Made by a program: the position numbers and the translations under genes. Shown here one piece after another: positions 1 to 64,000 of a DNA stretch of 64,000 nt; position 1 is the first letter of the stretch, and every line of letters begins with the position of its first letter. The notes under the pieces are model-generated. The model was not told where the DNA came from. It worked only from the letters and a program-made list of their open reading frames with translations, and did not search any database. This DNA comes from an uncultured Clostridia bacterium (lineage in GTDB: Bacteria; Bacillota; Clostridia; Christensenellales; CAG-917), in assembly GCA_947581925.1 (NCBI GenBank), contig CANPWB010000001.1:62001-126000 (forward strand). Direction: 5' to 3'.

Positions 1-5
1 AGTTT

Positions 6-872
6 TTGTCGTATGCAAAGCGCATCGCGGTGGGGCTTTGCGGGCATGGGTCGGAGTGTTTCGGCTATGACGACGACATCTCCCGCGATCACGATTTCGA
101 GACGGGGGTGTGCCTCTTTCTCACGCGCGAGGACGAGGCGCAGATAGGCTATCGCCTCACGCGCGCATACGACCGCGTAAAAGCCGAGTACAGGGGCACG
201 CAGCTTGCGCATACCAGCGTAATCGGAGCAAATTCGCAGGGAGTGCAGGTCATCGGCGACTTCTACCGCCGCTACACGGGCAGCGAGGGCGCGCCCGTCA
301 CGCTTAGGGATTGGCTGTTTACGGAAAGCGAGTACCTTGCCGAGGCGACAAACGGCGAGATCTTCCGCGACGACCTTGGCGCGTTCAGCAGGATAAGAAA
401 GGAGATACTGCACGGCATGCCCGAGGACGTACGCCTCAAAAAGCTCGCCGCTATGCTCGTGCGCATGGCGCAGACGGGACAATACAACTATCCGCGCTGT
501 CTCTCTCACGGCGAGGAGGGCGCCGCTATACTCGCGCTCGCAGAGTTTGTGAAGTGCGCCGCGCAGACGATATTTTTGTTGAATCGCAAGCATTGTCCAT
601 ACTTCAAATGGACCTTCCGCGCCCTTCGCGAGCTGCCCGTTATGTCCGACCTCGCTGATCCGCTCGAGTTTTTGCTCACCGCGGACAACGACAATCAGGG
701 AAGCAAGGTCAAGACGGAGATAGTCGAGGACATAGCCCACGCCGTCATAAAGGAGCTGGACGTGCAAAACCTCGCGCACCTCGAGGGCAACTATCTGGAA
801 CCCTTCGGCTTTGCCCTCCAAAAGCAGATAAAAAACGCGGAACTTAGAAATATGCACATTTTGGTGGGATAA
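6..872 (+). CDS. DUF4037-type nucleotidyltransferase-like protein (probably truncated by the window edge at its 5' end)
   Basis: Long ORF open to the left edge; motif GHGSECFGYDDDISRDHDF typical of DUF4037 proteins. Confidence 0.7.
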   Translation: MSYAKRIAVGLCGHGSECFGYDDDISRDHDFETGVCLFLTREDEAQIGYRLTRAYDRVKAEYRGTQLAHTSVIGANSQGVQVIGDFYRRYTGSEGAPVTLRDWLFTESEYLAEATNGEIFRDDLGAFSRIRKEILHGMPEDVRLKKLAAMLVRMAQTGQYNYPRCLSHGEEGAAILALAEFVKCAAQTIFLLNRKHCPYFKWTFRALRELPVMSDLADPLEFLLTADNDNQGSKVKTEIVEDIAHAVIKELDVQNLAHLEGNYLEPFGFALQKQIKNAELRNMHILVG

Positions 873-895
873 ATCAAAAAAATTTAAAAAAAGTA

Positions 896-924
896 TTGAC
901 ATTTCATTTTTTTAGGTATATATT
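896..924 (+). promoter_or_regulatory. sigma-A type promoter TTGACA-N17-TATATT
   Basis: TTGACA 896-901, 17 nt spacer, TATATT 919-924, followed by an ATG at 964. Confidence 0.7.
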
Positions 925-963
925 AGAATATGCAAATTTGAATATACAAATCGAGGTTTGCAT

Positions 964-1326
964 ATGAATTGGAATGAAAGCGAATTTTTGAGGACCTATA
1001 AGGGCACGGAGACTTTTGTAACGGAAGAGCGGGAGTATTACGCCATGTTTTTGGATCTACTTGGGGACGAGGCGTTGCTTGAGCACATCCGCTTTGCAAA
1101 CGACGTTCTTGGGGCGCCGCCGCTAAAGACGTTTGTAATTTACGAACGAGATGTTCTTGGCAAGGATGTATTCAAGATAAAGATGTCCCAGACGGCAAAG
1201 CGCGGAATGGGGGCGTGTTTTGGATACCTGTACAAGTTTATATACCGCGGGTATGAGGCGGAGCCGTGCTGGTTTAACGACGAACTCACGGGCATAAAGA
1301 CCGCAAGCTGTTTTAAAAAGATCTGA
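964..1326 (+). CDS. hypothetical protein, first gene of the PD-(D/E)XK/beta-CASP locus
   Basis: ORF with GAGG ribosome site before ATG 964; directly upstream of the nuclease-like gene; no family recognised. Confidence 0.6.
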   Translation: MNWNESEFLRTYKGTETFVTEEREYYAMFLDLLGDEALLEHIRFANDVLGAPPLKTFVIYERDVLGKDVFKIKMSQTAKRGMGACFGYLYKFIYRGYEAEPCWFNDELTGIKTASCFKKI

Positions 1327-1341
1327 GGAGGAAATCCTAAA

Positions 1342-2328
1342 ATGAAAACCGATCGTATTTTAACTGGGGAAGTACAAAAGTTTTTTACGACGAAGTCACC
1401 GATGAGAGATCGCATAGTGGATTATGTGCGCGAAAACCTCGATGAGGGGAAAAAAAGCGTTGCGCTTTGTTTCCGAGGCGATTTTTCGACGCTGTATTAT
1501 CGCTCGCATCAACTGCTTAGGATACGAAATTCCGCAAGCGGATTGATAGGAGAATTCGATTTTCGCCACGCGCGTTTCACGAAAAATTATCGCGAGATAC
1601 TCGACCGCCTGAGCGAGATGGGCGTCGATATTTCAAATTTTTCGGACGCGGACACCGAAAAAGGCAAAAGCACAAGCAGAAGATATGTCAGATTTCCGCT
1701 CATTGGATTTGGAGAAGAGAAGTTGAAGGAGGTTTTGGGCATTTATAAGGGGCTTATCGACGATTTTTTGGATCCTAATAAAACCGAATACGCCTTTGAC
1801 CGCAAGGAGTGGCACCTTAAATCCCACAACATTGAAAAGGACCGTCAGCAACAACTTTATGCCGCGTATTTTCTGCATGAGGACCTTGTGTATTACGACA
1901 TCGAGTACACCGAGCCGCACGCAAATGAGAAAGATGTGTCGGGAAGGGTGGATCTGCTTGGGCTGAAGGCGGAAGAGGACGGAAGCTACACGCTCATTTT
2001 GGCCGAACTCAAGTCCACGAAACACGCGCTCAAAGGAGAGTCGGGCGTGGAAGATCACGAAGAAAACTATAAAAAATATCTTGACAACCCTGGCGCGGAA
2101 GAACGTCTGAAAGCACGCAAAGAGGAGGCGTGCGCTACGGTCGCACTTTTATGCGAGCTGTTTGAAAAACCGTACCCAAAAAATCTCACGCCCGAGAATA
2201 TCAAACACGAGCAAATAAAATTCGTATTTTCAGACGTAGCGGTCGAGGACGGAAAGAAATTTGTTCCCAAAGACCCCCGCACTGTCAAGGTTTATCTTTG
2301 CGAAAAGGACGGCACCGAGCGTAAATGA
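1342..2328 (+). CDS. PD-(D/E)XK nuclease-like protein
   Basis: ORF with GAGGA site; motif YYDIEYTEP..GRVDLLGL..LILAELKS fits the D-x(n)-ExK core of PD-(D/E)XK enzymes. Confidence 0.55.
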   Translation: MKTDRILTGEVQKFFTTKSPMRDRIVDYVRENLDEGKKSVALCFRGDFSTLYYRSHQLLRIRNSASGLIGEFDFRHARFTKNYREILDRLSEMGVDISNFSDADTEKGKSTSRRYVRFPLIGFGEEKLKEVLGIYKGLIDDFLDPNKTEYAFDRKEWHLKSHNIEKDRQQQLYAAYFLHEDLVYYDIEYTEPHANEKDVSGRVDLLGLKAEEDGSYTLILAELKSTKHALKGESGVEDHEENYKKYLDNPGAEERLKARKEEACATVALLCELFEKPYPKNLTPENIKHEQIKFVFSDVAVEDGKKFVPKDPRTVKVYLCEKDGTERK

Positions 2329-2423
2329 ACATAGGGCGGACCGGGTCCGCCTGTTGTTTTGTAGTTACAATATGTATATTTGAGGATAGAAATTTCAAAA
2401 AATATGTAAATTTGCTTGACATA

Positions 2424-2452
2424 TTGACGAGAATGTGTTTTCAGTATATAAT
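2424..2452 (+). promoter_or_regulatory. sigma-A type promoter TTGACG-N17-TATAAT
   Basis: TTGACG 2424-2429, 17 nt, TATAAT 2447-2452, 40 bp before ATG 2492. Confidence 0.7.
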
Positions 2453-2491
2453 GCGCGGCGCGAGCCGCAGCCTATAAAAAAGGAGAATATT

Positions 2492-4015
2492 ATGGAGCAG
2501 AAATTTGTGAGAGTTGGCATCTTTTGGGCGATACCCGATGAGGAAGAGGGAGGATGGAAATTCGAAGCGTATCAAAAATCGTATCCTTTTTCGGCGGCAA
2601 AACAGCTTGCGAACGAGGCGGGACTTATAGAATATCCATTTTCGCATTTTGACGCGTGGGAAGGGAAGGACGTTCCTTTCGATTTTTATCCGCGCGGCAG
2701 AATAGCATACGACGTCGAGTGCGGCGTGCATCGCATATTTGCCGACGAGTGCCTCGACCTTGACGACCTCGACGAACTGTTCGATTTTTATGACATCGAG
2801 GACGCGACTATCCACCCAGACAAGAGCTATGTAAGCATGTTTGCAAAACGCAAGAGGGGCGTGCCCGTCCCAAAGCTTGAATATAGGATATTGCGCGGCA
2901 GAGACAAGATAGGCGAAAACCTCATCGAGATCACTTCGGGCGAGACGAGGGTGCTTGTGGAGCTTGGCAAGGCGCTTGACGGAGGCGAGGAGACGAGCGA
3001 TATGGAAAAGCAAGTGCTTTCGACAAAATATGACGCCGTCATAGTTTCGCACTATCATGCGGATCATGCGGGTCTCATCGGGCAAAAGCGTGACTGCCCC
3101 GTATTCGTCGGAGCGGGCGCGCGTCGCATACTCGACATGATGAGCGCCTACGATGGTAAGACGCTTGGGGACAACATCAAAACATATCGCGACGGTCAGC
3201 CGATGTGGGTCGGGAATATAAAAATTACGCCATATCTTTGCGACCACTCGGCATATGATAGCTATATGCTCCTCTTCGAGGCGGGCGGGCGCAGTTTGCT
3301 TTACACGGGTGATTTCCGCTTTCATGGGCGCAAAAACGGCGAAAAGTTGCTTGAGAGATTGCCAAAACACGTAAATACGCTGATCACCGAGGGCACGAAT
3401 GTCGGCTCCGACAAACCCTGCTTTTCGGAGAGGGAGCTTGAAATGCGCGCCGTGGAGCTTATGAAGAGCACGGATAAGCCGATATTCATTTTGCAATCCG
3501 CCTCGAACATAGACAGGATCGTCAGCTTTTATCGCGCCGCAAAGCGCACGGGGCGTATATTCTATGAAGATGTGTACACAAGCCATATCGCGGCGGCGGC
3601 AGGCGGGAGCATACCGCGTCCCGACTTTTTCAAAGGCGTGTATGCGTTCACTCCGCGCAGGGTGACGGGCAGACGCAGGGAGATGTTGTTTGAGATAGAA
3701 AATAAACGCGGCATCGCGGGTATATCAAAGGGCGACCAGTATGTGATGCTCGTGCGCCCGTCCATGACAGCCTATCTCAAAAAGCTGGCGCAAAGGGCGG
3801 ATATTTCGGGCGGCATACTCATTTATTCGATGTGGAGCGGATATCGCGAACAGCCAAGCGTCAAGCAATTTCTTGACGCGGCGCGCGAGTTGGGGCTTAC
3901 CGAGCGCACCTTGCATACGAGCGGGCACGCCTCCGCGCAGGACATTGAAAAGCTCAAACTTCACGTGCATGCAGACGAGACCGTAATAGTGCACACTTCC
4001 GCCGAGCAAAAGTGA
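2492..4015 (+). CDS. metallo-beta-lactamase fold / beta-CASP-like hydrolase with an extra N-terminal domain
   Basis: HYHADHAG motif, LLYTGDFRFHG, late histidine motif HTSGHAS; SD AAGGAG upstream of ATG 2492 (the ORF-track start 2435 precedes the SD). Confidence 0.8.
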   Translation: MEQKFVRVGIFWAIPDEEEGGWKFEAYQKSYPFSAAKQLANEAGLIEYPFSHFDAWEGKDVPFDFYPRGRIAYDVECGVHRIFADECLDLDDLDELFDFYDIEDATIHPDKSYVSMFAKRKRGVPVPKLEYRILRGRDKIGENLIEITSGETRVLVELGKALDGGEETSDMEKQVLSTKYDAVIVSHYHADHAGLIGQKRDCPVFVGAGARRILDMMSAYDGKTLGDNIKTYRDGQPMWVGNIKITPYLCDHSAYDSYMLLFEAGGRSLLYTGDFRFHGRKNGEKLLERLPKHVNTLITEGTNVGSDKPCFSERELEMRAVELMKSTDKPIFILQSASNIDRIVSFYRAAKRTGRIFYEDVYTSHIAAAAGGSIPRPDFFKGVYAFTPRRVTGRRREMLFEIENKRGIAGISKGDQYVMLVRPSMTAYLKKLAQRADISGGILIYSMWSGYREQPSVKQFLDAARELGLTERTLHTSGHASAQDIEKLKLHVHADETVIVHTSAEQK

Positions 4016-4022
4016 TAAAATA

Positions 4023-4043
4023 GTCCGCCCGATTTGGGCGGAC
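4023..4043. terminator. hairpin after the beta-CASP gene
   Basis: GTCCGCCC-gattt-GGGCGGAC. Confidence 0.5.
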
Positions 4044-4199
4044 GTTTGATGTTGCAGAGAAAAATATTTACGATTTGGTCATATTGTTACGGTCTGCTCA
4101 TTTTGCATGTGCTGTTTTGTGCGGCGGTAGGGCGATGAGTTTTCCTTCGCGTGTAACGCATTATGAAAAGACGATGGGGAGCAATTTCAACTGCTGTTT

Positions 4200-4529
4200 T
4201 CATAATCTGTTCTTATCGCCCCATTCGCACATCATATCGAGAATGGGCATGAGCGACTTTCCGCGCTCGGAGAGGCTGTATTCCACTTTCGGCGGGATCT
4301 GCGGATATTCCTTGCGAACGATCAGCTTGTCCGCTTCGAGTTCTTTCAGCATTACGCTCAACGTCTTGTAAGAGATACCTTTGATATAACGCTGCAATTC
4401 ATTGAAACGCACGACGGAAAACTCCATGAGCGTGTAGAGAATTGTCATCTTGTATTTTCCGTTGATGAGGGATAATGTGTAAGAAAAACCCGTGTCGGCA
4501 AGTTTTTCATTTGAAATGCACCTTTCCAT
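4200..4529 (-). CDS. HxlR family winged-helix transcriptional regulator
   Basis: LINGKYKMTILYTLM...RFNELQRYIKGISYKTLSVMLKELE...YPQIPPKVEYSLSERGKSL. Confidence 0.9.
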   Translation of the reverse strand: MERCISNEKLADTGFSYTLSLINGKYKMTILYTLMEFSVVRFNELQRYIKGISYKTLSVMLKELEADKLIVRKEYPQIPPKVEYSLSERGKSLMPILDMMCEWGDKNRL

Positions 4530-4644
4530 AATGTTCTCCTATACTTTCTAAAAAGTAAGTACCATACATAAATGTGCGTACTTTACATATTTATCATATA
4601 ATGCTAACATCTGTTTGTCAATAAATTTTTAAGGAGGCTCATTT

Positions 4645-5028
4645 ATGAGAGCGACATTGAAAGATTATCAAGATGTGGAAAAAGCGGCGATGAATTTCGT
4701 CAAGAGCGTAGCCGAGGGCAACAGCAAGTACGCAAAGGAACTTTTCACCGACGAAGCGGTTTTGTTCGGGATCCTCAACGGCGAGCTTGAACATGGATCG
4801 ATAGAGCAGTTCTACAAAAACGTCGATACCGTCGGCGCAGACGAGAATTTCAAGGCGAGGGTGGACGTCGTAACCGTAGAAGAGACGCTTGCCGTTGTGC
4901 GCGTGCTGGAAGAAGGGTGGGGCGGCAGTATTGATTTTACCGACTACCTGCTCCTTTTGAAACTGAACGGCGAATGGAAATGCGTCGCCAAAGCCTACAA
5001 TCAAAATTCCAATACCATTAAAAAATGA
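4645..5028 (+). CDS. nuclear transport factor 2-like (lumazine-binding/SnoaL-like) protein
   Basis: Small alpha+beta protein; AMNFVKSVAEGN...LKLNGEWKCVAKAYNQ. Confidence 0.6.
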   Translation: MRATLKDYQDVEKAAMNFVKSVAEGNSKYAKELFTDEAVLFGILNGELEHGSIEQFYKNVDTVGADENFKARVDVVTVEETLAVVRVLEEGWGGSIDFTDYLLLLKLNGEWKCVAKAYNQNSNTIKK

Positions 5029-5042
5029 TCTGCGAGGAAATT

Positions 5043-5591
5043 ATGGGCAAAAAAATACTTATTTTGAACGGCAGTCCGAGAAAGAGCGGCAATACGAGCG
5101 CGCTTGTTTTAGAATTTACGCGCGGGGCAATAGAAAGCGGTAACGACGTTACCGAATTTTTCCTGCAATCTATGAATATACACGGTTGTTTGGGCTGTTT
5201 CGGCGGCGGGAAAGATATAAACAGTCCGTGTGTACAGAAAGACGATATGCAAAAAATCTATCCCGTTTACAGAGAAGCCGAGATCGTGGTTCTTGCTACT
5301 CCTTTGTACTATTGGACGATAAGCGGACAGCTTAAAACTTGTTTCGACCGTCTTTTTGCCATCGCGGAGTGCAATAAAGATTACCAAAACCCGCAGAAAG
5401 AAACCGTTCTCCTCATGGCGGCAGAAGGTCATGATTTTGAAGAAAGTTTGTATTGGTACGACCGCTTGGAAAAACATCTCGGTTGGAAAAGCCTCGGCAA
5501 AGTTCTTTGCGGCGAAGTCGTAGGACTCGGCGATATTAAAGGAAGAAAAGAACTTGTCAAAGCCTATGAATTGGGAAAATCAATATTATAA
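5043..5591 (+). CDS. flavodoxin-like NAD(P)H-dependent FMN reductase
   Basis: ILILNGSPRKSGNTSALV, ATPLYYWTISGQLKTCFDR. Confidence 0.88.
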   Translation: MGKKILILNGSPRKSGNTSALVLEFTRGAIESGNDVTEFFLQSMNIHGCLGCFGGGKDINSPCVQKDDMQKIYPVYREAEIVVLATPLYYWTISGQLKTCFDRLFAIAECNKDYQNPQKETVLLMAAEGHDFEESLYWYDRLEKHLGWKSLGKVLCGEVVGLGDIKGRKELVKAYELGKSIL

Positions 5592-5608
5592 TAAAAGGAG
5601 CAAACAAA

Positions 5609-6106
5609 ATGAAGAAAATCAATCTACCGAAAGCCTCTGCACTGACTTCTCCCAATCCCGTTACGCTTGTATGTTGCGAGAAGCCCGACGGCACGACAAA
5701 TCTTGCCACAGTATCGTGGTGGACATATTTGTCTTTCAATCCGTCTATGATCTGCTATGCTATGGCAAAAACCTCATACAGCGGCGAGATGGTTCGCGCG
5801 AATAAAAAAGTAATTCTGACGATACCGGGAAGTAAAATCGCGGATGCAGTCGTCGGATGCGGTTCGACGACAGGCAGAAATACCGAAAAAATCACGAAGT
5901 TCCACGTCGAAATGCAAAAACTTGAAGGCAGCGCCATCGAAGTCCCTCTTCACAGCCGCGTCGCGATTCAATGTACGTTAAAAAATTTCATCGAAGTCGG
6001 AGACCACTATCTTTATATTTGCAATGTAGATGAGGTCTACGGCAACGAGGAAGAAGAAGCGCTTTTCGCATGGAACGGATATTCGGAGATCCGCCCCGCA
6101 AAATAA
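5609..6106 (+). CDS. flavin reductase-like FMN-binding protein
   Basis: NPVTLVCCEKPDGTTNLATVSWWTYLSFNPSMICYAMAKTSYS. Confidence 0.85.
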   Translation: MKKINLPKASALTSPNPVTLVCCEKPDGTTNLATVSWWTYLSFNPSMICYAMAKTSYSGEMVRANKKVILTIPGSKIADAVVGCGSTTGRNTEKITKFHVEMQKLEGSAIEVPLHSRVAIQCTLKNFIEVGDHYLYICNVDEVYGNEEEEALFAWNGYSEIRPAK

Positions 6107-6222
6107 TTTGAGAATTTATCCACTTGCACTGATAATGCGGGCGTTTTCGTGGTTTATAATAGAGAACGAACATTTTAAGGAAGTTCCTTTATAGGGATTT
6201 CCTTTTTAATATTCATCACAAA

Positions 6223-6310
6223 GTTTTGAGTTGCGTTTTTGCGCGTTTCATGACGGCGCGCATTATAAAACCCGAGTAAGTGCCGTTGGCGAAGACGGCA
6301 ACTTATCTCA
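6223..6310. repeat. intergenic direct repeat copy 1 flanking the 6543-9389 gene
   Basis: TTTTGAGTTGCG..TTGCGCGTTTCA.GRCGGCGCGCATTATRAAACCCG; second copy at 9521-9609. Confidence 0.7.
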
Positions 6311-6542
6311 CTAAACAGTGGAAAAAAGCTCACTGCGCGATTCTTTCTCCGTAAAATCAATATAAGTTTCGTCAAAAAAACCTACGAAATCATACAAGTG
6401 TTCGATTTATTAAAATTGTGCGAAATCATACAAAGTGTTTGATAAGTTGCTTCAATAGGTGTAATCTGTAGCTCGGATGCAATAAGCGGCCGCAAAAAAA
6501 CGAGCGGCTGAGGAAATGAACTTGTATCCAAAGGAGGACACT

Positions 6543-9389
6543 ATGAAGAAAAGGCAACTTGCACTTATGCTGGTTTTGGTCGGATGCGTTCTTTCGCTGA
6601 CGTTAGGGCTTACTGCGTGTGCGAAAACCGAACAACCCTCCGAAGAAGAACCGGACACTACGACGCCGTTCGCGGCGCTTGAAAGCGCGTTTGATAATGC
6701 GCTCGATGAAGAAGGCGATCTTTATTTGCCCGTTTCGATCGGGTTCGAAGCATTCGGAGCGACCGAGCCTTTAAAAGGCGAGTTTAGTCTGCATCTCAAC
6801 AAAGAGGCGTCCGAAGCAGGCGAGTATGCTGACGCTTTCAAACTTAGATTTGACGTGGATATTTCCGAGTTTCCGCTCATTTCGGACATCGCCGACACAC
6901 TGACTCTGCGCTATCCGGGCGACGGACTGTTGCTCGTTATGCTTTGCAGCCATTCTAACGGCAAAGAAGTAGATCTTGTGACGTACCCTGTCGACCTCGG
7001 CTCCGCACTAAAAATTCTTCAAAGCGTCAATTTTGACGATTCCGAACAACTTTACGACATTCTCGAGGGGTTGATCACTGTCAACAAGGACGCAGACGGG
7101 TTTACGGCGTCTCTGAACAGCGCCACCGTCAAATTGATGAATTCCGCCTACAAAGGAATTCTTTCAAAACTAGAGACCACCATTTCGGACGATCGCGGTA
7201 TGGTACGTTCGCTGTTTGAGGCGACGTTTACGGGCGTTTCCGTCAAACTCACGGGCGTCGACATGATCTCCGCGATCGACGTTGCAATCGAAGGCGAGCC
7301 TCCCGTCAACGTCACCAAGGGAGAAAAATTCGACGTGAGTTTCGACATCGGCTTGCTCTCATCCTCGGGTATGCTCACAGGAGCGTTTGAGGGAGATATG
7401 CAACTGCGTCTTACCCCTGCCGCAATTTGGTCAAAGGACTATTTTGCGATCGCCGAGGCGGGGCTTCATCTCGACCTTACGCCCGCAGGTACAATATTGG
7501 GAATGGTTTCGAGGCTTGCGCCGGCAGGGAGCTTGCCCGAATTTGTCAACCCCACACTCAGCAGTCTGGACGTCTACTATACGGGCGACGGCGTGTTGAC
7601 GCTTGCTCTCAACAATACGGCAGAAGATCCCGTCACGGCAGAAGATCCCGTCACGGCAGAAGATCCCGTCACGGCAGAATATCCCGTCTTTGTCACGCAG
7701 GTAGATCTTAAGACGGTACAAATGCCAGAACTGCCCGAAGATGTGACATCTTCACTGCTCGCCGAGTTCAGATTCGAAAAGCAGGCGAAAGGGTATCTCT
7801 TCGCACTGGGCGACCCCATTGTACATACTGTAGACGAAGCGTATCAAGGGCTTGTCACAAAGGCAAAAGACTACATCACGCAATCCGCAGGCACTTTTGG
7901 AGCGATCGCGGGCGCACTAATCGAAAAGATGATTGGCGCAACGATCGATGACATCGAATTCTTCATCGGCACCGACGAAGAGGACAATTTGACGCTTGAC
8001 TTTGCGGTGAAGGGCGTGCCCGTTTTCGACGCGGAGGACGATTATTATCAAAGGCGGCTTCTCTCTCTCACGCTCACCCACGGCGGGGAACTCACCGAAG
8101 AGGAAAGTAAGGCGCTTCTTGCGGGCAAGGATGAGGTCGCTCAACTTATGAAAAACGCGGAGACGGCGGCGGGATATACGGATAGAATACAAGACCTCGT
8201 CGACAATATGGACCTCACCGAGAGCGGTAAGGACGCATATCTCCAAAAGGTAAAAGAATTGATCAAAGAAATAAACGGTCTGCCCGCAAACGTACGCAGT
8301 TTGATTTCGAATACATCATATTTGGCGGATACGAATTACAACGACGATACGCTTGCAAAGCTTCTCGTCATGCATGAGCTGTACTCTGCGCGGGCAAAGG
8401 CATTTGAAGATCTGCTTCCCGCGGAGGACAACTACGAAGGTTTCGAGGGGTGGGACGCGCTCAACGCGCTTTACGACAGCGAGGACACGACTCATCGAAA
8501 TGATTTGGGTATCACCGTCCCCGCCATCAAGGACAGCCCTGCCATACAGAAGGCGGTCGGCGAAGATCGCGTCAAAGCATTTGTTGAGGCAAGAGACAAA
8601 TATGAAACCACTATAGTACAAAGCTTGAGAGAACGCATAACTAAGAACACGGAGAAATATAAAGACGTGACCGCGGACGTGACCGCGGACGCGACCGCGC
8701 GCGATGAACTGCTCGCTCTGCTTCAAGATTATTTGGAGGTCAAGCCCATATATGAGGCGCTCTCGGAAGAGAAGAGAAAGGAGCTCTCGGAAGAGTACAA
8801 CGCTTATATGGCGCTTGCCTACACCAAAAATTTCGATGGTTTGAAGCAAGCGTATGAGGCTGTCAAAACCAAGATGCAAGCTCTGACGCAAAATGCCGCC
8901 GCCACTGTAGATAATCTGTTGGAAATCATGAAAGAGCTTGTTCCGGTGTACGAGTGGAAATCCGGCATGGACTATTGGCAAAAAAGGGATGGCGAAGAAA
9001 AGCCTTGGTTAAATTGGCTGAGCAATGTCCCTTCTCAATATAACGAACGATCGCAGGAAATAAGCGGGTTGGATTCCGAAGTCCACCTTAAGGGAAATAC
9101 GACGAATGAACTTGTCGACGCCTTAAAGGATAAGATAGCGACGGCGCTGAAGGCTTTGAATGGCGAGCGTCAAACCTATGTAAAAGGCGATGGCTACGAC
9201 TTTACAGGTTTGTCGGACGGCGAGACACTGCTTGAAAAGCTTCACGAATGGCGTTATTTCATCAACAGAGTTCTTCCGAATGCGGTAAAAGCGGAATTCC
9301 GCAAAGACCAAGACCTTAAAGATATTGTAGGCGGCATCGCGGCATATGAAAACGCGCTTTCCGAATATCTCGCCTCTCAAGGCGAATAA
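6543..9389 (+). CDS. large secreted lipoprotein of unknown function with internal micro-repeats
   Basis: Signal peptide and lipobox (LTLGLTAC); SD AAAGGAGG before ATG 6543. Confidence 0.7.
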   Translation: MKKRQLALMLVLVGCVLSLTLGLTACAKTEQPSEEEPDTTTPFAALESAFDNALDEEGDLYLPVSIGFEAFGATEPLKGEFSLHLNKEASEAGEYADAFKLRFDVDISEFPLISDIADTLTLRYPGDGLLLVMLCSHSNGKEVDLVTYPVDLGSALKILQSVNFDDSEQLYDILEGLITVNKDADGFTASLNSATVKLMNSAYKGILSKLETTISDDRGMVRSLFEATFTGVSVKLTGVDMISAIDVAIEGEPPVNVTKGEKFDVSFDIGLLSSSGMLTGAFEGDMQLRLTPAAIWSKDYFAIAEAGLHLDLTPAGTILGMVSRLAPAGSLPEFVNPTLSSLDVYYTGDGVLTLALNNTAEDPVTAEDPVTAEDPVTAEYPVFVTQVDLKTVQMPELPEDVTSSLLAEFRFEKQAKGYLFALGDPIVHTVDEAYQGLVTKAKDYITQSAGTFGAIAGALIEKMIGATIDDIEFFIGTDEEDNLTLDFAVKGVPVFDAEDDYYQRRLLSLTLTHGGELTEEESKALLAGKDEVAQLMKNAETAAGYTDRIQDLVDNMDLTESGKDAYLQKVKELIKEINGLPANVRSLISNTSYLADTNYNDDTLAKLLVMHELYSARAKAFEDLLPAEDNYEGFEGWDALNALYDSEDTTHRNDLGITVPAIKDSPAIQKAVGEDRVKAFVEARDKYETTIVQSLRERITKNTEKYKDVTADVTADATARDELLALLQDYLEVKPIYEALSEEKRKELSEEYNAYMALAYTKNFDGLKQAYEAVKTKMQALTQNAAATVDNLLEIMKELVPVYEWKSGMDYWQKRDGEEKPWLNWLSNVPSQYNERSQEISGLDSEVHLKGNTTNELVDALKDKIATALKALNGERQTYVKGDGYDFTGLSDGETLLEKLHEWRYFINRVLPNAVKAEFRKDQDLKDIVGGIAAYENALSEYLASQGE
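7617..7688 (+). repeat. 18-bp in-frame tandem repeat, 4 copies (EDPVTA)
   Basis: ACGGCAGAAGATCCCGTC x3 plus one variant copy. Confidence 0.95.
8664..8699 (+). repeat. 12-bp in-frame tandem repeat, 3 copies
   Basis: GACGTGACCGCG x2 plus GACGCGACCGCG. Confidence 0.9.
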
Positions 9390-9420
9390 GCAACAAAAAA
9401 ACCGTCCATTTCAAATCGAA

Positions 9421-9446
9421 GAGGGACCCCCGAAAGGGGGTCCCTC
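9421..9446. terminator. strong hairpin after the lipoprotein gene
   Basis: GAGGGACCCCC-gaa-AGGGGGTCCCTC. Confidence 0.6.
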
Positions 9447-9520
9447 GTTGCGGTTTGCAAGGGCGCGTATCATTTTTCAAATGGCGTGCGCTTGACTTTT
9501 AAAAGAAAAATTATTTTAAT

Positions 9521-9609
9521 GTTTTGAGTTGCGCCTTTGCGCGTTTCACGGCGGCGCGCATTATGAAACCCGTGTATCTGCCGTTGCGAAGATAACAATT
9601 TATTTCATG
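9521..9609. repeat. intergenic direct repeat copy 2 flanking the 6543-9389 gene
   Basis: Near-identical to 6223-6310. Confidence 0.7.
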
Positions 9610-9639
9610 AAAAAGGGAGTAAAATGCGCACTTGGGGTC

Positions 9640-9820
9640 GCGGGCTTTGCCCGCTTTTTTTTACTAACGCTTGAGGAAAAGATTGCGGGATCCCCATAAA
9701 ATCGCTGCGCAATTTTATGGGGTGCAGACCCGCCCTCACTGCGTTCGTGTGTATATCTCGCTCGCTCCGCGGGGTCACTCGGACAGAGTGACGTTAAGCT
9801 AGGACAAGCGCTGTTATCCG
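9640..9820. repeat. modular intergenic palindromic element (locus I)
   Basis: GCGGGCTTTGCCCGC, hairpin CCCCATAAAAT..ATTTTATGGGG (9692-9722), GCAGACCCGCCCTCACTGCGT, CTCGGACAGAGTGACGTTAAGCT. Confidence 0.75.
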
Positions 9821-9837
9821 TTTGCTCAAAGGATAAC

Positions 9838-10506
9838 TTACTTGGTGAGTTCGGCGGTGAGGAGAAGGTTGTAGAATGGGGCGACGGAGGAGAATTGGGT
9901 CGCGAGGTAGGAGGGCAGGGCAGGGCTCATGAGCAGGTCGTAGTCCGTGCTGTCCGCGCTTACGCCTATATTCGAGCGGCAGAGCAGGACTTGCGCTTCG
10001 GGCGGGTAGGCGTCATATTTGGACGTCTTGAGTACGTCGCCGTACACCTCGAACACGGGCGTGTTTTTGAGTGCGTCGCGGGCGGCGATATACTCCGCGG
10101 AGTTTTGCGTGATGAGGCGGCGGAAGTTTTTCATCGCGGACGGGGACGCTTGATAATAGCCGCACCCAAATGAGAATTTGTATGGCGAGACCTCGAAATA
10201 GTAGCCGGGCAAGCCCTCGTACATCTTCTTGTCGCGCGCGAATATCGCCCAGCAGTGGTCGCGATATCTGTATCCGTCCGTGGCGTAGCGCATGTCGCGG
10301 TATATGCGGGAGATGCTCCTGTCCACCTTTGGGTCGCAGATGAGTTGGCTGTCTATGGCTTTGAGCGTGGGCGTGAGAGCGACGACAAGCTCCTTGAATG
10401 GCTTCACCAAAAACTCCTCGTAGTCAGCCTTGTGATCCTTGTACCACTGAGGGGAGTTTTCCTTGTGATTGAAATATAGGAAATCGAGTGTGCGCTGTGT
10501 GAACAT
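9838..10506 (-). CDS. DUF2461 domain-containing protein
   Basis: FLYFNHKENSPQWYKDHKADYEEFL...RDMRYATDGYRYRDHCWAIFAR. Confidence 0.85.
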   Translation of the reverse strand: MFTQRTLDFLYFNHKENSPQWYKDHKADYEEFLVKPFKELVVALTPTLKAIDSQLICDPKVDRSISRIYRDMRYATDGYRYRDHCWAIFARDKKMYEGLPGYYFEVSPYKFSFGCGYYQASPSAMKNFRRLITQNSAEYIAARDALKNTPVFEVYGDVLKTSKYDAYPPEAQVLLCRSNIGVSADSTDYDLLMSPALPSYLATQFSSVAPFYNLLLTAELTK

Positions 10507-10583
10507 AATGTTTATTTTTTCAAAATGCGGCGTTTATAGCGATAGTTTTGCACTTTAAACCCGCCTTTTTGCGAATTAACGTT

Positions 10584-11189
10584 TTAGACGAAAAGCGAGA
10601 CGAGGGTGTTTTCGACTATGTTGCGCATAGCGGCGTAGTCTATGTAGGGATGGTGGTCGAAAACATACTCGTGCGAGAAGGATTGCACGACGTCCATCGC
10701 GAAGTGCACGCGCTCGTTGAGGTGGGGCGCGTCAAGTCCGAGGCTTGCAAGTTTGCCCGCTATTTGCAGGGTGATGTCGTCCTCAAGCTGTATGAAACGC
10801 GCGTTGACCTCCTCGTCGGAGTGGGACATGCTGTGCAGTGCCTCGTGGATATTGGCGTTTTTTTGATGTATCTGCGTTGCCTTTGTCAGCACTTCGCAAG
10901 CGAAGGCGTGCAGATCTACGGGCGCGCGCAGGTTGTCCATCAGCTCGAGCACGGGCGAGAACGCCTTCTCCACATATATGGAGAGCACATCGAGCAAAAT
11001 ATCGCGCTTGTCCTTGAAATAGCCGTAAACTATGCCCGTGGACACCCCCGCGCGCTTTGCTATCTGCGCCGTATTCGTCGAATAGTAGCCCACTTCGCTG
11101 AACAGCTCGTAGCCCGCCTCGACTATCCTGTTTTTCTTTTCGATAGAGCGCTCCTGTTTCGGCTCTCTTATCTCCTTTGCCATGTTCAC
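10584..11189 (-). CDS. TetR/AcrR family transcriptional regulator
   Basis: KNRIVEAGYELFSEVGYYSTNTAQIAKRAGVSTGIVYGYFKDKRDIL. Confidence 0.92.
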   Translation of the reverse strand: MNMAKEIREPKQERSIEKKNRIVEAGYELFSEVGYYSTNTAQIAKRAGVSTGIVYGYFKDKRDILLDVLSIYVEKAFSPVLELMDNLRAPVDLHAFACEVLTKATQIHQKNANIHEALHSMSHSDEEVNARFIQLEDDITLQIAGKLASLGLDAPHLNERVHFAMDVVQSFSHEYVFDHHPYIDYAAMRNIVENTLVSLFV

Positions 11190-11491
11190 CCCCGCGCCTA
11201 AAAGCGTGACGCCATATTTTATGGATTATTTATTTATCAAGATAATATTATTGTTTATAAATAGGGCAAGCGTGTATCTCCCCCCCGCGAAATCATCTTG
11301 CCATTACAGTTTGCACCCCTGCGGACGATAGTAGCGCATTTTGTCCGCCGCGGCGATATACTTAAAGCGGATAATGTATATAAATAGGGTGTACGCCGCC
11401 CGAGGACGCTTTCAGTATACAGTATTTTCCGCGGTTTTGCAAGGCGAAAATAAAAATGTGAAAAAAATTTCGGATTTTTTGCGTAAATCGA

Positions 11492-11520
11492 TTGACTTGT
11501 CTATTTTAGAGTGCTATTAT
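11492..11520 (+). promoter_or_regulatory. promoter TTGACT-N17-TATTAT for the feo operon
   Basis: Upstream of the feoA-like gene. Confidence 0.65.
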
Positions 11521-11589
11521 CATATCGCTAAAACGTGAAATAAATTTCATATTCTCCGCATAAGATGAATATGGAAAGAGGAGAGACAA

Positions 11590-11802
11590 ATGCCGCTTAT
11601 TGTTGCGCCGATAGGAAAAGAGCTGAGGATCGTCAGAATATTGACCGACGAAAAGACGAAAAAGCATCTTGAGAATTTGGGTATCACGATATCCTCCAAG
11701 ATCAGCATCATTTCTCAGAGCGGAGGGAGCACCATCTGTATGGTAAAGGACGGAAGGTTGGCTCTTGACAAAAACATCGCGACAAAAATACTTGTGGCAT
11801 AA
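11590..11802 (+). CDS. feoA: FeoA-like SH3 domain protein
   Basis: Short ORF upstream of feoB; EKTKKHLENLGITISSKISIISQSGGSTICMVKDGRLALDKNIATKI. Confidence 0.85.
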   Translation: MPLIVAPIGKELRIVRILTDEKTKKHLENLGITISSKISIISQSGGSTICMVKDGRLALDKNIATKILVA

Positions 11803-11813
11803 AGGAGTAAACA

Positions 11814-12179
11814 ATGCTTAAACTGTTCAAAAAGAAGGAACAGCCCGCACCTGAGGTCAAACCGTTGAGCGGGGAACTTGTCACCGTGACAATGTCTCTC
11901 GACAATTTTGAAATCGGGCAATCGGGCGTCATCAAGAGCATAGGCGGCGACGGAAAGATAAGGCGTCGCCTGTTCGATATGGGCGTGACTCCGGGCGCGG
12001 AGGTGTATCTTCGCAAGAGAGCGCCCCTCGGCGACCCCATAGAGGTCACCATACGCGACTATGAGCTTACGCTGAGAAAGACGGAGGCGGCGGTCGTCAT
12101 GCTCGAGACAAATGTCCAAAAGAGCGCGGACGGTAAGGCAGAGGGCGCTTCAAATGCCTCGGAGGTGAAGGATGCTTAA
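11814..12179 (+). CDS. feoA: FeoA domain protein with charged N-terminus
   Basis: RRRLFDMGVTPGAEVYLRKRAPLGDPIEVTIRDYELTLRKTEA; overlaps the feoB start. Confidence 0.88.
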   Translation: MLKLFKKKEQPAPEVKPLSGELVTVTMSLDNFEIGQSGVIKSIGGDGKIRRRLFDMGVTPGAEVYLRKRAPLGDPIEVTIRDYELTLRKTEAAVVMLETNVQKSADGKAEGASNASEVKDA

Positions 12180-14931
12180 ATTTGCACTTGCGGGCAACCC
12201 CAACTGCGGCAAAACGACGCTGTTCAATTCGTTGACGGGCTCCACAGCCCACGTCGGCAACTGGCCGGGCGTTACGGTGGACAAGAAGGAGGGCGTGTAC
12301 AAAAAATGCGCCGAGCCCATATCCATCGTCGATCTGCCCGGTATTTATTCGCTCTCGCCGTACACGCCGGAGGAAGTCATATCGAGGAATTATATCCTCG
12401 ATGAGAAACCAGACTGTATCATCAACATCATCGACGCGACCAACCTCGAGCGCAACCTCTATCTCACAACGCAGATAATGGAAATTGACGTGCCCATGGT
12501 CATCGCTCTCAACATGATGGACGCGGTGGAGAAAAACGGCGACAAGATAGACCCCACCAAGCTTGAGGCGCAGATAGGGCTTCCCGTCGTAGCTATTTCC
12601 GCGCTCAAGGAGAAAGGGCTCGACGAGCTTATGCAGCGCGCCTACGAGGTGAGCAAACAGCCCAGAAAAGGCGCGACGGTGCTGAGCGATACCAAGCTTA
12701 TGCACTTGATACGCGACTGCCAGATAGCGCTTGAAGGGCAGAAAGTGGAAAATTCGCTCTTCCACGCTATAAAGCTTGTGGAACTTGACGAGATAGAAGT
12801 CGCTATGCACCCCGACAGCGCCAAGATGGTGGAGGAGTTCAAGCATACATTCAACGACGACACCTTCGGCAGCGATTTCGAGGCGATAGTCGCGGACAGC
12901 AGATACAAATATATATCCAAAAATTACTCGGGCGCGCTTGAGCGCAAAAAGCACTCGGACGGCGCGGACGGAGAGTCGGGCAAACTGTCCGTCTCCGACA
13001 AGGTGGACAGAGTACTCACGCACAAGATTTGGGGCATACCCATCTTCATCGTCGTACTGTTCTTCATCTTCCACTTGACATTCTCCGAGGACCTGCTTTG
13101 GATAGGCGCGGGCGGAGCATTCGATAAGGACGTATTCGCCTACGACGCGCAGGGCAATGCGATTACGGAATTTTACGACGCGGAGGGAAATATCCTCGAC
13201 AGCCTTCTCGACGAGAGCGGAGAGCAAGTCGCGCTTTACGACAAGAACCACAACGCATACGACGTCTTTTATGACGAGGACGGCAACGAGGCGGAGCTTG
13301 TAATAGACGAGGACGGCGCGCTCGCCGAGCTTGAGATAGTGCCGTACGCCTACGCCACAAAGAATGGCGGCAATCCGATAAAGACATTCTACGACAAGGA
13401 CGGGAATGAGCTTACGTCGCTCGTGGACGGCGAGGGCAATTTGCTTGAGCTGTACGACGAGGATGGCAAAAAATACGAGCATTTCTACAATTTGGACGGC
13501 TACGAAGTCAATATCGTCGTGGACGAAGAGACGGGCGAGTTTGCGGACGTAGAGTTTGTCAGCGGCATAGACGAGTACCTCTCGGAAATATCCGTGCATA
13601 CATTCTTCGGCTACGAAGAGGGCGTGTATTCGCCGGGCGTGATACTGCAAAGCACTCTCACCGTGCTCACCGACCTCATCAGCGTAAGCGTCGCCGAGGG
13701 GCTCAAGACTGCGGCGCCGTGGGTGAGCGGACTTATCGTGGACGGCATATTGGGAGGCTTGTTCGCAGTGCTCAGTTTTCTGCCGCAGATACTCTTGCTC
13801 TTCTTGTTCTTCTCAATACTCGAGGACAGCGGCTATATGGCGCGCGTGGCGTTCATTCTGGACAGGATCTTCCGCCGCTTCGGGCTTAGCGGCAGGGCGT
13901 TTATGCCTATGATAATGGGCTTCGGTTGCTCCGTGCCCGCGATGATAAACACCCGCACTCTCGCCGACCAAAACGAGCGCACCTCGACGATACGCGTCAT
14001 ACCGTTTTTCAGCTGCGGTGCGAAGTTGCCCATACTCACGGCGATAGCGGGCGGGCTTGTGCGGCAATTCGGGATCGCGAACGCAGACCTCATCACATAC
14101 GGCATGTATCTGCTTGGCATAGTGACGGCGATATGCTGCGTGTTGCTCATGCGCAATACGACTATGAAGGGCGACGTTCCGCCGTTCATTATGGAGCTGC
14201 CCGCATACCACGCGCCTCAATTCAAAAACCTAATGCTGCACCTTTGGGATAAGACAAAACACTTCGTCAAAAAGGCGTTCACTATCATACTGCTCTCCAC
14301 GATATTCATTTGGTTTATAAGCCACTTCAGCTGGAATTGGCAATATCTTGATGACTCCGAGATGGGCGGCAGCATACTTGCGGGACTTGGCAGCATAATA
14401 AGACCGTTGTTTACTCCGCTAGGCTTCGGCAGCCAGCTTAACGCGCAGTGGGGCTGGGTGTTCGTCGTCGCGGCGATAACGGGACTCATCGCAAAGGAGA
14501 ACGTCATCGCTACATTCGGGACTTTGGCGGCTTGTATTTCAAGCGCGTTCGTCGCGGACGAGGCGCTTGAGGGCGTGGACAGCGTGGTGCAGATGATATC
14601 CGCAACGGGCATAACCGCCCCCGCGCTCATAGCGTTCATCGCGTTCAATATGCTCACGATACCGTGCTTCGCGGCGGTCGCTACGGCAAAGGCGGAGTCC
14701 CCCTCCAAGAGCTCCTTCAGATGGACGCTTGTATTCTGGGTGGCGACGTCGTACATCGTCTCGACAATGATATACGTCATCGGCAGCTGGTGGTGGACGG
14801 TGTTCATCTTCGCGGCTCTGTGGGCGGCGGTCATCGCCCTCATAGTGCTCAACAACAAGGGCAAGATAGACATAAAAGGTTTCTTCGACGACCTCAAAGC
14901 GAAGTTGCATCTGAATCGTAAAAAGGCGTGA
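12172..14931 (+). CDS. feoB: ferrous iron transport protein FeoB with a repetitive acidic insertion
   Basis: GNPNCGKTTLFNSLTG, DLPGIYSLSPYTPEE, FLPQILLLFLFFSILEDSGYMARVAF, GFGCSVPA, FFSCGAKLPI. Confidence 0.97.
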   Translation: MLKFALAGNPNCGKTTLFNSLTGSTAHVGNWPGVTVDKKEGVYKKCAEPISIVDLPGIYSLSPYTPEEVISRNYILDEKPDCIINIIDATNLERNLYLTTQIMEIDVPMVIALNMMDAVEKNGDKIDPTKLEAQIGLPVVAISALKEKGLDELMQRAYEVSKQPRKGATVLSDTKLMHLIRDCQIALEGQKVENSLFHAIKLVELDEIEVAMHPDSAKMVEEFKHTFNDDTFGSDFEAIVADSRYKYISKNYSGALERKKHSDGADGESGKLSVSDKVDRVLTHKIWGIPIFIVVLFFIFHLTFSEDLLWIGAGGAFDKDVFAYDAQGNAITEFYDAEGNILDSLLDESGEQVALYDKNHNAYDVFYDEDGNEAELVIDEDGALAELEIVPYAYATKNGGNPIKTFYDKDGNELTSLVDGEGNLLELYDEDGKKYEHFYNLDGYEVNIVVDEETGEFADVEFVSGIDEYLSEISVHTFFGYEEGVYSPGVILQSTLTVLTDLISVSVAEGLKTAAPWVSGLIVDGILGGLFAVLSFLPQILLLFLFFSILEDSGYMARVAFILDRIFRRFGLSGRAFMPMIMGFGCSVPAMINTRTLADQNERTSTIRVIPFFSCGAKLPILTAIAGGLVRQFGIANADLITYGMYLLGIVTAICCVLLMRNTTMKGDVPPFIMELPAYHAPQFKNLMLHLWDKTKHFVKKAFTIILLSTIFIWFISHFSWNWQYLDDSEMGGSILAGLGSIIRPLFTPLGFGSQLNAQWGWVFVVAAITGLIAKENVIATFGTLAACISSAFVADEALEGVDSVVQMISATGITAPALIAFIAFNMLTIPCFAAVATAKAESPSKSSFRWTLVFWVATSYIVSTMIYVIGSWWWTVFIFAALWAAVIALIVLNNKGKIDIKGFFDDLKAKLHLNRKKA
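13171..13560 (+). repeat. coding repeat: four FYDxDGN-type units inside FeoB
   Basis: FYD/FYN units begin at 13171, 13267, 13387 and 13483 (spacing 32, 40, 32 codons). Confidence 0.85.
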
Positions 14932-14933
14932 AT

Positions 14934-15197
14934 ATGGGACCTATCGAAATAACCGTCATAGTGCTTGTCGCTGCATTCGTGGTCGCGATGGCGATCGCGA
15001 TGATAGTGAGAAAGCTCAAAGGCAAACCCTCTCTCGGCTCGGACTGCGGTTGCTGTCCATACAGCAGCAATTGTCATGGCGCGTGCAAGGGCGGAAAAGA
15101 GGACGTCTCGGACATAGTTGCCGAGGCGAAGGCTAGGCAGGCGCAAAGGCGAGATCCTCAAACCGAGGACGGCACTATAGGCGGCGGGGAGCAATAA
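14934..15197 (+). CDS. FeoB-associated Cys-rich membrane protein
   Basis: One TM, then SDCGCCPYSSNCHGACKG; immediately downstream of feoB. Confidence 0.88.
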   Translation: MGPIEITVIVLVAAFVVAMAIAMIVRKLKGKPSLGSDCGCCPYSSNCHGACKGGKEDVSDIVAEAKARQAQRRDPQTEDGTIGGGEQ

Positions 15198-15247
15198 AAA
15201 CAGAATGTTCGGTGCAACACCCGACGGTATACTCTCTCTTTTAGCAA

Positions 15248-15280
15248 CGAAAAGCGCAGAATGTCTGCGCTTTTCGTTTT
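15248..15280 (+). terminator. intrinsic terminator of the feo operon
   Basis: CGAAAAGCGCAGA-atg-TCTGCGCTTTTCG-TTTT. Confidence 0.9.
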
Positions 15281-15413
15281 AAACCGATAAAAAGCGGGCA
15301 ACGGCGCGGGGAAGAGATAAAAAACTTTTGAAAAAAGCTTTTTTTTTCTTGAAATGTTTGGTAGTATAGTATATAAGCAATAATTAGTCGGGCGTATGCC
15401 CGCAGGAGTGTAT

Positions 15414-16718
15414 ATGAACGAGGCAATAGTTGCAAACATCGCAAAATATGCAAAGATGCTCTTTGAAAAGAAGTACATCGAAAGCGGCTATATCGCAGTC
15501 AAAGAGGCGGACGGCATTTGCATCACCACCGCTACCGCCAATTTCGACGATATCAAGGCGGAGGACGTCGTCTTTGTCAACGACAAGAATATCGAGTCGT
15601 ACGAGGGTAACTTCCGCGCGGCGGCAGTCATACTGTTCTGCGCCGTAAGGCAGGACAAAAACAGTAATGCGGCGGCGATCGTAGACAGCGAAAGCATACT
15701 CAAATATTCCCAAAAACATTTGCCGTTGCAGCCAATTTTGGACGACCTTGCGCAGGTGTGCGGCATAAGCATAAAGTGCGCGGCTAAAAACGTAGCGGCG
15801 GAGGTCGTGACATCCCTTTCGGGGCTCAGAAACTGCTGCTTCCTGCCCGACGCGGGCGCGGTCGTCACCGGGCGTACGCTCAACGAAGTTTTTACGGCGA
15901 CGCTTGTCCTTGACAAAGCTTGCAATGCGGAGCTCCTCGCGGAAGGAAAGGGCGGCACACAGCACCTTGGTAAAGTACAGGCTGTGCTTGAGAGAGTGGT
16001 GTATCAGCTCAAATATTCCAAAAAAAATCAAGAGCAGCAAAAGGACGCGGCGGAGCATATCGCGGATAAACCCGCAGATGGCGAGGCTCCCGTAGAGGGC
16101 GAGTCTCCCGCTCCCGAGGCAAAGCCCGAGGAGAAGGAAGAGCGCGCTACCGCGATAGTAACGGACGAGGAGAAGGAGATCGCGCAGGCGATAAAGGACG
16201 CGGGTATGACTATGCTCGAGGAAAACCTAGTACAAGGCACGTGGGGCAATATCGCCGTCAAGCTCGACGAAAAATATATGCTCGCTACGCCGTCGGGGCT
16301 CGACTATGTGCTGTTAAAGCCGGAGCAGATCGCCAAGGTGGATATGGAGACGCTCGAGTGGACGGGTACGGATAAGGCGACAAGCGAAAAGGGCATACAC
16401 GCCGTGCTGCTCTCGGACGGAAAATACGGCGCGACCATACACTCTCATCCCTTCTACGGCTGCATACTCGCCGCGATGGACAGGCCTCTTCCTGTGCCCG
16501 ATGAGTACAAGGACATTTTGGGCGAGGAGATCCCCTGCGCAAAGGCGGCGCTCCCCGGCACAAAGGGGCTCATCAAGAACGTCGGCGAGGCGATCGGTGG
16601 CGCTCCCGCATGTTTCCTTGCGCACCACGGCGTCATAGCCCGCGGCAAGGACCTCGAGGACGCGCTCAACATCTGCCGCGCGCTGGAAAAAGCCTGCGAG
16701 ACATATCTCAAAGCGTAA
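15414..16718 (+). CDS. class II aldolase/adducin family protein with a degenerate N-terminal duplicate domain
   Basis: C-terminal TIHSHPFYGCILA...CFLAHHGVIARGKDLEDALNICRALEKACE; N-terminal FLPDAGAVVTGRTLNEVFTATLVLDKACN. Confidence 0.8.
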   Translation: MNEAIVANIAKYAKMLFEKKYIESGYIAVKEADGICITTATANFDDIKAEDVVFVNDKNIESYEGNFRAAAVILFCAVRQDKNSNAAAIVDSESILKYSQKHLPLQPILDDLAQVCGISIKCAAKNVAAEVVTSLSGLRNCCFLPDAGAVVTGRTLNEVFTATLVLDKACNAELLAEGKGGTQHLGKVQAVLERVVYQLKYSKKNQEQQKDAAEHIADKPADGEAPVEGESPAPEAKPEEKEERATAIVTDEEKEIAQAIKDAGMTMLEENLVQGTWGNIAVKLDEKYMLATPSGLDYVLLKPEQIAKVDMETLEWTGTDKATSEKGIHAVLLSDGKYGATIHSHPFYGCILAAMDRPLPVPDEYKDILGEEIPCAKAALPGTKGLIKNVGEAIGGAPACFLAHHGVIARGKDLEDALNICRALEKACETYLKA

Positions 16719-16739
16719 TCATAAACCGAATATCAATAT

Positions 16740-16772
16740 GCGCGACACGAAATGAACGTGCCGCGCTTTTTT
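16740..16772 (+). terminator. hairpin after the aldolase gene
   Basis: GCGCGaCACG..CGTGcCGCGC-TTTTTTG. Confidence 0.7.
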
Positions 16773-16996
16773 GTTGCAAGCTATAAAAGTTTATGCGGTT
16801 AACTTTTTTTTGTTTCGGAGGGGGTGATCTTAAGACGCGTTTGTCGACAAAATATGCGCTTTATGAGCAAAATTTTAAATTTTTATGCAGCTTTTTTACA
16901 AAAATATGCATATTTAGTTGCGCTTTATGCGAATTATGTTATAATTACAAACAAATAAAATTGCGCTCGAGAAATTGATGGGCGAAAGGAGCAATT

Positions 16997-18952
16997 ATGA
17001 ATAGACACAAATTGTTACGGGGGGGGGTACATATTGCTTTAATGCTTCTGTTGACTCTCCTGATCGTATCCTCCTTAGTCGCGTGTGGAAACTTAAAGCG
17101 TAAAGAAAGCAAGGTCGAACTTGTTCCGCATGACGCCGAGACTTTGTTTGTAGAGAGTTATGATTATGTTTCCATGTTTGAGGCGACGGTGGACGATAAA
17201 CCGTTCGAGATCGAAGCAGAAAATATCGACGCGTCCGCTGTAAAACTGAATGAAGCGGGCATTTACAATGTAAAGTGTGAAATTGAGGTCAACGGCAAGA
17301 AATACAACGCGACCGCAAAGCTCACAGTCGTCGCGCCAAGAGCTTTCTCTGTCGATGCAAAGTCAAGCGAGCTCAAAGTGGTCCTCATCGGAGAACAGCT
17401 TGACCTCACGACGCTGTTCAGCGCGACCGTGTCGTCCCAACCGTACGCTTTGAAAGCGGAAGATATCGACTCCGACTTGGATCTGACAAAAGAGGGACTT
17501 TACGAGGCAACCGCAAGCCTCACTATCGACGGCGTCACCAAGAGCGCCACTCAAAAGATATATGTCATACCCGTTGCCAATTACGATATCAGCGGAGCGA
17601 TGCAATACAACTATTCCAACTACAGCGCCAAAATATCCGTAGAAGAGGATGACAACGGCAACAAAGTTTCCGAGACTATAACCGTCAAAGACGCCGAGGG
17701 CAAGTATCATTATGAGAGCAAACTCCCGCTTTCAAACGGCGGCGAAAGTCATAAGACATATGAGTTCCAACTGGATACCGATACAGGCGCTGTCCTCAAA
17801 ACATATTATTACAATGATACAGCAAAAGAATGGGAAAAGCGAGCCACAGACCCCGATACAAGTGCGTTTGTCAACCATGTCGAGGCTGACGAGGAATTCG
17901 CACAATATTTCAGTCTCGGCGAGGACGGAATGTTTGTGGCTGACGCGGATGAGGAGACCTTGTCGGAAATGGCATGGAGCTTGCTGTGCTACAATACAAG
18001 CTTGATAGGCGATGTGACTTCCTTGAAAGTGCGCGTCGAAAGCAATAAAATCGTAAAAATCGTGGTAGAGTCGGAATATGTCGGCGAAGGCGATTATGTT
18101 GATACATATCTCATCACCGTCGAGCTCGGCGATTTCGGCGCTGTAGAATTCGATCTACCGTATTTTGAGCCAGTCGTAGAAATAACTCCCGCCAATGCGG
18201 AGGTCTATGTCGGCGACGCAACGGAGTACGATTTCCTTTCCATGTTTACAGTCAAAGTCGATGGGGACAACTACACATTGGGTGAGGGCGACGTATATTC
18301 GATAGAGCAGAGCGTCGACTTCAATGTTGCCGCAGATTATGACATCACTTTGAAACTCAAAGTCAAAGAGGGGCGTGTAGAACACACTGTCACAGCCAAA
18401 TTTACTGTCAAGGAGAAGCCCGTCGAGAAAAAGACTTTCCACGTAGCTATGGAAGAGATGATCGCCAACTGCACGATGTCAAAGACCAACAATTCCAGCA
18501 GCAGTGCAACAATATTTTTAGTAGATGGCAATGCAACATACAATCAAAATCTAAAATATTTGTTTGATACAAGCAGGATCGATGGAAAAAACACACAAAG
18601 ATATACGGTCAACACCGATAATACTTTACAAGATGACGGTATGAAGAGTGGTTCATTCTTGCGCTTGTGCGATTTGTCAGCGATAATAGATGATTTTGTT
18701 GCAGGTGATGACGGCATCACCTATACATATACCGGAGATCAACTCACTACTATTTCAACTAATGCGGGTGCTTTAATGACCACAATGTATAAAGCCATTA
18801 ATATAGAAATAGTTTTTCAAAATAACTCAATAGAGTCTATAAAATTTAATTTCAAGACGGGATCCAGTGCGACTGCAAAAGACGCTTATCATCTTTACAC
18901 GATCTCCGCGATCGGGACGACGGAGTTGCCTGTACAATTGCCAAAAGCGTAA
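16997..18952 (+). CDS. hypothetical surface lipoprotein with Ig-like/bacterial repeat segments
   Basis: Signal peptide with lipobox (SSLVAC); repeated ...VTxxxxPYxLxAEDID...EGxYxxxxxLxxxGxxxxAT... segments. Confidence 0.65.
   Translation: MNRHKLLRGGVHIALMLLLTLLIVSSLVACGNLKRKESKVELVPHDAETLFVESYDYVSMFEATVDDKPFEIEAENIDASAVKLNEAGIYNVKCEIEVNGKKYNATAKLTVVAPRAFSVDAKSSELKVVLIGEQLDLTTLFSATVSSQPYALKAEDIDSDLDLTKEGLYEATASLTIDGVTKSATQKIYVIPVANYDISGAMQYNYSNYSAKISVEEDDNGNKVSETITVKDAEGKYHYESKLPLSNGGESHKTYEFQLDTDTGAVLKTYYYNDTAKEWEKRATDPDTSAFVNHVEADEEFAQYFSLGEDGMFVADADEETLSEMAWSLLCYNTSLIGDVTSLKVRVESNKIVKIVVESEYVGEGDYVDTYLITVELGDFGAVEFDLPYFEPVVEITPANAEVYVGDATEYDFLSMFTVKVDGDNYTLGEGDVYSIEQSVDFNVAADYDITLKLKVKEGRVEHTVTAKFTVKEKPVEKKTFHVAMEEMIANCTMSKTNNSSSSATIFLVDGNATYNQNLKYLFDTSRIDGKNTQRYTVNTDNTLQDDGMKSGSFLRLCDLSAIIDDFVAGDDGITYTYTGDQLTTISTNAGALMTTMYKAINIEIVFQNNSIESIKFNFKTGSSATAKDAYHLYTISAIGTTELPVQLPKA
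17019..17027 (+). repeat. poly-G(9) tract within codons 8-11 of the lipoprotein signal sequence
   Basis: ttacGGGGGGGGGtacat. Confidence 0.95.
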
Positions 18953-18975
18953 GTCGTAAGATAAGACAACGCATA

Positions 18976-19008
18976 AAAAGCTCCGTTCTTCGGGACGGGG
19001 CTTTTTGT
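18976..19008 (+). terminator. intrinsic terminator
   Basis: AAAAAGCtCCGT..ACGGgGCTTTTT. Confidence 0.75.
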
Positions 19009-19126
19009 ATATGCGGCGGAGCAATACTATGGCAGAACAGGACTACGGCGGAGCAATACTACGGCGGAGCGATACGGCGCAGTCTGCTTGTATGGCATAT
19101 TCGACGCGGCGGCGCATACGCGCACA

Positions 19127-19215
19127 GGGGATCCTTCGACTACGCTCAGGATGACAAGGCGAGACGTAGGCGCTTGAGCGCATAGAGAATTTCTCGACGT
19201 TGCTCGGAATGACAA
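19127..19215. repeat. two copies of a dispersed 'TCGACTACGCTCAGGATGACA' repeat
   Basis: GGGGATCCTTCGACTACGCTCAGGATGACA (19127-19156) and GAGAATTTCTCGACGTTGCTCGGAATGACA (19185-19215). Confidence 0.75.
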
Positions 19216-19428
19216 ATAAAGCAAACAGCCCTAGGACAAAAATATGTCGCATATGCGCGCGCGAAGGCAAGGCGAACCGCAAGCGGCAGTATGGGCAGGA
19301 TACGTACACAATATGTTGTGGGTTGCGGGAATTTTGAACGCAAGATATGCAATTTTCGGAAAATTGCGGGCGCAGGGAATACTATTTGTGTTTTTTTGAA
19401 TTTTTTTGTCATAAGCCCCTCAAATTGT

Positions 19429-19458
19429 TTGACAGGAGCAAGGCGGATTTATTATAAT
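19429..19458 (+). promoter_or_regulatory. promoter TTGACA-N18-TATAAT of xpt
   Basis: TTGACA 19429-19434, TATAAT 19453-19458. Confidence 0.7.
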
Positions 19459-19548
19459 TCTCTCATCATTTTTCCCGAAAGGGGAGGATGACGGCAGGTC
19501 GTTTGTTTCAACCGAGCTATGCTCGGAAACCGCTATGGCGGAGGTCGT

Positions 19549-20121
19549 ATGAAACTTCTTGAAGATCGCATCCTTAAGGACGGCAAGGTGTATCCGGGCG
19601 AGGTCCTGAATGTCAGCGGATTTCTGAATCATTTGATAGACGAGAGTCTGCTTGACGAGATAGGAAAGGAAATTTCTGCGCGCTTTGAAGGCGACAATGT
19701 CACAAAAATTTTGACTATAGAGGCATCGGGCATCGCAATAGCTTGTGCGGCGGCACACTATTTGCACGCGCCGATGCTTTTTGCAAAAAAGAGCAGGACT
19801 TCAAACATATCCGACAACTGCTATACGGCGGAGGTCATGTCCTATACTCACGGCTTGAAGAGCACCGTCTGCGTTGACAAGGAGTTTTTGTGCGCGGGGG
19901 ACAGAGTGCTCATCGTGGACGACTTCCTTGCGCGCGGCGAGGCGGTCAAGGGCCTCATCAGCCTCATAAATCAGGCGGGCGCGACGCTTGTCGGTTGCGC
20001 GATCGCCATTGAAAAGGGCTTCCAGCCGGGCGGGGCGGAGCTTAGGGCGCATGGCATACGCGTTGAAAGCCTTGCCATCATCGAGTCCATGACGGACACG
20101 AGCCTCACATTCCGCCATTAA
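19549..20121 (+). CDS. xpt: xanthine phosphoribosyltransferase
   Basis: MKLLEDRILKDGKV...ILTIEASGIAIA...RVLIVDDFLARGEAVKGL...EKGFQPGG. Confidence 0.93.
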   Translation: MKLLEDRILKDGKVYPGEVLNVSGFLNHLIDESLLDEIGKEISARFEGDNVTKILTIEASGIAIACAAAHYLHAPMLFAKKSRTSNISDNCYTAEVMSYTHGLKSTVCVDKEFLCAGDRVLIVDDFLARGEAVKGLISLINQAGATLVGCAIAIEKGFQPGGAELRAHGIRVESLAIIESMTDTSLTFRH

Positions 20122-20167
20122 AAATCGAAACAAAATTAAGCCTAACGGCTAAAAAGGAGAATTATCA

Positions 20168-21472
20168 ATGAAAAAGAGAATTTTGTCGATAGTGCTCATC
20201 GTAGCGCTTGTGGCAACACTCACGATTGGTCTTGCGATCGGGCTCACGGCTTGCAACCCCACCGAGGAAGAGTACGTCAATCCCGACTACTCCAATATCA
20301 AGGTCGGTTTCATCATGTTGCACGACCCCGCAAACTCGACATATGACAAGAACTTCTACAATGCTATGGAAGAGGTCAGAAGAGGTCTCGGCCTCAGCGA
20401 GAGCCAAGTGCTGTATAGACACACCATTCCCGAAGGACCCGAGTGCACACAAGCCGCGGACGACCTTGTTGAAGAGGGCTGCAATATCATATTCGCAGAC
20501 AGCTTCGGACATGAGACATATCTTTTGGAATCCGCAAAGAAACATCCCAATGTACAATTCCTTCATGCGACAGGCACGCAAGCTCACACCGCAAATCAAA
20601 AGAACTTCCACAATGCGTTTGCTTCAATCTATGAAGGCAGATACCTTGCAGGCGTAGCCGCAGGTCTCAAACTCAAAGAGATGGGCTATGGCGAAGGCAA
20701 AGATTTGGGCGACGCTCCTCTCGTAGGCTATGTCGGCGCATTCCCCTATGCGGAAGTCAAGTCCGGTTATACAAGCTGGTTCCTCGGCGTTCGCTCCATC
20801 TTCCCCAAGGCGACAATGAAGGTCACGTTCACCAACAGTTGGTTCGACATCGACCTCGAGAAGGGTGCAGCTGAAAAATTGATCGCAGAGAAGTGCGTTC
20901 TCATTTCACAACACGCAGACTCTCTCGGCGCACCTCAGGCTTGCGAAGCGGCGGGCGTTCCCAACGTTTCCTACAACGGCAGCACAGAGGCAACAGGCCC
21001 CAACACCTTCATCATCTCTTCAAGGATCGACTGGGCACCCTATCTCAAGTATGCCATCAACTGCGTACACACAGGTTCTCAAATTGCGACCGACTGGACG
21101 GGCACAATTGCAACGGGTTCCGTGCAACTTACAGCTATCGGCGACAAAGTATTTAAGGATAAGGCAGCTGTTCAGAAACAACTCGATGAAGTAAGAGATC
21201 AATTCGTGGCGGGTACACTTCACGTGTTTGATACATCTAAGTTCCAAGCATACAAAAAGGATGACAAAGGAGTCATCATTCCCGATCAATACTATGATTT
21301 CACTAAAGCAGATCATGATGGTTACAAGGCAGATGTAGACACCGACGCCGCATTTACTCCTGACACAGATGTCATCAGTGACGGATATTTCCATGAGTCC
21401 GAGTATCGTTCTGCACCTTATTTTGACCTCGATATCGTAGGCATCACAGACCTCGGCAATTACAGCAAGTAA
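20168..21472 (+). CDS. BMP family (purine/nucleoside) ABC transporter substrate-binding lipoprotein
   Basis: Lipobox (GLTAC); GFIMLHDPANSTYDKNFYNAMEE...; followed by ATPase and two permeases. Confidence 0.88.
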   Translation: MKKRILSIVLIVALVATLTIGLAIGLTACNPTEEEYVNPDYSNIKVGFIMLHDPANSTYDKNFYNAMEEVRRGLGLSESQVLYRHTIPEGPECTQAADDLVEEGCNIIFADSFGHETYLLESAKKHPNVQFLHATGTQAHTANQKNFHNAFASIYEGRYLAGVAAGLKLKEMGYGEGKDLGDAPLVGYVGAFPYAEVKSGYTSWFLGVRSIFPKATMKVTFTNSWFDIDLEKGAAEKLIAEKCVLISQHADSLGAPQACEAAGVPNVSYNGSTEATGPNTFIISSRIDWAPYLKYAINCVHTGSQIATDWTGTIATGSVQLTAIGDKVFKDKAAVQKQLDEVRDQFVAGTLHVFDTSKFQAYKKDDKGVIIPDQYYDFTKADHDGYKADVDTDAAFTPDTDVISDGYFHESEYRSAPYFDLDIVGITDLGNYSK

Positions 21473-21495
21473 GAGTAGGTTCAAACAAAACAAGA

Positions 21496-21525
21496 GGTTA
21501 GACGGAGCAAATGCTCCGTCTAACC
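21496..21525 (+). promoter_or_regulatory. perfect 14-bp hairpin between the SBP and ATPase genes (processing/attenuation candidate)
   Basis: GGTTAGACGGAGCA-aa-TGCTCCGTCTAACC; no U-run follows. Confidence 0.6.
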
Positions 21526-21566
21526 GATTTATGACTTATAAACAGTATCAAATCGGAGGTAACAGC

Positions 21567-23357
21567 GTGGAAAAAACTGTTGCTATTGAGCTCAGAGGCA
21601 TCACAAAGACTTTCGGCGATGTGGTTGCCAACAAGAATGTGGATCTCGACGTATATGAGGGCGAGATACTTTCTATTTTAGGGGAAAACGGGAGCGGCAA
21701 GACCACGCTTATGAACATGATCGCCGGCATCTATTTTCCTGACGCGGGACACATCTATATAAACGGAGAAGAGGTCGTCATCAAATCTCCAAAGGACGCC
21801 TTTGCGCACAAGATAGGCATGATACATCAGCACTTCAAACTTGTGGACACCTTCAGCGCGGCGGACAACATAATCTTAGGTGAAAAGTGTCCCAAATTCG
21901 ACCTCAAAGAGGAAAAAGCAAAGCTTGTAGAGGCGCACAGGGCGGAGAACGAGGCTTACGAGAATTATGACGAAGCCGAGCATCCGGGACCTCTCGCATA
22001 TATGGCAAAGCCGAAGTTCCACCCCGAAAAGGAAACTAAGCGAAAACTTGCGCTTATGCCGCTTGTGGGGATAGGAAGAAGAATAAAATTCAATTGGCTT
22101 GCGAAAAAGCGCGCGGACGTCGTGCAGGACATCGCAAACCGTTTTGGCTTTAAAATAGACCTAAAAAAGAAAATATACGACATGTCTGTCAGTGAAAAGC
22201 AGACTGTCGAGATAATAAAAGTGCTGTATCGCGGCGCGGATATCCTCATTTTGGACGAGCCTACCGCGGTGCTCACTCCGCAGGAGATAGACAAGCTGTT
22301 CGATGTGCTTCGCAATATGAAGGCGGCGGGCAAGTCGATAATCATCATCACCCACAAGCTCAACGAAGTTATGGCGATATCGGACAGGGTCGCGGTGCTC
22401 AGAAAGGGCGAACATATTGCGACAGTCAATACGTCCGAGACAAACGAACAGGAACTTACCGAGATGATGGTGGGCAAAAAAGTCTCCCTCAACATCGACA
22501 GGGCGGAGCCGCACGATGTCAAGAACAGGCTTGTCGTCAGCGGGCTTTCCGCAGTTGACGCGGACGGAGTCAAGGTGCTTGATGACATTTCGTTTGAGGC
22601 GAGGTCGGGCGAGATACTCGGCATCGCGGGCATCGCGGGCAGCGGGCAGAGACAACTTCTCGAAGCTATCGCGGGGCTGTACAAGGTCAAGGACGGTACT
22701 ATCACTTATTTCGATCCCGCAAAGGACGACGCGCCTGTGGACCTTCGCTCCAAAACTCCCGTGCAGATACGCGACCTCGGCGTGAGGCTGTCCTTCGTGC
22801 CCGAGGACAGGCTGGGTATGGGACTCGTCGGAAATATGGACCTCATCGACAATATGATGTTGAGGTCGTATCGTAAAGGCTTTATGTTCCTCGACAGGAA
22901 GTCGCCCAAGAAACTTGCCGAGACGATAGTGGAAGAGCTTGAGGTCGTCACTCCGAGCACGCATACCGCCGTCAGAAAGCTGTCTGGCGGAAACGTGCAA
23001 AAAGTGCTCGTCGGTCGCGAGATAGCCGCGTCGCCTTCAGTGCTTATGGCGGCATATCCTGTGAGAGGGCTCGACATCAACTCCTCATACACGATATACA
23101 ATCTTCTCAACGAGCAAAAAGAGAAGGGCGTCGCGGTCATTTTTGTGGGCGAGGATCTTGATGTGCTGATCGAGCTTTGCGACCGCATACTCGTCATTTG
23201 CGCGGGCAAGGTCACGGGCGTCGTGGACGGCAGGCGCGCCATAAAGGAGCAGATAGGCTTGCTCATGACAAAGACAGCGGGCGACGTCGACGAAAATCAA
23301 ATGTCCATTGACGACTTACACGATACAAACAACGATGAAGGAGGGGAGGCGTTATGA
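21567..23357 (+). CDS. ABC transporter ATP-binding protein, two NBDs, BMP-linked nucleoside uptake type
   Basis: GENGSGKTTLMNMIAG, LILDEPTAVLTPQE, second NBD KLSGGNVQKVLVGREIA; GTG start after CGGAGG. Confidence 0.92.
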   Translation: MEKTVAIELRGITKTFGDVVANKNVDLDVYEGEILSILGENGSGKTTLMNMIAGIYFPDAGHIYINGEEVVIKSPKDAFAHKIGMIHQHFKLVDTFSAADNIILGEKCPKFDLKEEKAKLVEAHRAENEAYENYDEAEHPGPLAYMAKPKFHPEKETKRKLALMPLVGIGRRIKFNWLAKKRADVVQDIANRFGFKIDLKKKIYDMSVSEKQTVEIIKVLYRGADILILDEPTAVLTPQEIDKLFDVLRNMKAAGKSIIIITHKLNEVMAISDRVAVLRKGEHIATVNTSETNEQELTEMMVGKKVSLNIDRAEPHDVKNRLVVSGLSAVDADGVKVLDDISFEARSGEILGIAGIAGSGQRQLLEAIAGLYKVKDGTITYFDPAKDDAPVDLRSKTPVQIRDLGVRLSFVPEDRLGMGLVGNMDLIDNMMLRSYRKGFMFLDRKSPKKLAETIVEELEVVTPSTHTAVRKLSGGNVQKVLVGREIAASPSVLMAAYPVRGLDINSSYTIYNLLNEQKEKGVAVIFVGEDLDVLIELCDRILVICAGKVTGVVDGRRAIKEQIGLLMTKTAGDVDENQMSIDDLHDTNNDEGGEAL

Positions 23358-24679
23358 GATCCGTGACAGGCAAAGAGAGCAAATTCGACGCATTTGTCGA
23401 TAAGCTCAAAAAAGAATCCCCCATACATATCGCAAAGCGTATGGACGCTCCAAAGTGGCTGCCTATCGTCATAAGGATAGCGGCAGTCATTGTAGCGTTT
23501 TTGGTGTGCGCGATAGTCACTGTATTTTTTGAACCGACTGCGTTTGGAACATTCTTTACCGAGATGTTCAGAGGGACGTTCGGCACGGAGAGACGCGTCA
23601 TCAACCTGTTTTGGGAAGCGGCGATATTGCTCCTCATAGCGCTTGCGGTCACTCCCGCATTCAAGATGAAGTTCTGGAATATCGGCGCAGAGGGACAGGT
23701 GCTTATGGGCGCGCTTATGAGCGCTACCTGTATCTTCTATCTTGGCGGAAAGGTGTCCGAGGGCGGACTTATTGTCCTATGCTTGCTTGCGTCGGTGGTG
23801 GGAAGTGCAGGATGGACTCTTATCCCTGCGCTGTTCAAAGCAAAGTGGAACACAAACGAGACGCTTTTCACGCTTATGCTCAATTATATAGCTACCGCGC
23901 TCATATCTTTGGTGATAACCGTGTGGGTCAAGAGCGGCTCGGGTGTTGTAGGCATTATGCCGTATGGTCATTTGCCTAAACTCGGCGGTCAAGATTATGT
24001 TTTGAACATACTCATAGTGGCATTTGTAACCGTACTCGTTTGGGTTTACCTCAAATTTTCAAAGCATGGCTATGAATTGTCCGTCGTCGGCGAATCCATA
24101 AACACTGCAAAATACATTGGCATAAGCGTGCCTAAGGTTATCATTCGTACAATGATATTCTCGGGCGCATTGTGCGGCGTCGCAGGCTGGTTGCTCGTCA
24201 ATGGCGCAAGCTATACTATAAGCACGACAATTGCAGGGGGCAGAGGTTTTACTGCAATTTTGATAAGCTGGCTTGCCCACTTCGATCCTATCATAATGGC
24301 TATAACATCATTCCTCGTTGCGTTTATGGGCAGAGGCGCCGCGCAAGTGTCTACGATAGCAAATATAGGCGGATCATTTGAGGATATTGCGACATCGATA
24401 TTCTTCTTCATAATCATAGCGAGCGAGTTCTTTGTAAACTACAAGGTCAAGTTCTCATTCTCGCACAGCAAAAAGAAAGTGGAAGGCGAGACAACTGAAA
24501 ACACATCGGAAGACGATTCCTCGGACGCTGAAATGATGAGCGATACATCGCAAACGACCGACAGTGAAGCGCAAACGAATGAAATTTTCGATGAAAGCGT
24601 GCCCGAATTGCAAACATGTCAGTCATCGGAGGATCGGACATGCGATGTCTCGACACAAAATAAGGAGGTGACAGAGTAA
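23354..24679 (+). CDS. ABC transporter permease (BMP-type) with acidic Ser/Thr-rich C-terminal tail
   Basis: Multi-TM; NIGAEGQVLMGAL; overlaps upstream stop codon. Confidence 0.9.
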   Translation: MRSVTGKESKFDAFVDKLKKESPIHIAKRMDAPKWLPIVIRIAAVIVAFLVCAIVTVFFEPTAFGTFFTEMFRGTFGTERRVINLFWEAAILLLIALAVTPAFKMKFWNIGAEGQVLMGALMSATCIFYLGGKVSEGGLIVLCLLASVVGSAGWTLIPALFKAKWNTNETLFTLMLNYIATALISLVITVWVKSGSGVVGIMPYGHLPKLGGQDYVLNILIVAFVTVLVWVYLKFSKHGYELSVVGESINTAKYIGISVPKVIIRTMIFSGALCGVAGWLLVNGASYTISTTIAGGRGFTAILISWLAHFDPIIMAITSFLVAFMGRGAAQVSTIANIGGSFEDIATSIFFFIIIASEFFVNYKVKFSFSHSKKKVEGETTENTSEDDSSDAEMMSDTSQTTDSEAQTNEIFDESVPELQTCQSSEDRTCDVSTQNKEVTE

Positions 24680-25635
24680 TGTTTTGGACATTTTTGACAA
24701 GTACTATAAAATTCAGTACGCTATTCCTTTACGGCTCTGTCGGTGAGACGATAACCGAAAAGTCGGGGCACCTTAACCTCGGCATACCCGGCATAATGTG
24801 CCTTGGCGCGATAGGCGGTTGCTACGGCGTACGGTCGTACATAGACTCGCTCGGCAGCCTGTCGCAGATGAGCGGGTTTGCCGTAGTGCTTGTCGGCATG
24901 ATCTGCGCTTTTCTGTTTGCGGCGCTCGGCGGAATGATATTCAGCTTTTTTACTGTGACTTTGCGTTGCAACCAAAACATCACAGGTCTCACCATCACGA
25001 CGTTCGGCGTTGCCTTGAACAGCTTAATGCTCAGCAAAATAGATAAGACGGGGTTTTATGAGGCTGGCAGATTGTTCTCAAAAGGCATAGTAGACGCCAA
25101 TACAACCGACGGACTTGTAAAAGTGTTGTTCTCGCAGAGCGCGCTTGTGTATATAGCCATCGCTATTGCCATTATCACTGCCATAGTCATAAAGAGGACA
25201 AGGGTAGGCCTCAACTTGCGCGCCGTCGGCGAAAATCCCGCTACTGCGGACGCCGCGGGCATAAGCGTCGGCAAATACAGATATCTCGCCACTCTTATCG
25301 GTTCGGGAATTGCGGGATTCGGCGGTCTGTTCTTCATTATGGACTATCTCACGGGCAACATTGAGTACGGCATAGACACCTACGGTTGGCTTGCCGTCGC
25401 GCTTGTCATATTCACGATTTGGAAGCCGAACTGGGCAATACTCGGGTCGATTATTTTCGCAGCGCTATATCGCGCGCCAAGCTATCTAAACATAGGTTTT
25501 ACAGAGCGCGAGGTCATCAAAATGTTGCCGTATATCGTCACGGTGCTCGTGCTCATCATCACGTCTATTTTCGGAAGGAAGAGCGTACAACCGCCGGCGG
25601 CACTGGGTACGACGTACTTCAGAGAAGAGCGATAG
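24679..25635 (+). CDS. ABC transporter permease (BMP-type)
   Basis: TEKSGHLNLGIPGIMCLGAIGG; RAVGENPATADAAGISV. Confidence 0.92.
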   Translation: MFWTFLTSTIKFSTLFLYGSVGETITEKSGHLNLGIPGIMCLGAIGGCYGVRSYIDSLGSLSQMSGFAVVLVGMICAFLFAALGGMIFSFFTVTLRCNQNITGLTITTFGVALNSLMLSKIDKTGFYEAGRLFSKGIVDANTTDGLVKVLFSQSALVYIAIAIAIITAIVIKRTRVGLNLRAVGENPATADAAGISVGKYRYLATLIGSGIAGFGGLFFIMDYLTGNIEYGIDTYGWLAVALVIFTIWKPNWAILGSIIFAALYRAPSYLNIGFTEREVIKMLPYIVTVLVLIITSIFGRKSVQPPAALGTTYFREER

Positions 25636-25690
25636 GGCGTTTTGCAGGACGCATACAAAGCGGCGCGAGACGCAAAATCCAATACATTCA

Positions 25691-25717
25691 AAAACATCCT
25701 CATTTTTGGGGATGTTT
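25691..25717. terminator. hairpin terminator after the ABC operon
   Basis: AAAACATCC-tcattttt-GGGGATGTTTT. Confidence 0.75.
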
Positions 25718-25811
25718 TCATAATTTAGGGTTTAATCGTGCACAATTTGGGGTTTAAAATGCGGATTTTGCGAAAAGCGGCAAATTTTGAGGCGCGTCGA
25801 ACAATACGATC

Positions 25812-26726
25812 TCACAGCCTCAAATCGTCGCCACGCAGGACAAATATGTGCGAGGTATCGCGCTCGGACAGACGGGAGCATATGCGCTCTTGATAGCGGC
25901 TGCGAAGCGCGCCCATGCCTAGGTTGGACGTTATCACCGTGCTAAGTCCCGCGCGCAGTCGCTCTTCGAACAGGACAAGCAGATATTCCAGCGTTACGTT
26001 GCGAAGGACGGGTTCCGTACCTAGGTCGTCTATGACAAGCACGTCCGCGTGCGTGACGGGGGAGAGTATGCCGTCGCGTTCCGCTATGGGCGAGGTGTGG
26101 CACTTGAGAAAGAGGCTGTTCAGCTCATATGCGCTCATTATCAGCGCGCTCTTGCCCCTCTCGACCGCCGCGAGCGCGACCGCACCCGCAAGCGTAGTCT
26201 TGCCCGTACCCGTGCCGCCGAGCAGTACAAGCGTCTTGTACTTTACATTCGGCAATTTTGCGGAGTACGCCATAAGCCAACTCACGATCTTTTGCATATC
26301 CGCGCGCTGAGCAGGGTTTTTGATGCGCTCCGTGTCCAGATCTTCAAAGTGGGACAGCGCGCGTCCGTCCAGCCCGCATTCGCGCTTGAGATAGGCTACG
26401 TATTCCGACGCGGCGCAATTGCACAGCTTGCCGTTTGCAACGCCGGTATCGCCGCATATGGGGCAGGCGGGGACGAAATAGAAATCGCTCTCGCTGTATC
26501 CGTGAGCGGACAGCGCGGCGACATACTTAGCGTGTGTCTCTTCGACACTCTCTTGTCCTTTGCCGCTCATGCCGCTTGCAAAGCTCGCCTTGACAAACTG
26601 CGTGTGCGCGTCCTTGACGTCGGGCAGGGCAAACGCGGCGGTAAGCCTCTCTTCCGCCTCCGCTTTTTTCAAGTTTATCATCCTTTGCCGCGCCGAAACG
26701 AGCGCGGACATAGCCCTCTTTTTCAT
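25812..26726 (-). CDS. dnaI: DnaC/DnaI-like replicative helicase loader ATPase
   Basis: LVLLGGTGTGKTTLAGAVA, DVLVIDDLGTEP; CxxC region CPICGDTGVANGKLCNC; partner of the DnaD-like gene. Confidence 0.85.
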   Translation of the reverse strand: MKKRAMSALVSARQRMINLKKAEAEERLTAAFALPDVKDAHTQFVKASFASGMSGKGQESVEETHAKYVAALSAHGYSESDFYFVPACPICGDTGVANGKLCNCAASEYVAYLKRECGLDGRALSHFEDLDTERIKNPAQRADMQKIVSWLMAYSAKLPNVKYKTLVLLGGTGTGKTTLAGAVALAAVERGKSALIMSAYELNSLFLKCHTSPIAERDGILSPVTHADVLVIDDLGTEPVLRNVTLEYLLVLFEERLRAGLSTVITSNLGMGALRSRYQERICSRLSERDTSHIFVLRGDDLRL

Positions 26727-28168
26727 ACGTCGTCCTCGCTCAATTTGTCTATGCTTGTGATTATGGAGTGCAGCTCCTCGTCGGAGTAGTCCCGCTGCTC
26801 GAAATTCGCTTGCGGAGCGGGGGAGGACGTAGGCGCCGCTACAAATTTTTCAGCCTGCTCCACGGTTGTTATGCCGTTTTTGCGATATGTGGACAGCAAT
26901 TGATTGATGTATGGCGTAGGATATGTGCGCCCCGCCGCCTGCTCGGCCGCGTACAGGATGAGCGCGTCGTCAAAGCCCCAATCCGCCGTCCATGTGCGGT
27001 AGAGGTCGCGGTCGCTCTTTGTGACCTGCCTCGAGGAGCCGCTCTTTTCGATGATCTTGCGTATCTTGCCGTCCTGCGCTATCTGGTCGTTCAGATATTC
27101 GTCAATGCTCGCTTCCGTGAGGAGGCCGAGCGAGAAGAAACGATTTACGACATTGTTCATGCCCTCGAGTGTGCGTACGCTCGTAAGATAGCAGTAGTGG
27201 GCGAGCCTCGCAAGCGCGCCGTCGTCAAATCCCTTTGCCGTCCACGGCACGATGTACGTCTCTATCTCGTGCTCGAGCGATTCATAGTACAAGCCGAGAT
27301 TTTTGTTGACGGATATCGCGAGCGCCTTCAACCTCTCCATCTGCGCCTGATAGTCCCGTATCTGCTCCACGGTGAAGATGGACATGCGGTAAAATTCGTC
27401 GAGTTTTGCGTCCAGCTTTGCGAAAGTCTTGCCTCCCTTGAGGGATTTTATTGCCGCAAGTATGGCGTCCAACTCATAGCCCCAACTGCGCGTCCACTTG
27501 AGCAGGAGCTGCTTGTCTTCGAGCTCCGCGCCGCCCTTTCTGCCGAGAGCGGAGAGCACTTGACGCATATCCTCGCTTTGGTTGTCGTATTCTTTGAGTT
27601 TTTCCTCGACGTCCGCGACGGTACGCACTCCGTCCGCCACCCAATTGCGCGCGACGGTGAGGATATAGGGGTATCTGACGCCCATGCCCTTCAGATTTAT
27701 GCAATATTGCACTATCATGAGCAGTGCGTCCTGTTCCAGCCTACAGCTGTCGAGAAACATATAATATTCGTTGTATTCGTTTGGCGTGAGCATGCGCTCC
27801 GGAAAGAGCTGTTGAAGCTGCGTATTGAAATCGTTCCACTTCTCGCCGCGGTACTTTTTGGGAGGCTGATTTGCCTTTTTGACGCTGAGATAGGAGACCT
27901 CCAGCGGCGATTTTGAGATTATGCGGCATAGACCCATATCCTCAAAATAGCCGTATGCGCTTATCACTTCCGCCTCCGTCATGTCCAGTGTGGAGCACAG
28001 CGCGTCGAGGGTGTTCTGCTTTTCGGGAGTAGCACACAGATACAGCCCATACAGATACACCTTGATCTGTTTCTCGTCAAGGTAGGGCAGGTGTTCCATA
28101 ATGAAAAGATTGTCCACTAGCGTGAACGTCTCGAGCAAGAAATCGCTTGAAAATTTGACGAAACTCAT
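26723..28168 (-). CDS. DnaD-domain replication initiation protein
   Basis: Repeated DnaD-like segments (e.g. WTRSWGYELDAILAAIKSLKGG...); overlaps dnaI by 4 nt. Confidence 0.8.
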   Translation of the reverse strand: MSFVKFSSDFLLETFTLVDNLFIMEHLPYLDEKQIKVYLYGLYLCATPEKQNTLDALCSTLDMTEAEVISAYGYFEDMGLCRIISKSPLEVSYLSVKKANQPPKKYRGEKWNDFNTQLQQLFPERMLTPNEYNEYYMFLDSCRLEQDALLMIVQYCINLKGMGVRYPYILTVARNWVADGVRTVADVEEKLKEYDNQSEDMRQVLSALGRKGGAELEDKQLLLKWTRSWGYELDAILAAIKSLKGGKTFAKLDAKLDEFYRMSIFTVEQIRDYQAQMERLKALAISVNKNLGLYYESLEHEIETYIVPWTAKGFDDGALARLAHYCYLTSVRTLEGMNNVVNRFFSLGLLTEASIDEYLNDQIAQDGKIRKIIEKSGSSRQVTKSDRDLYRTWTADWGFDDALILYAAEQAAGRTYPTPYINQLLSTYRKNGITTVEQAEKFVAAPTSSPAPQANFEQRDYSDEELHSIITSIDKLSEDDV

Positions 28169-28391
28169 CTTTTCATCTCCCCGTATTTGATGCTTTGATA
28201 GCATACCACAAAATCCCGCCGCTGACAATTATTGTTTGCAAATTTTTTTGCGACCACAATATCTTGTTGCGCGACCATAATCAAATCATATTGCGCGGTG
28301 GCTGCGCGTTTATATGGAGGTGAGCAAGGCGGAAAAAAATTGTGTGCGCTGCTCGCTTGCCATAAAAGGCGAGCTGTGCTATGCTATTGCC

Positions 28392-28676
28392 ATGAAGATC
28401 TGGGCAAAAGTGATGAAAGGCGACAAAATTTTGCGCGACGCCATCTATGAGGACGGCGCGCAGCTCACTCCCGCCGCGTACAAGCGCGCGTTGCAAGAGG
28501 TTTCCTATACGCTTGACGTATCCACGCCCGTCACGCTGCCCTCGCACTACAAGCATTTCGAGCGCTTCAACCGCGTGAAATATCTCCCCCGCGACTTCGT
28601 TGAGGACGTCGATTTCACCGCCTACATTTTGGAGCGAGTGGTAGAGAAGAAGAAACCCGAGAATTACTATGTGTAA
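28392..28676 (+). CDS. conserved hypothetical protein
   Basis: ORF MKIWAKVMKGDKILRD...; start at 28392 preferred over 28314. Confidence 0.55.
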   Translation: MKIWAKVMKGDKILRDAIYEDGAQLTPAAYKRALQEVSYTLDVSTPVTLPSHYKHFERFNRVKYLPRDFVEDVDFTAYILERVVEKKKPENYYV

Positions 28677-28691
28677 AGTGCAAAATATCCG

Positions 28692-28740
28692 GCAAAAAAA
28701 TGCGGCTTGTCCAAAACGGACGGCCGCATAATTTTTTTGC
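28692..28740. terminator. bidirectional terminator between convergent genes
   Basis: GCAAAAAAATGCGGC..GCCGCATAATTTTTTTGC. Confidence 0.8.
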
Positions 28741-28947
28741 TCAAATTTGAAAATCCCTGTCGACAAGCTCGTCCAGGGAGATGTGGTAAAAATCTGCAAG
28801 TTTGATACACTCCAAAATATCGGGGACGTGCACGCCCTTTTCCCAGCGTGAGATGTTTTGCTGTTTAATTCCTGTCGCGTCGGCAAGCTGCTGCTGCGTA
28901 AGCCCATATGCAACGCGCAGATTTTTCAGATTTTCACCGAGTTTCAT
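28741..28947 (-). CDS. XRE-family helix-turn-helix regulator
   Basis: LKNLRVAYGLTQQQLADATGIKQQNISRWEKGVHVPD. Confidence 0.95.
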   Translation of the reverse strand: MKLGENLKNLRVAYGLTQQQLADATGIKQQNISRWEKGVHVPDILECIKLADFYHISLDELVDRDFQI

Positions 28948-28968
28948 ATAAATATTTTAAACGTTATT

Positions 28969-29006
28969 GTGTAAAATCATTGATTTTTACACGAAATCGT
29001 GTAAAA
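28969..29006. promoter_or_regulatory. putative operator of the XRE regulator
   Basis: GTGTAAAA...TTTTACACGA-aa-TCGTGTAAAA: three half-sites upstream of 28947. Confidence 0.7.
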
Positions 29007-29063
29007 TATATATAGTATATTATACAATTATATATCGCTGCTCGGCAAAGTCCCGAAAGGCTG

Positions 29064-29092
29064 TTGACTATGCGCGGGCAGGGTGATATAAT
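29064..29092 (+). promoter_or_regulatory. promoter TTGACT-N17-TATAAT for a structured leader RNA
   Basis: TTGACT 29064-29069, TATAAT 29087-29092. Confidence 0.75.
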
Positions 29093-29098
29093 GATGAC

Positions 29099-29263
29099 AC
29101 CACAAACTTGATCTATATCCACTGCACTTACTATAGGTAACAAGTGCATTTCTTGATATGCAGTGGATAATTGCATGCAAGTTTGTGGTAAAACGGACAA
29201 GAGTGCGCTTGTTATATTTCGGCCGAGTGTAGAGGTGCGCCCTTGTCGGGCGCATTTTTGTAT
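29099..29263 (+). ncRNA. structured leader RNA / small RNA candidate with nested hairpin and terminator
   Basis: ACCACAAACTTG (29099-29110) pairs with CAAGTTTGTGGT (29178-29189); CCACTGCA/TGCAGTGG inside; terminator TGCGCCC..GGGCGCATTTTT. Confidence 0.6.
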
Positions 29264-29295
29264 ATCAAACCGGGCGAGACCCGAAAGGAGAGAAT

Positions 29296-32200
29296 ATGAA
29301 ACAAAAAGGCAAAATCTTACTGACCCTGCTTGCAGTGGCGCTGCTTGTCTGCATTGCGACAGTCACGCTTGCCGCGTGTAACAAGAAAGCTGCTGAATTC
29401 GAATTCGAATTGCTGGACGACGGTACATATAGTTTGGTTCGTTACAACGGCAACAGTCCCAATGTCATTATTCCCGATGAATATGAAGGCAAAGCCGTGA
29501 CAAGCATAGGCCGTCAAGCATTTTACAACCACGAAGAAGTGAGTGAGATAACTATTCCCGACAGTGTGGAAAGCATAGGCTCATCTGCATTCAGTTCTTG
29601 CACAGACATAAAAACTGCCACTATGCCGGCCTTGGCAATAAGCTATATTCCACAGAATAGCCTTGCCACAGTTACTATCACAAAAGGTGATATAGGCAAT
29701 CATGCATTTAGTTTTTGCACAGGCTTGAAGACGGTGACGATAGGCGACGGCGTGCAAAGCATAGGCCAACAGGCATTTGATCGTTGCACGGGCTTGCAGA
29801 CGTTGACAATAGGCGAAGGTGTGCAAAGCATAGGCAGTTCTGCATTCTCTGATTGCACAGGCTTGACTGAAATAACAATTCCCGACAGTGTGACAAGCAT
29901 AGGCAATAATGCATTTTCGGGTTGCGCAGGCTTGCAGACGGTGAAGATAGGCGAAGGTGTGCAAAGCATAGGCGAGCGTGCATTCGAAGGTTGCACAGGC
30001 ATGACAAAAGTAAATGTGACTTCACTCAAATCTTGGTGCGAGATAGAGTTTGGGGATGTATCTTCAAATCCTTTGTATGCGGCACATGACAGTCAAGAAG
30101 GCAAAGCAAAACTATATCTGAATGATGTGGAGATAAAAGGAGATGTGGAAATACCTATAGGCACAGTCAAAATAGGTGATCAGGCATTTCGTTGGCTTAC
30201 CGACATAACCTCTGTCACAATTCCCGACAGCGTGGAAAGCATAGGAGTTACTGCATTCAATGGTTGCACAGGCTTGAGCGAGATAACCATCTCCGACAGC
30301 GTACAAAGCATAGGCCGGTCTGCATTCTCTTATTGCACAGGCTTGCAGACGGTGACAATAGGCGACGGCGTGGAAAGCATAGGCAAGGATGCATTCGATG
30401 GTTGCACCGGCATAAAAACTGCCACTATGCCGGCTTTGGCAATAAGTTTTATCCCAAAAGATAGCCTTACCACTGCTACTATTACAAAAGGTGATATAGG
30501 CTATCGTGCATTCGGTTGGTGCTACGCGCTTACATCCGTGACGATAGGCGAAGGCGTGACAAGCATAGGGGATGAGGCATTCAATTATTGCACAGGCTTG
30601 CAGACGGTCAATTGGAATGCGACAAATTGTACAAAAGCGGGAAGTCAGAGAAATTACATTTTCGATGATTGCACCCGACTTGCAACAGTGAACTTCGGCG
30701 AAAACGTACAAACTATTCCCGAGTATGCATTCTCGGGTTGCACAGGCATAACAAAAGTAAATGTGACTTCACTCAAATCTTGGTGCGAGATAGAGTTTGG
30801 GGATGTATCTTCAAATCCTTTGTATATGGCAGCAGGCACGGCAAAACTATATCTGAATGATGAATTGGTAACCGAAATAAAAGATTTAGACGGAGTTATT
30901 GAAATACCTAACTATGTCTTCTATAGACTGACAGAAATAACCTCAGTAACGATCCCCGACAGCGTGACAAGCATAGGCAGTAGTGCATTTTACGGTTGCG
31001 ACTCGATAAAAGAGCTGACGGTGCCCAAAAACGTAACATCTGTGGGTGAACTTGCGTTTGGTGGGATGGACAACTTGATGAGTATTACTTGGGACGCCGC
31101 AAATTGTGAGATCACGACGACAACCTCCTACAGCACAGAATACGGCGTGTTTTATGGTAGTGCGGCAAACATTGCAAGCGTCAATCGTATGAACGGCGTA
31201 TGGGTGACTATTGGAGCCAATTGCGAAAACATCGATGATTATACTTTTGCGGGACTCGATATCGACACGATCTTCATCGATTCCGGCTCCTCATTGAAGA
31301 GCATCGGGGAGTATGCTTTTGCAAATTGCCACACTTTAAGAAAAGTTCCAAAACTTACGAACGATGTGACAGTCGCTGACACCGCGCTTTATGGTTCAAC
31401 TACCGTAATGAACAAATTGCAAGGATTGGATCCTAGCAAACTGCATACTGTAGGTGAAGGGCTGGTGTTTTACGAGGAGAGCAAAAACAATTTCACGCTT
31501 GTGGACTACAACATCAACGGAATATTCAATGTGCTCGATCTCCCCAAGCAAATAACCATAAGCAGAGTAAAATATGACCATTACAAAATAGGCAAATATG
31601 CGTTTGCGTACAGGAAAGACCCAATTGTGACGATCCCCTCGTCTGTTACGGACATTGACTCTACGGCATTTTATGGTTTCAGCGGGACAAAAATCACTTT
31701 GGATGACAACATGCGCGTGGAAGAGCAAGACAACATAGTCTACAAATTTGTCGATGACGTACCGTCCATTTTGTATGTATCAAAAGATATAAGCGGAGAC
31801 GTCAAAATTTTGAACGGCGTGACCGAAATACCCGAAGACGCATTTTCGTCTTGCAAAGACATGAAATCCATAACCATTCCCGACAGCGTGACAAGCATAG
31901 GTCAGCAGGCATTCGACGAATGCACAGGCTTGAAGTCATTTGAGGTTGCAGAAGGAAACTCGGTATATCAAAGCAAAGACGGCGTATTATACAAAAAAGA
32001 GGACAAATCTATTTATCTTGTGCCAAAAGCAATAGAGGGCGCAGTAACAATTCTTGACGGTTGCACAAGCATAGGCAATGGGGCATTTAGCGGTTGCAGA
32101 GGTTTGACCGAGATTACTATTCCCGACAGCGTGACAAGCATAGGGGAATATGCATTCTCTGGTTGCACAGGTCTGACGTCTGTTGTGATACCGAACAGCG

Positions 32201-32592
32201 TTGAAAGCATAGGCGGGGGGGCATTTGAAGATTGTACAGGCTTGACATCTATCACGATTCCAAACAGCGTGACAAGCATAGGCGGGTTTGCATTCAAAAA
32301 TTGTACAGGCTTGACATCTATCACGATTCCAAACAGCGTGACAAACATAGGAATGGAGGCATTCAAGGATTGCACGGGTTTGCAGACAGTGTATTACAAA
32401 GGAACGAGCGAGCAATGGAACGACATGTCAATAAATGATTACGACAACGGCAACGACTCTCTTATAAATGCCAAACGCTACTATTTCAGCGCGGATGATC
32501 CGTATGAGAAGGGAACGGCGCAGGAAGGTGAAGAATATTGGCATTGGAATGAAGATAAAACTCAACCTGTATTGTGGGTAAAAGAAAATTAA
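29296..32592 (+). CDS. BspA-type leucine-rich-repeat surface lipoprotein
   Basis: Lipobox (VTLAAC); many ITIPDSVTSIGxxAFxxCTGL repeats. Confidence 0.95.
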   Translation: MKQKGKILLTLLAVALLVCIATVTLAACNKKAAEFEFELLDDGTYSLVRYNGNSPNVIIPDEYEGKAVTSIGRQAFYNHEEVSEITIPDSVESIGSSAFSSCTDIKTATMPALAISYIPQNSLATVTITKGDIGNHAFSFCTGLKTVTIGDGVQSIGQQAFDRCTGLQTLTIGEGVQSIGSSAFSDCTGLTEITIPDSVTSIGNNAFSGCAGLQTVKIGEGVQSIGERAFEGCTGMTKVNVTSLKSWCEIEFGDVSSNPLYAAHDSQEGKAKLYLNDVEIKGDVEIPIGTVKIGDQAFRWLTDITSVTIPDSVESIGVTAFNGCTGLSEITISDSVQSIGRSAFSYCTGLQTVTIGDGVESIGKDAFDGCTGIKTATMPALAISFIPKDSLTTATITKGDIGYRAFGWCYALTSVTIGEGVTSIGDEAFNYCTGLQTVNWNATNCTKAGSQRNYIFDDCTRLATVNFGENVQTIPEYAFSGCTGITKVNVTSLKSWCEIEFGDVSSNPLYMAAGTAKLYLNDELVTEIKDLDGVIEIPNYVFYRLTEITSVTIPDSVTSIGSSAFYGCDSIKELTVPKNVTSVGELAFGGMDNLMSITWDAANCEITTTTSYSTEYGVFYGSAANIASVNRMNGVWVTIGANCENIDDYTFAGLDIDTIFIDSGSSLKSIGEYAFANCHTLRKVPKLTNDVTVADTALYGSTTVMNKLQGLDPSKLHTVGEGLVFYEESKNNFTLVDYNINGIFNVLDLPKQITISRVKYDHYKIGKYAFAYRKDPIVTIPSSVTDIDSTAFYGFSGTKITLDDNMRVEEQDNIVYKFVDDVPSILYVSKDISGDVKILNGVTEIPEDAFSSCKDMKSITIPDSVTSIGQQAFDECTGLKSFEVAEGNSVYQSKDGVLYKKEDKSIYLVPKAIEGAVTILDGCTSIGNGAFSGCRGLTEITIPDSVTSIGEYAFSGCTGLTSVVIPNSVESIGGGAFEDCTGLTSITIPNSVTSIGGFAFKNCTGLTSITIPNSVTNIGMEAFKDCTGLQTVYYKGTSEQWNDMSINDYDNGNDSLINAKRYYFSADDPYEKGTAQEGEEYWHWNEDKTQPVLWVKEN
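30004..30078 (+). repeat. 75-bp exact intragenic repeat, copy 1
   Basis: ACAAAAGTAAATGTGACTTCACTC...CCTTTGTAT identical to 30751-30825. Confidence 0.95.
30751..30825 (+). repeat. 75-bp exact intragenic repeat, copy 2
   Basis: Identical to 30004-30078. Confidence 0.95.
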
Positions 32593-32599
32593 AGTTCAA

Positions 32600-32633
32600 T
32601 CAATGGGGCAGGATATGCTCCTGCCCCCATTGA
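32600..32633 (+). terminator. hairpin after the BspA-like gene
   Basis: CAATGGGGCAGG..CCTGCCCCCATTG. Confidence 0.55.
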
Positions 32634-32668
32634 TAATCGACAAAATGAAAATATAAAGGAGAATTATT

Positions 32669-33157
32669 ATGAAATATTTAAATTTGCAATTTCGAATAGA
32701 TAATATGCCCGACTGTAAATCGAATTGTTTTGACGCTTTATTTTACATAGGTTTAAAAGAAGTCGGCAGCGATGTCAATAAATATAGTCGTTATCAGATA
32801 ATAAAAGTAGGAGTTGACAAAGTAAGAAAAGCATTGAGATCTAAAAAATATTCAAACAGTATGATATGGGCAGTCGCGAGAGCATACAAACATTTTTGGT
32901 GCGAAAATTTGTATACATTTCATATACCGGATCTTACATATGACAAAATAGTGGACAAAATATACTCATTGCTTGATAAAGCCAAAGTAACTGAGCTGTA
33001 TAATAATGTGCAAGTATTAGATTTTTGTGATCAAAGTCAAATTGGAAAAAAGTTTTTAACAGTCGCACCGGTTCCGAGCGGAGTAATTGTGAGTGCAACA
33101 ACAAATTATGAGGATATAAATAAAAGATTAGATGCATTACGAGTAAAAATTAAATAA
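32669..33157 (+). CDS. hypothetical protein, AT-rich
   Basis: ORF with AAGGAG site; no family recognised. Confidence 0.6.
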   Translation: MKYLNLQFRIDNMPDCKSNCFDALFYIGLKEVGSDVNKYSRYQIIKVGVDKVRKALRSKKYSNSMIWAVARAYKHFWCENLYTFHIPDLTYDKIVDKIYSLLDKAKVTELYNNVQVLDFCDQSQIGKKFLTVAPVPSGVIVSATTNYEDINKRLDALRVKIK

Positions 33158-33170
33158 GGAGAAAAATATT

Positions 33171-33854
33171 ATGGCGAATTTTCCAAGCAAATGGGGCGAG
33201 TTTGTAGAAGGTAAAGAAATCAGGCGAATAAACAAGAGCCTTAACACAAACAATGCAATAAGTTGGCAACTTTTTTGCAATATTGTCACAATTATATTGA
33301 CTACGATATTGAATCTTTACTTAAATAGCTTAAAGGCAAACCAAGTTAAGTGGCTTATGTTTGGGATTATATTATTTTTCTTGTTATTAAGCGCTTTGCC
33401 TATTATTATTTACAAATTCAAACGAATTTTCAGAGTAAATATTTTTATGAAAGGAAAAGATGCCGTGAAACTCTTTGATGAGGATATTGTTTATAATACA
33501 ATGATGGCATATGAGTTTTATGAACAAATCGTAGCATTACAACAAAATAACACAAATCAAAACTCGACCCCGCAGGGAAATATGACAGCTCTTAATGGCA
33601 ACATCAATGATTTTTATAAAATAGAAGTTTCATATTATGTTAATAAGGCAATCGATGAATTGATAAGTTTTAATTCTAATTTGAGGGAGATAGTGTACAA
33701 CCCAATACAAGGCGGAAAAAATAGCAAAATGATAAGCAAAGATAGAGTACTCAACATAACAGATATCTTAAATAACTTAATAAACTTAACCAATATACAA
33801 GTAAATAATTCAGGGCTTTTTGCATCATTTATTTCTGCAGTGAAAAATTTATAA
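33171..33854 (+). CDS. hypothetical protein with two N-terminal TM segments, AT-rich
   Basis: ISWQLFCNIVTIILTTILNLYL and WLMFGIILFFLLLSALPIIIY, then soluble domain; coupled to the upstream gene. Confidence 0.65.
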   Translation: MANFPSKWGEFVEGKEIRRINKSLNTNNAISWQLFCNIVTIILTTILNLYLNSLKANQVKWLMFGIILFFLLLSALPIIIYKFKRIFRVNIFMKGKDAVKLFDEDIVYNTMMAYEFYEQIVALQQNNTNQNSTPQGNMTALNGNINDFYKIEVSYYVNKAIDELISFNSNLREIVYNPIQGGKNSKMISKDRVLNITDILNNLINLTNIQVNNSGLFASFISAVKNL

Positions 33855-33883
33855 AAGAGAGAGCCTTGCAGGCTCTCTCTTTT
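33853..33883. terminator. terminator after the two-gene AT-rich unit
   Basis: AAAAGAGAGAGCCT-tgc-AGGCTCTCTCTTTT. Confidence 0.9.
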
Positions 33884-34334
33884 ATATGGCTCGTTTTATG
33901 TGGCATTTATCTAGTTCAATATTGTTTGAAAGGATAAGAAATAAAACTAATTTTTTGTATTCGGGTCAGATTTATAGCAAATATAATTTTCGCGCGACTC
34001 GCTTGCGCTCATTTTTTACGGCGTCGCTATATTGGCGGCGCTTTGTGGTTTTTGTGGATATGGGTGCGCATAATACAAGTACAGATATATGATATGCAGA
34101 TATAGGCGACGCGAGAAATCATGCCGAAAAAAATGTTCCGGAAAGGGCACTATGATTTGGATTTCGTTTCGGGCAGTCATTTTATTGCAACATTAGCAAA
34201 AAAAACGTAAGAGGCATGGCTATCGGCACAGGCGCTCACCGGCAGATAAGGAAAGGCAAACATGTTGGGAGTTTAAAACTCTCGACTTGTTTATCAACTC
34301 GACCAAGGGGAGCTTGCGTTTTGTAAAATGCATA

Positions 34335-34363
34335 TTGACATTTGCTCTGCAATAAAATAAAAT
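34335..34363 (+). promoter_or_regulatory. promoter TTGACA-N17-TAAAAT
   Basis: Upstream of the 34396 ORF. Confidence 0.7.
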
Positions 34364-34395
34364 GATTTCAAAGGATACAAACAAAGGAGACGAAT

Positions 34396-34674
34396 ATGGG
34401 TTGGTTTGACGATTACATCATAAGATTTGTATTTACAGATCTCGCTCGTCGCCGTTATAATGCGACGTATTGCTATGTAGCAAACGGAGATCCCGACGAC
34501 TACGACTTGTTCAATTCATTCAAATGGACCAAAGACATTGGGGAAGCCATGACTTTCTATTCTAAGGACGACGCAAAGTATTTTGTGAAGCAGTTGGTGA
34601 GAGCCTATCGCGCGAACGGTATGGACATTTATGACATCGTCGATTCGGTAGACTATATCCCCGTCAAGGAATAA
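34396..34674 (+). CDS. hypothetical small protein
   Basis: ORF with AAAGGAGA site and promoter. Confidence 0.65.
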   Translation: MGWFDDYIIRFVFTDLARRRYNATYCYVANGDPDDYDLFNSFKWTKDIGEAMTFYSKDDAKYFVKQLVRAYRANGMDIYDIVDSVDYIPVKE

Positions 34675-34734
34675 CAAGCTTTTTTCAGGTGACTTTCAAC
34701 AAAGCAAAAGCACACACGCACAAGATGTCGCAAC

Positions 34735-35569
34735 GGCGCCTATTTTTGCGTATTGAAGAGCAGGTGCTCGGACAGAGGTATATAGAACTCCTGCACGAAA
34801 AGCGTTAATGTCTCTGACATTGGAGTGAAAGACCCAACCTCTCCCTTCGTTACGTGCAGCGATGAGTTGGGTATTAGTATAGACGTAACGATCCGCCACA
34901 CTGCACTCAGGACTCCCCAGCTATACCCCACAAAAAATACTTTTTGCGGGGACCCCAAGTCGCCCAGACAAACTTTACGTTAGAGCGCAAACACAACCCC
35001 ATGCGTTACGCCGCGGCAGGGCGGGAAGGGGCTACGCTCGCGCTTGCATTTGCTCAGAGCCCGCGACCCTTGCGGAGCAAGGTCTATAAGGGCTCACCGC
35101 AAGCTGCTGCGCCACTCCGCGCGCAAAAAACTTAACGCTTCACATACTTCGTATGCAAGAAGTAGCAAGAGGACGCTCCAAGATACTCGTATAGTTCGCT
35201 ATTTTTTGCGCTTGGTATACGCGGGCTTGCGCCCGCTTTTTCTTTTTACTAGCGTTTGAGTGAGAGATTGCGGGGTCCCCAAAATAATTACGAAGTGATT
35301 TTTTGGGGTGCAGACACGCCCTCACTGCGTACTTAGCGTGAAATCGCTTGCTCCGCGAAGTCGCTCGGACAGGGTGTCCGTCCGTGTATAAGGACGCTCG
35401 GACAAAGTGCACGTAAAATCAAAGCTCTCACGCAGGAGTTTTGGCACTTACAGACAAATCAAAACGCGCGAACTAGTGACAAAAGTCACGACGTTCGCGC
35501 GTTTTTAGCTTGGGACCAAAAGGGCAAATCGCCCTTTGCCGAGGCGTGGGGCAGCGCCCCACACGATAA
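34735..35569. repeat. modular intergenic palindromic element (locus II), abutting the P-type ATPase 3' end
   Basis: Hairpins 34926-34956, 35277-35308, 35461-35506; shares ordered modules with 38947, 42454 and 55494. Confidence 0.8.
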
Positions 35570-38146
35570 TTATGAGTGGAGTTTGTGGGGTTTTTCCTTG
35601 CGGAGGCGGATGTCGAGTCTTTCAAAGAGCTCCTCGGTCCTATCGCCGAACCGTTTTTTGATGAGTACGCAGCCGAATATCATCGCAAGATAGACGGGCA
35701 GCAGTACGGCGCAGATGGCGAGGATGGCTTTGCCCATATCCCACGTGAGGTCGGTGGTGAGGTTGAAGAAGTTGATGAAGAAGTCGCCGGGCAGGGGCAC
35801 GACGTACACGCCTACGAAGATGACTATCATCAGTACATATGTCGCGAAGTGCAGCCAGGTGAAGGGCAGGCTCACTTTTGCGAGGAGCATAAAGCCGACA
35901 AATGTGATGCATATCATAAACATAGTCGTCTCCTGTTTGGCGTCGAGCGCCGTGAGGAAACGGTTGTTGCAGATTATAACCGCTATCGCCGCGAGCAGGA
36001 CGGTAAGTCCCGCGGGGACGGCGTTTAAAAGTACTTTCGGCAGGAAGTGTCCCTCTACCCTGTCCGTATTGGGCTCGAGCGCGAGCACTATGGAGGGCAT
36101 GCCTATGGTGACTCCGCCGATGAGCGTGAGGTTGGACGGCGCAAATGGCAGCTCGTTGGGCACGCACAGGAAGAGCAGGGCGAGCAGGGTGTTGTAGATG
36201 GTTTTCATTATGTACAGCGCCGCGCTGCGTTCGAGGTTGTTTATGGAGCGTCTGCCTTCGGCAACGACCTTGGGCATAGAGGCGAAATTGCTGTCGAGAA
36301 GTACGAGCGAGCTGACGTTTTTCGCCGCGTCCGAGCCCGACGCCATAGCGATAGAGCAGTCCGCCGCTTTGAGCGCCAGTACGTCGTTGACGCCGTCTCC
36401 CGTCATGGCTACGGTATGTCCCGCCGCTTTGAGCGCGTTTACAAGCAGCAACTTCTGATCGGGGAGCACGCGCCCGAATATGGTGTATTTTGTCGCCGCC
36501 TCTATGACTTCCTCGTCCGTTTTGAGAGTGGACATATCCACAATATTGTCGCAGTCCTCAAGCCCCGCGCGCATTGCCACGGCGCGCACCGTCGCGGGAT
36601 TGTCGCCCGAGATTATTTTAACGTCCACTCCCTCTTCCTTGAAGAAACGCAGCGTGTCGGGAGCTTCCTTTCTTATTGTGTCGGTGATGAGGATGAAACT
36701 TATCGGTTCAAGCGAGGCGGGAAGGGCGTTACCTTCAAAATCCGCACTTGATGACGCCAAAAGCATAACTCTAAACCCTTTTTGCGCCATTTCAGTGGTC
36801 TGCGCTTTGATGTCATCGGAAATGTTTTTAAGCACAAATTCGGGCGCGCCGAGCACATAGCTTACGCCGTCTATGCGCGCGCCGCTCCACTTGCGCTGAG
36901 AGGAGAAGGGCACTTTGAATGTCGCCTCGCCGCTTGCCTCGAGCTCGCTCACATACGCCCTGAGCGCGTTTGCGGTAGCGTTGTCGTCGTCGAGCGCGCT
37001 CATAAGGTTTTTGATCGTCTGCTTTATCTCGTCCTCCGTCCTGTCGCCGATGGGACGAATCTCGTTGACGTCCATGGTGCCCTCGGTGATAGTGCCCGTC
37101 TTGTCGAGGCAAAGCACGTCCACGCGCGCGAGAGTCTCCACGCAATAGAGATCCTGCGCAAGCGTTTTGCGCTTTGAGAGACGAATTACGCTCACGCAAA
37201 ATACAGTTGAGGCAAGCGCGACAAGTCCGCTCGGTATCATGCCTACGACGGTGCCTACCGTGGTGACGACATAGCTCTGCGGGGAGAGCCCTTCGGGATT
37301 TTGCAGGAAGTACTTGACGAGGAATAGGGCAAGTCCCAAGGGGACGATTATTATCGCCATGATCTTTACTATGAACATGAGCGAACGCCATATCTCCGAG
37401 TTGGGCTTTTTGAAATATTTCGCGCCCGCGCTTATCTTTGTGGCGAAGTTGTCGGCGCCTATGTGTTCCACCTGCGCCCTCGCTTTGCCCGATACTACGA
37501 AACTGCCCGACATTATCCTGTCCCCGGGCTGTTTGAGTATGGCGTCCGGCTCGCCCGTGATGAGGCTTTCGTTGACCTCTATGGCGCCGTCGCGCACAAC
37601 CGCGTCCGCGCATATCTGGCTGCCGGGGGAGAGCTGCATCATGTCGTCAAGTACAATGTCCTTTATCATGATGTCATCTTCCTTGCCGTCGCGTATGACC
37701 GTAGCTTTGGGCGCGGAAATGAGGGAGAGCTTGTCTATCGTGCGCTTTGCGCGCATTTCTTGAAATATGCCTATCGCCGTGTTGAAAAAAATGAGTATCA
37801 TAAAGCCGAATTGTCCGAGGGCGTTTATTATGTTGCCCTTCCAATCCACGCAGAAACAAAGAAGCACGGCAAGCGTTATAAATACAAAATTGAAAAACGT
37901 GAAGATGTTTTCACGCAATATTTGAGAGACGCTCTTAGTCTTGACGTCCAGATCGCCGTTGATCTTCCCCTCGGCGACGCGAGAGGAGACCTCTTCGGAT
38001 GAGAGACCATTTTCTATGTCCGTAACATAGGACGGGAGCGCGTCGTTTTCGGACCACTGCTCCGCCTCCGCGGAGAGGGACGCTATTTCGTCGGGGATGA
38101 CCTCGCGGATATCTCCACGCATCTGAGGATCATTTTCTTTGTCCAT
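35570..38146 (-). CDS. cation-translocating P-type ATPase (HAD-IC family)
   Basis: CLDKTGTITEG, TGDGVNDVLALKAADCSIAM, ESLITGEPDA. Confidence 0.95.
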   Translation of the reverse strand: MDKENDPQMRGDIREVIPDEIASLSAEAEQWSENDALPSYVTDIENGLSSEEVSSRVAEGKINGDLDVKTKSVSQILRENIFTFFNFVFITLAVLLCFCVDWKGNIINALGQFGFMILIFFNTAIGIFQEMRAKRTIDKLSLISAPKATVIRDGKEDDIMIKDIVLDDMMQLSPGSQICADAVVRDGAIEVNESLITGEPDAILKQPGDRIMSGSFVVSGKARAQVEHIGADNFATKISAGAKYFKKPNSEIWRSLMFIVKIMAIIIVPLGLALFLVKYFLQNPEGLSPQSYVVTTVGTVVGMIPSGLVALASTVFCVSVIRLSKRKTLAQDLYCVETLARVDVLCLDKTGTITEGTMDVNEIRPIGDRTEDEIKQTIKNLMSALDDDNATANALRAYVSELEASGEATFKVPFSSQRKWSGARIDGVSYVLGAPEFVLKNISDDIKAQTTEMAQKGFRVMLLASSSADFEGNALPASLEPISFILITDTIRKEAPDTLRFFKEEGVDVKIISGDNPATVRAVAMRAGLEDCDNIVDMSTLKTDEEVIEAATKYTIFGRVLPDQKLLLVNALKAAGHTVAMTGDGVNDVLALKAADCSIAMASGSDAAKNVSSLVLLDSNFASMPKVVAEGRRSINNLERSAALYIMKTIYNTLLALLFLCVPNELPFAPSNLTLIGGVTIGMPSIVLALEPNTDRVEGHFLPKVLLNAVPAGLTVLLAAIAVIICNNRFLTALDAKQETTMFMICITFVGFMLLAKVSLPFTWLHFATYVLMIVIFVGVYVVPLPGDFFINFFNLTTDLTWDMGKAILAICAVLLPVYLAMIFGCVLIKKRFGDRTEELFERLDIRLRKEKPHKLHS

Positions 38147-38283
38147 ATATTTTCCTCATTAACAATAGTAAAATCCTTATAACACGATATTATAACGCTC
38201 TTAGATTTTAGCATATGCAAACAAAATTTGCAATGCTTTGCACAAATGTTCTATTTTGTGCGCAGGGCGAATAAAATTGGCAT

Positions 38284-38946
38284 ATGAAAAAGAAAATATC
38301 TCTGATTTTTGCAATTTCGGTCATTATAGCGTGTTTGCTCCTGCTTGCAGCCTGCAACGGAGGCAAAAAACAGGACCAGCCCGCCTCGGACATCTCACGC
38401 ATTACGACAAGATATCTCGCTGGGGAGAGCGAGCTTTTTGCGGTCAGCCTCGAGAGCGGTATGAGAGAAAAAGCTTTCATCGCGGACGGCAAGGTCACGG
38501 ACGTAGCGCCTTTTGTCGAACTTAAAATCATTCCTCTCAAGGCGGCGGACGCGGAAGGGTTGGATTTCGTCCTCGCCTCAAACGGCGCTACGCTCAGCGG
38601 CAAGATAGACAAAGGCACAAACGGCGAATTCAAGACCGCGCTCGACCTCACTTTCGTGCCCGACAAGATCAGCGTTACTATGGGCGAACAGAGCTCGGAA
38701 ATAGACCTTTGCAATGTGCTGGAGGGAGCAATATCCGCAGATCAAGCAATAAGCGTCGCGCGGGAAACTTTCAAAGATAAGCTCGAGAGCGAGACGGCGG
38801 AGGGCAAAACGCGCGAAGTCTACCTCAAACTCATCACAGGAGACCGCGAAAACTATTATTATTACGTTTCGTTCATAGGCGACGGCGTAAACTACCTCGC
38901 CGCCCTCATTTCCCTCGACGGCAACATCGTCTCCAAGAGAGGATGA
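38284..38946 (+). CDS. lipoprotein with a C-terminal PepSY-like segment
   Basis: Lipobox (LLAAC); ISADQAISVARETFKDK...YYYYVSFIGDGVNYLAALISLDGNIVSKRG. Confidence 0.65.
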   Translation: MKKKISLIFAISVIIACLLLLAACNGGKKQDQPASDISRITTRYLAGESELFAVSLESGMREKAFIADGKVTDVAPFVELKIIPLKAADAEGLDFVLASNGATLSGKIDKGTNGEFKTALDLTFVPDKISVTMGEQSSEIDLCNVLEGAISADQAISVARETFKDKLESETAEGKTREVYLKLITGDRENYYYYVSFIGDGVNYLAALISLDGNIVSKRG

Positions 38947-39235
38947 TTCAGTCGTGGGCTACTCGCCCCGCACGCCCCAGGTGGGGCGCTGCCCCACACC
39001 TCGGCAAAGGGCGCTTTGCCCTTTGCGATCCAAAGCTAAAAACGCGCGAATGTCGTGACTTTTGTCACTAGTTCGCGCGTTTTTGATTGTTTGCAAATGT
39101 CGAAACTTCCACGTGAGAGTTTGATATTGACGAAATCATTGTCCGAGCGTACTTATGCACGGACATCAGCCTTGTCCGAGCGACTCCGCGGAGCAAGCGG
39201 TTTTACACTAAGTACGCAGTGATTTTGCGGGATAA
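38947..39235. repeat. modular intergenic palindromic element (locus III)
   Basis: GGGCTACTCGCCC, GTGGGGCGCTGCCCCAC, AAAGGGCGCTTTGCCCTTT, terminator-like hairpin 39038-39084, TTGTCCGAGCG repeats. Confidence 0.8.
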
Positions 39236-39244
39236 GCAAGCAAG

Positions 39245-39556
39245 TCACAAAAAATTTTTTAGGGCGAGGGAGAGGACGATTATCGCGACGACGCAAAGGG
39301 CGGAGATCGTGACGGTAACTATGGTGTTTTTTATTGAGTTTTTCTTTTGTGCTTTTTGTAAAATTTCATCTAAATCTTTAAGATCCGCGTCTCCATTGTC
39401 ATTCTGCAGCAAAACCGTCCACTCAAAGGAGGAAGATGAGTCGTCCGGAGCGAAGTTGCGCACGATCTCAACTACGCGCCAGCCTGCGTCGGTATACCAT
39501 GCAAGCGCGTCGCTCGGATCGCCGTCGGAGGATGTGATCTTTACAATTTTTTGCAT
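39245..39556 (-). CDS. hypothetical protein with one C-terminal TM
   Basis: ALAWYTDAGWRVVEIVRNF...NTIVTVTISALCVVAIIVLSLAL; SD AAGGAG before ATG at 39556. Confidence 0.6.
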   Translation of the reverse strand: MQKIVKITSSDGDPSDALAWYTDAGWRVVEIVRNFAPDDSSSSFEWTVLLQNDNGDADLKDLDEILQKAQKKNSIKNTIVTVTISALCVVAIIVLSLALKNFL

Positions 39557-39588
39557 TTTAATCTCCTTTTTTGTCAATAGTAGTATTT

Positions 39589-39607
39589 TATCCTACTTTA
39601 TAGGATA
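39589..39607. promoter_or_regulatory. inverted repeat TATCCTA-cttta-TAGGATA between divergent genes (operator candidate)
   Basis: Perfect 7-bp arms, between start 39556(-) and 39655(+). Confidence 0.65.
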
Positions 39608-39654
39608 AGTCAAGAATTTATATGATTTTTGATATACTACATACGAGGTGACTT

Positions 39655-39804
39655 ATGAGGCCGTTGAAGGAGAAGATAAGCATAACCATTGATTCCGATT
39701 TGCTCAAGGAGTTGAAACGCGAGGCGGAGCAGGACGACCGTTCGCTGTCGCAGTATATAAATTTGCTCTTGCGAAAGAGCGTAAAATCTCAAAAGGAGAA
39801 TTGA
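39655..39804 (+). CDS. 49-aa ribbon-helix-helix (Arc/CopG-like) DNA-binding protein, absent from the ORF track
   Basis: MRPLKEKISITIDSDLLKELKREAEQDDRSLSQYINLLLRKSVKSQKEN*; SD GAGG and -10 TATACT upstream. Confidence 0.8.
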   Translation: MRPLKEKISITIDSDLLKELKREAEQDDRSLSQYINLLLRKSVKSQKEN

Positions 39805-39995
39805 ATTTGCCGCCTTCCCGCCCGGAAGGCCTTTTTTTGTAACACACAAAATTTCGGGAAAGTGTGGGGATAATATTTTTGATGGTAGGGACATACGGAG
39901 ATATTTTAGGGTATTTTTTTTGCCTATTCGCCCCAAATGTTGCATTTGAAAAAGCGCTGTGATATAATGAATAAAAATAATTCCGAGGTGAATTT

Positions 39996-40748
39996 ATGGC
40001 AAGAAAACCCATTATTGCAGGCAACTGGAAGATGAACAACACCCTCGCCGAGACGAGGACGTTGGTAGAGGGGCTCATTCCCCTTGTCAAGGATGCAAAG
40101 TGCGACGTCGTCATCTGCACTCCGTACACAGATCTTGCTCTCGCGGTAGAACTCACGAAGGGCACAAACATCCATGTAGGTGCGGAAAATGTGCATTGGG
40201 CTGAAAAAGGCGCTTTTACGGGCGAGATATCCGCGAAGATGCTTGTCGAGCTCGGCGTAGAGTACGTCATCATCGGACACTCCGAGCGCCGTCAGTATTT
40301 CGGCGAGACGGACGAGACCGTCAACAAGAGAGTCAAGGCGGCTCTCGCGGCAGGGCTCAAACCCATCATCTGCGTAGGCGAGACCCTCGATGAGAGAGAG
40401 GCGGGCAAGGTCGAAGAAGTGCTCGTCAGACAGACAAAGGCGGCATTCGACGGCATAGACAAGGAAGAGCTTGACAACATCGTCATCGCATACGAGCCTG
40501 TTTGGGCTATCGGCACCGGCAAGACGGCTACGGCTCAAGTCGCGGACGAGACCATTGCCATCATCCGCAACACCATGGCTGAGCTGTATTGCCCCAAGTG
40601 CGCGGAGAATCGCGTACGCATCCAGTACGGCGGTAGCATGAACCCCAAGAACGCGGCGGAGCTTATGGCTATGCCTCAAATAGACGGCGGGCTCATCGGC
40701 GGCGCGTCCCTGAAGGCGGAGGATTTCTCCAAAGTCGTCAATTATTGA
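39996..40748 (+). CDS. tpiA: triosephosphate isomerase
   Basis: RKPIIAGNWKMNNTLAET, GHSERRQYF, AYEPVWAIGTGKTA, IQYGGSMNPKN. Confidence 0.98.
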   Translation: MARKPIIAGNWKMNNTLAETRTLVEGLIPLVKDAKCDVVICTPYTDLALAVELTKGTNIHVGAENVHWAEKGAFTGEISAKMLVELGVEYVIIGHSERRQYFGETDETVNKRVKAALAAGLKPIICVGETLDEREAGKVEEVLVRQTKAAFDGIDKEELDNIVIAYEPVWAIGTGKTATAQVADETIAIIRNTMAELYCPKCAENRVRIQYGGSMNPKNAAELMAMPQIDGGLIGGASLKAEDFSKVVNY

Positions 40749-40890
40749 GATAGATTTTGCGTTTGCGCGCCATGAAAGCAGGCGCGCAAATGTCAAAACA
40801 AGCAGTTTAACTCAGCGATATTGACATATAAAAGTCCGTATCGCGCAGTTTACGCGCGCTCCAAGGGGGCGCAAATATTTGTGACTTAAT

Positions 40891-42453
<1,563 letters not shown>

Positions 42454-42939
42454 TATATATGGGGCTACTCGCCCCGCACCCTCGGCAAGGGACTTCGTCC
42501 CCTGCACTCCAAGTAAAAAACGTGCGAACGTCGTGACTTTCGTCACTAGTTCGCGCGTTTTTGATTTGTCTGCAAGCGTCAAAACTCCTGCGTGAGAGCT
42601 TGATATTACGCTTTGTCCGAGTGATTAACGTTACCTTTGTCTGAGCGTCATCGGGGTCCCCACAAAATTGCGTAGCGATTTTATGGGGTATTTGATCGGG
42701 GTCCCCGCAAAATTACGCAGTGATTTTATGGGGTATTTGATCGGGGTCCCCGCAAAATTACGCAGTGATTTTATGGGGTTTAAAAAGAGCCACATTCGCG
42801 CTTTTTAGCTTGGGATTGCAAAGGGCAAAGAGCCCTTTGCCAGGGTGTGGGGTAGCGCCCCACCTGGGCGTGCGGGGCGAGTAGCCCTGCATGGGGCGAC
42901 GAAGTCCCTTGCCGGGGTGTGGGGCAGAGCCCCACGAGA
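42454..42939. repeat. modular intergenic palindromic element (locus IV) between two converging genes
   Basis: Forward modules after gpmI, three 45-bp hairpin units, then reversed modules abutting the acetyltransferase 3' end. Confidence 0.85.
42651..42780. repeat. three tandem 45-bp hairpin units
   Basis: TCGGGGTCCCC(G/A)CAAAATTRCGYAGYGATTTTATGGGGTATTTGA starting at 42651, 42696 and 42741. Confidence 0.95.
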
Positions 42940-43602
42940 TCAGTGATTTTTACGGGCGGGGGTTGGGATGGATTCGTGGACGTAGGAGTCCCAGACGTTC
43001 ATTTTGTCGCCGTCGTCGATGGTGCGTATCACGCGCGCGGGGACGCCTGCGGCGAAAGAGTGGGGTGGGATATCGCGTGTGACGACGCTGCCCGCGCCTA
43101 TGACGCAGCCGTCGCCTATGGTCACGCCGCCGCATACCGTCACGCAGGAGGCGAGCCATACGTCGTTGCCTATCGTGATTGGCTTTGCGTACTCGAGGTC
43201 GTGATAGCCCGTGGGATATTGCTGTTGTTTGCGCTCCTCCCAGTGCATGGGATGGACGGGAGTGGCGAGAGTGACTCGAGTGCCCAGCATGCAGCCGTTG
43301 CCTATTGTTATGGGGGCGATGTCAAGCATCGTGCAGTCAAAGTTTGCAAAAAAGTCGTCGCCGAAGGAGATGTTTATGCCGTATTCGCAATGGAAATCGC
43401 TCCAAATGCAAAAGTTTTTGCCGTGGTTGGGTATGAGTTTTTTGATTATGTGATTGCGGCGGGGCACATTCCACATATGCACGCGGTTGTATTTTTCCGA
43501 GAGTAGTAGCCCGCGAATATGCACTTTGTTGAGGTAGGGATCGGTGCAGTTGTAAAATTTGCCTGCGCGCATAAGCTCGAAATCTTTATTCTTTTCTGCC
43601 AT
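42940..43602 (-). CDS. maltose/galactoside O-acetyltransferase-like hexapeptide-repeat protein
   Basis: MAEKNKDFELMRAGKFYNCTDPYL...ITIGNDVWLASCVTVCGGVTIGDGCVIGAGSVVTRDIP; start at 43602. Confidence 0.9.
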   Translation of the reverse strand: MAEKNKDFELMRAGKFYNCTDPYLNKVHIRGLLLSEKYNRVHMWNVPRRNHIIKKLIPNHGKNFCIWSDFHCEYGINISFGDDFFANFDCTMLDIAPITIGNGCMLGTRVTLATPVHPMHWEERKQQQYPTGYHDLEYAKPITIGNDVWLASCVTVCGGVTIGDGCVIGAGSVVTRDIPPHSFAAGVPARVIRTIDDGDKMNVWDSYVHESIPTPARKNH

Positions 43603-43812
43603 AGAGTTTCCTTTTCGTTTCGGCTCCGCGACCGTTGCGGGGCAAAACGATTTATTTATTTTAATATGATTATAATAAACTTTATATACAATTTCAACCT
43701 CAAATTCGACTTCAAATGCGAAAATACTCAAAAAATGCTCAAACGTGCGGCGCAATTTTGCGTATGTTGTTGAAAATAGTAAGCAAAGAGAATAAAATGT
43801 TTTTTGAATATT

Positions 43813-43838
43813 TGTAACCGTATGACTACTCAAACGTA
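43813..43838 (+). promoter_or_regulatory. ECF-type promoter TGTAAC-N16-CGTA
   Basis: TGTAAC 43813-43818 and CGTA 43835-43838 upstream of the ECF sigma gene. Confidence 0.65.
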
Positions 43839-43864
43839 TTTTTAGCAAAAAAGGAGAGCACGCC

Positions 43865-44347
43865 ATGAAGAACGCGGCTTTTGAAAAGCTGTTCAAGACA
43901 TATTATAACGAAGCGTTGCTTTATGTGTGCTCTCTGACTCACAACCGCGCGCTCGCGGAGGACATCGTGCAGGAGGCGTTTTCAAAGGCGCTCACCTCCA
44001 TAGACGACGAGAGGGACACCTTCAAGTATTGGCTGTTCAAGGTGAGCAGAAATTGCTACTTCGACTACCTGCGCAAGACGAAACGCCTTACGCCCATAGA
44101 CGACAAGCAGCGCAGCGAGGAGAGAGAACTCGTACAGGGTCTCATAGAAAAAGAAGAGTATGTGGCGCTGTACAAGGCGATATCCGACCTCAAAGAGAAC
44201 TACCGAGAAGTCGTGTTGCTTTACTACTTCGACGGGTTGAGCGTGAGTGAGATAGCGAACATTACGGGGCAGTCAACGGACAATGTAAAGGTGTTGTTGT
44301 TCAGAGCCCGTGCAAAATTGAAACAATTGTTGGAGGCGAAATTATGA
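43865..44347 (+). CDS. ECF RNA polymerase sigma factor
   Basis: ALAEDIVQEAFSKAL...YWLFKVSRNCYFDYLRK...LLYYFDGLSVSEIANITGQSTDNVKVLLFRARAKL. Confidence 0.95.
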   Translation: MKNAAFEKLFKTYYNEALLYVCSLTHNRALAEDIVQEAFSKALTSIDDERDTFKYWLFKVSRNCYFDYLRKTKRLTPIDDKQRSEERELVQGLIEKEEYVALYKAISDLKENYREVVLLYYFDGLSVSEIANITGQSTDNVKVLLFRARAKLKQLLEAKL

Positions 44348-45294
44348 ATTTCGAAGAGGTATTGCAAAAGGTCAAAGCGGGCACCGCGACCGACGAGGAA
44401 CGCGCCTTTTTCGAGAAGAGACTGGAAGAGGCTCGCTCCGCGCTGTCGGGCAAGAGACCGCTCGACTTTGACGAGGCTCTCTCCCACGTGCAGGACGGCA
44501 CCGCTACGGAGGAAGAGCGAGAGTATGTGACGAGCAGGCTTGCGGACGCTACGGCGTTTTTGGGTAGCTCGGCGGCGGAGGAGACCCCCGAGGAAGAGGT
44601 TTTAGACGAAGAGAACGCCGCAGAAGAGGATATCTCGGATGTTAGCGCCGAAAAAAAGAACGCTCCCGAAAACGAGGAAAATTCGGCGTTGGAGTTTGAG
44701 GAGGCGCTCGATCATGTGCAGCAAGGCACCGCTACGGAGAGGGAAAAGCTGTATGTAAAGTCGCAGATGGCGGCGGCGAACGCATTCTTCTCAAACGATT
44801 TCAGAAGGAGCGGTGCGCCCGTCAGAGAGGCGAGCGGCGCGGAAGTCAAGAAGGCTAAAAAATCCTTCAAGATGCGCTATATCGTCATCCCCATATGCGT
44901 TGTGATGGTCGTTATCTTGGCGGTGGGCGCGATACTCGGCGGCGTGTTCGGGTTTGCGGCAAGCAGCGCTCATAAAAACATGACGATAAGCCGCGACGAG
45001 TGCAAACAGCTTGCAAAACAGTATGTTCTTGACAGGCAAAGACAAATCTTTGTGGAGCTCGAACAGACTACATTCAATGCGGATCAGCTTTATATAGAGG
45101 ATGACGAGAGACACTTCAACTATAACGAGCATGACTTGAGCGCAAGCTATTATTCATACGAGATAGAAGTCAAGGGGCGCCTCTTTGTCGAGGGCGGCGT
45201 GCGCAAGCCTGTCGTCGAGATAGAGGTGAAAGTTGAGGTCAACTCTAAGACGGGGAATATATATGTCCTTGAAAGGGATATAGATTGGGATTGA
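44344..45294 (+). CDS. putative membrane anti-sigma factor with three GTATEEE modules and a PepSY-like C-terminus
   Basis: Overlaps sigma stop; three FxEAL..VQxGTATxEExxYV copies, one TM, extracytoplasmic domain. Confidence 0.65.
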   Translation: MNFEEVLQKVKAGTATDEERAFFEKRLEEARSALSGKRPLDFDEALSHVQDGTATEEEREYVTSRLADATAFLGSSAAEETPEEEVLDEENAAEEDISDVSAEKKNAPENEENSALEFEEALDHVQQGTATEREKLYVKSQMAAANAFFSNDFRRSGAPVREASGAEVKKAKKSFKMRYIVIPICVVMVVILAVGAILGGVFGFAASSAHKNMTISRDECKQLAKQYVLDRQRQIFVELEQTTFNADQLYIEDDERHFNYNEHDLSASYYSYEIEVKGRLFVEGGVRKPVVEIEVKVEVNSKTGNIYVLERDIDWD

Positions 45295-45304
45295 GAGGTG
45301 AAAT

Positions 45305-45847
45305 ATGAACTTTGACGAGGCGTTGAGACATATGCAGGAAGGCACTGCCACCGACGAGGAAAAGGCGTATGTGGAGGAGAAACTTAAGAGCGCGAACAAT
45401 AGCGTAAAAAGCGATTCTCCCCGCATTATCGAAAAGCCGAAACCAGCGAAGATAAAGGGACAAAAGAGAGAACGCAGCAAGTTTTTCACACTTATTGCCG
45501 TTATCATCGCGATATTTCTCGTGCTCGGCGTGATATTCGCGGGAGTTTTCGGCTCCGCGGCGGCGAATGCGAAGAAGGCGGAAGTCATAAGCAAAGCGGA
45601 AGCTCAAGAAATGGGGCAGATGTATGTTTACAGACTTGCACAAGACGGCGCTATGGCTCTTCCGCTTGTGACGTCTATTGACGATGTGAAACTTTACGAT
45701 ATTGACCACGACTTGGCCTATGATCCCGCAAAGCCCGCGAACAGCTATTATGTGTATGAGATAATTTACAATGTGATGGGCTCCCGTATCGAGGTCGAAG
45801 TTGACACGAGAAACGGCAATTGCGCGACCACAGACGTGGACAATTGA
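45305..45847 (+). CDS. putative second membrane anti-sigma/partner protein with one GTATEEE module
   Basis: MNFDEALRHMQEGTATDEEKAYVEEKLKSA, one TM, PepSY-like C-terminus. Confidence 0.65.
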   Translation: MNFDEALRHMQEGTATDEEKAYVEEKLKSANNSVKSDSPRIIEKPKPAKIKGQKRERSKFFTLIAVIIAIFLVLGVIFAGVFGSAAANAKKAEVISKAEAQEMGQMYVYRLAQDGAMALPLVTSIDDVKLYDIDHDLAYDPAKPANSYYVYEIIYNVMGSRIEVEVDTRNGNCATTDVDN

Positions 45848-45888
45848 CGCCCATATAAACCTGCGGCATTTCAAGCCGTATATCACGA

Positions 45889-45934
45889 CACACAAAAATT
45901 GCTCCCGATGTTTAGGGGAGCAATTTTTTGTGTG
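45889..45934. terminator. bidirectional terminator between convergent operons
   Basis: CACACAAAAATTGCTCCC..GGGAGCAATTTTTTGTGTG. Confidence 0.9.
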
Positions 45935-46020
45935 TTTATTGCGATTTTGTCCAAACGTCATGAGTTTTAACAACTTTTCAACCGACGTGAGTTTTTCAGT
46001 ATGTTTAAACGTTTTGAGCC

Positions 46021-46878
46021 TTACAGCGTGAAGGTTGGGACGACCGCGCCGCCGTAAGTCTTGTTGATGAAGTCAATGACCTCTTGAGATTTGAGCGCGT
46101 CTACGAGCGCCTTGATCTTTGCGTCGTTCTCGTGTCCCTTTTTGACGGCAATGACGTTTGCATAAAGCTGCGCCGCGTCGCCTTGCGCGTTCTCAATGCC
46201 GAGTGCGTCCTCTTTGGCGTTGAGTCCCGCTTGTAGCGCGTAGTTGCCGTTGATGACCGCGAGCGCGCCGTCATTTTGTTGATCGAGCTGAGCGGCGAGC
46301 GACTCTGCTAATACCGGGTTGATTTTGTTGCCGTTGTCGTTTGCGATGTCCTCAACGGTGAGATTTTCGTTGGGATCCGCATCGTTCTTAAGGGTGATGA
46401 ATCCCTCGTCTTGCAATACGTACAGTGCACGGGTGCGGTTGGAACCGTCGTTGGGGATGAGTATGGTGCGCCCGGTCTTTTGCGAAGCATAGTCCGTAGC
46501 GGTTACGTTCTTGCCATATACGCCAAACGGCTCATAGTGTATCTTTGCAACTGCGACGAGGTCTGTTTTGTAGTCATTGTTGAAGGTGTTGAGATAGGGC
46601 GTGTGCTGGAAATAGTTCGCGTTGAGCGAGCCTTCGTCAAGCGCGGTATTGGGCGTGGTGTAGTCGTCAAATACCTTTACGACAAGGTTGTAGCCCTGTT
46701 CTTTGAGCTTGCCTTTGATCGCATTCAGTATCTCGGCATGAGGGGACGCGCTGGCGCCGACGACGATGGTTTTAGGGTCGTTGGGATCGACTTTGTTGCA
46801 AGCGGTGAGCGCGAGTGAGAGCGTGAGCGCGACAAGCGCTACGCAGATGATGACAGCAATGAGTTTGTTCTTTTTCAT
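46021..46878 (-). CDS. metQ: methionine ABC transporter substrate-binding lipoprotein (NlpA/MetQ)
   Basis: VVGASASPHAEILNAIKGKLKEQGYNLVVKVFDDYTTPNTALDEGSLNANYFQHTPYL. Confidence 0.95.
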   Translation of the reverse strand: MKKNKLIAVIICVALVALTLSLALTACNKVDPNDPKTIVVGASASPHAEILNAIKGKLKEQGYNLVVKVFDDYTTPNTALDEGSLNANYFQHTPYLNTFNNDYKTDLVAVAKIHYEPFGVYGKNVTATDYASQKTGRTILIPNDGSNRTRALYVLQDEGFITLKNDADPNENLTVEDIANDNGNKINPVLAESLAAQLDQQNDGALAVINGNYALQAGLNAKEDALGIENAQGDAAQLYANVIAVKKGHENDAKIKALVDALKSQEVIDFINKTYGGAVVPTFTL

Positions 46879-46933
46879 AAAAATTCTCCTGAATTTGATT
46901 TTTATTTTTTTACGCCGGGGGCGGTGTTTTTGT

Positions 46934-47719
46934 TTATAAATTTTGATCGTCTTGCCCGACTATCTCGTCATTTTTTGTGGATATGGGGGCGGGAAGTTCC
47001 TCTACGGGCGGTTGAGCGGATACAACCGCGGCCTTTTTCACTTTTCCGAAATATACTCGCCTGTCAAGGCGTTTTGCCAGTAACATGCCAAGCTCCTGAA
47101 TGATCTGCACTATGACAATGGTGAGCACTACGCACAACCATATGACATCCTGCGCGTTTGACGGACGAGCTTGCGTTACAGCAAGCGAGCCGAGACCGCC
47201 GCCGCTTATCGTGCCCGCCATTGCGGAGTAGCCGATTATCGTGACCGTGGATATGACTGCGCCTACTATGAGGGAGGGCTTTGCCTCGGGCAGGTATACC
47301 TTCCAGATTATCTGCCACGTGTTTGCGCCCATGGATCGCGCCGCCTCGATGACGCCCTTGTCCACCTCTTTGACGGAGGACTCCACCATGCGCGCTATGT
47401 AGGGGGCGGCGGCTACGACAAGCATGAATATCATCGCCTCGTTGCCTATGCTCGTGCCTATTATCGCGCGGGACACGGGGATGAGCGCGACCATAAGTAT
47501 GATGAAGGGTATGGAGCGCAGAATGTTGACGATGACGCCCACTATCTTGTTCAGCCACGGAATGGGTTTTATGCCGTTCTTGTCCGTCGCGCAAAGCAAT
47601 ATGCCAAGCGGGAGACCTATGAGATAGGCGACGGCGGTGGAGATGAGCGTCATATATATTGTTTCAAATGCGGCGAGGGCGAACCCTTCAAAGCCGAGTT
47701 GTCCGAATAGCCTGCTCAT
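46934..47719 (-). CDS. metI: methionine ABC transporter permease
   Basis: TLISTAVAYLIGLPLGILL...VNILRSIPFIILMVALIP. Confidence 0.95.
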   Translation of the reverse strand: MSRLFGQLGFEGFALAAFETIYMTLISTAVAYLIGLPLGILLCATDKNGIKPIPWLNKIVGVIVNILRSIPFIILMVALIPVSRAIIGTSIGNEAMIFMLVVAAAPYIARMVESSVKEVDKGVIEAARSMGANTWQIIWKVYLPEAKPSLIVGAVISTVTIIGYSAMAGTISGGGLGSLAVTQARPSNAQDVIWLCVVLTIVIVQIIQELGMLLAKRLDRRVYFGKVKKAAVVSAQPPVEELPAPISTKNDEIVGQDDQNL

Positions 47720-48750
47720 AATTCCTCCTCAAATCGCACGTTGTGCCTCAAAAGATAGGATTTTGCCGCTTCGAGTTGTCCGTCCTCTTCGCTTACGGCG
47801 ATGACCATGTGCCCAAAGGACTTGCCGTCTATGTTTTTCGTGTCCGCATAAAGTATATTCGCCTTTACGCCGCACTCGAGCGCAAGCCCCGATATTACGG
47901 GCGTATCCGCCTCGTCGCCCGCAAATATGAGCCTCAGTTTTTTGCCGCCTTCGCTCTCTATAGCGCGGATAAGGTCGGGGATTATAAGCTCCTTTGCGAT
48001 GTCCGACTGCGGGGTGGAGAATACGTCCGTAACTTTGCCCGTCTCGGCGATCTTGCTGTTTGAAATGACAGCGACGTCCGTACATATGCTCTCGACGACC
48101 TTCATCTCGTGCGTGATGACTATGACCGTCACGCCCAGCTTTTCGTTGATGTCTTTGAGCAGAGCGAGTATGGATTTCGTAGTAGTGGGATCGAGCGCGC
48201 TCGTCGCCTCGTCGCACAGCAGATATTTTGGTCTCAGCGCAAGCGCACGCGCTATGGCGACGCGCTGTTTTTGCCCGCCGCTCAGTTGCGAAGGATAGGA
48301 GTTTGCCTTGTCGGATAGTTCCACAAGCTCCAAAAGCTCCTTCACGCGCTCATCTCGCCTTGCCTTTTCCACTCTGAACGGGACGGGGGAGTCTTTGGGA
48401 CTGCGCTTGCTCTGTCTTGGGGCGATGTCCAGCGGAAAACGCACGTTCTGCGCCACGGTGCGCTGTTCGAGCAAGTTGAAGTTTTGAAATATCATGCCGA
48501 TGTTTTTTCTGAGCAGGTTGAGGCGCTTTTGCTTTACGCGGGTGATATCCTCGCCGTCTATGATAACGCTGCCCTCGGTGGGCTTTTCAAGCATGTTTAT
48601 GCACCTGACCAGCGTACTCTTGCCCGCGCCCGAAAGTCCTATTACGCCAAAAATCGCGCCGTCCGGTATGGTGAGGTCGATGTCGTTCAGGGCAACGGTG
48701 TCGCCGCTCTTTGACGGATAGATCTTGGTGAGATGTTTGATTTCTATCAT
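47716..48750 (-). CDS. metN: methionine ABC transporter ATP-binding protein
   Basis: MIEIKHLTKIYPSKSGDTVALNDIDLTIPDG; Walker A GLSGAGKSTLVRCIN; C-terminal NIL-like domain; start at 48750. Confidence 0.95.
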   Translation of the reverse strand: MIEIKHLTKIYPSKSGDTVALNDIDLTIPDGAIFGVIGLSGAGKSTLVRCINMLEKPTEGSVIIDGEDITRVKQKRLNLLRKNIGMIFQNFNLLEQRTVAQNVRFPLDIAPRQSKRSPKDSPVPFRVEKARRDERVKELLELVELSDKANSYPSQLSGGQKQRVAIARALALRPKYLLCDEATSALDPTTTKSILALLKDINEKLGVTVIVITHEMKVVESICTDVAVISNSKIAETGKVTDVFSTPQSDIAKELIIPDLIRAIESEGGKKLRLIFAGDEADTPVISGLALECGVKANILYADTKNIDGKSFGHMVIAVSEEDGQLEAAKSYLLRHNVRFEEEL

Positions 48751-48814
48751 ACTGTCCTTATGCTCGCAGCGCGAGCGATGTTTTGTTTTGAAAATACGAT
48801 TTTTATTTTTATGT

Positions 48815-48848
48815 TGAAAATAAAATCGCTCGGGAGCTTTCCCGAGCG
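48815..48848 (-). terminator. intrinsic terminator in the metN leader (attenuator candidate)
   Basis: Minus strand CGCTCGGGA-aagc-TCCCGAGCG-ATTTTATTTT. Confidence 0.8.
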
Positions 48849-48869
48849 AGCATTGCTTTGACTTCAGCC

Positions 48870-48947
48870 TCAGAGGACGGCGAAAAGTCCCGACAATACT
48901 GCTCGGGATCTGCGCATGCCCATCATCATGTTGCTGATACGGAACAT
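48870..48947 (-). CDS. 25-codon Met-rich leader peptide MFRISNMMMGMRRSRAVLSGLFAVL upstream of metNIQ
   Basis: AAGGAGG SD (48954-48960), ATG 48947, TGA 48870-48872; 5 Met of 25 with MMMGM. Confidence 0.7.
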   Translation of the reverse strand: MFRISNMMMGMRRSRAVLSGLFAVL

Positions 48948-48975
48948 AATCCGCCTCCTTGCTTTGGATAGATGA

Positions 48976-49005
48976 AGTGTAGCAAACATTTATGCCTCGT
49001 GTCAA
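48976..49005 (-). promoter_or_regulatory. promoter TTGACA-N18-TACACT for the metN leader
   Basis: Minus strand TTGACA (49005-49000) and TACACT (48981-48976). Confidence 0.7.
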
Positions 49006-49046
49006 GCGAATTTTCAAAATTTTTCAATTGAGCGTATATTCGGCGC

Positions 49047-49076
49047 AAGTATTTTTGCGGGGAGACTGCATACAAT
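49047..49076 (+). promoter_or_regulatory. sporulation sigma-E-like promoter AAGTATTT-N14-CATACAAT
   Basis: -10 CATACAAT 49069-49076; upstream of the ytxC-like gene. Confidence 0.5.
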
Positions 49077-49092
49077 ATTGACGAGGTGATTC

Positions 49093-49803
49093 ATGTGGTC
49101 AAACGTAATAAGCATCGACAAGCGATATGAGAGGGAGATCTCATATATACTCGACAGCGTTGAAAGCACAAAGGATATGTCATACGCGACGGAAGAATCC
49201 TCTCAAAGGATATACGTGTACGTCGCGAGCGCGTGCGAGGCTCGGGACGAGGCGGAAGAGAGAGTGCTCCGCATTGCCGAGACCGTAATACTCGATTTTT
49301 TCAAACAGCGTTTTTTTTGCGAGAAGTTGGGGCTTGAAAGACCCGACCTTGCCCAGTGCGCGCTGATAAGCTCCATAGTGCACTTCGACAGGGAGTTCGA
49401 GAGCGCGGTTTGCGCAAAGGCGTTTTCCACGCTGCTCGACTATAACATAGACGGCGCGTATCATTTCAGACTTTCCGCTTTGACCGATAGCTGGGAGGAG
49501 CTTGCGGGCGTGGCGTCCCGTCTGCTCGACGGCATAAGCGGCGAGGGAGAGCTGTACGACATAGCGGCGTTCATCACGGGGAGCGACGGCGGCAAGAACC
49601 AATTGCTTGTCGAGAGAGGACGGCTTAAAAACTTGACGTGCAGAAAGAATGTGGAAGTCGTGAACTTGTATGACAGACAGGAGCTCAATCTTTTGAGCGC
49701 CATACTTGGCGAACGCCCGCTCGAGATACACATCAGTAAAGGGGAGCTCAGCGGACAATTGTGTTCGTCGCTTAAACATATAGCAAGAGTGATCGAGCGC
49801 TGA
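49093..49803 (+). CDS. YtxC-like putative sporulation protein
   Basis: C-terminal half FSTLLDYNIDGAYHFRLSALTDSWEELAGVASRLLD...; sigma-E-like promoter. Confidence 0.5.
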   Translation: MWSNVISIDKRYEREISYILDSVESTKDMSYATEESSQRIYVYVASACEARDEAEERVLRIAETVILDFFKQRFFCEKLGLERPDLAQCALISSIVHFDREFESAVCAKAFSTLLDYNIDGAYHFRLSALTDSWEELAGVASRLLDGISGEGELYDIAAFITGSDGGKNQLLVERGRLKNLTCRKNVEVVNLYDRQELNLLSAILGERPLEIHISKGELSGQLCSSLKHIARVIER

Positions 49804-49834
49804 TAATATACGTATCGTGTTTTAAAATTTTGAC

Positions 49835-49860
49835 ATATCGCCTAAAACGGGCGATATTTT
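49835..49860 (+). terminator. intrinsic terminator
   Basis: ATATCGCC-taaaacg-GGCGATAT-TTT. Confidence 0.8.
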
Positions 49861-50093
49861 GTCTTTTAGATATAATATAAGAACCTATTAAAAACACGTA
49901 TTATGTATTAAATAAAAAATTTAAAACACGTTTAGTGTACCTTATATTTTGCGTTTTTGAGTTTTTGCAAACAAATTTTATCCCATGCGTCCATTGCGCT
50001 TGATTGTTTTGAAAAAATTGTGTATTATAAACTGTAAATGTTTTTATAATTGATATAGTAGCGACGCGCGTGGAGCGCGCATACGGAGAATAA

Positions 50094-51737
50094 ATGGCAA
50101 AGAAAGCAAACAATGTGAAAGTGACCTTCCTCGGCGGAGTCGGCGAGATAGGCAAAAATATGACTGTGATAGAGTGCGGCGAGGATATGATCGTCGTGGA
50201 TATGGGCGTTGCGTTTCCAAAAGAGGACAGCCCGGGCATGGACGCCATCATCCCCGACATCACCTATCTCAAGCAGAATATAAAGCGGCTCAGAGGCGTA
50301 GTGCTCACCCACGGGCACGAGGACCACATCGGCGCGATACCTTATTATGCGGACGTCCTCAAAAAAACGCCGATATACGGCACCGCGCTCACTATAGGGC
50401 TGCTCAGGCGCAAGCTTGAAAAGGATGCAAAAAAGTGCGAGCTCAAGGTCGTCGCGGAGGGAGATACGATAGCTCTCGGCAGCATAAAGGTTGAGTTTAT
50501 CAAAGTGTGCCACTCCATGGCGGGGGCGTGTGCGCTTGCGATATACACGGCGGGCGGCACGGTGTTCATGACGGGGGATTTCAAGATCGATAACACCCCC
50601 ATAGACGGCAAAAAGACGGACATAGGCAGGATAGCGGAGATAGGCGCTAAGGGCGTTACGCTAATGCTCGGCGAATCCACGAATGTGGAGCGCAGGGGCA
50701 GCTCCACCTCGGAAAAGGTCGTAGGGCAAAACCTCGAGGCGATATTTGCCGCCAACAGGCGCAAGAGGCTTGTCGTTGCTTGTTTCGCGTCCTCCAATTA
50801 CCGCGTGCAGCAGGTGCTCGAGCTCGCGCACAAGTACGGGCGCAAAGTGGTGCTTGCGGGAAAGAGCATGAAAGGAATGGTGGAAGTCGCCTCCGCCTGC
50901 GGGGAGCTCAAGGTGCCCAAGGGCATCATAGTAGAAGGCATAGGCAAACTGAAACCGAGCGAGACTCTCATTCTCGCGACGGGTTCGCAGGGGGAGCCTC
51001 TCTCCGCGCTGAACAAGCTGAGCAAGGGCGAATTCAACAAGATAAACGTGGGCGCGGACGACGTCATAGTGCTGTCCTCCTCTCCCATACCCGGCAACGA
51101 GAAGGCGGTCTACGACGTAATAAACGCACTGTTCAGAAAGGGCGCGGAGGTCATCTACGACGCGATGAACGACATACACGTGTCGGGACACGCCTACGAA
51201 GAGGAGCTGAAACTCATGCTCACCCTCGTGCGCCCCGAATATTTCATGCCCGTGCATGGCGAGTTCAGGCATCAGCATAAGCACGCTATGATCGCAAGAG
51301 CACTGGGCATACCCGCCAAAAACATTGTAATACCCAATATTGGGGAGAGTTACAGCGTTACCGCGAAGGGATTTCGCAAACACTCCAACGTGCCCGCGGG
51401 CAACACGTATGTGGACGGAGTCGTGCTCGAGGACGGGGACGCCGTATTGAACGATCGTCGCTCGCTCGCGGAATACGGTATGCTACTCGTGCTTGCGGCG
51501 GTGGACCTCGAAAGAGGGACGCTCGAGGGCGAGCCCGACGTCGTGGCGCGCGGATTCAGCCTTACGGACGAGACTCAGAGGAGCATAAAAAATGCCGTAG
51601 CCGAGGCGATACACACCGCGGATTTCGACAAGACCGACATAGACGAATACGCAAAATGCGCTAAAAGAGCGGTGAGAAAACTGTTCTTGCGGGACAGGCA
51701 ATTTCCAATCATTATCCCCGTTATAGTGGAGGCGTGA
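50094..51737 (+). CDS. rnj: ribonuclease J
   Basis: GGVGEIGKNMTVIE, LTHGHEDHIGAIPY, PVHGEFRHQHKHA. Confidence 0.96.
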   Translation: MAKKANNVKVTFLGGVGEIGKNMTVIECGEDMIVVDMGVAFPKEDSPGMDAIIPDITYLKQNIKRLRGVVLTHGHEDHIGAIPYYADVLKKTPIYGTALTIGLLRRKLEKDAKKCELKVVAEGDTIALGSIKVEFIKVCHSMAGACALAIYTAGGTVFMTGDFKIDNTPIDGKKTDIGRIAEIGAKGVTLMLGESTNVERRGSSTSEKVVGQNLEAIFAANRRKRLVVACFASSNYRVQQVLELAHKYGRKVVLAGKSMKGMVEVASACGELKVPKGIIVEGIGKLKPSETLILATGSQGEPLSALNKLSKGEFNKINVGADDVIVLSSSPIPGNEKAVYDVINALFRKGAEVIYDAMNDIHVSGHAYEEELKLMLTLVRPEYFMPVHGEFRHQHKHAMIARALGIPAKNIVIPNIGESYSVTAKGFRKHSNVPAGNTYVDGVVLEDGDAVLNDRRSLAEYGMLLVLAAVDLERGTLEGEPDVVARGFSLTDETQRSIKNAVAEAIHTADFDKTDIDEYAKCAKRAVRKLFLRDRQFPIIIPVIVEA

Positions 51738-51738
51738 T

Positions 51739-52827
51739 ATGAAGAGAAAACCCATAATACTCATTATGACATCTCACGAAGACCAAAGCGGAGTCGCCGC
51801 GCGCCTTGCGGGCGCCATAAACGCCAAAGGTACGCACAACGTCGTCATCATAAGTGACGACAAGTACGGCTCCGTGCAGAAACTCTCCATACTTGACAGG
51901 CTTATGGACACGGGACAGGAGTATCAATACCTGCTCGAGAGCAAGGACAGGGGCGTCATCCGCGATAAGCTGAAGATGCGCAAATTCTCAAAGCGCGTGA
52001 CGAGGATAGGCAATATGCTGAGGCGGTTCAATCCCGAATACGTGCTGTGCGTCACGCCGTACGCGCACCATTGCGCCGTCGAAGCCAAGAAAAAGCTGCA
52101 TTCGCGCGTGCGCATACTCTATCTCGTGATGTCCTTTACCGCGCCGAAGAGGGGGCTGGACGAGGCGACGGACACCTACATAGTGGAAAACGCGGACGTC
52201 AAGGCGGCGCTCATTAAGTCGGGCGTGCATCCGAAGGATATTATGACTATGGGGTTGCCATTTGACATCCCGAGGTGGGATCCCGCGGAGCTGGCTTTCG
52301 CAAAGCAGGAGCTCGGCTTGCCCGGCGGCAAGACGGTATTCGTCTACATACATGACAAAAAACAGCTCGAGGAGATGTTCTCCCTCCTCCTCGATCAAGG
52401 AAATATCGCGACATACGTCGTCAGGTGCGAAGACGCAAAGCTCAGACAGGAGCTGAGCGCGCTCGCGACAAAAGTCCCCGACGTGAACATAGTTTTTGTC
52501 GCTACGAAGGAAAAAACGGACGACTTTTTGAGGACGGCGGACGTTGCGGTGCTCAGCTATGACGTGCCAATGATATACAAGTGCCTCGAGCTTGGCATCC
52601 CGCCGCTCGTGATATCAAACGACGAGCACGTCGAGGAGGATATATCCTATCTGCTCTCGCACGGGCTCATCGTGCGTGCGAAGGAAGGCGTCGACGCGGT
52701 GGGGCTTATATACAAGCTTTTGCAGACGGAGCTCGGACTGCAACTATCCCAAAACGGGCTCAGATGGACGGAATTGAGCTCGGTGGAGAATGTCGCCGAT
52801 TTCCTTATAACATACATCGGAGTTTGA
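51739..52827 (+). CDS. MurG/UgtP-like (GT28-type) glycosyltransferase family protein
   Basis: FNPEYVLCVTPYAHHCAV...YIVENADVKAALIKSGVHPKDIMTMGLPFD...VPMIYKCLELGIPPLVIS. Confidence 0.6.
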   Translation: MKRKPIILIMTSHEDQSGVAARLAGAINAKGTHNVVIISDDKYGSVQKLSILDRLMDTGQEYQYLLESKDRGVIRDKLKMRKFSKRVTRIGNMLRRFNPEYVLCVTPYAHHCAVEAKKKLHSRVRILYLVMSFTAPKRGLDEATDTYIVENADVKAALIKSGVHPKDIMTMGLPFDIPRWDPAELAFAKQELGLPGGKTVFVYIHDKKQLEEMFSLLLDQGNIATYVVRCEDAKLRQELSALATKVPDVNIVFVATKEKTDDFLRTADVAVLSYDVPMIYKCLELGIPPLVISNDEHVEEDISYLLSHGLIVRAKEGVDAVGLIYKLLQTELGLQLSQNGLRWTELSSVENVADFLITYIGV

Positions 52828-52841
52828 CCTCGGAGGAAAAT

Positions 52842-54158
52842 ATGAAACCTTTGATAGCAGTCGTAGGACGCCCCAATGTGGGCAAATCCACGCTGTTCAA
52901 CAGAATAGTAGGCAACAGGATAGCCATCGTCGAGGACACCCCCGGCGTCACCCGCGACAGGATATATGCGGACGCGGAGTGGTGCGGGCGCGCCTTTACG
53001 CTCATAGATACGGGCGGGCTTGAGCTCAAGAGCGACGACGAGATGTGGTCGCATATAAGAGCGCAGGCGCAGATCGCAGTGGACAGTGCGGACGCCATAC
53101 TCTATGTAGTGGACGGAAAGACGGGACTCACCACGGACGATACGCTTGTGTGCAACTTTTTGCGCAAGTCGGGGCTGCCCGTAGTGCTTGCCGTGAACAA
53201 GATAGACAACGCCTATATGGACACTGTATACGATTTTTACTCGCTGGGTTTCGGCGAGCCGTATCCCGTTAGCGCGGAGCAGGGCAAGGGCATAGGCGAC
53301 CTTTTGGACGCGCTTATGGATGTCATACCCGAAGCCTCTGTTGAGGAGGATCCCGAACGCATAAAAATTGCTATAGTCGGCAAGCCGAATGCGGGAAAAA
53401 GCTCCATCGCAAACAGGTTGCTCGGCTATGACAGGAGCATAGTCAGCGACATCGCGGGCACGACGCGGGACGCCGTGGACACCGAGCTCAATGTCGGCGA
53501 CGACAAATACCTCATAATCGACACTGCGGGCATGCGCAAAAAGCGCGCCGTCGAGGAGAGTGTGGAGAGGTATTCCGTCATGCGCTCCATACTCGCCATA
53601 CGCAGGGCGGACGTCGTGCTCATCGTATGCGACGCGGGCGAGGGACTTACGGAGCAGGACGTCAAGATCGCGGGGCTCGTGCACGAGGAGGGCAAACCGT
53701 CCGTCATAGTCATGAACAAGTGGGATCTTGTGAACAAGGACTCCTACACCATAAATACCTTTGAAAAAAAGCTGAATGAAGATCTGAAGTATATGGACTA
53801 TTTCAAGTCCGTATACATCAGCGCGCTCAGCGGAAAGCGCGTAGACGCCATTTTGCCCACCGTACGCGAAGTAGTTGAAAACAACAGGCGGCGCATCCCC
53901 ACGGGCTTGCTCAACGAGGTGCTGGGCGAGGCTACGAGGATAAGCGAGCCGCCGTCCTATCTCGGCCGCAGGCTCAAAATATACTTCGTGACGCAGGTAT
54001 CCGTCGCGCCTCCGACCTTCGTACTCAAGGTCAACGACCCAAAACTCATGCACTTCAGCTATAAGCGCTATCTTGAAAACGCGCTGAGGAAGAGTTTTGA
54101 CTTTGCTGGCACTCCCATAAGGCTCGTAGTGAGAGCCAATGGCGAGGACGACGAGTGA
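52842..54158 (+). CDS. der: ribosome biogenesis GTPase Der (EngA)
   Basis: Two G domains: GRPNVGKSTLFNRIVGNRIAIVEDTPGVTRDR and GKPNAGKSSIANRLLG...DIAGTTRDAVD; SD GGAGG before ATG 52842. Confidence 0.98.
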   Translation: MKPLIAVVGRPNVGKSTLFNRIVGNRIAIVEDTPGVTRDRIYADAEWCGRAFTLIDTGGLELKSDDEMWSHIRAQAQIAVDSADAILYVVDGKTGLTTDDTLVCNFLRKSGLPVVLAVNKIDNAYMDTVYDFYSLGFGEPYPVSAEQGKGIGDLLDALMDVIPEASVEEDPERIKIAIVGKPNAGKSSIANRLLGYDRSIVSDIAGTTRDAVDTELNVGDDKYLIIDTAGMRKKRAVEESVERYSVMRSILAIRRADVVLIVCDAGEGLTEQDVKIAGLVHEEGKPSVIVMNKWDLVNKDSYTINTFEKKLNEDLKYMDYFKSVYISALSGKRVDAILPTVREVVENNRRRIPTGLLNEVLGEATRISEPPSYLGRRLKIYFVTQVSVAPPTFVLKVNDPKLMHFSYKRYLENALRKSFDFAGTPIRLVVRANGEDDE

Positions 54159-54263
54159 CCGCGGCGCGCGCATATACGCTAAACGCGATGTTAATGTGAT
54201 AAAATTCGACAAATAAAACACTTTTTTGTGCAAATACGCATATTGTGCAAGGGAGGTATCAAA

Positions 54264-55493
54264 TTGAAGAGTTTAAGTCTCGACGAGGCAAAATGCCTGC
54301 TTGAAAAGTGCAAAAATTCTGGCAGACAAGTTGATATGACGAGGGGCAGGCCGTCCAAGGAACAGCTGGAGATAGGCATGCGTATGCTCGAGAGCGCGGG
54401 CGAGTTGGACTATACATACGCGGGCGGAGACGCGCGCAATTACGGAGACTTGAAGGGAGTACCCGCCGCGCGAGAGTTGTTTGCGGATCTTTTCGGGGTC
54501 GGGAAGGAAAACGTCGTCGTGCTTGACGGTAGCTCGCTTTCAATAATGTACAGGCTTGTCGCAAACGCTATGGATTTCGGCATTATGGGCGAAAAGCCGT
54601 GGCGGGAGCAGGGCAGAGTCAAGTTTTTGTGTCCCGCGCCCGGCTATGACAGACATTTCGCCATTTGCGAGGAGTTTGGCATAGAAATGATGACTGTGCC
54701 AATGCTCGCGGACGGGCCCGATATGGACGTCATTGAGCGCCTTGTGCAGTCGGACGCGTCCGTCAAGGGCATATGGTGCGTCCCAAAATATTCAAATCCT
54801 ACGGGGATAATTTTCTCGGACAGCACAGTGGAGTGTTTCGCATCTCTCAAACCCGCCGCAAAAGATTTCAGAATATTCTGGGACAACGCCTACATCGTCC
54901 ATTCGCTGACGGGGGAGCAACATCACCTCGCAAACATCTTCGACGAGGCAAAAAAATGCGGAAACGACGACCTCATATATGAGTTTACGTCCACTTCCAA
55001 GATAACTTTCGCGGGCAGCGGTATCGCCGCGCTCGCCGCAAGCGAGAAGAATATCGCAGACTTTCTGTCCCACTTGCAATTCGAGATGATAAATCCCAAC
55101 AAGGTCAACCAAGTCATGCACGCGGCATACCTCAAAAACACGGACAACATAGCGCGCATTATGGGCGAGCACGCCGCGCTGCTCCGTCCCAAGTTCGAGC
55201 TTGTGGACAGGCGGCTTTTTGAGGCTTTCGGCAGAGACTGTCCCGACGTGAAGTGGACAATGCCCCTCGGCGGTTATTTCATCTCCCTCGACGTGAGAGG
55301 CGTCGCCGCGCGCGTGGGCGAACTTACAAAATGCGCGGGCGTAAAATTCACCAAAGTCGGCGCGACCTATCCCTACGGCAAGGATCCGCACAACTCCAAC
55401 ATCCGCATCGCCCCCAGCATCCCCACCCTCGAGGAGCTTGACTTCGCCATGGACGCCCTCATCGCCGCCATCACCATCGCCCTCGCAGAGTGA
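54264..55493 (+). CDS. PLP-dependent aminotransferase (class I/II, aspartate-aminotransferase-like)
   Basis: KYSNPTGIIFS, STSKITFAGSGIA; likely TTG start after GGGAGG. Confidence 0.85.
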   Translation: MKSLSLDEAKCLLEKCKNSGRQVDMTRGRPSKEQLEIGMRMLESAGELDYTYAGGDARNYGDLKGVPAARELFADLFGVGKENVVVLDGSSLSIMYRLVANAMDFGIMGEKPWREQGRVKFLCPAPGYDRHFAICEEFGIEMMTVPMLADGPDMDVIERLVQSDASVKGIWCVPKYSNPTGIIFSDSTVECFASLKPAAKDFRIFWDNAYIVHSLTGEQHHLANIFDEAKKCGNDDLIYEFTSTSKITFAGSGIAALAASEKNIADFLSHLQFEMINPNKVNQVMHAAYLKNTDNIARIMGEHAALLRPKFELVDRRLFEAFGRDCPDVKWTMPLGGYFISLDVRGVAARVGELTKCAGVKFTKVGATYPYGKDPHNSNIRIAPSIPTLEELDFAMDALIAAITIALAE

Positions 55494-56010
55494 AGTTTTC
55501 AATTATATGTGGGCTACGCGCCCACACTGCGGCAAGGGACTTCGTCCCCTGCACCCCAAGCTAAAAAGCGCGAATGTAGCTTTTTCATCGCCGACATTCG
55601 CGCTTTTTTGATTGTGTGTATGGTACTAACTCCAGCGGGAGAGCTTGATATTGACGGACGCATTGTCTGAGTGATTAACGCTCCCTCTGTCCGAGCTTTC
55701 TCGGGGTCCCCATAAAATTGCGTAGTGATTTTATGGGGTATAACAGGGGGATGTTTCGACTACGCTCAACATGACAGGATATATAATGTCATTCCGAGCA
55801 ATGTCGAGGAATCCCCTTGTCCGAGCAATATCGGGGTCCCCATAAAATTGCGTAGCGATTTTGTGGGGTATTAAATCGGGGTCCCCGCAAAAATATGAAA
55901 TGTTTTTGTGGGGTGAATAAACGCCGTCCGCTTTGTCCAAGCGACCCCGCAGAGCAAGCGGTTGGGGCTTTCACTCCAATGTCTGAGGCACTAACGCTTT
56001 TCGTGCTTGT
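55494..56010. repeat. modular intergenic palindromic element (locus V)
   Basis: GTGGGCTACGCGCCCAC, terminator-like hairpin 55563-55609, hairpins at 55701, 55831 and 55876, dispersed TCGACTACGCTC repeats. Confidence 0.85.
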
Positions 56011-56079
56011 GTTCTATATGCATTTTTCTAAGTTTTCACCCATCTCTTTCAAACCGGAAACAAAATATTGTCGCAACTT

Positions 56080-56109
56080 GTAATATTGCTTGAAAGGGCG
56101 GCATACATT
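56080..56109 (+). promoter_or_regulatory. sporulation sigma-E-like promoter GTAATATT-N14-CATACATT of spoIVA
   Basis: Matches the ATATT / CATACA-T pattern with 14 nt spacing, just upstream of spoIVA. Confidence 0.7.
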
Positions 56110-56134
56110 TTAGCAAACGGAATTGGAGGAGTTT

Positions 56135-57613
56135 ATGGATAAATTCGATCTCTATCGCGATATTGCCTCACGCACAGGGGGCGACATCTATGTGGGAGTT
56201 GTGGGACCGGTGCGCACGGGCAAGTCCACCCTCATAAAGCAGGTGATGCAACAGCTCATCGTTGACGGCATCGAAAACCCCGACGAGCGCACTCGCGCGA
56301 TCGACGAGATGCCGCAGTCCGCAGACGGCAAGACGATCATGACCACGCAACCGCGCTTTGTGCCTAACGAGGCGGTAGCGGTGCCGGTAGGCGACAATAT
56401 GACGGTCAATATGCGCCTCATAGATTGCGTAGGCTATCTTGTCGCGGGCGCGCTGGGCGCGGAGGAGGATGGCAAGGAGCGTATGGTCTCGACTCCGTGG
56501 TCGGAGGAGCAGATACCCTTCTCAAAGGCGGCGGAGATCGGCACGCAGAAGGTCATAAAGGAGCACAGTACGATTGCGCTTGCCGTGACTACGGACGGCA
56601 GTTTCACCAATATCTCCCGTGAAGAGTATGTTGCGGCGGAAGAGCGCGCGATAGGCGAGCTCAAGGAGTGCGGCAAGCCGTTTGCGATCGTGCTCAACGT
56701 GCTCGACCCGACGTCCGAGGCCGCCATAGCGCTCAAGGCTCAGCTGGAACAAAAATACGACGCGCCTGTGCTCCTCAAAAACGTGGCGCAGCTTGGCGAG
56801 GACGACATAACGGAGATACTCGAGACGATATTGCTTGAATTTGCGGTCACCATAGTCAATTTCGACCTGCCGAGGTGGGTACAATCACTGCCTTTGGACA
56901 GTGACGTAGTGCAGGAACTCATAGAAAAAGTGCGCTCCGCGGGCGACAAGATATCCAAAATGAAGGACTATGAGCATATTGACGCGCTGTTTACGGACGC
57001 ATCGTATTGGGACGAGCCGTCGTCCATAAAGCTCGACGCGGGGACGGGCGCGGTGCAGGTGTCCCTCGCGCCAAAGTCTGACGTATTCTTCAAAGTGGCA
57101 AGCGAGGAGTGCGGCATAGAGATGTCGGACAGCTTCGATCTGCTCTGCCACCTCAAAAAGCTCACAAAGGACAGGGATAAGATAGACAAGATAAGGTCGG
57201 CAATGGAGCAGGTGGACGCCTTCGGCTACGGCATTGTCCTGCCCACTATGGACGAAATGGAGCTCGAGGAGCCCGAGATATTGAGACAGGGACAGCAATA
57301 CGGAGTCAAGCTCAAGGCACACGCGCCCTCCTTGCACATAATGAAGGTGGACGTCCAGACCGAAGTCAGCCCGCTCGTCGGCAGCGAGGAGCAGAGCAAA
57401 GAGCTTGTAGACGGCATGCTCGCCTCCTTTGAAAATGACAAAAATGCGATATGGGGTACAAATATCTTTGGCAGAACGCTCAGCGATATGGTCGCCGACG
57501 GCATATCAAATAAGCTCCGCGTCATTCCCACCGACGCCGAACAGAAACTCCGCAAGACTTTGGGGCGCATCGTCAACGAAGGCAAAGGCGGCGTGATCTG
57601 CATATTGCTGTAA
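56135..57613 (+). CDS. spoIVA: stage IV sporulation protein A
   Basis: MDKFDLYRDIASRTGGDIYVGVVGPVRTGKSTLIK... Confidence 0.98.
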   Translation: MDKFDLYRDIASRTGGDIYVGVVGPVRTGKSTLIKQVMQQLIVDGIENPDERTRAIDEMPQSADGKTIMTTQPRFVPNEAVAVPVGDNMTVNMRLIDCVGYLVAGALGAEEDGKERMVSTPWSEEQIPFSKAAEIGTQKVIKEHSTIALAVTTDGSFTNISREEYVAAEERAIGELKECGKPFAIVLNVLDPTSEAAIALKAQLEQKYDAPVLLKNVAQLGEDDITEILETILLEFAVTIVNFDLPRWVQSLPLDSDVVQELIEKVRSAGDKISKMKDYEHIDALFTDASYWDEPSSIKLDAGTGAVQVSLAPKSDVFFKVASEECGIEMSDSFDLLCHLKKLTKDRDKIDKIRSAMEQVDAFGYGIVLPTMDEMELEEPEILRQGQQYGVKLKAHAPSLHIMKVDVQTEVSPLVGSEEQSKELVDGMLASFENDKNAIWGTNIFGRTLSDMVADGISNKLRVIPTDAEQKLRKTLGRIVNEGKGGVICILL

Positions 57614-57753
57614 GCTCGCAAAATACCTCAGACTTCATGAAAATATCAAACTTGCAAGAGTTGTGATATCGCGCTTTTCAGAGGCGTAGCGACAAAATCT
57701 CAACACCTTAAGGCGCATCACATGCATAGAACCACCGTTTGCAGAAGAGGAGA

Positions 57754-57780
57754 AAAAAGCTCGCGTTCAGCGAGCTTTTT
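57754..57780 (+). terminator. intrinsic terminator
   Basis: AAAAAGCTCGC-gttca-GCGAGCTTTTT. Confidence 0.85.
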
Positions 57781-57941
57781 GTAAGTTCTCCTTGCAATAA
57801 CAAATTTTCCGACTTGATTTCCTGCCGGTTCAATATAATTTTTCCTACATATAAACGCTCGTCATGCAAGCTCTCTATATTACTTTGACGTTAGAGTTTA
57901 GAAACCCTCACTCAAAAATTACGTAGAGTGTTAAATTTTTG

Positions 57942-57970
57942 TTGATATATGCGGCGGAATGTGATAAAAT
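57942..57970 (+). promoter_or_regulatory. promoter TTGATA-N17-TAAAAT of the fol operon
   Basis: TTGATA 57942-57947, TAAAAT 57965-57970. Confidence 0.65.
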
Positions 57971-57996
57971 ATCCGTACATCGAAAAATCAACTATT

Positions 57997-58106
57997 GGAA
58001 GTTGTAGAATTTCGCGCGTCAAGTGCCGTCTGAACGGGGGGTGTCAGCGGACGAAAGGCCACTTTGAAAGCAATTGGCTTGCGGTGCGATATTCACTCCC
58101 GCTTCC
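57997..58106 (+). promoter_or_regulatory. tetrahydrofolate (THF) riboswitch candidate
   Basis: GGAAGTTGTAGAATTTCGCGCGTCAAGTGCC...GGGGGGTGTC...GACGAAAGGC...GCGGTGCGATATTCACTCCCGCTTCC resembles the THF riboswitch layout; P1 GGAAG/CTTCC; upstream of folC. Confidence 0.75.
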
Positions 58107-58139
58107 CCCGAGCAGTACTTCCTTTTGCGAGGTGCTTTT

Positions 58140-59453
58140 TTGATTTATAAAGAGGCCATCGAGTACATCAAAAATATAGAGCGCGCGGGCATCGACCTGG
58201 GTCTTGAGCGCATGCGGGAGCTACTTGATATGCTCGGCTCTCCGGACGAGGCCTTGAGGTGCGTGCATATCGCGGGCACAAACGGCAAGGGCAGCGTATC
58301 GGCATATCTGACATCCATTTTGCGCGAGGCGGGATACAGAGTCGGCACATACAATTCGCCGTCCGTGTTTTGCTATAACGAGAGGTGGCTCGTTGGCGGC
58401 GCTCCGCTTGGCGACGACGCGGTGGCAAAATATATGAGCAAGGTCGCGCGCGTCATAGAGGGGGAAAATGCAGGGCGCGAAGGAGGCTTTAAACCTACGG
58501 CGTTCGAGATCGAGACCGCGGTCGCGTTCGAGGCGTTCAAAGAAGAGGGATGCGACGTTTGCGTGATAGAAACAGGTTTGGGCGGCAGGTGGGACGCGAC
58601 AAACGCTATGCGGCACAAACTGTTCTCCGTCATCACGCCCATAGGGCTTGACCACTGCGCGTATCTCGGGAACACTCTCGGCGAGATAGCGGCGGAGAAG
58701 GCGGCTATTATAGACGGCGAAGCGGTGACTTGCGCACAGAGCGAGGAGATAATGCGGGAGCTGGCGCATCCGTGGCGCACCGTGGACGGCGAGAAAAAAT
58801 ACATGCCGTGCAGACTTTTCGTAGCGAGCGAGCCTACGCTTCTCGACGACAGTTTGGACGGGCAACACTTTTTGTATGAGGGCGAAAAATATTTTGTGAA
58901 AATGCTGGGCGCGCATCAACTCCAAAATGCCGCGATAGCGATATGCGCTGCGAAAAAGCTGAATGAAAAGGGACTTGAAATAAGCGAGGACAGCATAAAG
59001 AGGGGACTTTTTAAGGCGGTGTGGCGCGGGCGTTTTGAAATCGTGCAAAATGCAAAAGAGAGGTTTGATCTGCGCGTTCCGCACGGAAAAACCCTCGTTT
59101 TTGACGGTGCGCACAATCCGCATGGCGCTAAAACTTTGAAGAGCGCGCTTCAAAATTACTTTGCAGGAGTGCGCATACATCTTGTCATCGGAGTACTGAA
59201 AGACAAGGATGTGAAGGGCATCGTAAGCCTCATCGCGCCGCTTGCGGCAAGGGCTACTTGCATGACTCCGCCGTCTCCGCGCGCTATGTCCGCGGAAGAG
59301 CTTAGTGGCATAGTGGGAGAGTATGTTCAATGCGACATAGGGCAGAACATACATAAAGCCGTGCAGGACGCGTTGGACGGGGACTGCGACGTCGTACTTG
59401 TCGCGGGATCCCTCACGCTGTTCGAGGATATGGGCGGAAAAGGCGAGCGTTGA
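58140..59453 (+). CDS. folC: folylpolyglutamate/dihydrofolate synthase
   Basis: HIAGTNGKGSVSAYL, ETGLGGRWDATNAM, DGAHNPHGAKTL; TTG start after GAGGTG. Confidence 0.95.
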   Translation: MIYKEAIEYIKNIERAGIDLGLERMRELLDMLGSPDEALRCVHIAGTNGKGSVSAYLTSILREAGYRVGTYNSPSVFCYNERWLVGGAPLGDDAVAKYMSKVARVIEGENAGREGGFKPTAFEIETAVAFEAFKEEGCDVCVIETGLGGRWDATNAMRHKLFSVITPIGLDHCAYLGNTLGEIAAEKAAIIDGEAVTCAQSEEIMRELAHPWRTVDGEKKYMPCRLFVASEPTLLDDSLDGQHFLYEGEKYFVKMLGAHQLQNAAIAICAAKKLNEKGLEISEDSIKRGLFKAVWRGRFEIVQNAKERFDLRVPHGKTLVFDGAHNPHGAKTLKSALQNYFAGVRIHLVIGVLKDKDVKGIVSLIAPLAARATCMTPPSPRAMSAEELSGIVGEYVQCDIGQNIHKAVQDALDGDCDVVLVAGSLTLFEDMGGKGER

Positions 59454-59510
59454 AGATGACATTTGAAAATAATTTAAACGATATATATTTGAAATTTGCG
59501 AGGTGCGCAT

Positions 59511-60056
59511 ATGAGCGTTGACAAGAAGAAGATAGAACAGGCGGTGAGGGATATTCTCGAGGCGATAGGCGAGGACCCGAACAGAGAGGGGCTTAAGGAC
59601 ACTCCGGAGCGCGTTGCGCGAATGTACGAGGAGCTGACTTCGGGCTACGGCGAGGACGGCGCGGCGCAGCTCCAAAAAGTATTTGACGAAAGCGGGAGCG
59701 AACTTGTCATAGAGAAGGACATTGCGTTTTCCTCTACTTGCGAGCATCACCTCATGCCGTTTTTCGGAAAGATGCACATCGCATATATCCCGAACGGCAA
59801 GGTTGTGGGGCTCAGCAAGCTCGCGCGCGTGGTGGACATATACGCAAAGCGGCTGCAACTTCAAGAGCGGCTGGGCGCGCAGATCGCGGACGAGATATTC
59901 CGTGAGCTAAAACCCAAAGGCGTGCTTGTAGTCATAGAGGCGGAGCATACCTGCATGACAGCGCGCGGCGTGAAAAAAGTCGGGAGCAAGACGGTTAGCT
60001 ACGCGACAAGGGGGGACTTCCCCGAGGCGTACGTCGCGAGGGTGTTTAAAACATGA
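59511..60056 (+). CDS. folE: GTP cyclohydrolase I
   Basis: [51 protein letters not shown]. Confidence 0.97.
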
Positions 60057-60859
60057 GCGAAAAAGAGCGCTATGATTTTAATGTCAGCGGCAGGATATTC
60101 GCGGGCGGGACGCATGTCATGGGCATTCTGAACGCCACTCCCGACAGCTTTTTTTGCGATAGCAGGGCGGAGGGCGTGGCGGCGTCTCTCGCGCGCGCGA
60201 ATATAATGTTGTCCGAGGGTGCGGAAATTTTGGATATAGGCGGGCAGTCCACCCGCCCAAATGCGAGCGCTCTTTCCGCCGACGAGGAAGAAAAAAGAGT
60301 CGTCCCCGTCATACGCGCGCTCAAGGAGACGTATCCCGACGCGCTTTTGTCCGTAGATACGTTTTACGCATCGGTGGCGGAAGAGGCGGCGAAGGCGGGC
60401 GCGGATATGATAAACGACGTGAGCTGTCTCGCGGACGAAAATATGGCGGCGGTCGTAGGAAAGTACGGGCTTGCCGTTTGCGTCATGCACAATAGGCGAG
60501 GTTCGAAAGTCGGGGATATGTTCGAGGACAAAAGAAAAGGACTGCGCCGCGCCATAGACAAACTGCTTGCGGCGGGCGTGGAACGAAATAAGATATTGCT
60601 CGACGGCGGCATAGGGTTCAACCTCTCGCGCGAGGAAGATATAGAACTGCTTGCGCGCTACGGCGAGCTGATAGACGCATTTGAATTTCCGTTTCTTTTG
60701 GGCGCATCTCGAAAGTCGTTCTTGGGCGGAGAGGTGCAAGACAGACTTCCCGCTACGCTTATTATGACGGTACGCGCGACAAAAATGGGCGCGCTGTTCG
60801 TAAGGGTGCACGACGTGAAGGAAAACGTCGAGGCGATAAAAAATTTTATAGGCAAATAG
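60053..60859 (+). CDS. folP: dihydropteroate synthase
   Basis: [33 protein letters not shown]. Confidence 0.97.
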
Positions 60860-60881
60860 CGATTTTTAAGGAGCAAAAGTC

Positions 60882-61724
60882 ATGACAGGTTGCGAATTTG
60901 AGGAAGATAAGATAATTTTGAAGGACTTCGAAGTTTTAGCATGTCACGGCGTAAACCCGGAGGAGAAAGTTGTCCCGCAGCGGTTTTTGATCTCCGCCGA
61001 GATATATGCGGACGTACGCGCGGCGGGGGAGAGCGACGATGTGGAGAATACAGTCAGCTACTCCGCGGTGAAAAAAGTAGTGAAAAGTTTTACGGAAGAG
61101 AATTGTTTCGACCTCATAGAGACGCTCGCGACAGGTTTGGCAAAGCGATTGCTTGAGAAGTTTCCGCTTGCGAAAGGCGTGACAGTAGAGGTCAAAAAGC
61201 CGGACGCGCCCATGAGCGGCAAGTTTGACTATGTAGCCGTAAAAACTACTTTTGCGTGGCACAGGGTATACCTCTCGCTCGGCTCCAATATGGGCGACAG
61301 AGGCGGATATCTGGACTTCGCGGTGAACGAGTTGAAAACAGATCCCGCCTTCAAAAACGTGCGCGAGAGCGGGCGCATAGCGACAAATCCTTACGGCGGC
61401 GTTGCGCAGGGCAAGTTTTTGAACAGCGTCGTCGAGGCGGATACCTATTTTACGCCCGAAGAGCTTTTACACAGGGTCAACGGCATAGAAAAGGCGGCGG
61501 GCAGGACGCGTGACGTGAGGTGGGGAGACCGCACTCTCGACATCGATATACTCTTTTATGACGACATAGTTTATGACAAAAACTGGCTTTCAATACCTCA
61601 TTATGATATGATAAACCGCGATTTTGTGCTTAAACCGCTCGCTGAGCTTGCCCCATACAAACTACACCCTATCCTTCGCAAGCGCGTGATAGATTTGCTT
61701 GAAGAGTTGGAAAAGAAGATTTAA
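60882..61724 (+). CDS. folBK: dihydroneopterin aldolase / HPPK fusion
   Basis: N-terminal FEVLACHGVNPEEK; C-terminal VYLSLGSNMGDR...RTLDIDILFYDD. Confidence 0.95.
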   Translation: MTGCEFEEDKIILKDFEVLACHGVNPEEKVVPQRFLISAEIYADVRAAGESDDVENTVSYSAVKKVVKSFTEENCFDLIETLATGLAKRLLEKFPLAKGVTVEVKKPDAPMSGKFDYVAVKTTFAWHRVYLSLGSNMGDRGGYLDFAVNELKTDPAFKNVRESGRIATNPYGGVAQGKFLNSVVEADTYFTPEELLHRVNGIEKAAGRTRDVRWGDRTLDIDILFYDDIVYDKNWLSIPHYDMINRDFVLKPLAELAPYKLHPILRKRVIDLLEELEKKI

Positions 61725-61734
61725 TACTTAAGTG

Positions 61735-62080
61735 ATTGTGGGGGGGTGAGGACTGGGGGATTCCTCGACTGCGCTCGGAATGACAATATGTCATGTTGAG
61801 CGGAGCGTAGCGGAGTCGAAACATCCCAGGGTTGCAGCCCGCCCTCACTGTGTATATTATCTATCCCGCTCGTTCTGCGAATTCGCTCGGACAGTGCGGA
61901 CGTCCGTGAACAGGCACTCTCGGACGGAGGTTACGTTAATTCGCTCGGATGAGGGGACTCCTCGACGTTGCTCGGAGTGACATTAAAAATACGCACGGAC
62001 GGAGGGTCGTGTTAATCGCTCGGACACTGCGGACGGCGTGTATAAGAACGCTTGGACAGGGGTGCGTTAAGATTTATAAT
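61735..62080. repeat. modular intergenic repeat region (locus VI) with inverted dispersed repeats
   Basis: GGGGATTCCTCGACTGCGCTCGGAATGACA / TGTCATGTTGAGCGGAGCGTAGCGGAGTCGAAACATCCC inverted pair; GCAGCCCGCCCTCACTGTGT; CTCGGACAG motifs. Confidence 0.7.
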
Positions 62081-62224
62081 GGACTTTCAGTTATCCTCTT
62101 GACGATTTTTTCTTTTGAAATTTAAATGTTTTTCGGGTTGTTTTGGGTTGCGCGGCGCGCGCGAGTATGATATAATATACACATTATATTGTATGCGTGC
62201 GATTTTCAGGCACAAAAGGTAGAC

Positions 62225-64000
62225 ATGGCAAATCAAGATTACAAGGCGGGAGACATCCGCGTGTTGGAGGGGCTGGACGCCGTAAGAAAGCGTCCCGGCA
62301 TGTACATCGGCACGACGGGCGCAAAGGGCATGCACCACATCTTGTGGGAGATCATCGACAACAGCGTGGACGAGGTGGCGAACGGCTTTGGCGACACCGT
62401 GAAGATAGAACTTCTCGACGACAACGTTGCAAGAGTGACGGACAACGGCCGCGGCGTTCCCGTGGACAAGCACCCCAAGCTCAAGGTGAGCGGCGTTGAG
62501 GTCGTCTTTACGCAGTTGCATGCGGGCGCGAAGTTCGACAACGATCAATACAGTTTTTCGGGCGGTCTGCACGGCGTGGGAGCGTCCGTCACGAACGCGC
62601 TAAGCGAATGGCTCAATGTCGAGGTCAAGCGCGACGGCAATTTGTACAGGATAGAGTTTTATTCTCCCGAGATAGGTTCCAAGATAAAGAGCGGCATTGT
62701 CAAGACTCCTCTCACCGTAGTGGGCAAGACGAAGGGAACGGGCACCATAGTGACCTTCAAGCCCGACGAGCGAGTGTTCGGCAAGGAAAAATTCGATTAT
62801 GCCACCGTTGCGGAACGCATGCGCGACGTTGCCTACCTCAACAAGGGCATGACAATAGTCATAGACGACCTTCGCATGCCGCTTGACGGGGGCACGGACA
62901 GGCACGACGTATTCTGCTATAAGGGCGGCATCGCGGACTATGTGCAATACCTCAACGAGGGCAGGACGGTGCTGTACGATAAGCCGCTTTACGTCGAGGC
63001 GAAAGAGGATAAATTCGAGGTGGCGGTGGCGATACAGCATACCGAGGCGTACACCGAAAATATATATAGCTATGTCAACAACATCCCCACGGCGGAGGGC
63101 GGCACGCACGAAGTCGGATTTAAGAGCGCGGTGACAAAGGTGTTTAACGACTATGCGCGCAAAAACGGCATACTCAAGGACAAACAGGCAAACCTGCTCG
63201 GTGAGGATTTCAGAGAGGGCATGGTCGCGGTCATCACCGTAAAGATGCAAAACGTACAATTCGAAGGACAGACGAAGGGCAAGCTGGGCAATCCCGAGGT
63301 GCGTCCCAAAGTGGAAAACCTCGTCAGCGAAAAACTTGCGGAATTGCTGTTGCAGAGGGGATATAAGGCGACGGCGGAGAAGATAATCTCAAAGGCGATG
63401 GGCGCGGCAAAGTCGAGAGAGGCGGCAAAGCGCGCAAAGGATCTGAGCCGTCAGCAAAACAAGTTGCAGGGGCTCAACCTTGTAGGCAAACTTGCAAGCT
63501 GTTCGGGCAAAAACGCCGCCATAAACGAGCTTTTCATCGTCGAGGGCGACAGCGCGGGCGGCAGCGCGAAACAGGCGCGCGACAGGTTTTTCCAAGCAAT
63601 ATTGCCGCTCAGAGGCAAGCCGCTCAACGTTGAGAAGGCGAGCCTTGAGAAGATACTTGCAAATGAGGAATTTGCGACTCTCATAAGCGCGCTCGGCACG
63701 GGCATAGACCCCGATTTCGACATCACGTCTTTGAGATATGACAAGGTGATAATTTTGGCGGACGCCGACCAGGACGGCGCGCACATTAGGGCGCTTTTGC
63801 TCACCTTCTTTTTCAGATATATGCGACAACTCATCACGGAGGGGCACGTGTATATCGGCATGCCGCCGCTTTACAGGCTGCAGAAGAAGGACGAGATACT
63901 CTACTGCTATGACGATGCGGCGCTCGTCGAGGGACAAAAAAAGATGGGCAAAAACGCGCTCCTGCAGCGTTTCAAGGGTCTTGGCGAGATGAATCCGGAA
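62225..64000 (+). CDS. type IIA topoisomerase B subunit (GyrB/ParE), truncated by right window edge; missing from the ORF track
   Basis: MANQDYKAGDIRVLEGLDAVRKRPGMYIG...SGGLHGVGASVTNALSEW...FIVEGDSAGGSAKQARDR...LADADQDGAHIRALLL; open frame of 592 codons to 64000. Confidence 0.97.
   Translation, partial: MANQDYKAGDIRVLEGLDAVRKRPGMYIGTTGAKGMHHILWEIIDNSVDEVANGFGDTVKIELLDDNVARVTDNGRGVPVDKHPKLKVSGVEVVFTQLHAGAKFDNDQYSFSGGLHGVGASVTNALSEWLNVEVKRDGNLYRIEFYSPEIGSKIKSGIVKTPLTVVGKTKGTGTIVTFKPDERVFGKEKFDYATVAERMRDVAYLNKGMTIVIDDLRMPLDGGTDRHDVFCYKGGIADYVQYLNEGRTVLYDKPLYVEAKEDKFEVAVAIQHTEAYTENIYSYVNNIPTAEGGTHEVGFKSAVTKVFNDYARKNGILKDKQANLLGEDFREGMVAVITVKMQNVQFEGQTKGKLGNPEVRPKVENLVSEKLAELLLQRGYKATAEKIISKAMGAAKSREAAKRAKDLSRQQNKLQGLNLVGKLASCSGKNAAINELFIVEGDSAGGSAKQARDRFFQAILPLRGKPLNVEKASLEKILANEEFATLISALGTGIDPDFDITSLRYDKVIILADADQDGAHIRALLLTFFFRYMRQLITEGHVYIGMPPLYRLQKKDEILYCYDDAALVEGQKKMGKNALLQRFKGLGEMNPE

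Follow-up and report, generated by a model that had tools for sequence, protein, structure and literature searches.

A probable sigM-yhdL-type ECF sigma operon with zinc-free hairpin modules repeated in its putative membrane anti-sigma factors

The window (the whole stretch of DNA that was analyzed, 64,000 nucleotides) was taken from a host genome of 1.74 Mb in 51 contigs, whose nearest named contigs belong to Clostridia MAGs from rabbit gut, and contains an operon in which an ECF sigma gene overlaps the gene for a 316-aa membrane protein, P0002, and is followed by the gene for a 180-aa membrane protein, P0003. The open reading frames (43865-44347, 44344-45294, and 45305-45847) are those that the earlier note had described, and the coordinate at which that note began, 43813, is the first base of a conserved ECF promoter. 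The features of the locus are listed here.

43813..43838, + strand: predicted ECF promoter TGTAACC-N15-CGTA (GTAACC-N15-CGT at this position in 22 orthologous loci; no other match in the window)
43850..43856, + strand: Shine-Dalgarno AAAGGAG of the sigma gene, read from the sequence
43865..44347, + strand: ECF sigma factor, 160 aa, SigM-like, with sigma-70 regions 2 and 4 (PF04542, 1.4e-12; PF08281, 2.8e-15)
44344..45294, + strand: P0002, putative membrane anti-sigma factor of 316 aa with three zinc-free hairpins, juxtamembrane helix, transmembrane (TM) helix, and PepSY-like ectodomain (ATGA overlap with the sigma gene; orthologues always adjoin sigma)
44347..44442, + strand: module 1 of P0002, aa 2-33 (HMM independent E-value, 1.9e-18; AF2 helices 3-12 and 17-35)
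44464..44559, + strand: module 2 of P0002, aa 41-72 (1.3e-20; AF2 helices 42-51 and 56-75)
44692..44787, + strand: module 3 of P0002, aa 117-148, the best conserved of the three (2.4e-20; helices in AF2)
44830..44880, + strand: basic juxtamembrane helix (EASGAEVKKAKKSFKMR), proposed helix-4 contact to sigma region 2 (conserved in the family; resembles the start of Sigma_reg_N)
44881..44961, + strand: predicted single TM helix with GGVFG motif (hydrophobic stretch; family-invariant residues)
44986..45291, + strand: extracytoplasmic PepSY-like domain of P0002 (AF2 helix and four strands at low confidence; relatives match PF03413)
45305..45847, + strand: P0003, paralogous one-module putative membrane anti-sigma protein of 180 aa (module HMM; AF2 model with pLDDT of 74)
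45308..45403, + strand: module of P0003, aa 2-33 (1.8e-21; AF2 helices 3-12 and 17-32)
45887..45936, + strand: predicted rho-independent terminator hairpin that closes the operon and may serve both directions (-28.7 kcal/mol; z, -8.0; U tract in the 3' arm)

The Pfam models for region 2 and region 4 both match the sigma factor above their cut-offs, and these are its only regions, as defines an ECF sigma factor, for which its length of 160 aa is also typical (about 160-190 aa). The NCBIfam model TIGR02950 (SigM_subfam) matches at 1.5e-33, yet under that model's own cut-off. The end of the sigma gene and the start of the P0002 gene share the sequence ATGA, and a search of the host genome with P0002 returned P0002 and P0003 as the sole matches. 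No Rfam element was found. On the minus strand at 46021-49017 lies an operon that by its sequence encodes a MetQ/MetI/MetN-like methionine ABC transporter and is convergent with the sigma operon; the hairpin at 45887-45936 could terminate both.

The 32-residue module that had been reported to recur four times is present exactly as quoted, three times in P0002 and once in P0003. With an HMM built from these four copies the module is recovered from all orthologues, at independent E-values of 1e-8 to 1e-21, and it is therefore not a chance resemblance. Each copy is modeled by AF2 as a two-helix hairpin (pLDDT of about 67 to 83), in models whose overall confidence is low for P0002 (54) and moderate for P0003 (74) and whose input alignments held only 3 and 6 sequences, respectively. 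In length the module falls short of the usual class I domain, and no third helix is evident: the models show two helices, a linker, and the juxtamembrane helix, whereas the class I (ASDI) scheme has helices 1 to 3, a linker, and helix 4. Cysteine is absent from all modules of the window, and the motif HxxxCxxC is absent from 49 of 49 modules. The zinc-binding His corresponds to position 26 of the module proteins, where K, R, E, Q, and other residues stand, and the first Cys of CxxC to position 30, which is mostly Ala. P0002 and P0003 scanned alone against Pfam and NCBIfam gave nothing usable, no model in either collection covers the module even in family-wide scans, P0002 has no match by sequence in the PDB, and no relative was found in viral contigs. 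The kinship to YhdL and to PepSY came to light only through family-wide scans plus class- and phylum-wide searches.

For these searches P0002, P0003, and the family alignments were compared with samples of the genus, family, order, and class, about 780 genomes in all. An ECF sigma gene lies directly upstream in all 40 of the module-bearing loci detected, so that the association that the earlier note proposed to look for near ECF sigma genes with a module HMM holds elsewhere. The 40 genomes comprise 22 of the host family, 10 of family f24, 1 each of f13 and f48, and 6 Clostridia with YhdL-type proteins. The start codon of the module protein overlaps the sigma stop codon or comes soon after it, and the junction is usually an ATGA overlap or has the Shine-Dalgarno sequence inside the sigma gene. 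Within the host family the sigma orthologue and the module protein are found together in 22 of 43 genomes and are both missing from the other 21, a concordance in 43 of 43. Because of this adjacency and co-occurrence, and of the homology to YhdL described below, the proposal that the module proteins act as anti-sigma factors is supported by the comparative evidence. The retrieved weak matches to the family alignment (L077-L088, among those with E of about 1e-7 to 1e-3) were set aside; they match in the TM segment only and have no sigma gene.

After the module, the proteins continue with a variable linker, the basic juxtamembrane helix, the TM helix (one is predicted in each of P0002 and P0003, as had been claimed), and the ectodomain. 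The latter had been called PepSY-like, and the description is supported: at E ≤ 1, PF03413 matches 14 of the 25 members of the family (7.7e-6 for the best of them; P0002 and P0003 themselves give no match), and the AF2 ectodomain consists of one helix and four strands, in line with PepSY. A profile search of the PDB gave a PepSY protein at 9e-4, the rest being chance matches. Foldseek gave no confident match; its top matches, which include YpeB and a vibriolysin propeptide, share a monellin/cystatin-like sheet. Module-less paralogues with a TM helix and a PepSY-like domain are encoded upstream of sigma in some relatives (L074:2078-2437, L075:2696-3070, L073:1897-2361, and L076:2177-2581), and in family f24 (L065, L066, and L069) the same slot holds a protein with multiple PepSY-like domains. 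The upstream paralogue is possibly a signal partner.

The motif TGTAACC-N15-CGTWT precedes the sigma gene in 22 orthologous loci, where neither GTAACC, CGT, nor the spacing between them varies; in L068, L075, and L146 it is located further upstream. Because the motif is kept before the orthologous operons, autoregulation by the sigma factor, as earlier suggested, is well supported. All promoter counts are drawn from related genomes. A motif scan of 16 genomes gave 1 to 4 sites per genome with the sigma gene, and the recurrent second site lies upstream of the gene for P0004, a polytopic membrane protein of 281 to 297 aa, which is followed by a gene for a protein of 435 aa that weakly matches Condensation and PapA_C. 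Among the 30 examined genomes with a P0004 orthologue, the motif (at most one mismatch) precedes it in all 20 that have the sigma gene and in none of the 10 that do not, a count from mutually related genomes for which no formal probability is claimed. The operon for P0004 and the Condensation/PapA-like acyltransferase, which in the host genome stands behind TGTAACC-N15-CGTA (L238:1392-3635; G000:C6:16891-19134), is a predicted second conserved target of the sigma factor and suggests an output in envelope or lipid acylation. Other motif matches, each in a single genome (G000:C16, L223, L220, and others), were rejected as chance-like, being inside genes, palindromic, or unconserved.

The earlier note had likened the module to zf-HC2 without its His/Cys ligands and had raised the possibility of a new anti-sigma domain. 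The likeness holds and the novelty does not. In hhalign comparisons, whose E-values here refer to single pairwise comparisons, the family aligns with YhdL-type N-termini at 97.6% (E, 3.9e-12; score, 47.3; columns 1-35 to 1-35) and with zf-HC2 at 93.4% (score, 28.6; columns 3-30) in identical register. Six Sigma_reg_C proteins of other Clostridia are matched at their N-terminus by the family profile, which also gives weaker matches to YhdL-type proteins from the rest of the phylum (L162, L164, L169, L171, and L173, fetched for their PF13800 domain); the module HMM alone, in a small set of open reading frames, matches the Sigma_reg_C proteins L147 (2.5e-9) and L148 (1e-8). An existing Pfam model, PF13800 (Sigma_reg_N), does name this type of protein, but its profile begins C-terminal of the module. 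It has no match in P0002 or P0003; relatives match its start at the juxtamembrane helix (best E, 5e-4), and the best of them reaches 20.8 bits, against a cut-off of 26.3, over that helix and the TM segment. Two Sigma_reg_N/C (YhdL-type) proteins (L165:1309-2472 and L185:652-1911) have a genuine zf-HC2 at the place of the module and are a direct link between zinc and zinc-free hairpins. It is improbable that the likeness to zf-HC2 reflects convergence among generic helix - G-x-[ST]-x-E-E - helix hairpins such as SHOCT. The SHOCT control (PF09851; 25%) does score 16.1, above the 11.7 (probability of at most 2%) that 100 column shuffles reach at most, but the YhdL-type and zf-HC2 scores are higher and in one register, and Sigma_reg proteins hold zinc-bearing and zinc-free versions at a single position. 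A new fold or a SHOCT-like identity was rejected on these controls, and zinc-binding zf-HC2 identity was rejected for the missing ligands. From the shared position and the hhalign scores, the best reading is that the module is a class I anti-sigma hairpin without zinc, with homology to zf-HC2 and to the N-terminus of YhdL; judged by profile comparison it is a branch of a known domain that has no Pfam model of its own, rather than a new domain. Zinc-free members are common in class I, where the zinc motif is missing from about 44% of the known domains (PMC7406223).

The number of modules differs among relatives. Outside genus g1 there is at most one module, and triplication and the module-bearing paralogue are confined to g1, whose genomes have a single module, with no paralogue seen (G010 and G014), two modules (G012), two modules and a one-module paralogue (G013), three modules and a one-module paralogue (the host, G000, and G011, G016, and G017), or three modules and a module-less paralogue (G015). 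Between G000 and G011, dN is 0.16, 0.10, and 0.04 for modules 1, 2, and 3 and 0.66 for the linker between modules 2 and 3, and dN/dS is roughly 0.04 to 0.27 over the three modules; all three are therefore maintained and are under purifying selection, and the long linker changes fast. This is compatible with the multivalent or graded sequestration suggested earlier, in which P0002 would be a sigma trap of three tandem hairpins with P0003 as a fourth, holding several sigma factors or one by avidity, with an induction threshold set by the one, two, or three modules per chain of each lineage; we regard this only as a tentative proposal. Somewhat easier to entertain, if still short of an even chance, is that a single module of P0002 works as an anti-sigma domain and the other two are kept for, e.g., oligomerization or contact with P0003. 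There is one juxtamembrane helix for three modules, and module 1 has lost some consensus residues (A6 to V and V23 to F), its dN being the highest of the three; however, G-T-A-T and the hydrophobic register are kept in all three, with the low dN/dS and the contrast to the linker given above. The modules might instead be mere spacers or partner-binding hairpins, and hence able to multiply or vanish, if the juxtamembrane helix alone, perhaps with the first helix, gripped sigma as in class II CnrY, which works by two helices only (PMC7406223). In genus g128, L072/L076 and L073 (module-less members at L073:2940-3461 and L076:3115-3594) have no recognizable module, yet the juxtamembrane helix, TM helix, ectodomain, and sigma adjacency remain, so that the module may not be the sole sigma contact; these members may be on a natural path of reduction to a minimal anti-sigma factor like CnrY. 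For the family as a whole we consider such a grip, by the juxtamembrane helix with at most the first helix, unlikely, as the modules are kept in all other members, are homologous to YhdL N-termini and zf-HC2, and have low dN/dS individually.

The locus is thus very probably an autoregulated ECF sigma/membrane anti-sigma operon of the sigM-yhdL type. The operon, coupling, co-occurrence, promoter, second target, and homology come from comparison, and the binding mode, signal, release, and stoichiometry are inferred, the mechanism being modeled on YhdL/sigma-M and class I complexes. In class I complexes helix 1 touches sigma 4 and helix 4 touches sigma 2 (PMC7406223), and sigma-M is bound directly by YhdL, which works together with YhdK, another membrane protein (PMC6827917). 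In the uninduced cell P0002 and P0003 would hold the SigM-like sigma factor at the membrane. Each module would fold as helix 1, the GTAT turn, and helix 2, with helix 1 capping sigma region 4 by the class I rule and the basic juxtamembrane helix acting as helix 4 on region 2. An envelope signal taken in by the PepSY-like ectodomain would loosen or destroy the complex; the freed sigma factor would read TGTAACC-N15-CGTWT and raise its own operon, whose anti-sigma products would give negative feedback, together with the operon for the polytopic membrane protein and the acyltransferase.

The analysis connects a protein family that had no annotation, from uncultured Clostridia of the gut, with the YhdL/zf-HC2 anti-sigma lineage and shows that within one genus a zinc-free anti-sigma domain has multiplied in tandem. 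The natural series of zero, one, two, and three modules is ready for asking whether anti-sigma valency sets the threshold of the response, and with its promoter and a second target operon at hand, the system lends itself to direct tests in a laboratory host.

The closest known system is sigM-yhdL-yhdK of Bacillus subtilis, in which a SigM-like ECF sigma factor is likewise followed by two membrane negative regulators, the operon is autoregulated, and YhdL (PF13800 Sigma_reg_N and PF13791 Sigma_reg_C) has a homologous N-terminal hairpin with a similar juxtamembrane helix and TM helix. Here, in contrast, the ectodomain is PepSY-like instead of Sigma_reg_C, the second protein is a paralogue with its own module, the modules are triplicated, and the PF13800 cut-off is not passed. 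Zinc-binding class I factors (zf-HC2, PF13490; RsiW, ChrR, and RsrA) share the N-terminal helix-turn-helix hairpin, its register, and the position beside ECF sigma genes, whereas the module has exchanged the ligands (K/R/E/Q for H, and mostly A for the first C of CxxC), is shorter, and is repeated in one chain. RseA and RskA also inhibit ECF sigma factors from the membrane as class I proteins without a zinc motif (PMC7406223) but carry a single anti-sigma domain and different ectodomains, and a profile search gave no sequence match between them and the P0002 family. CnrY of class II is a very short two-helix sigma binder (PMC7406223), which the module-less members may resemble, whereas the homology of the module is to hairpins of class I.
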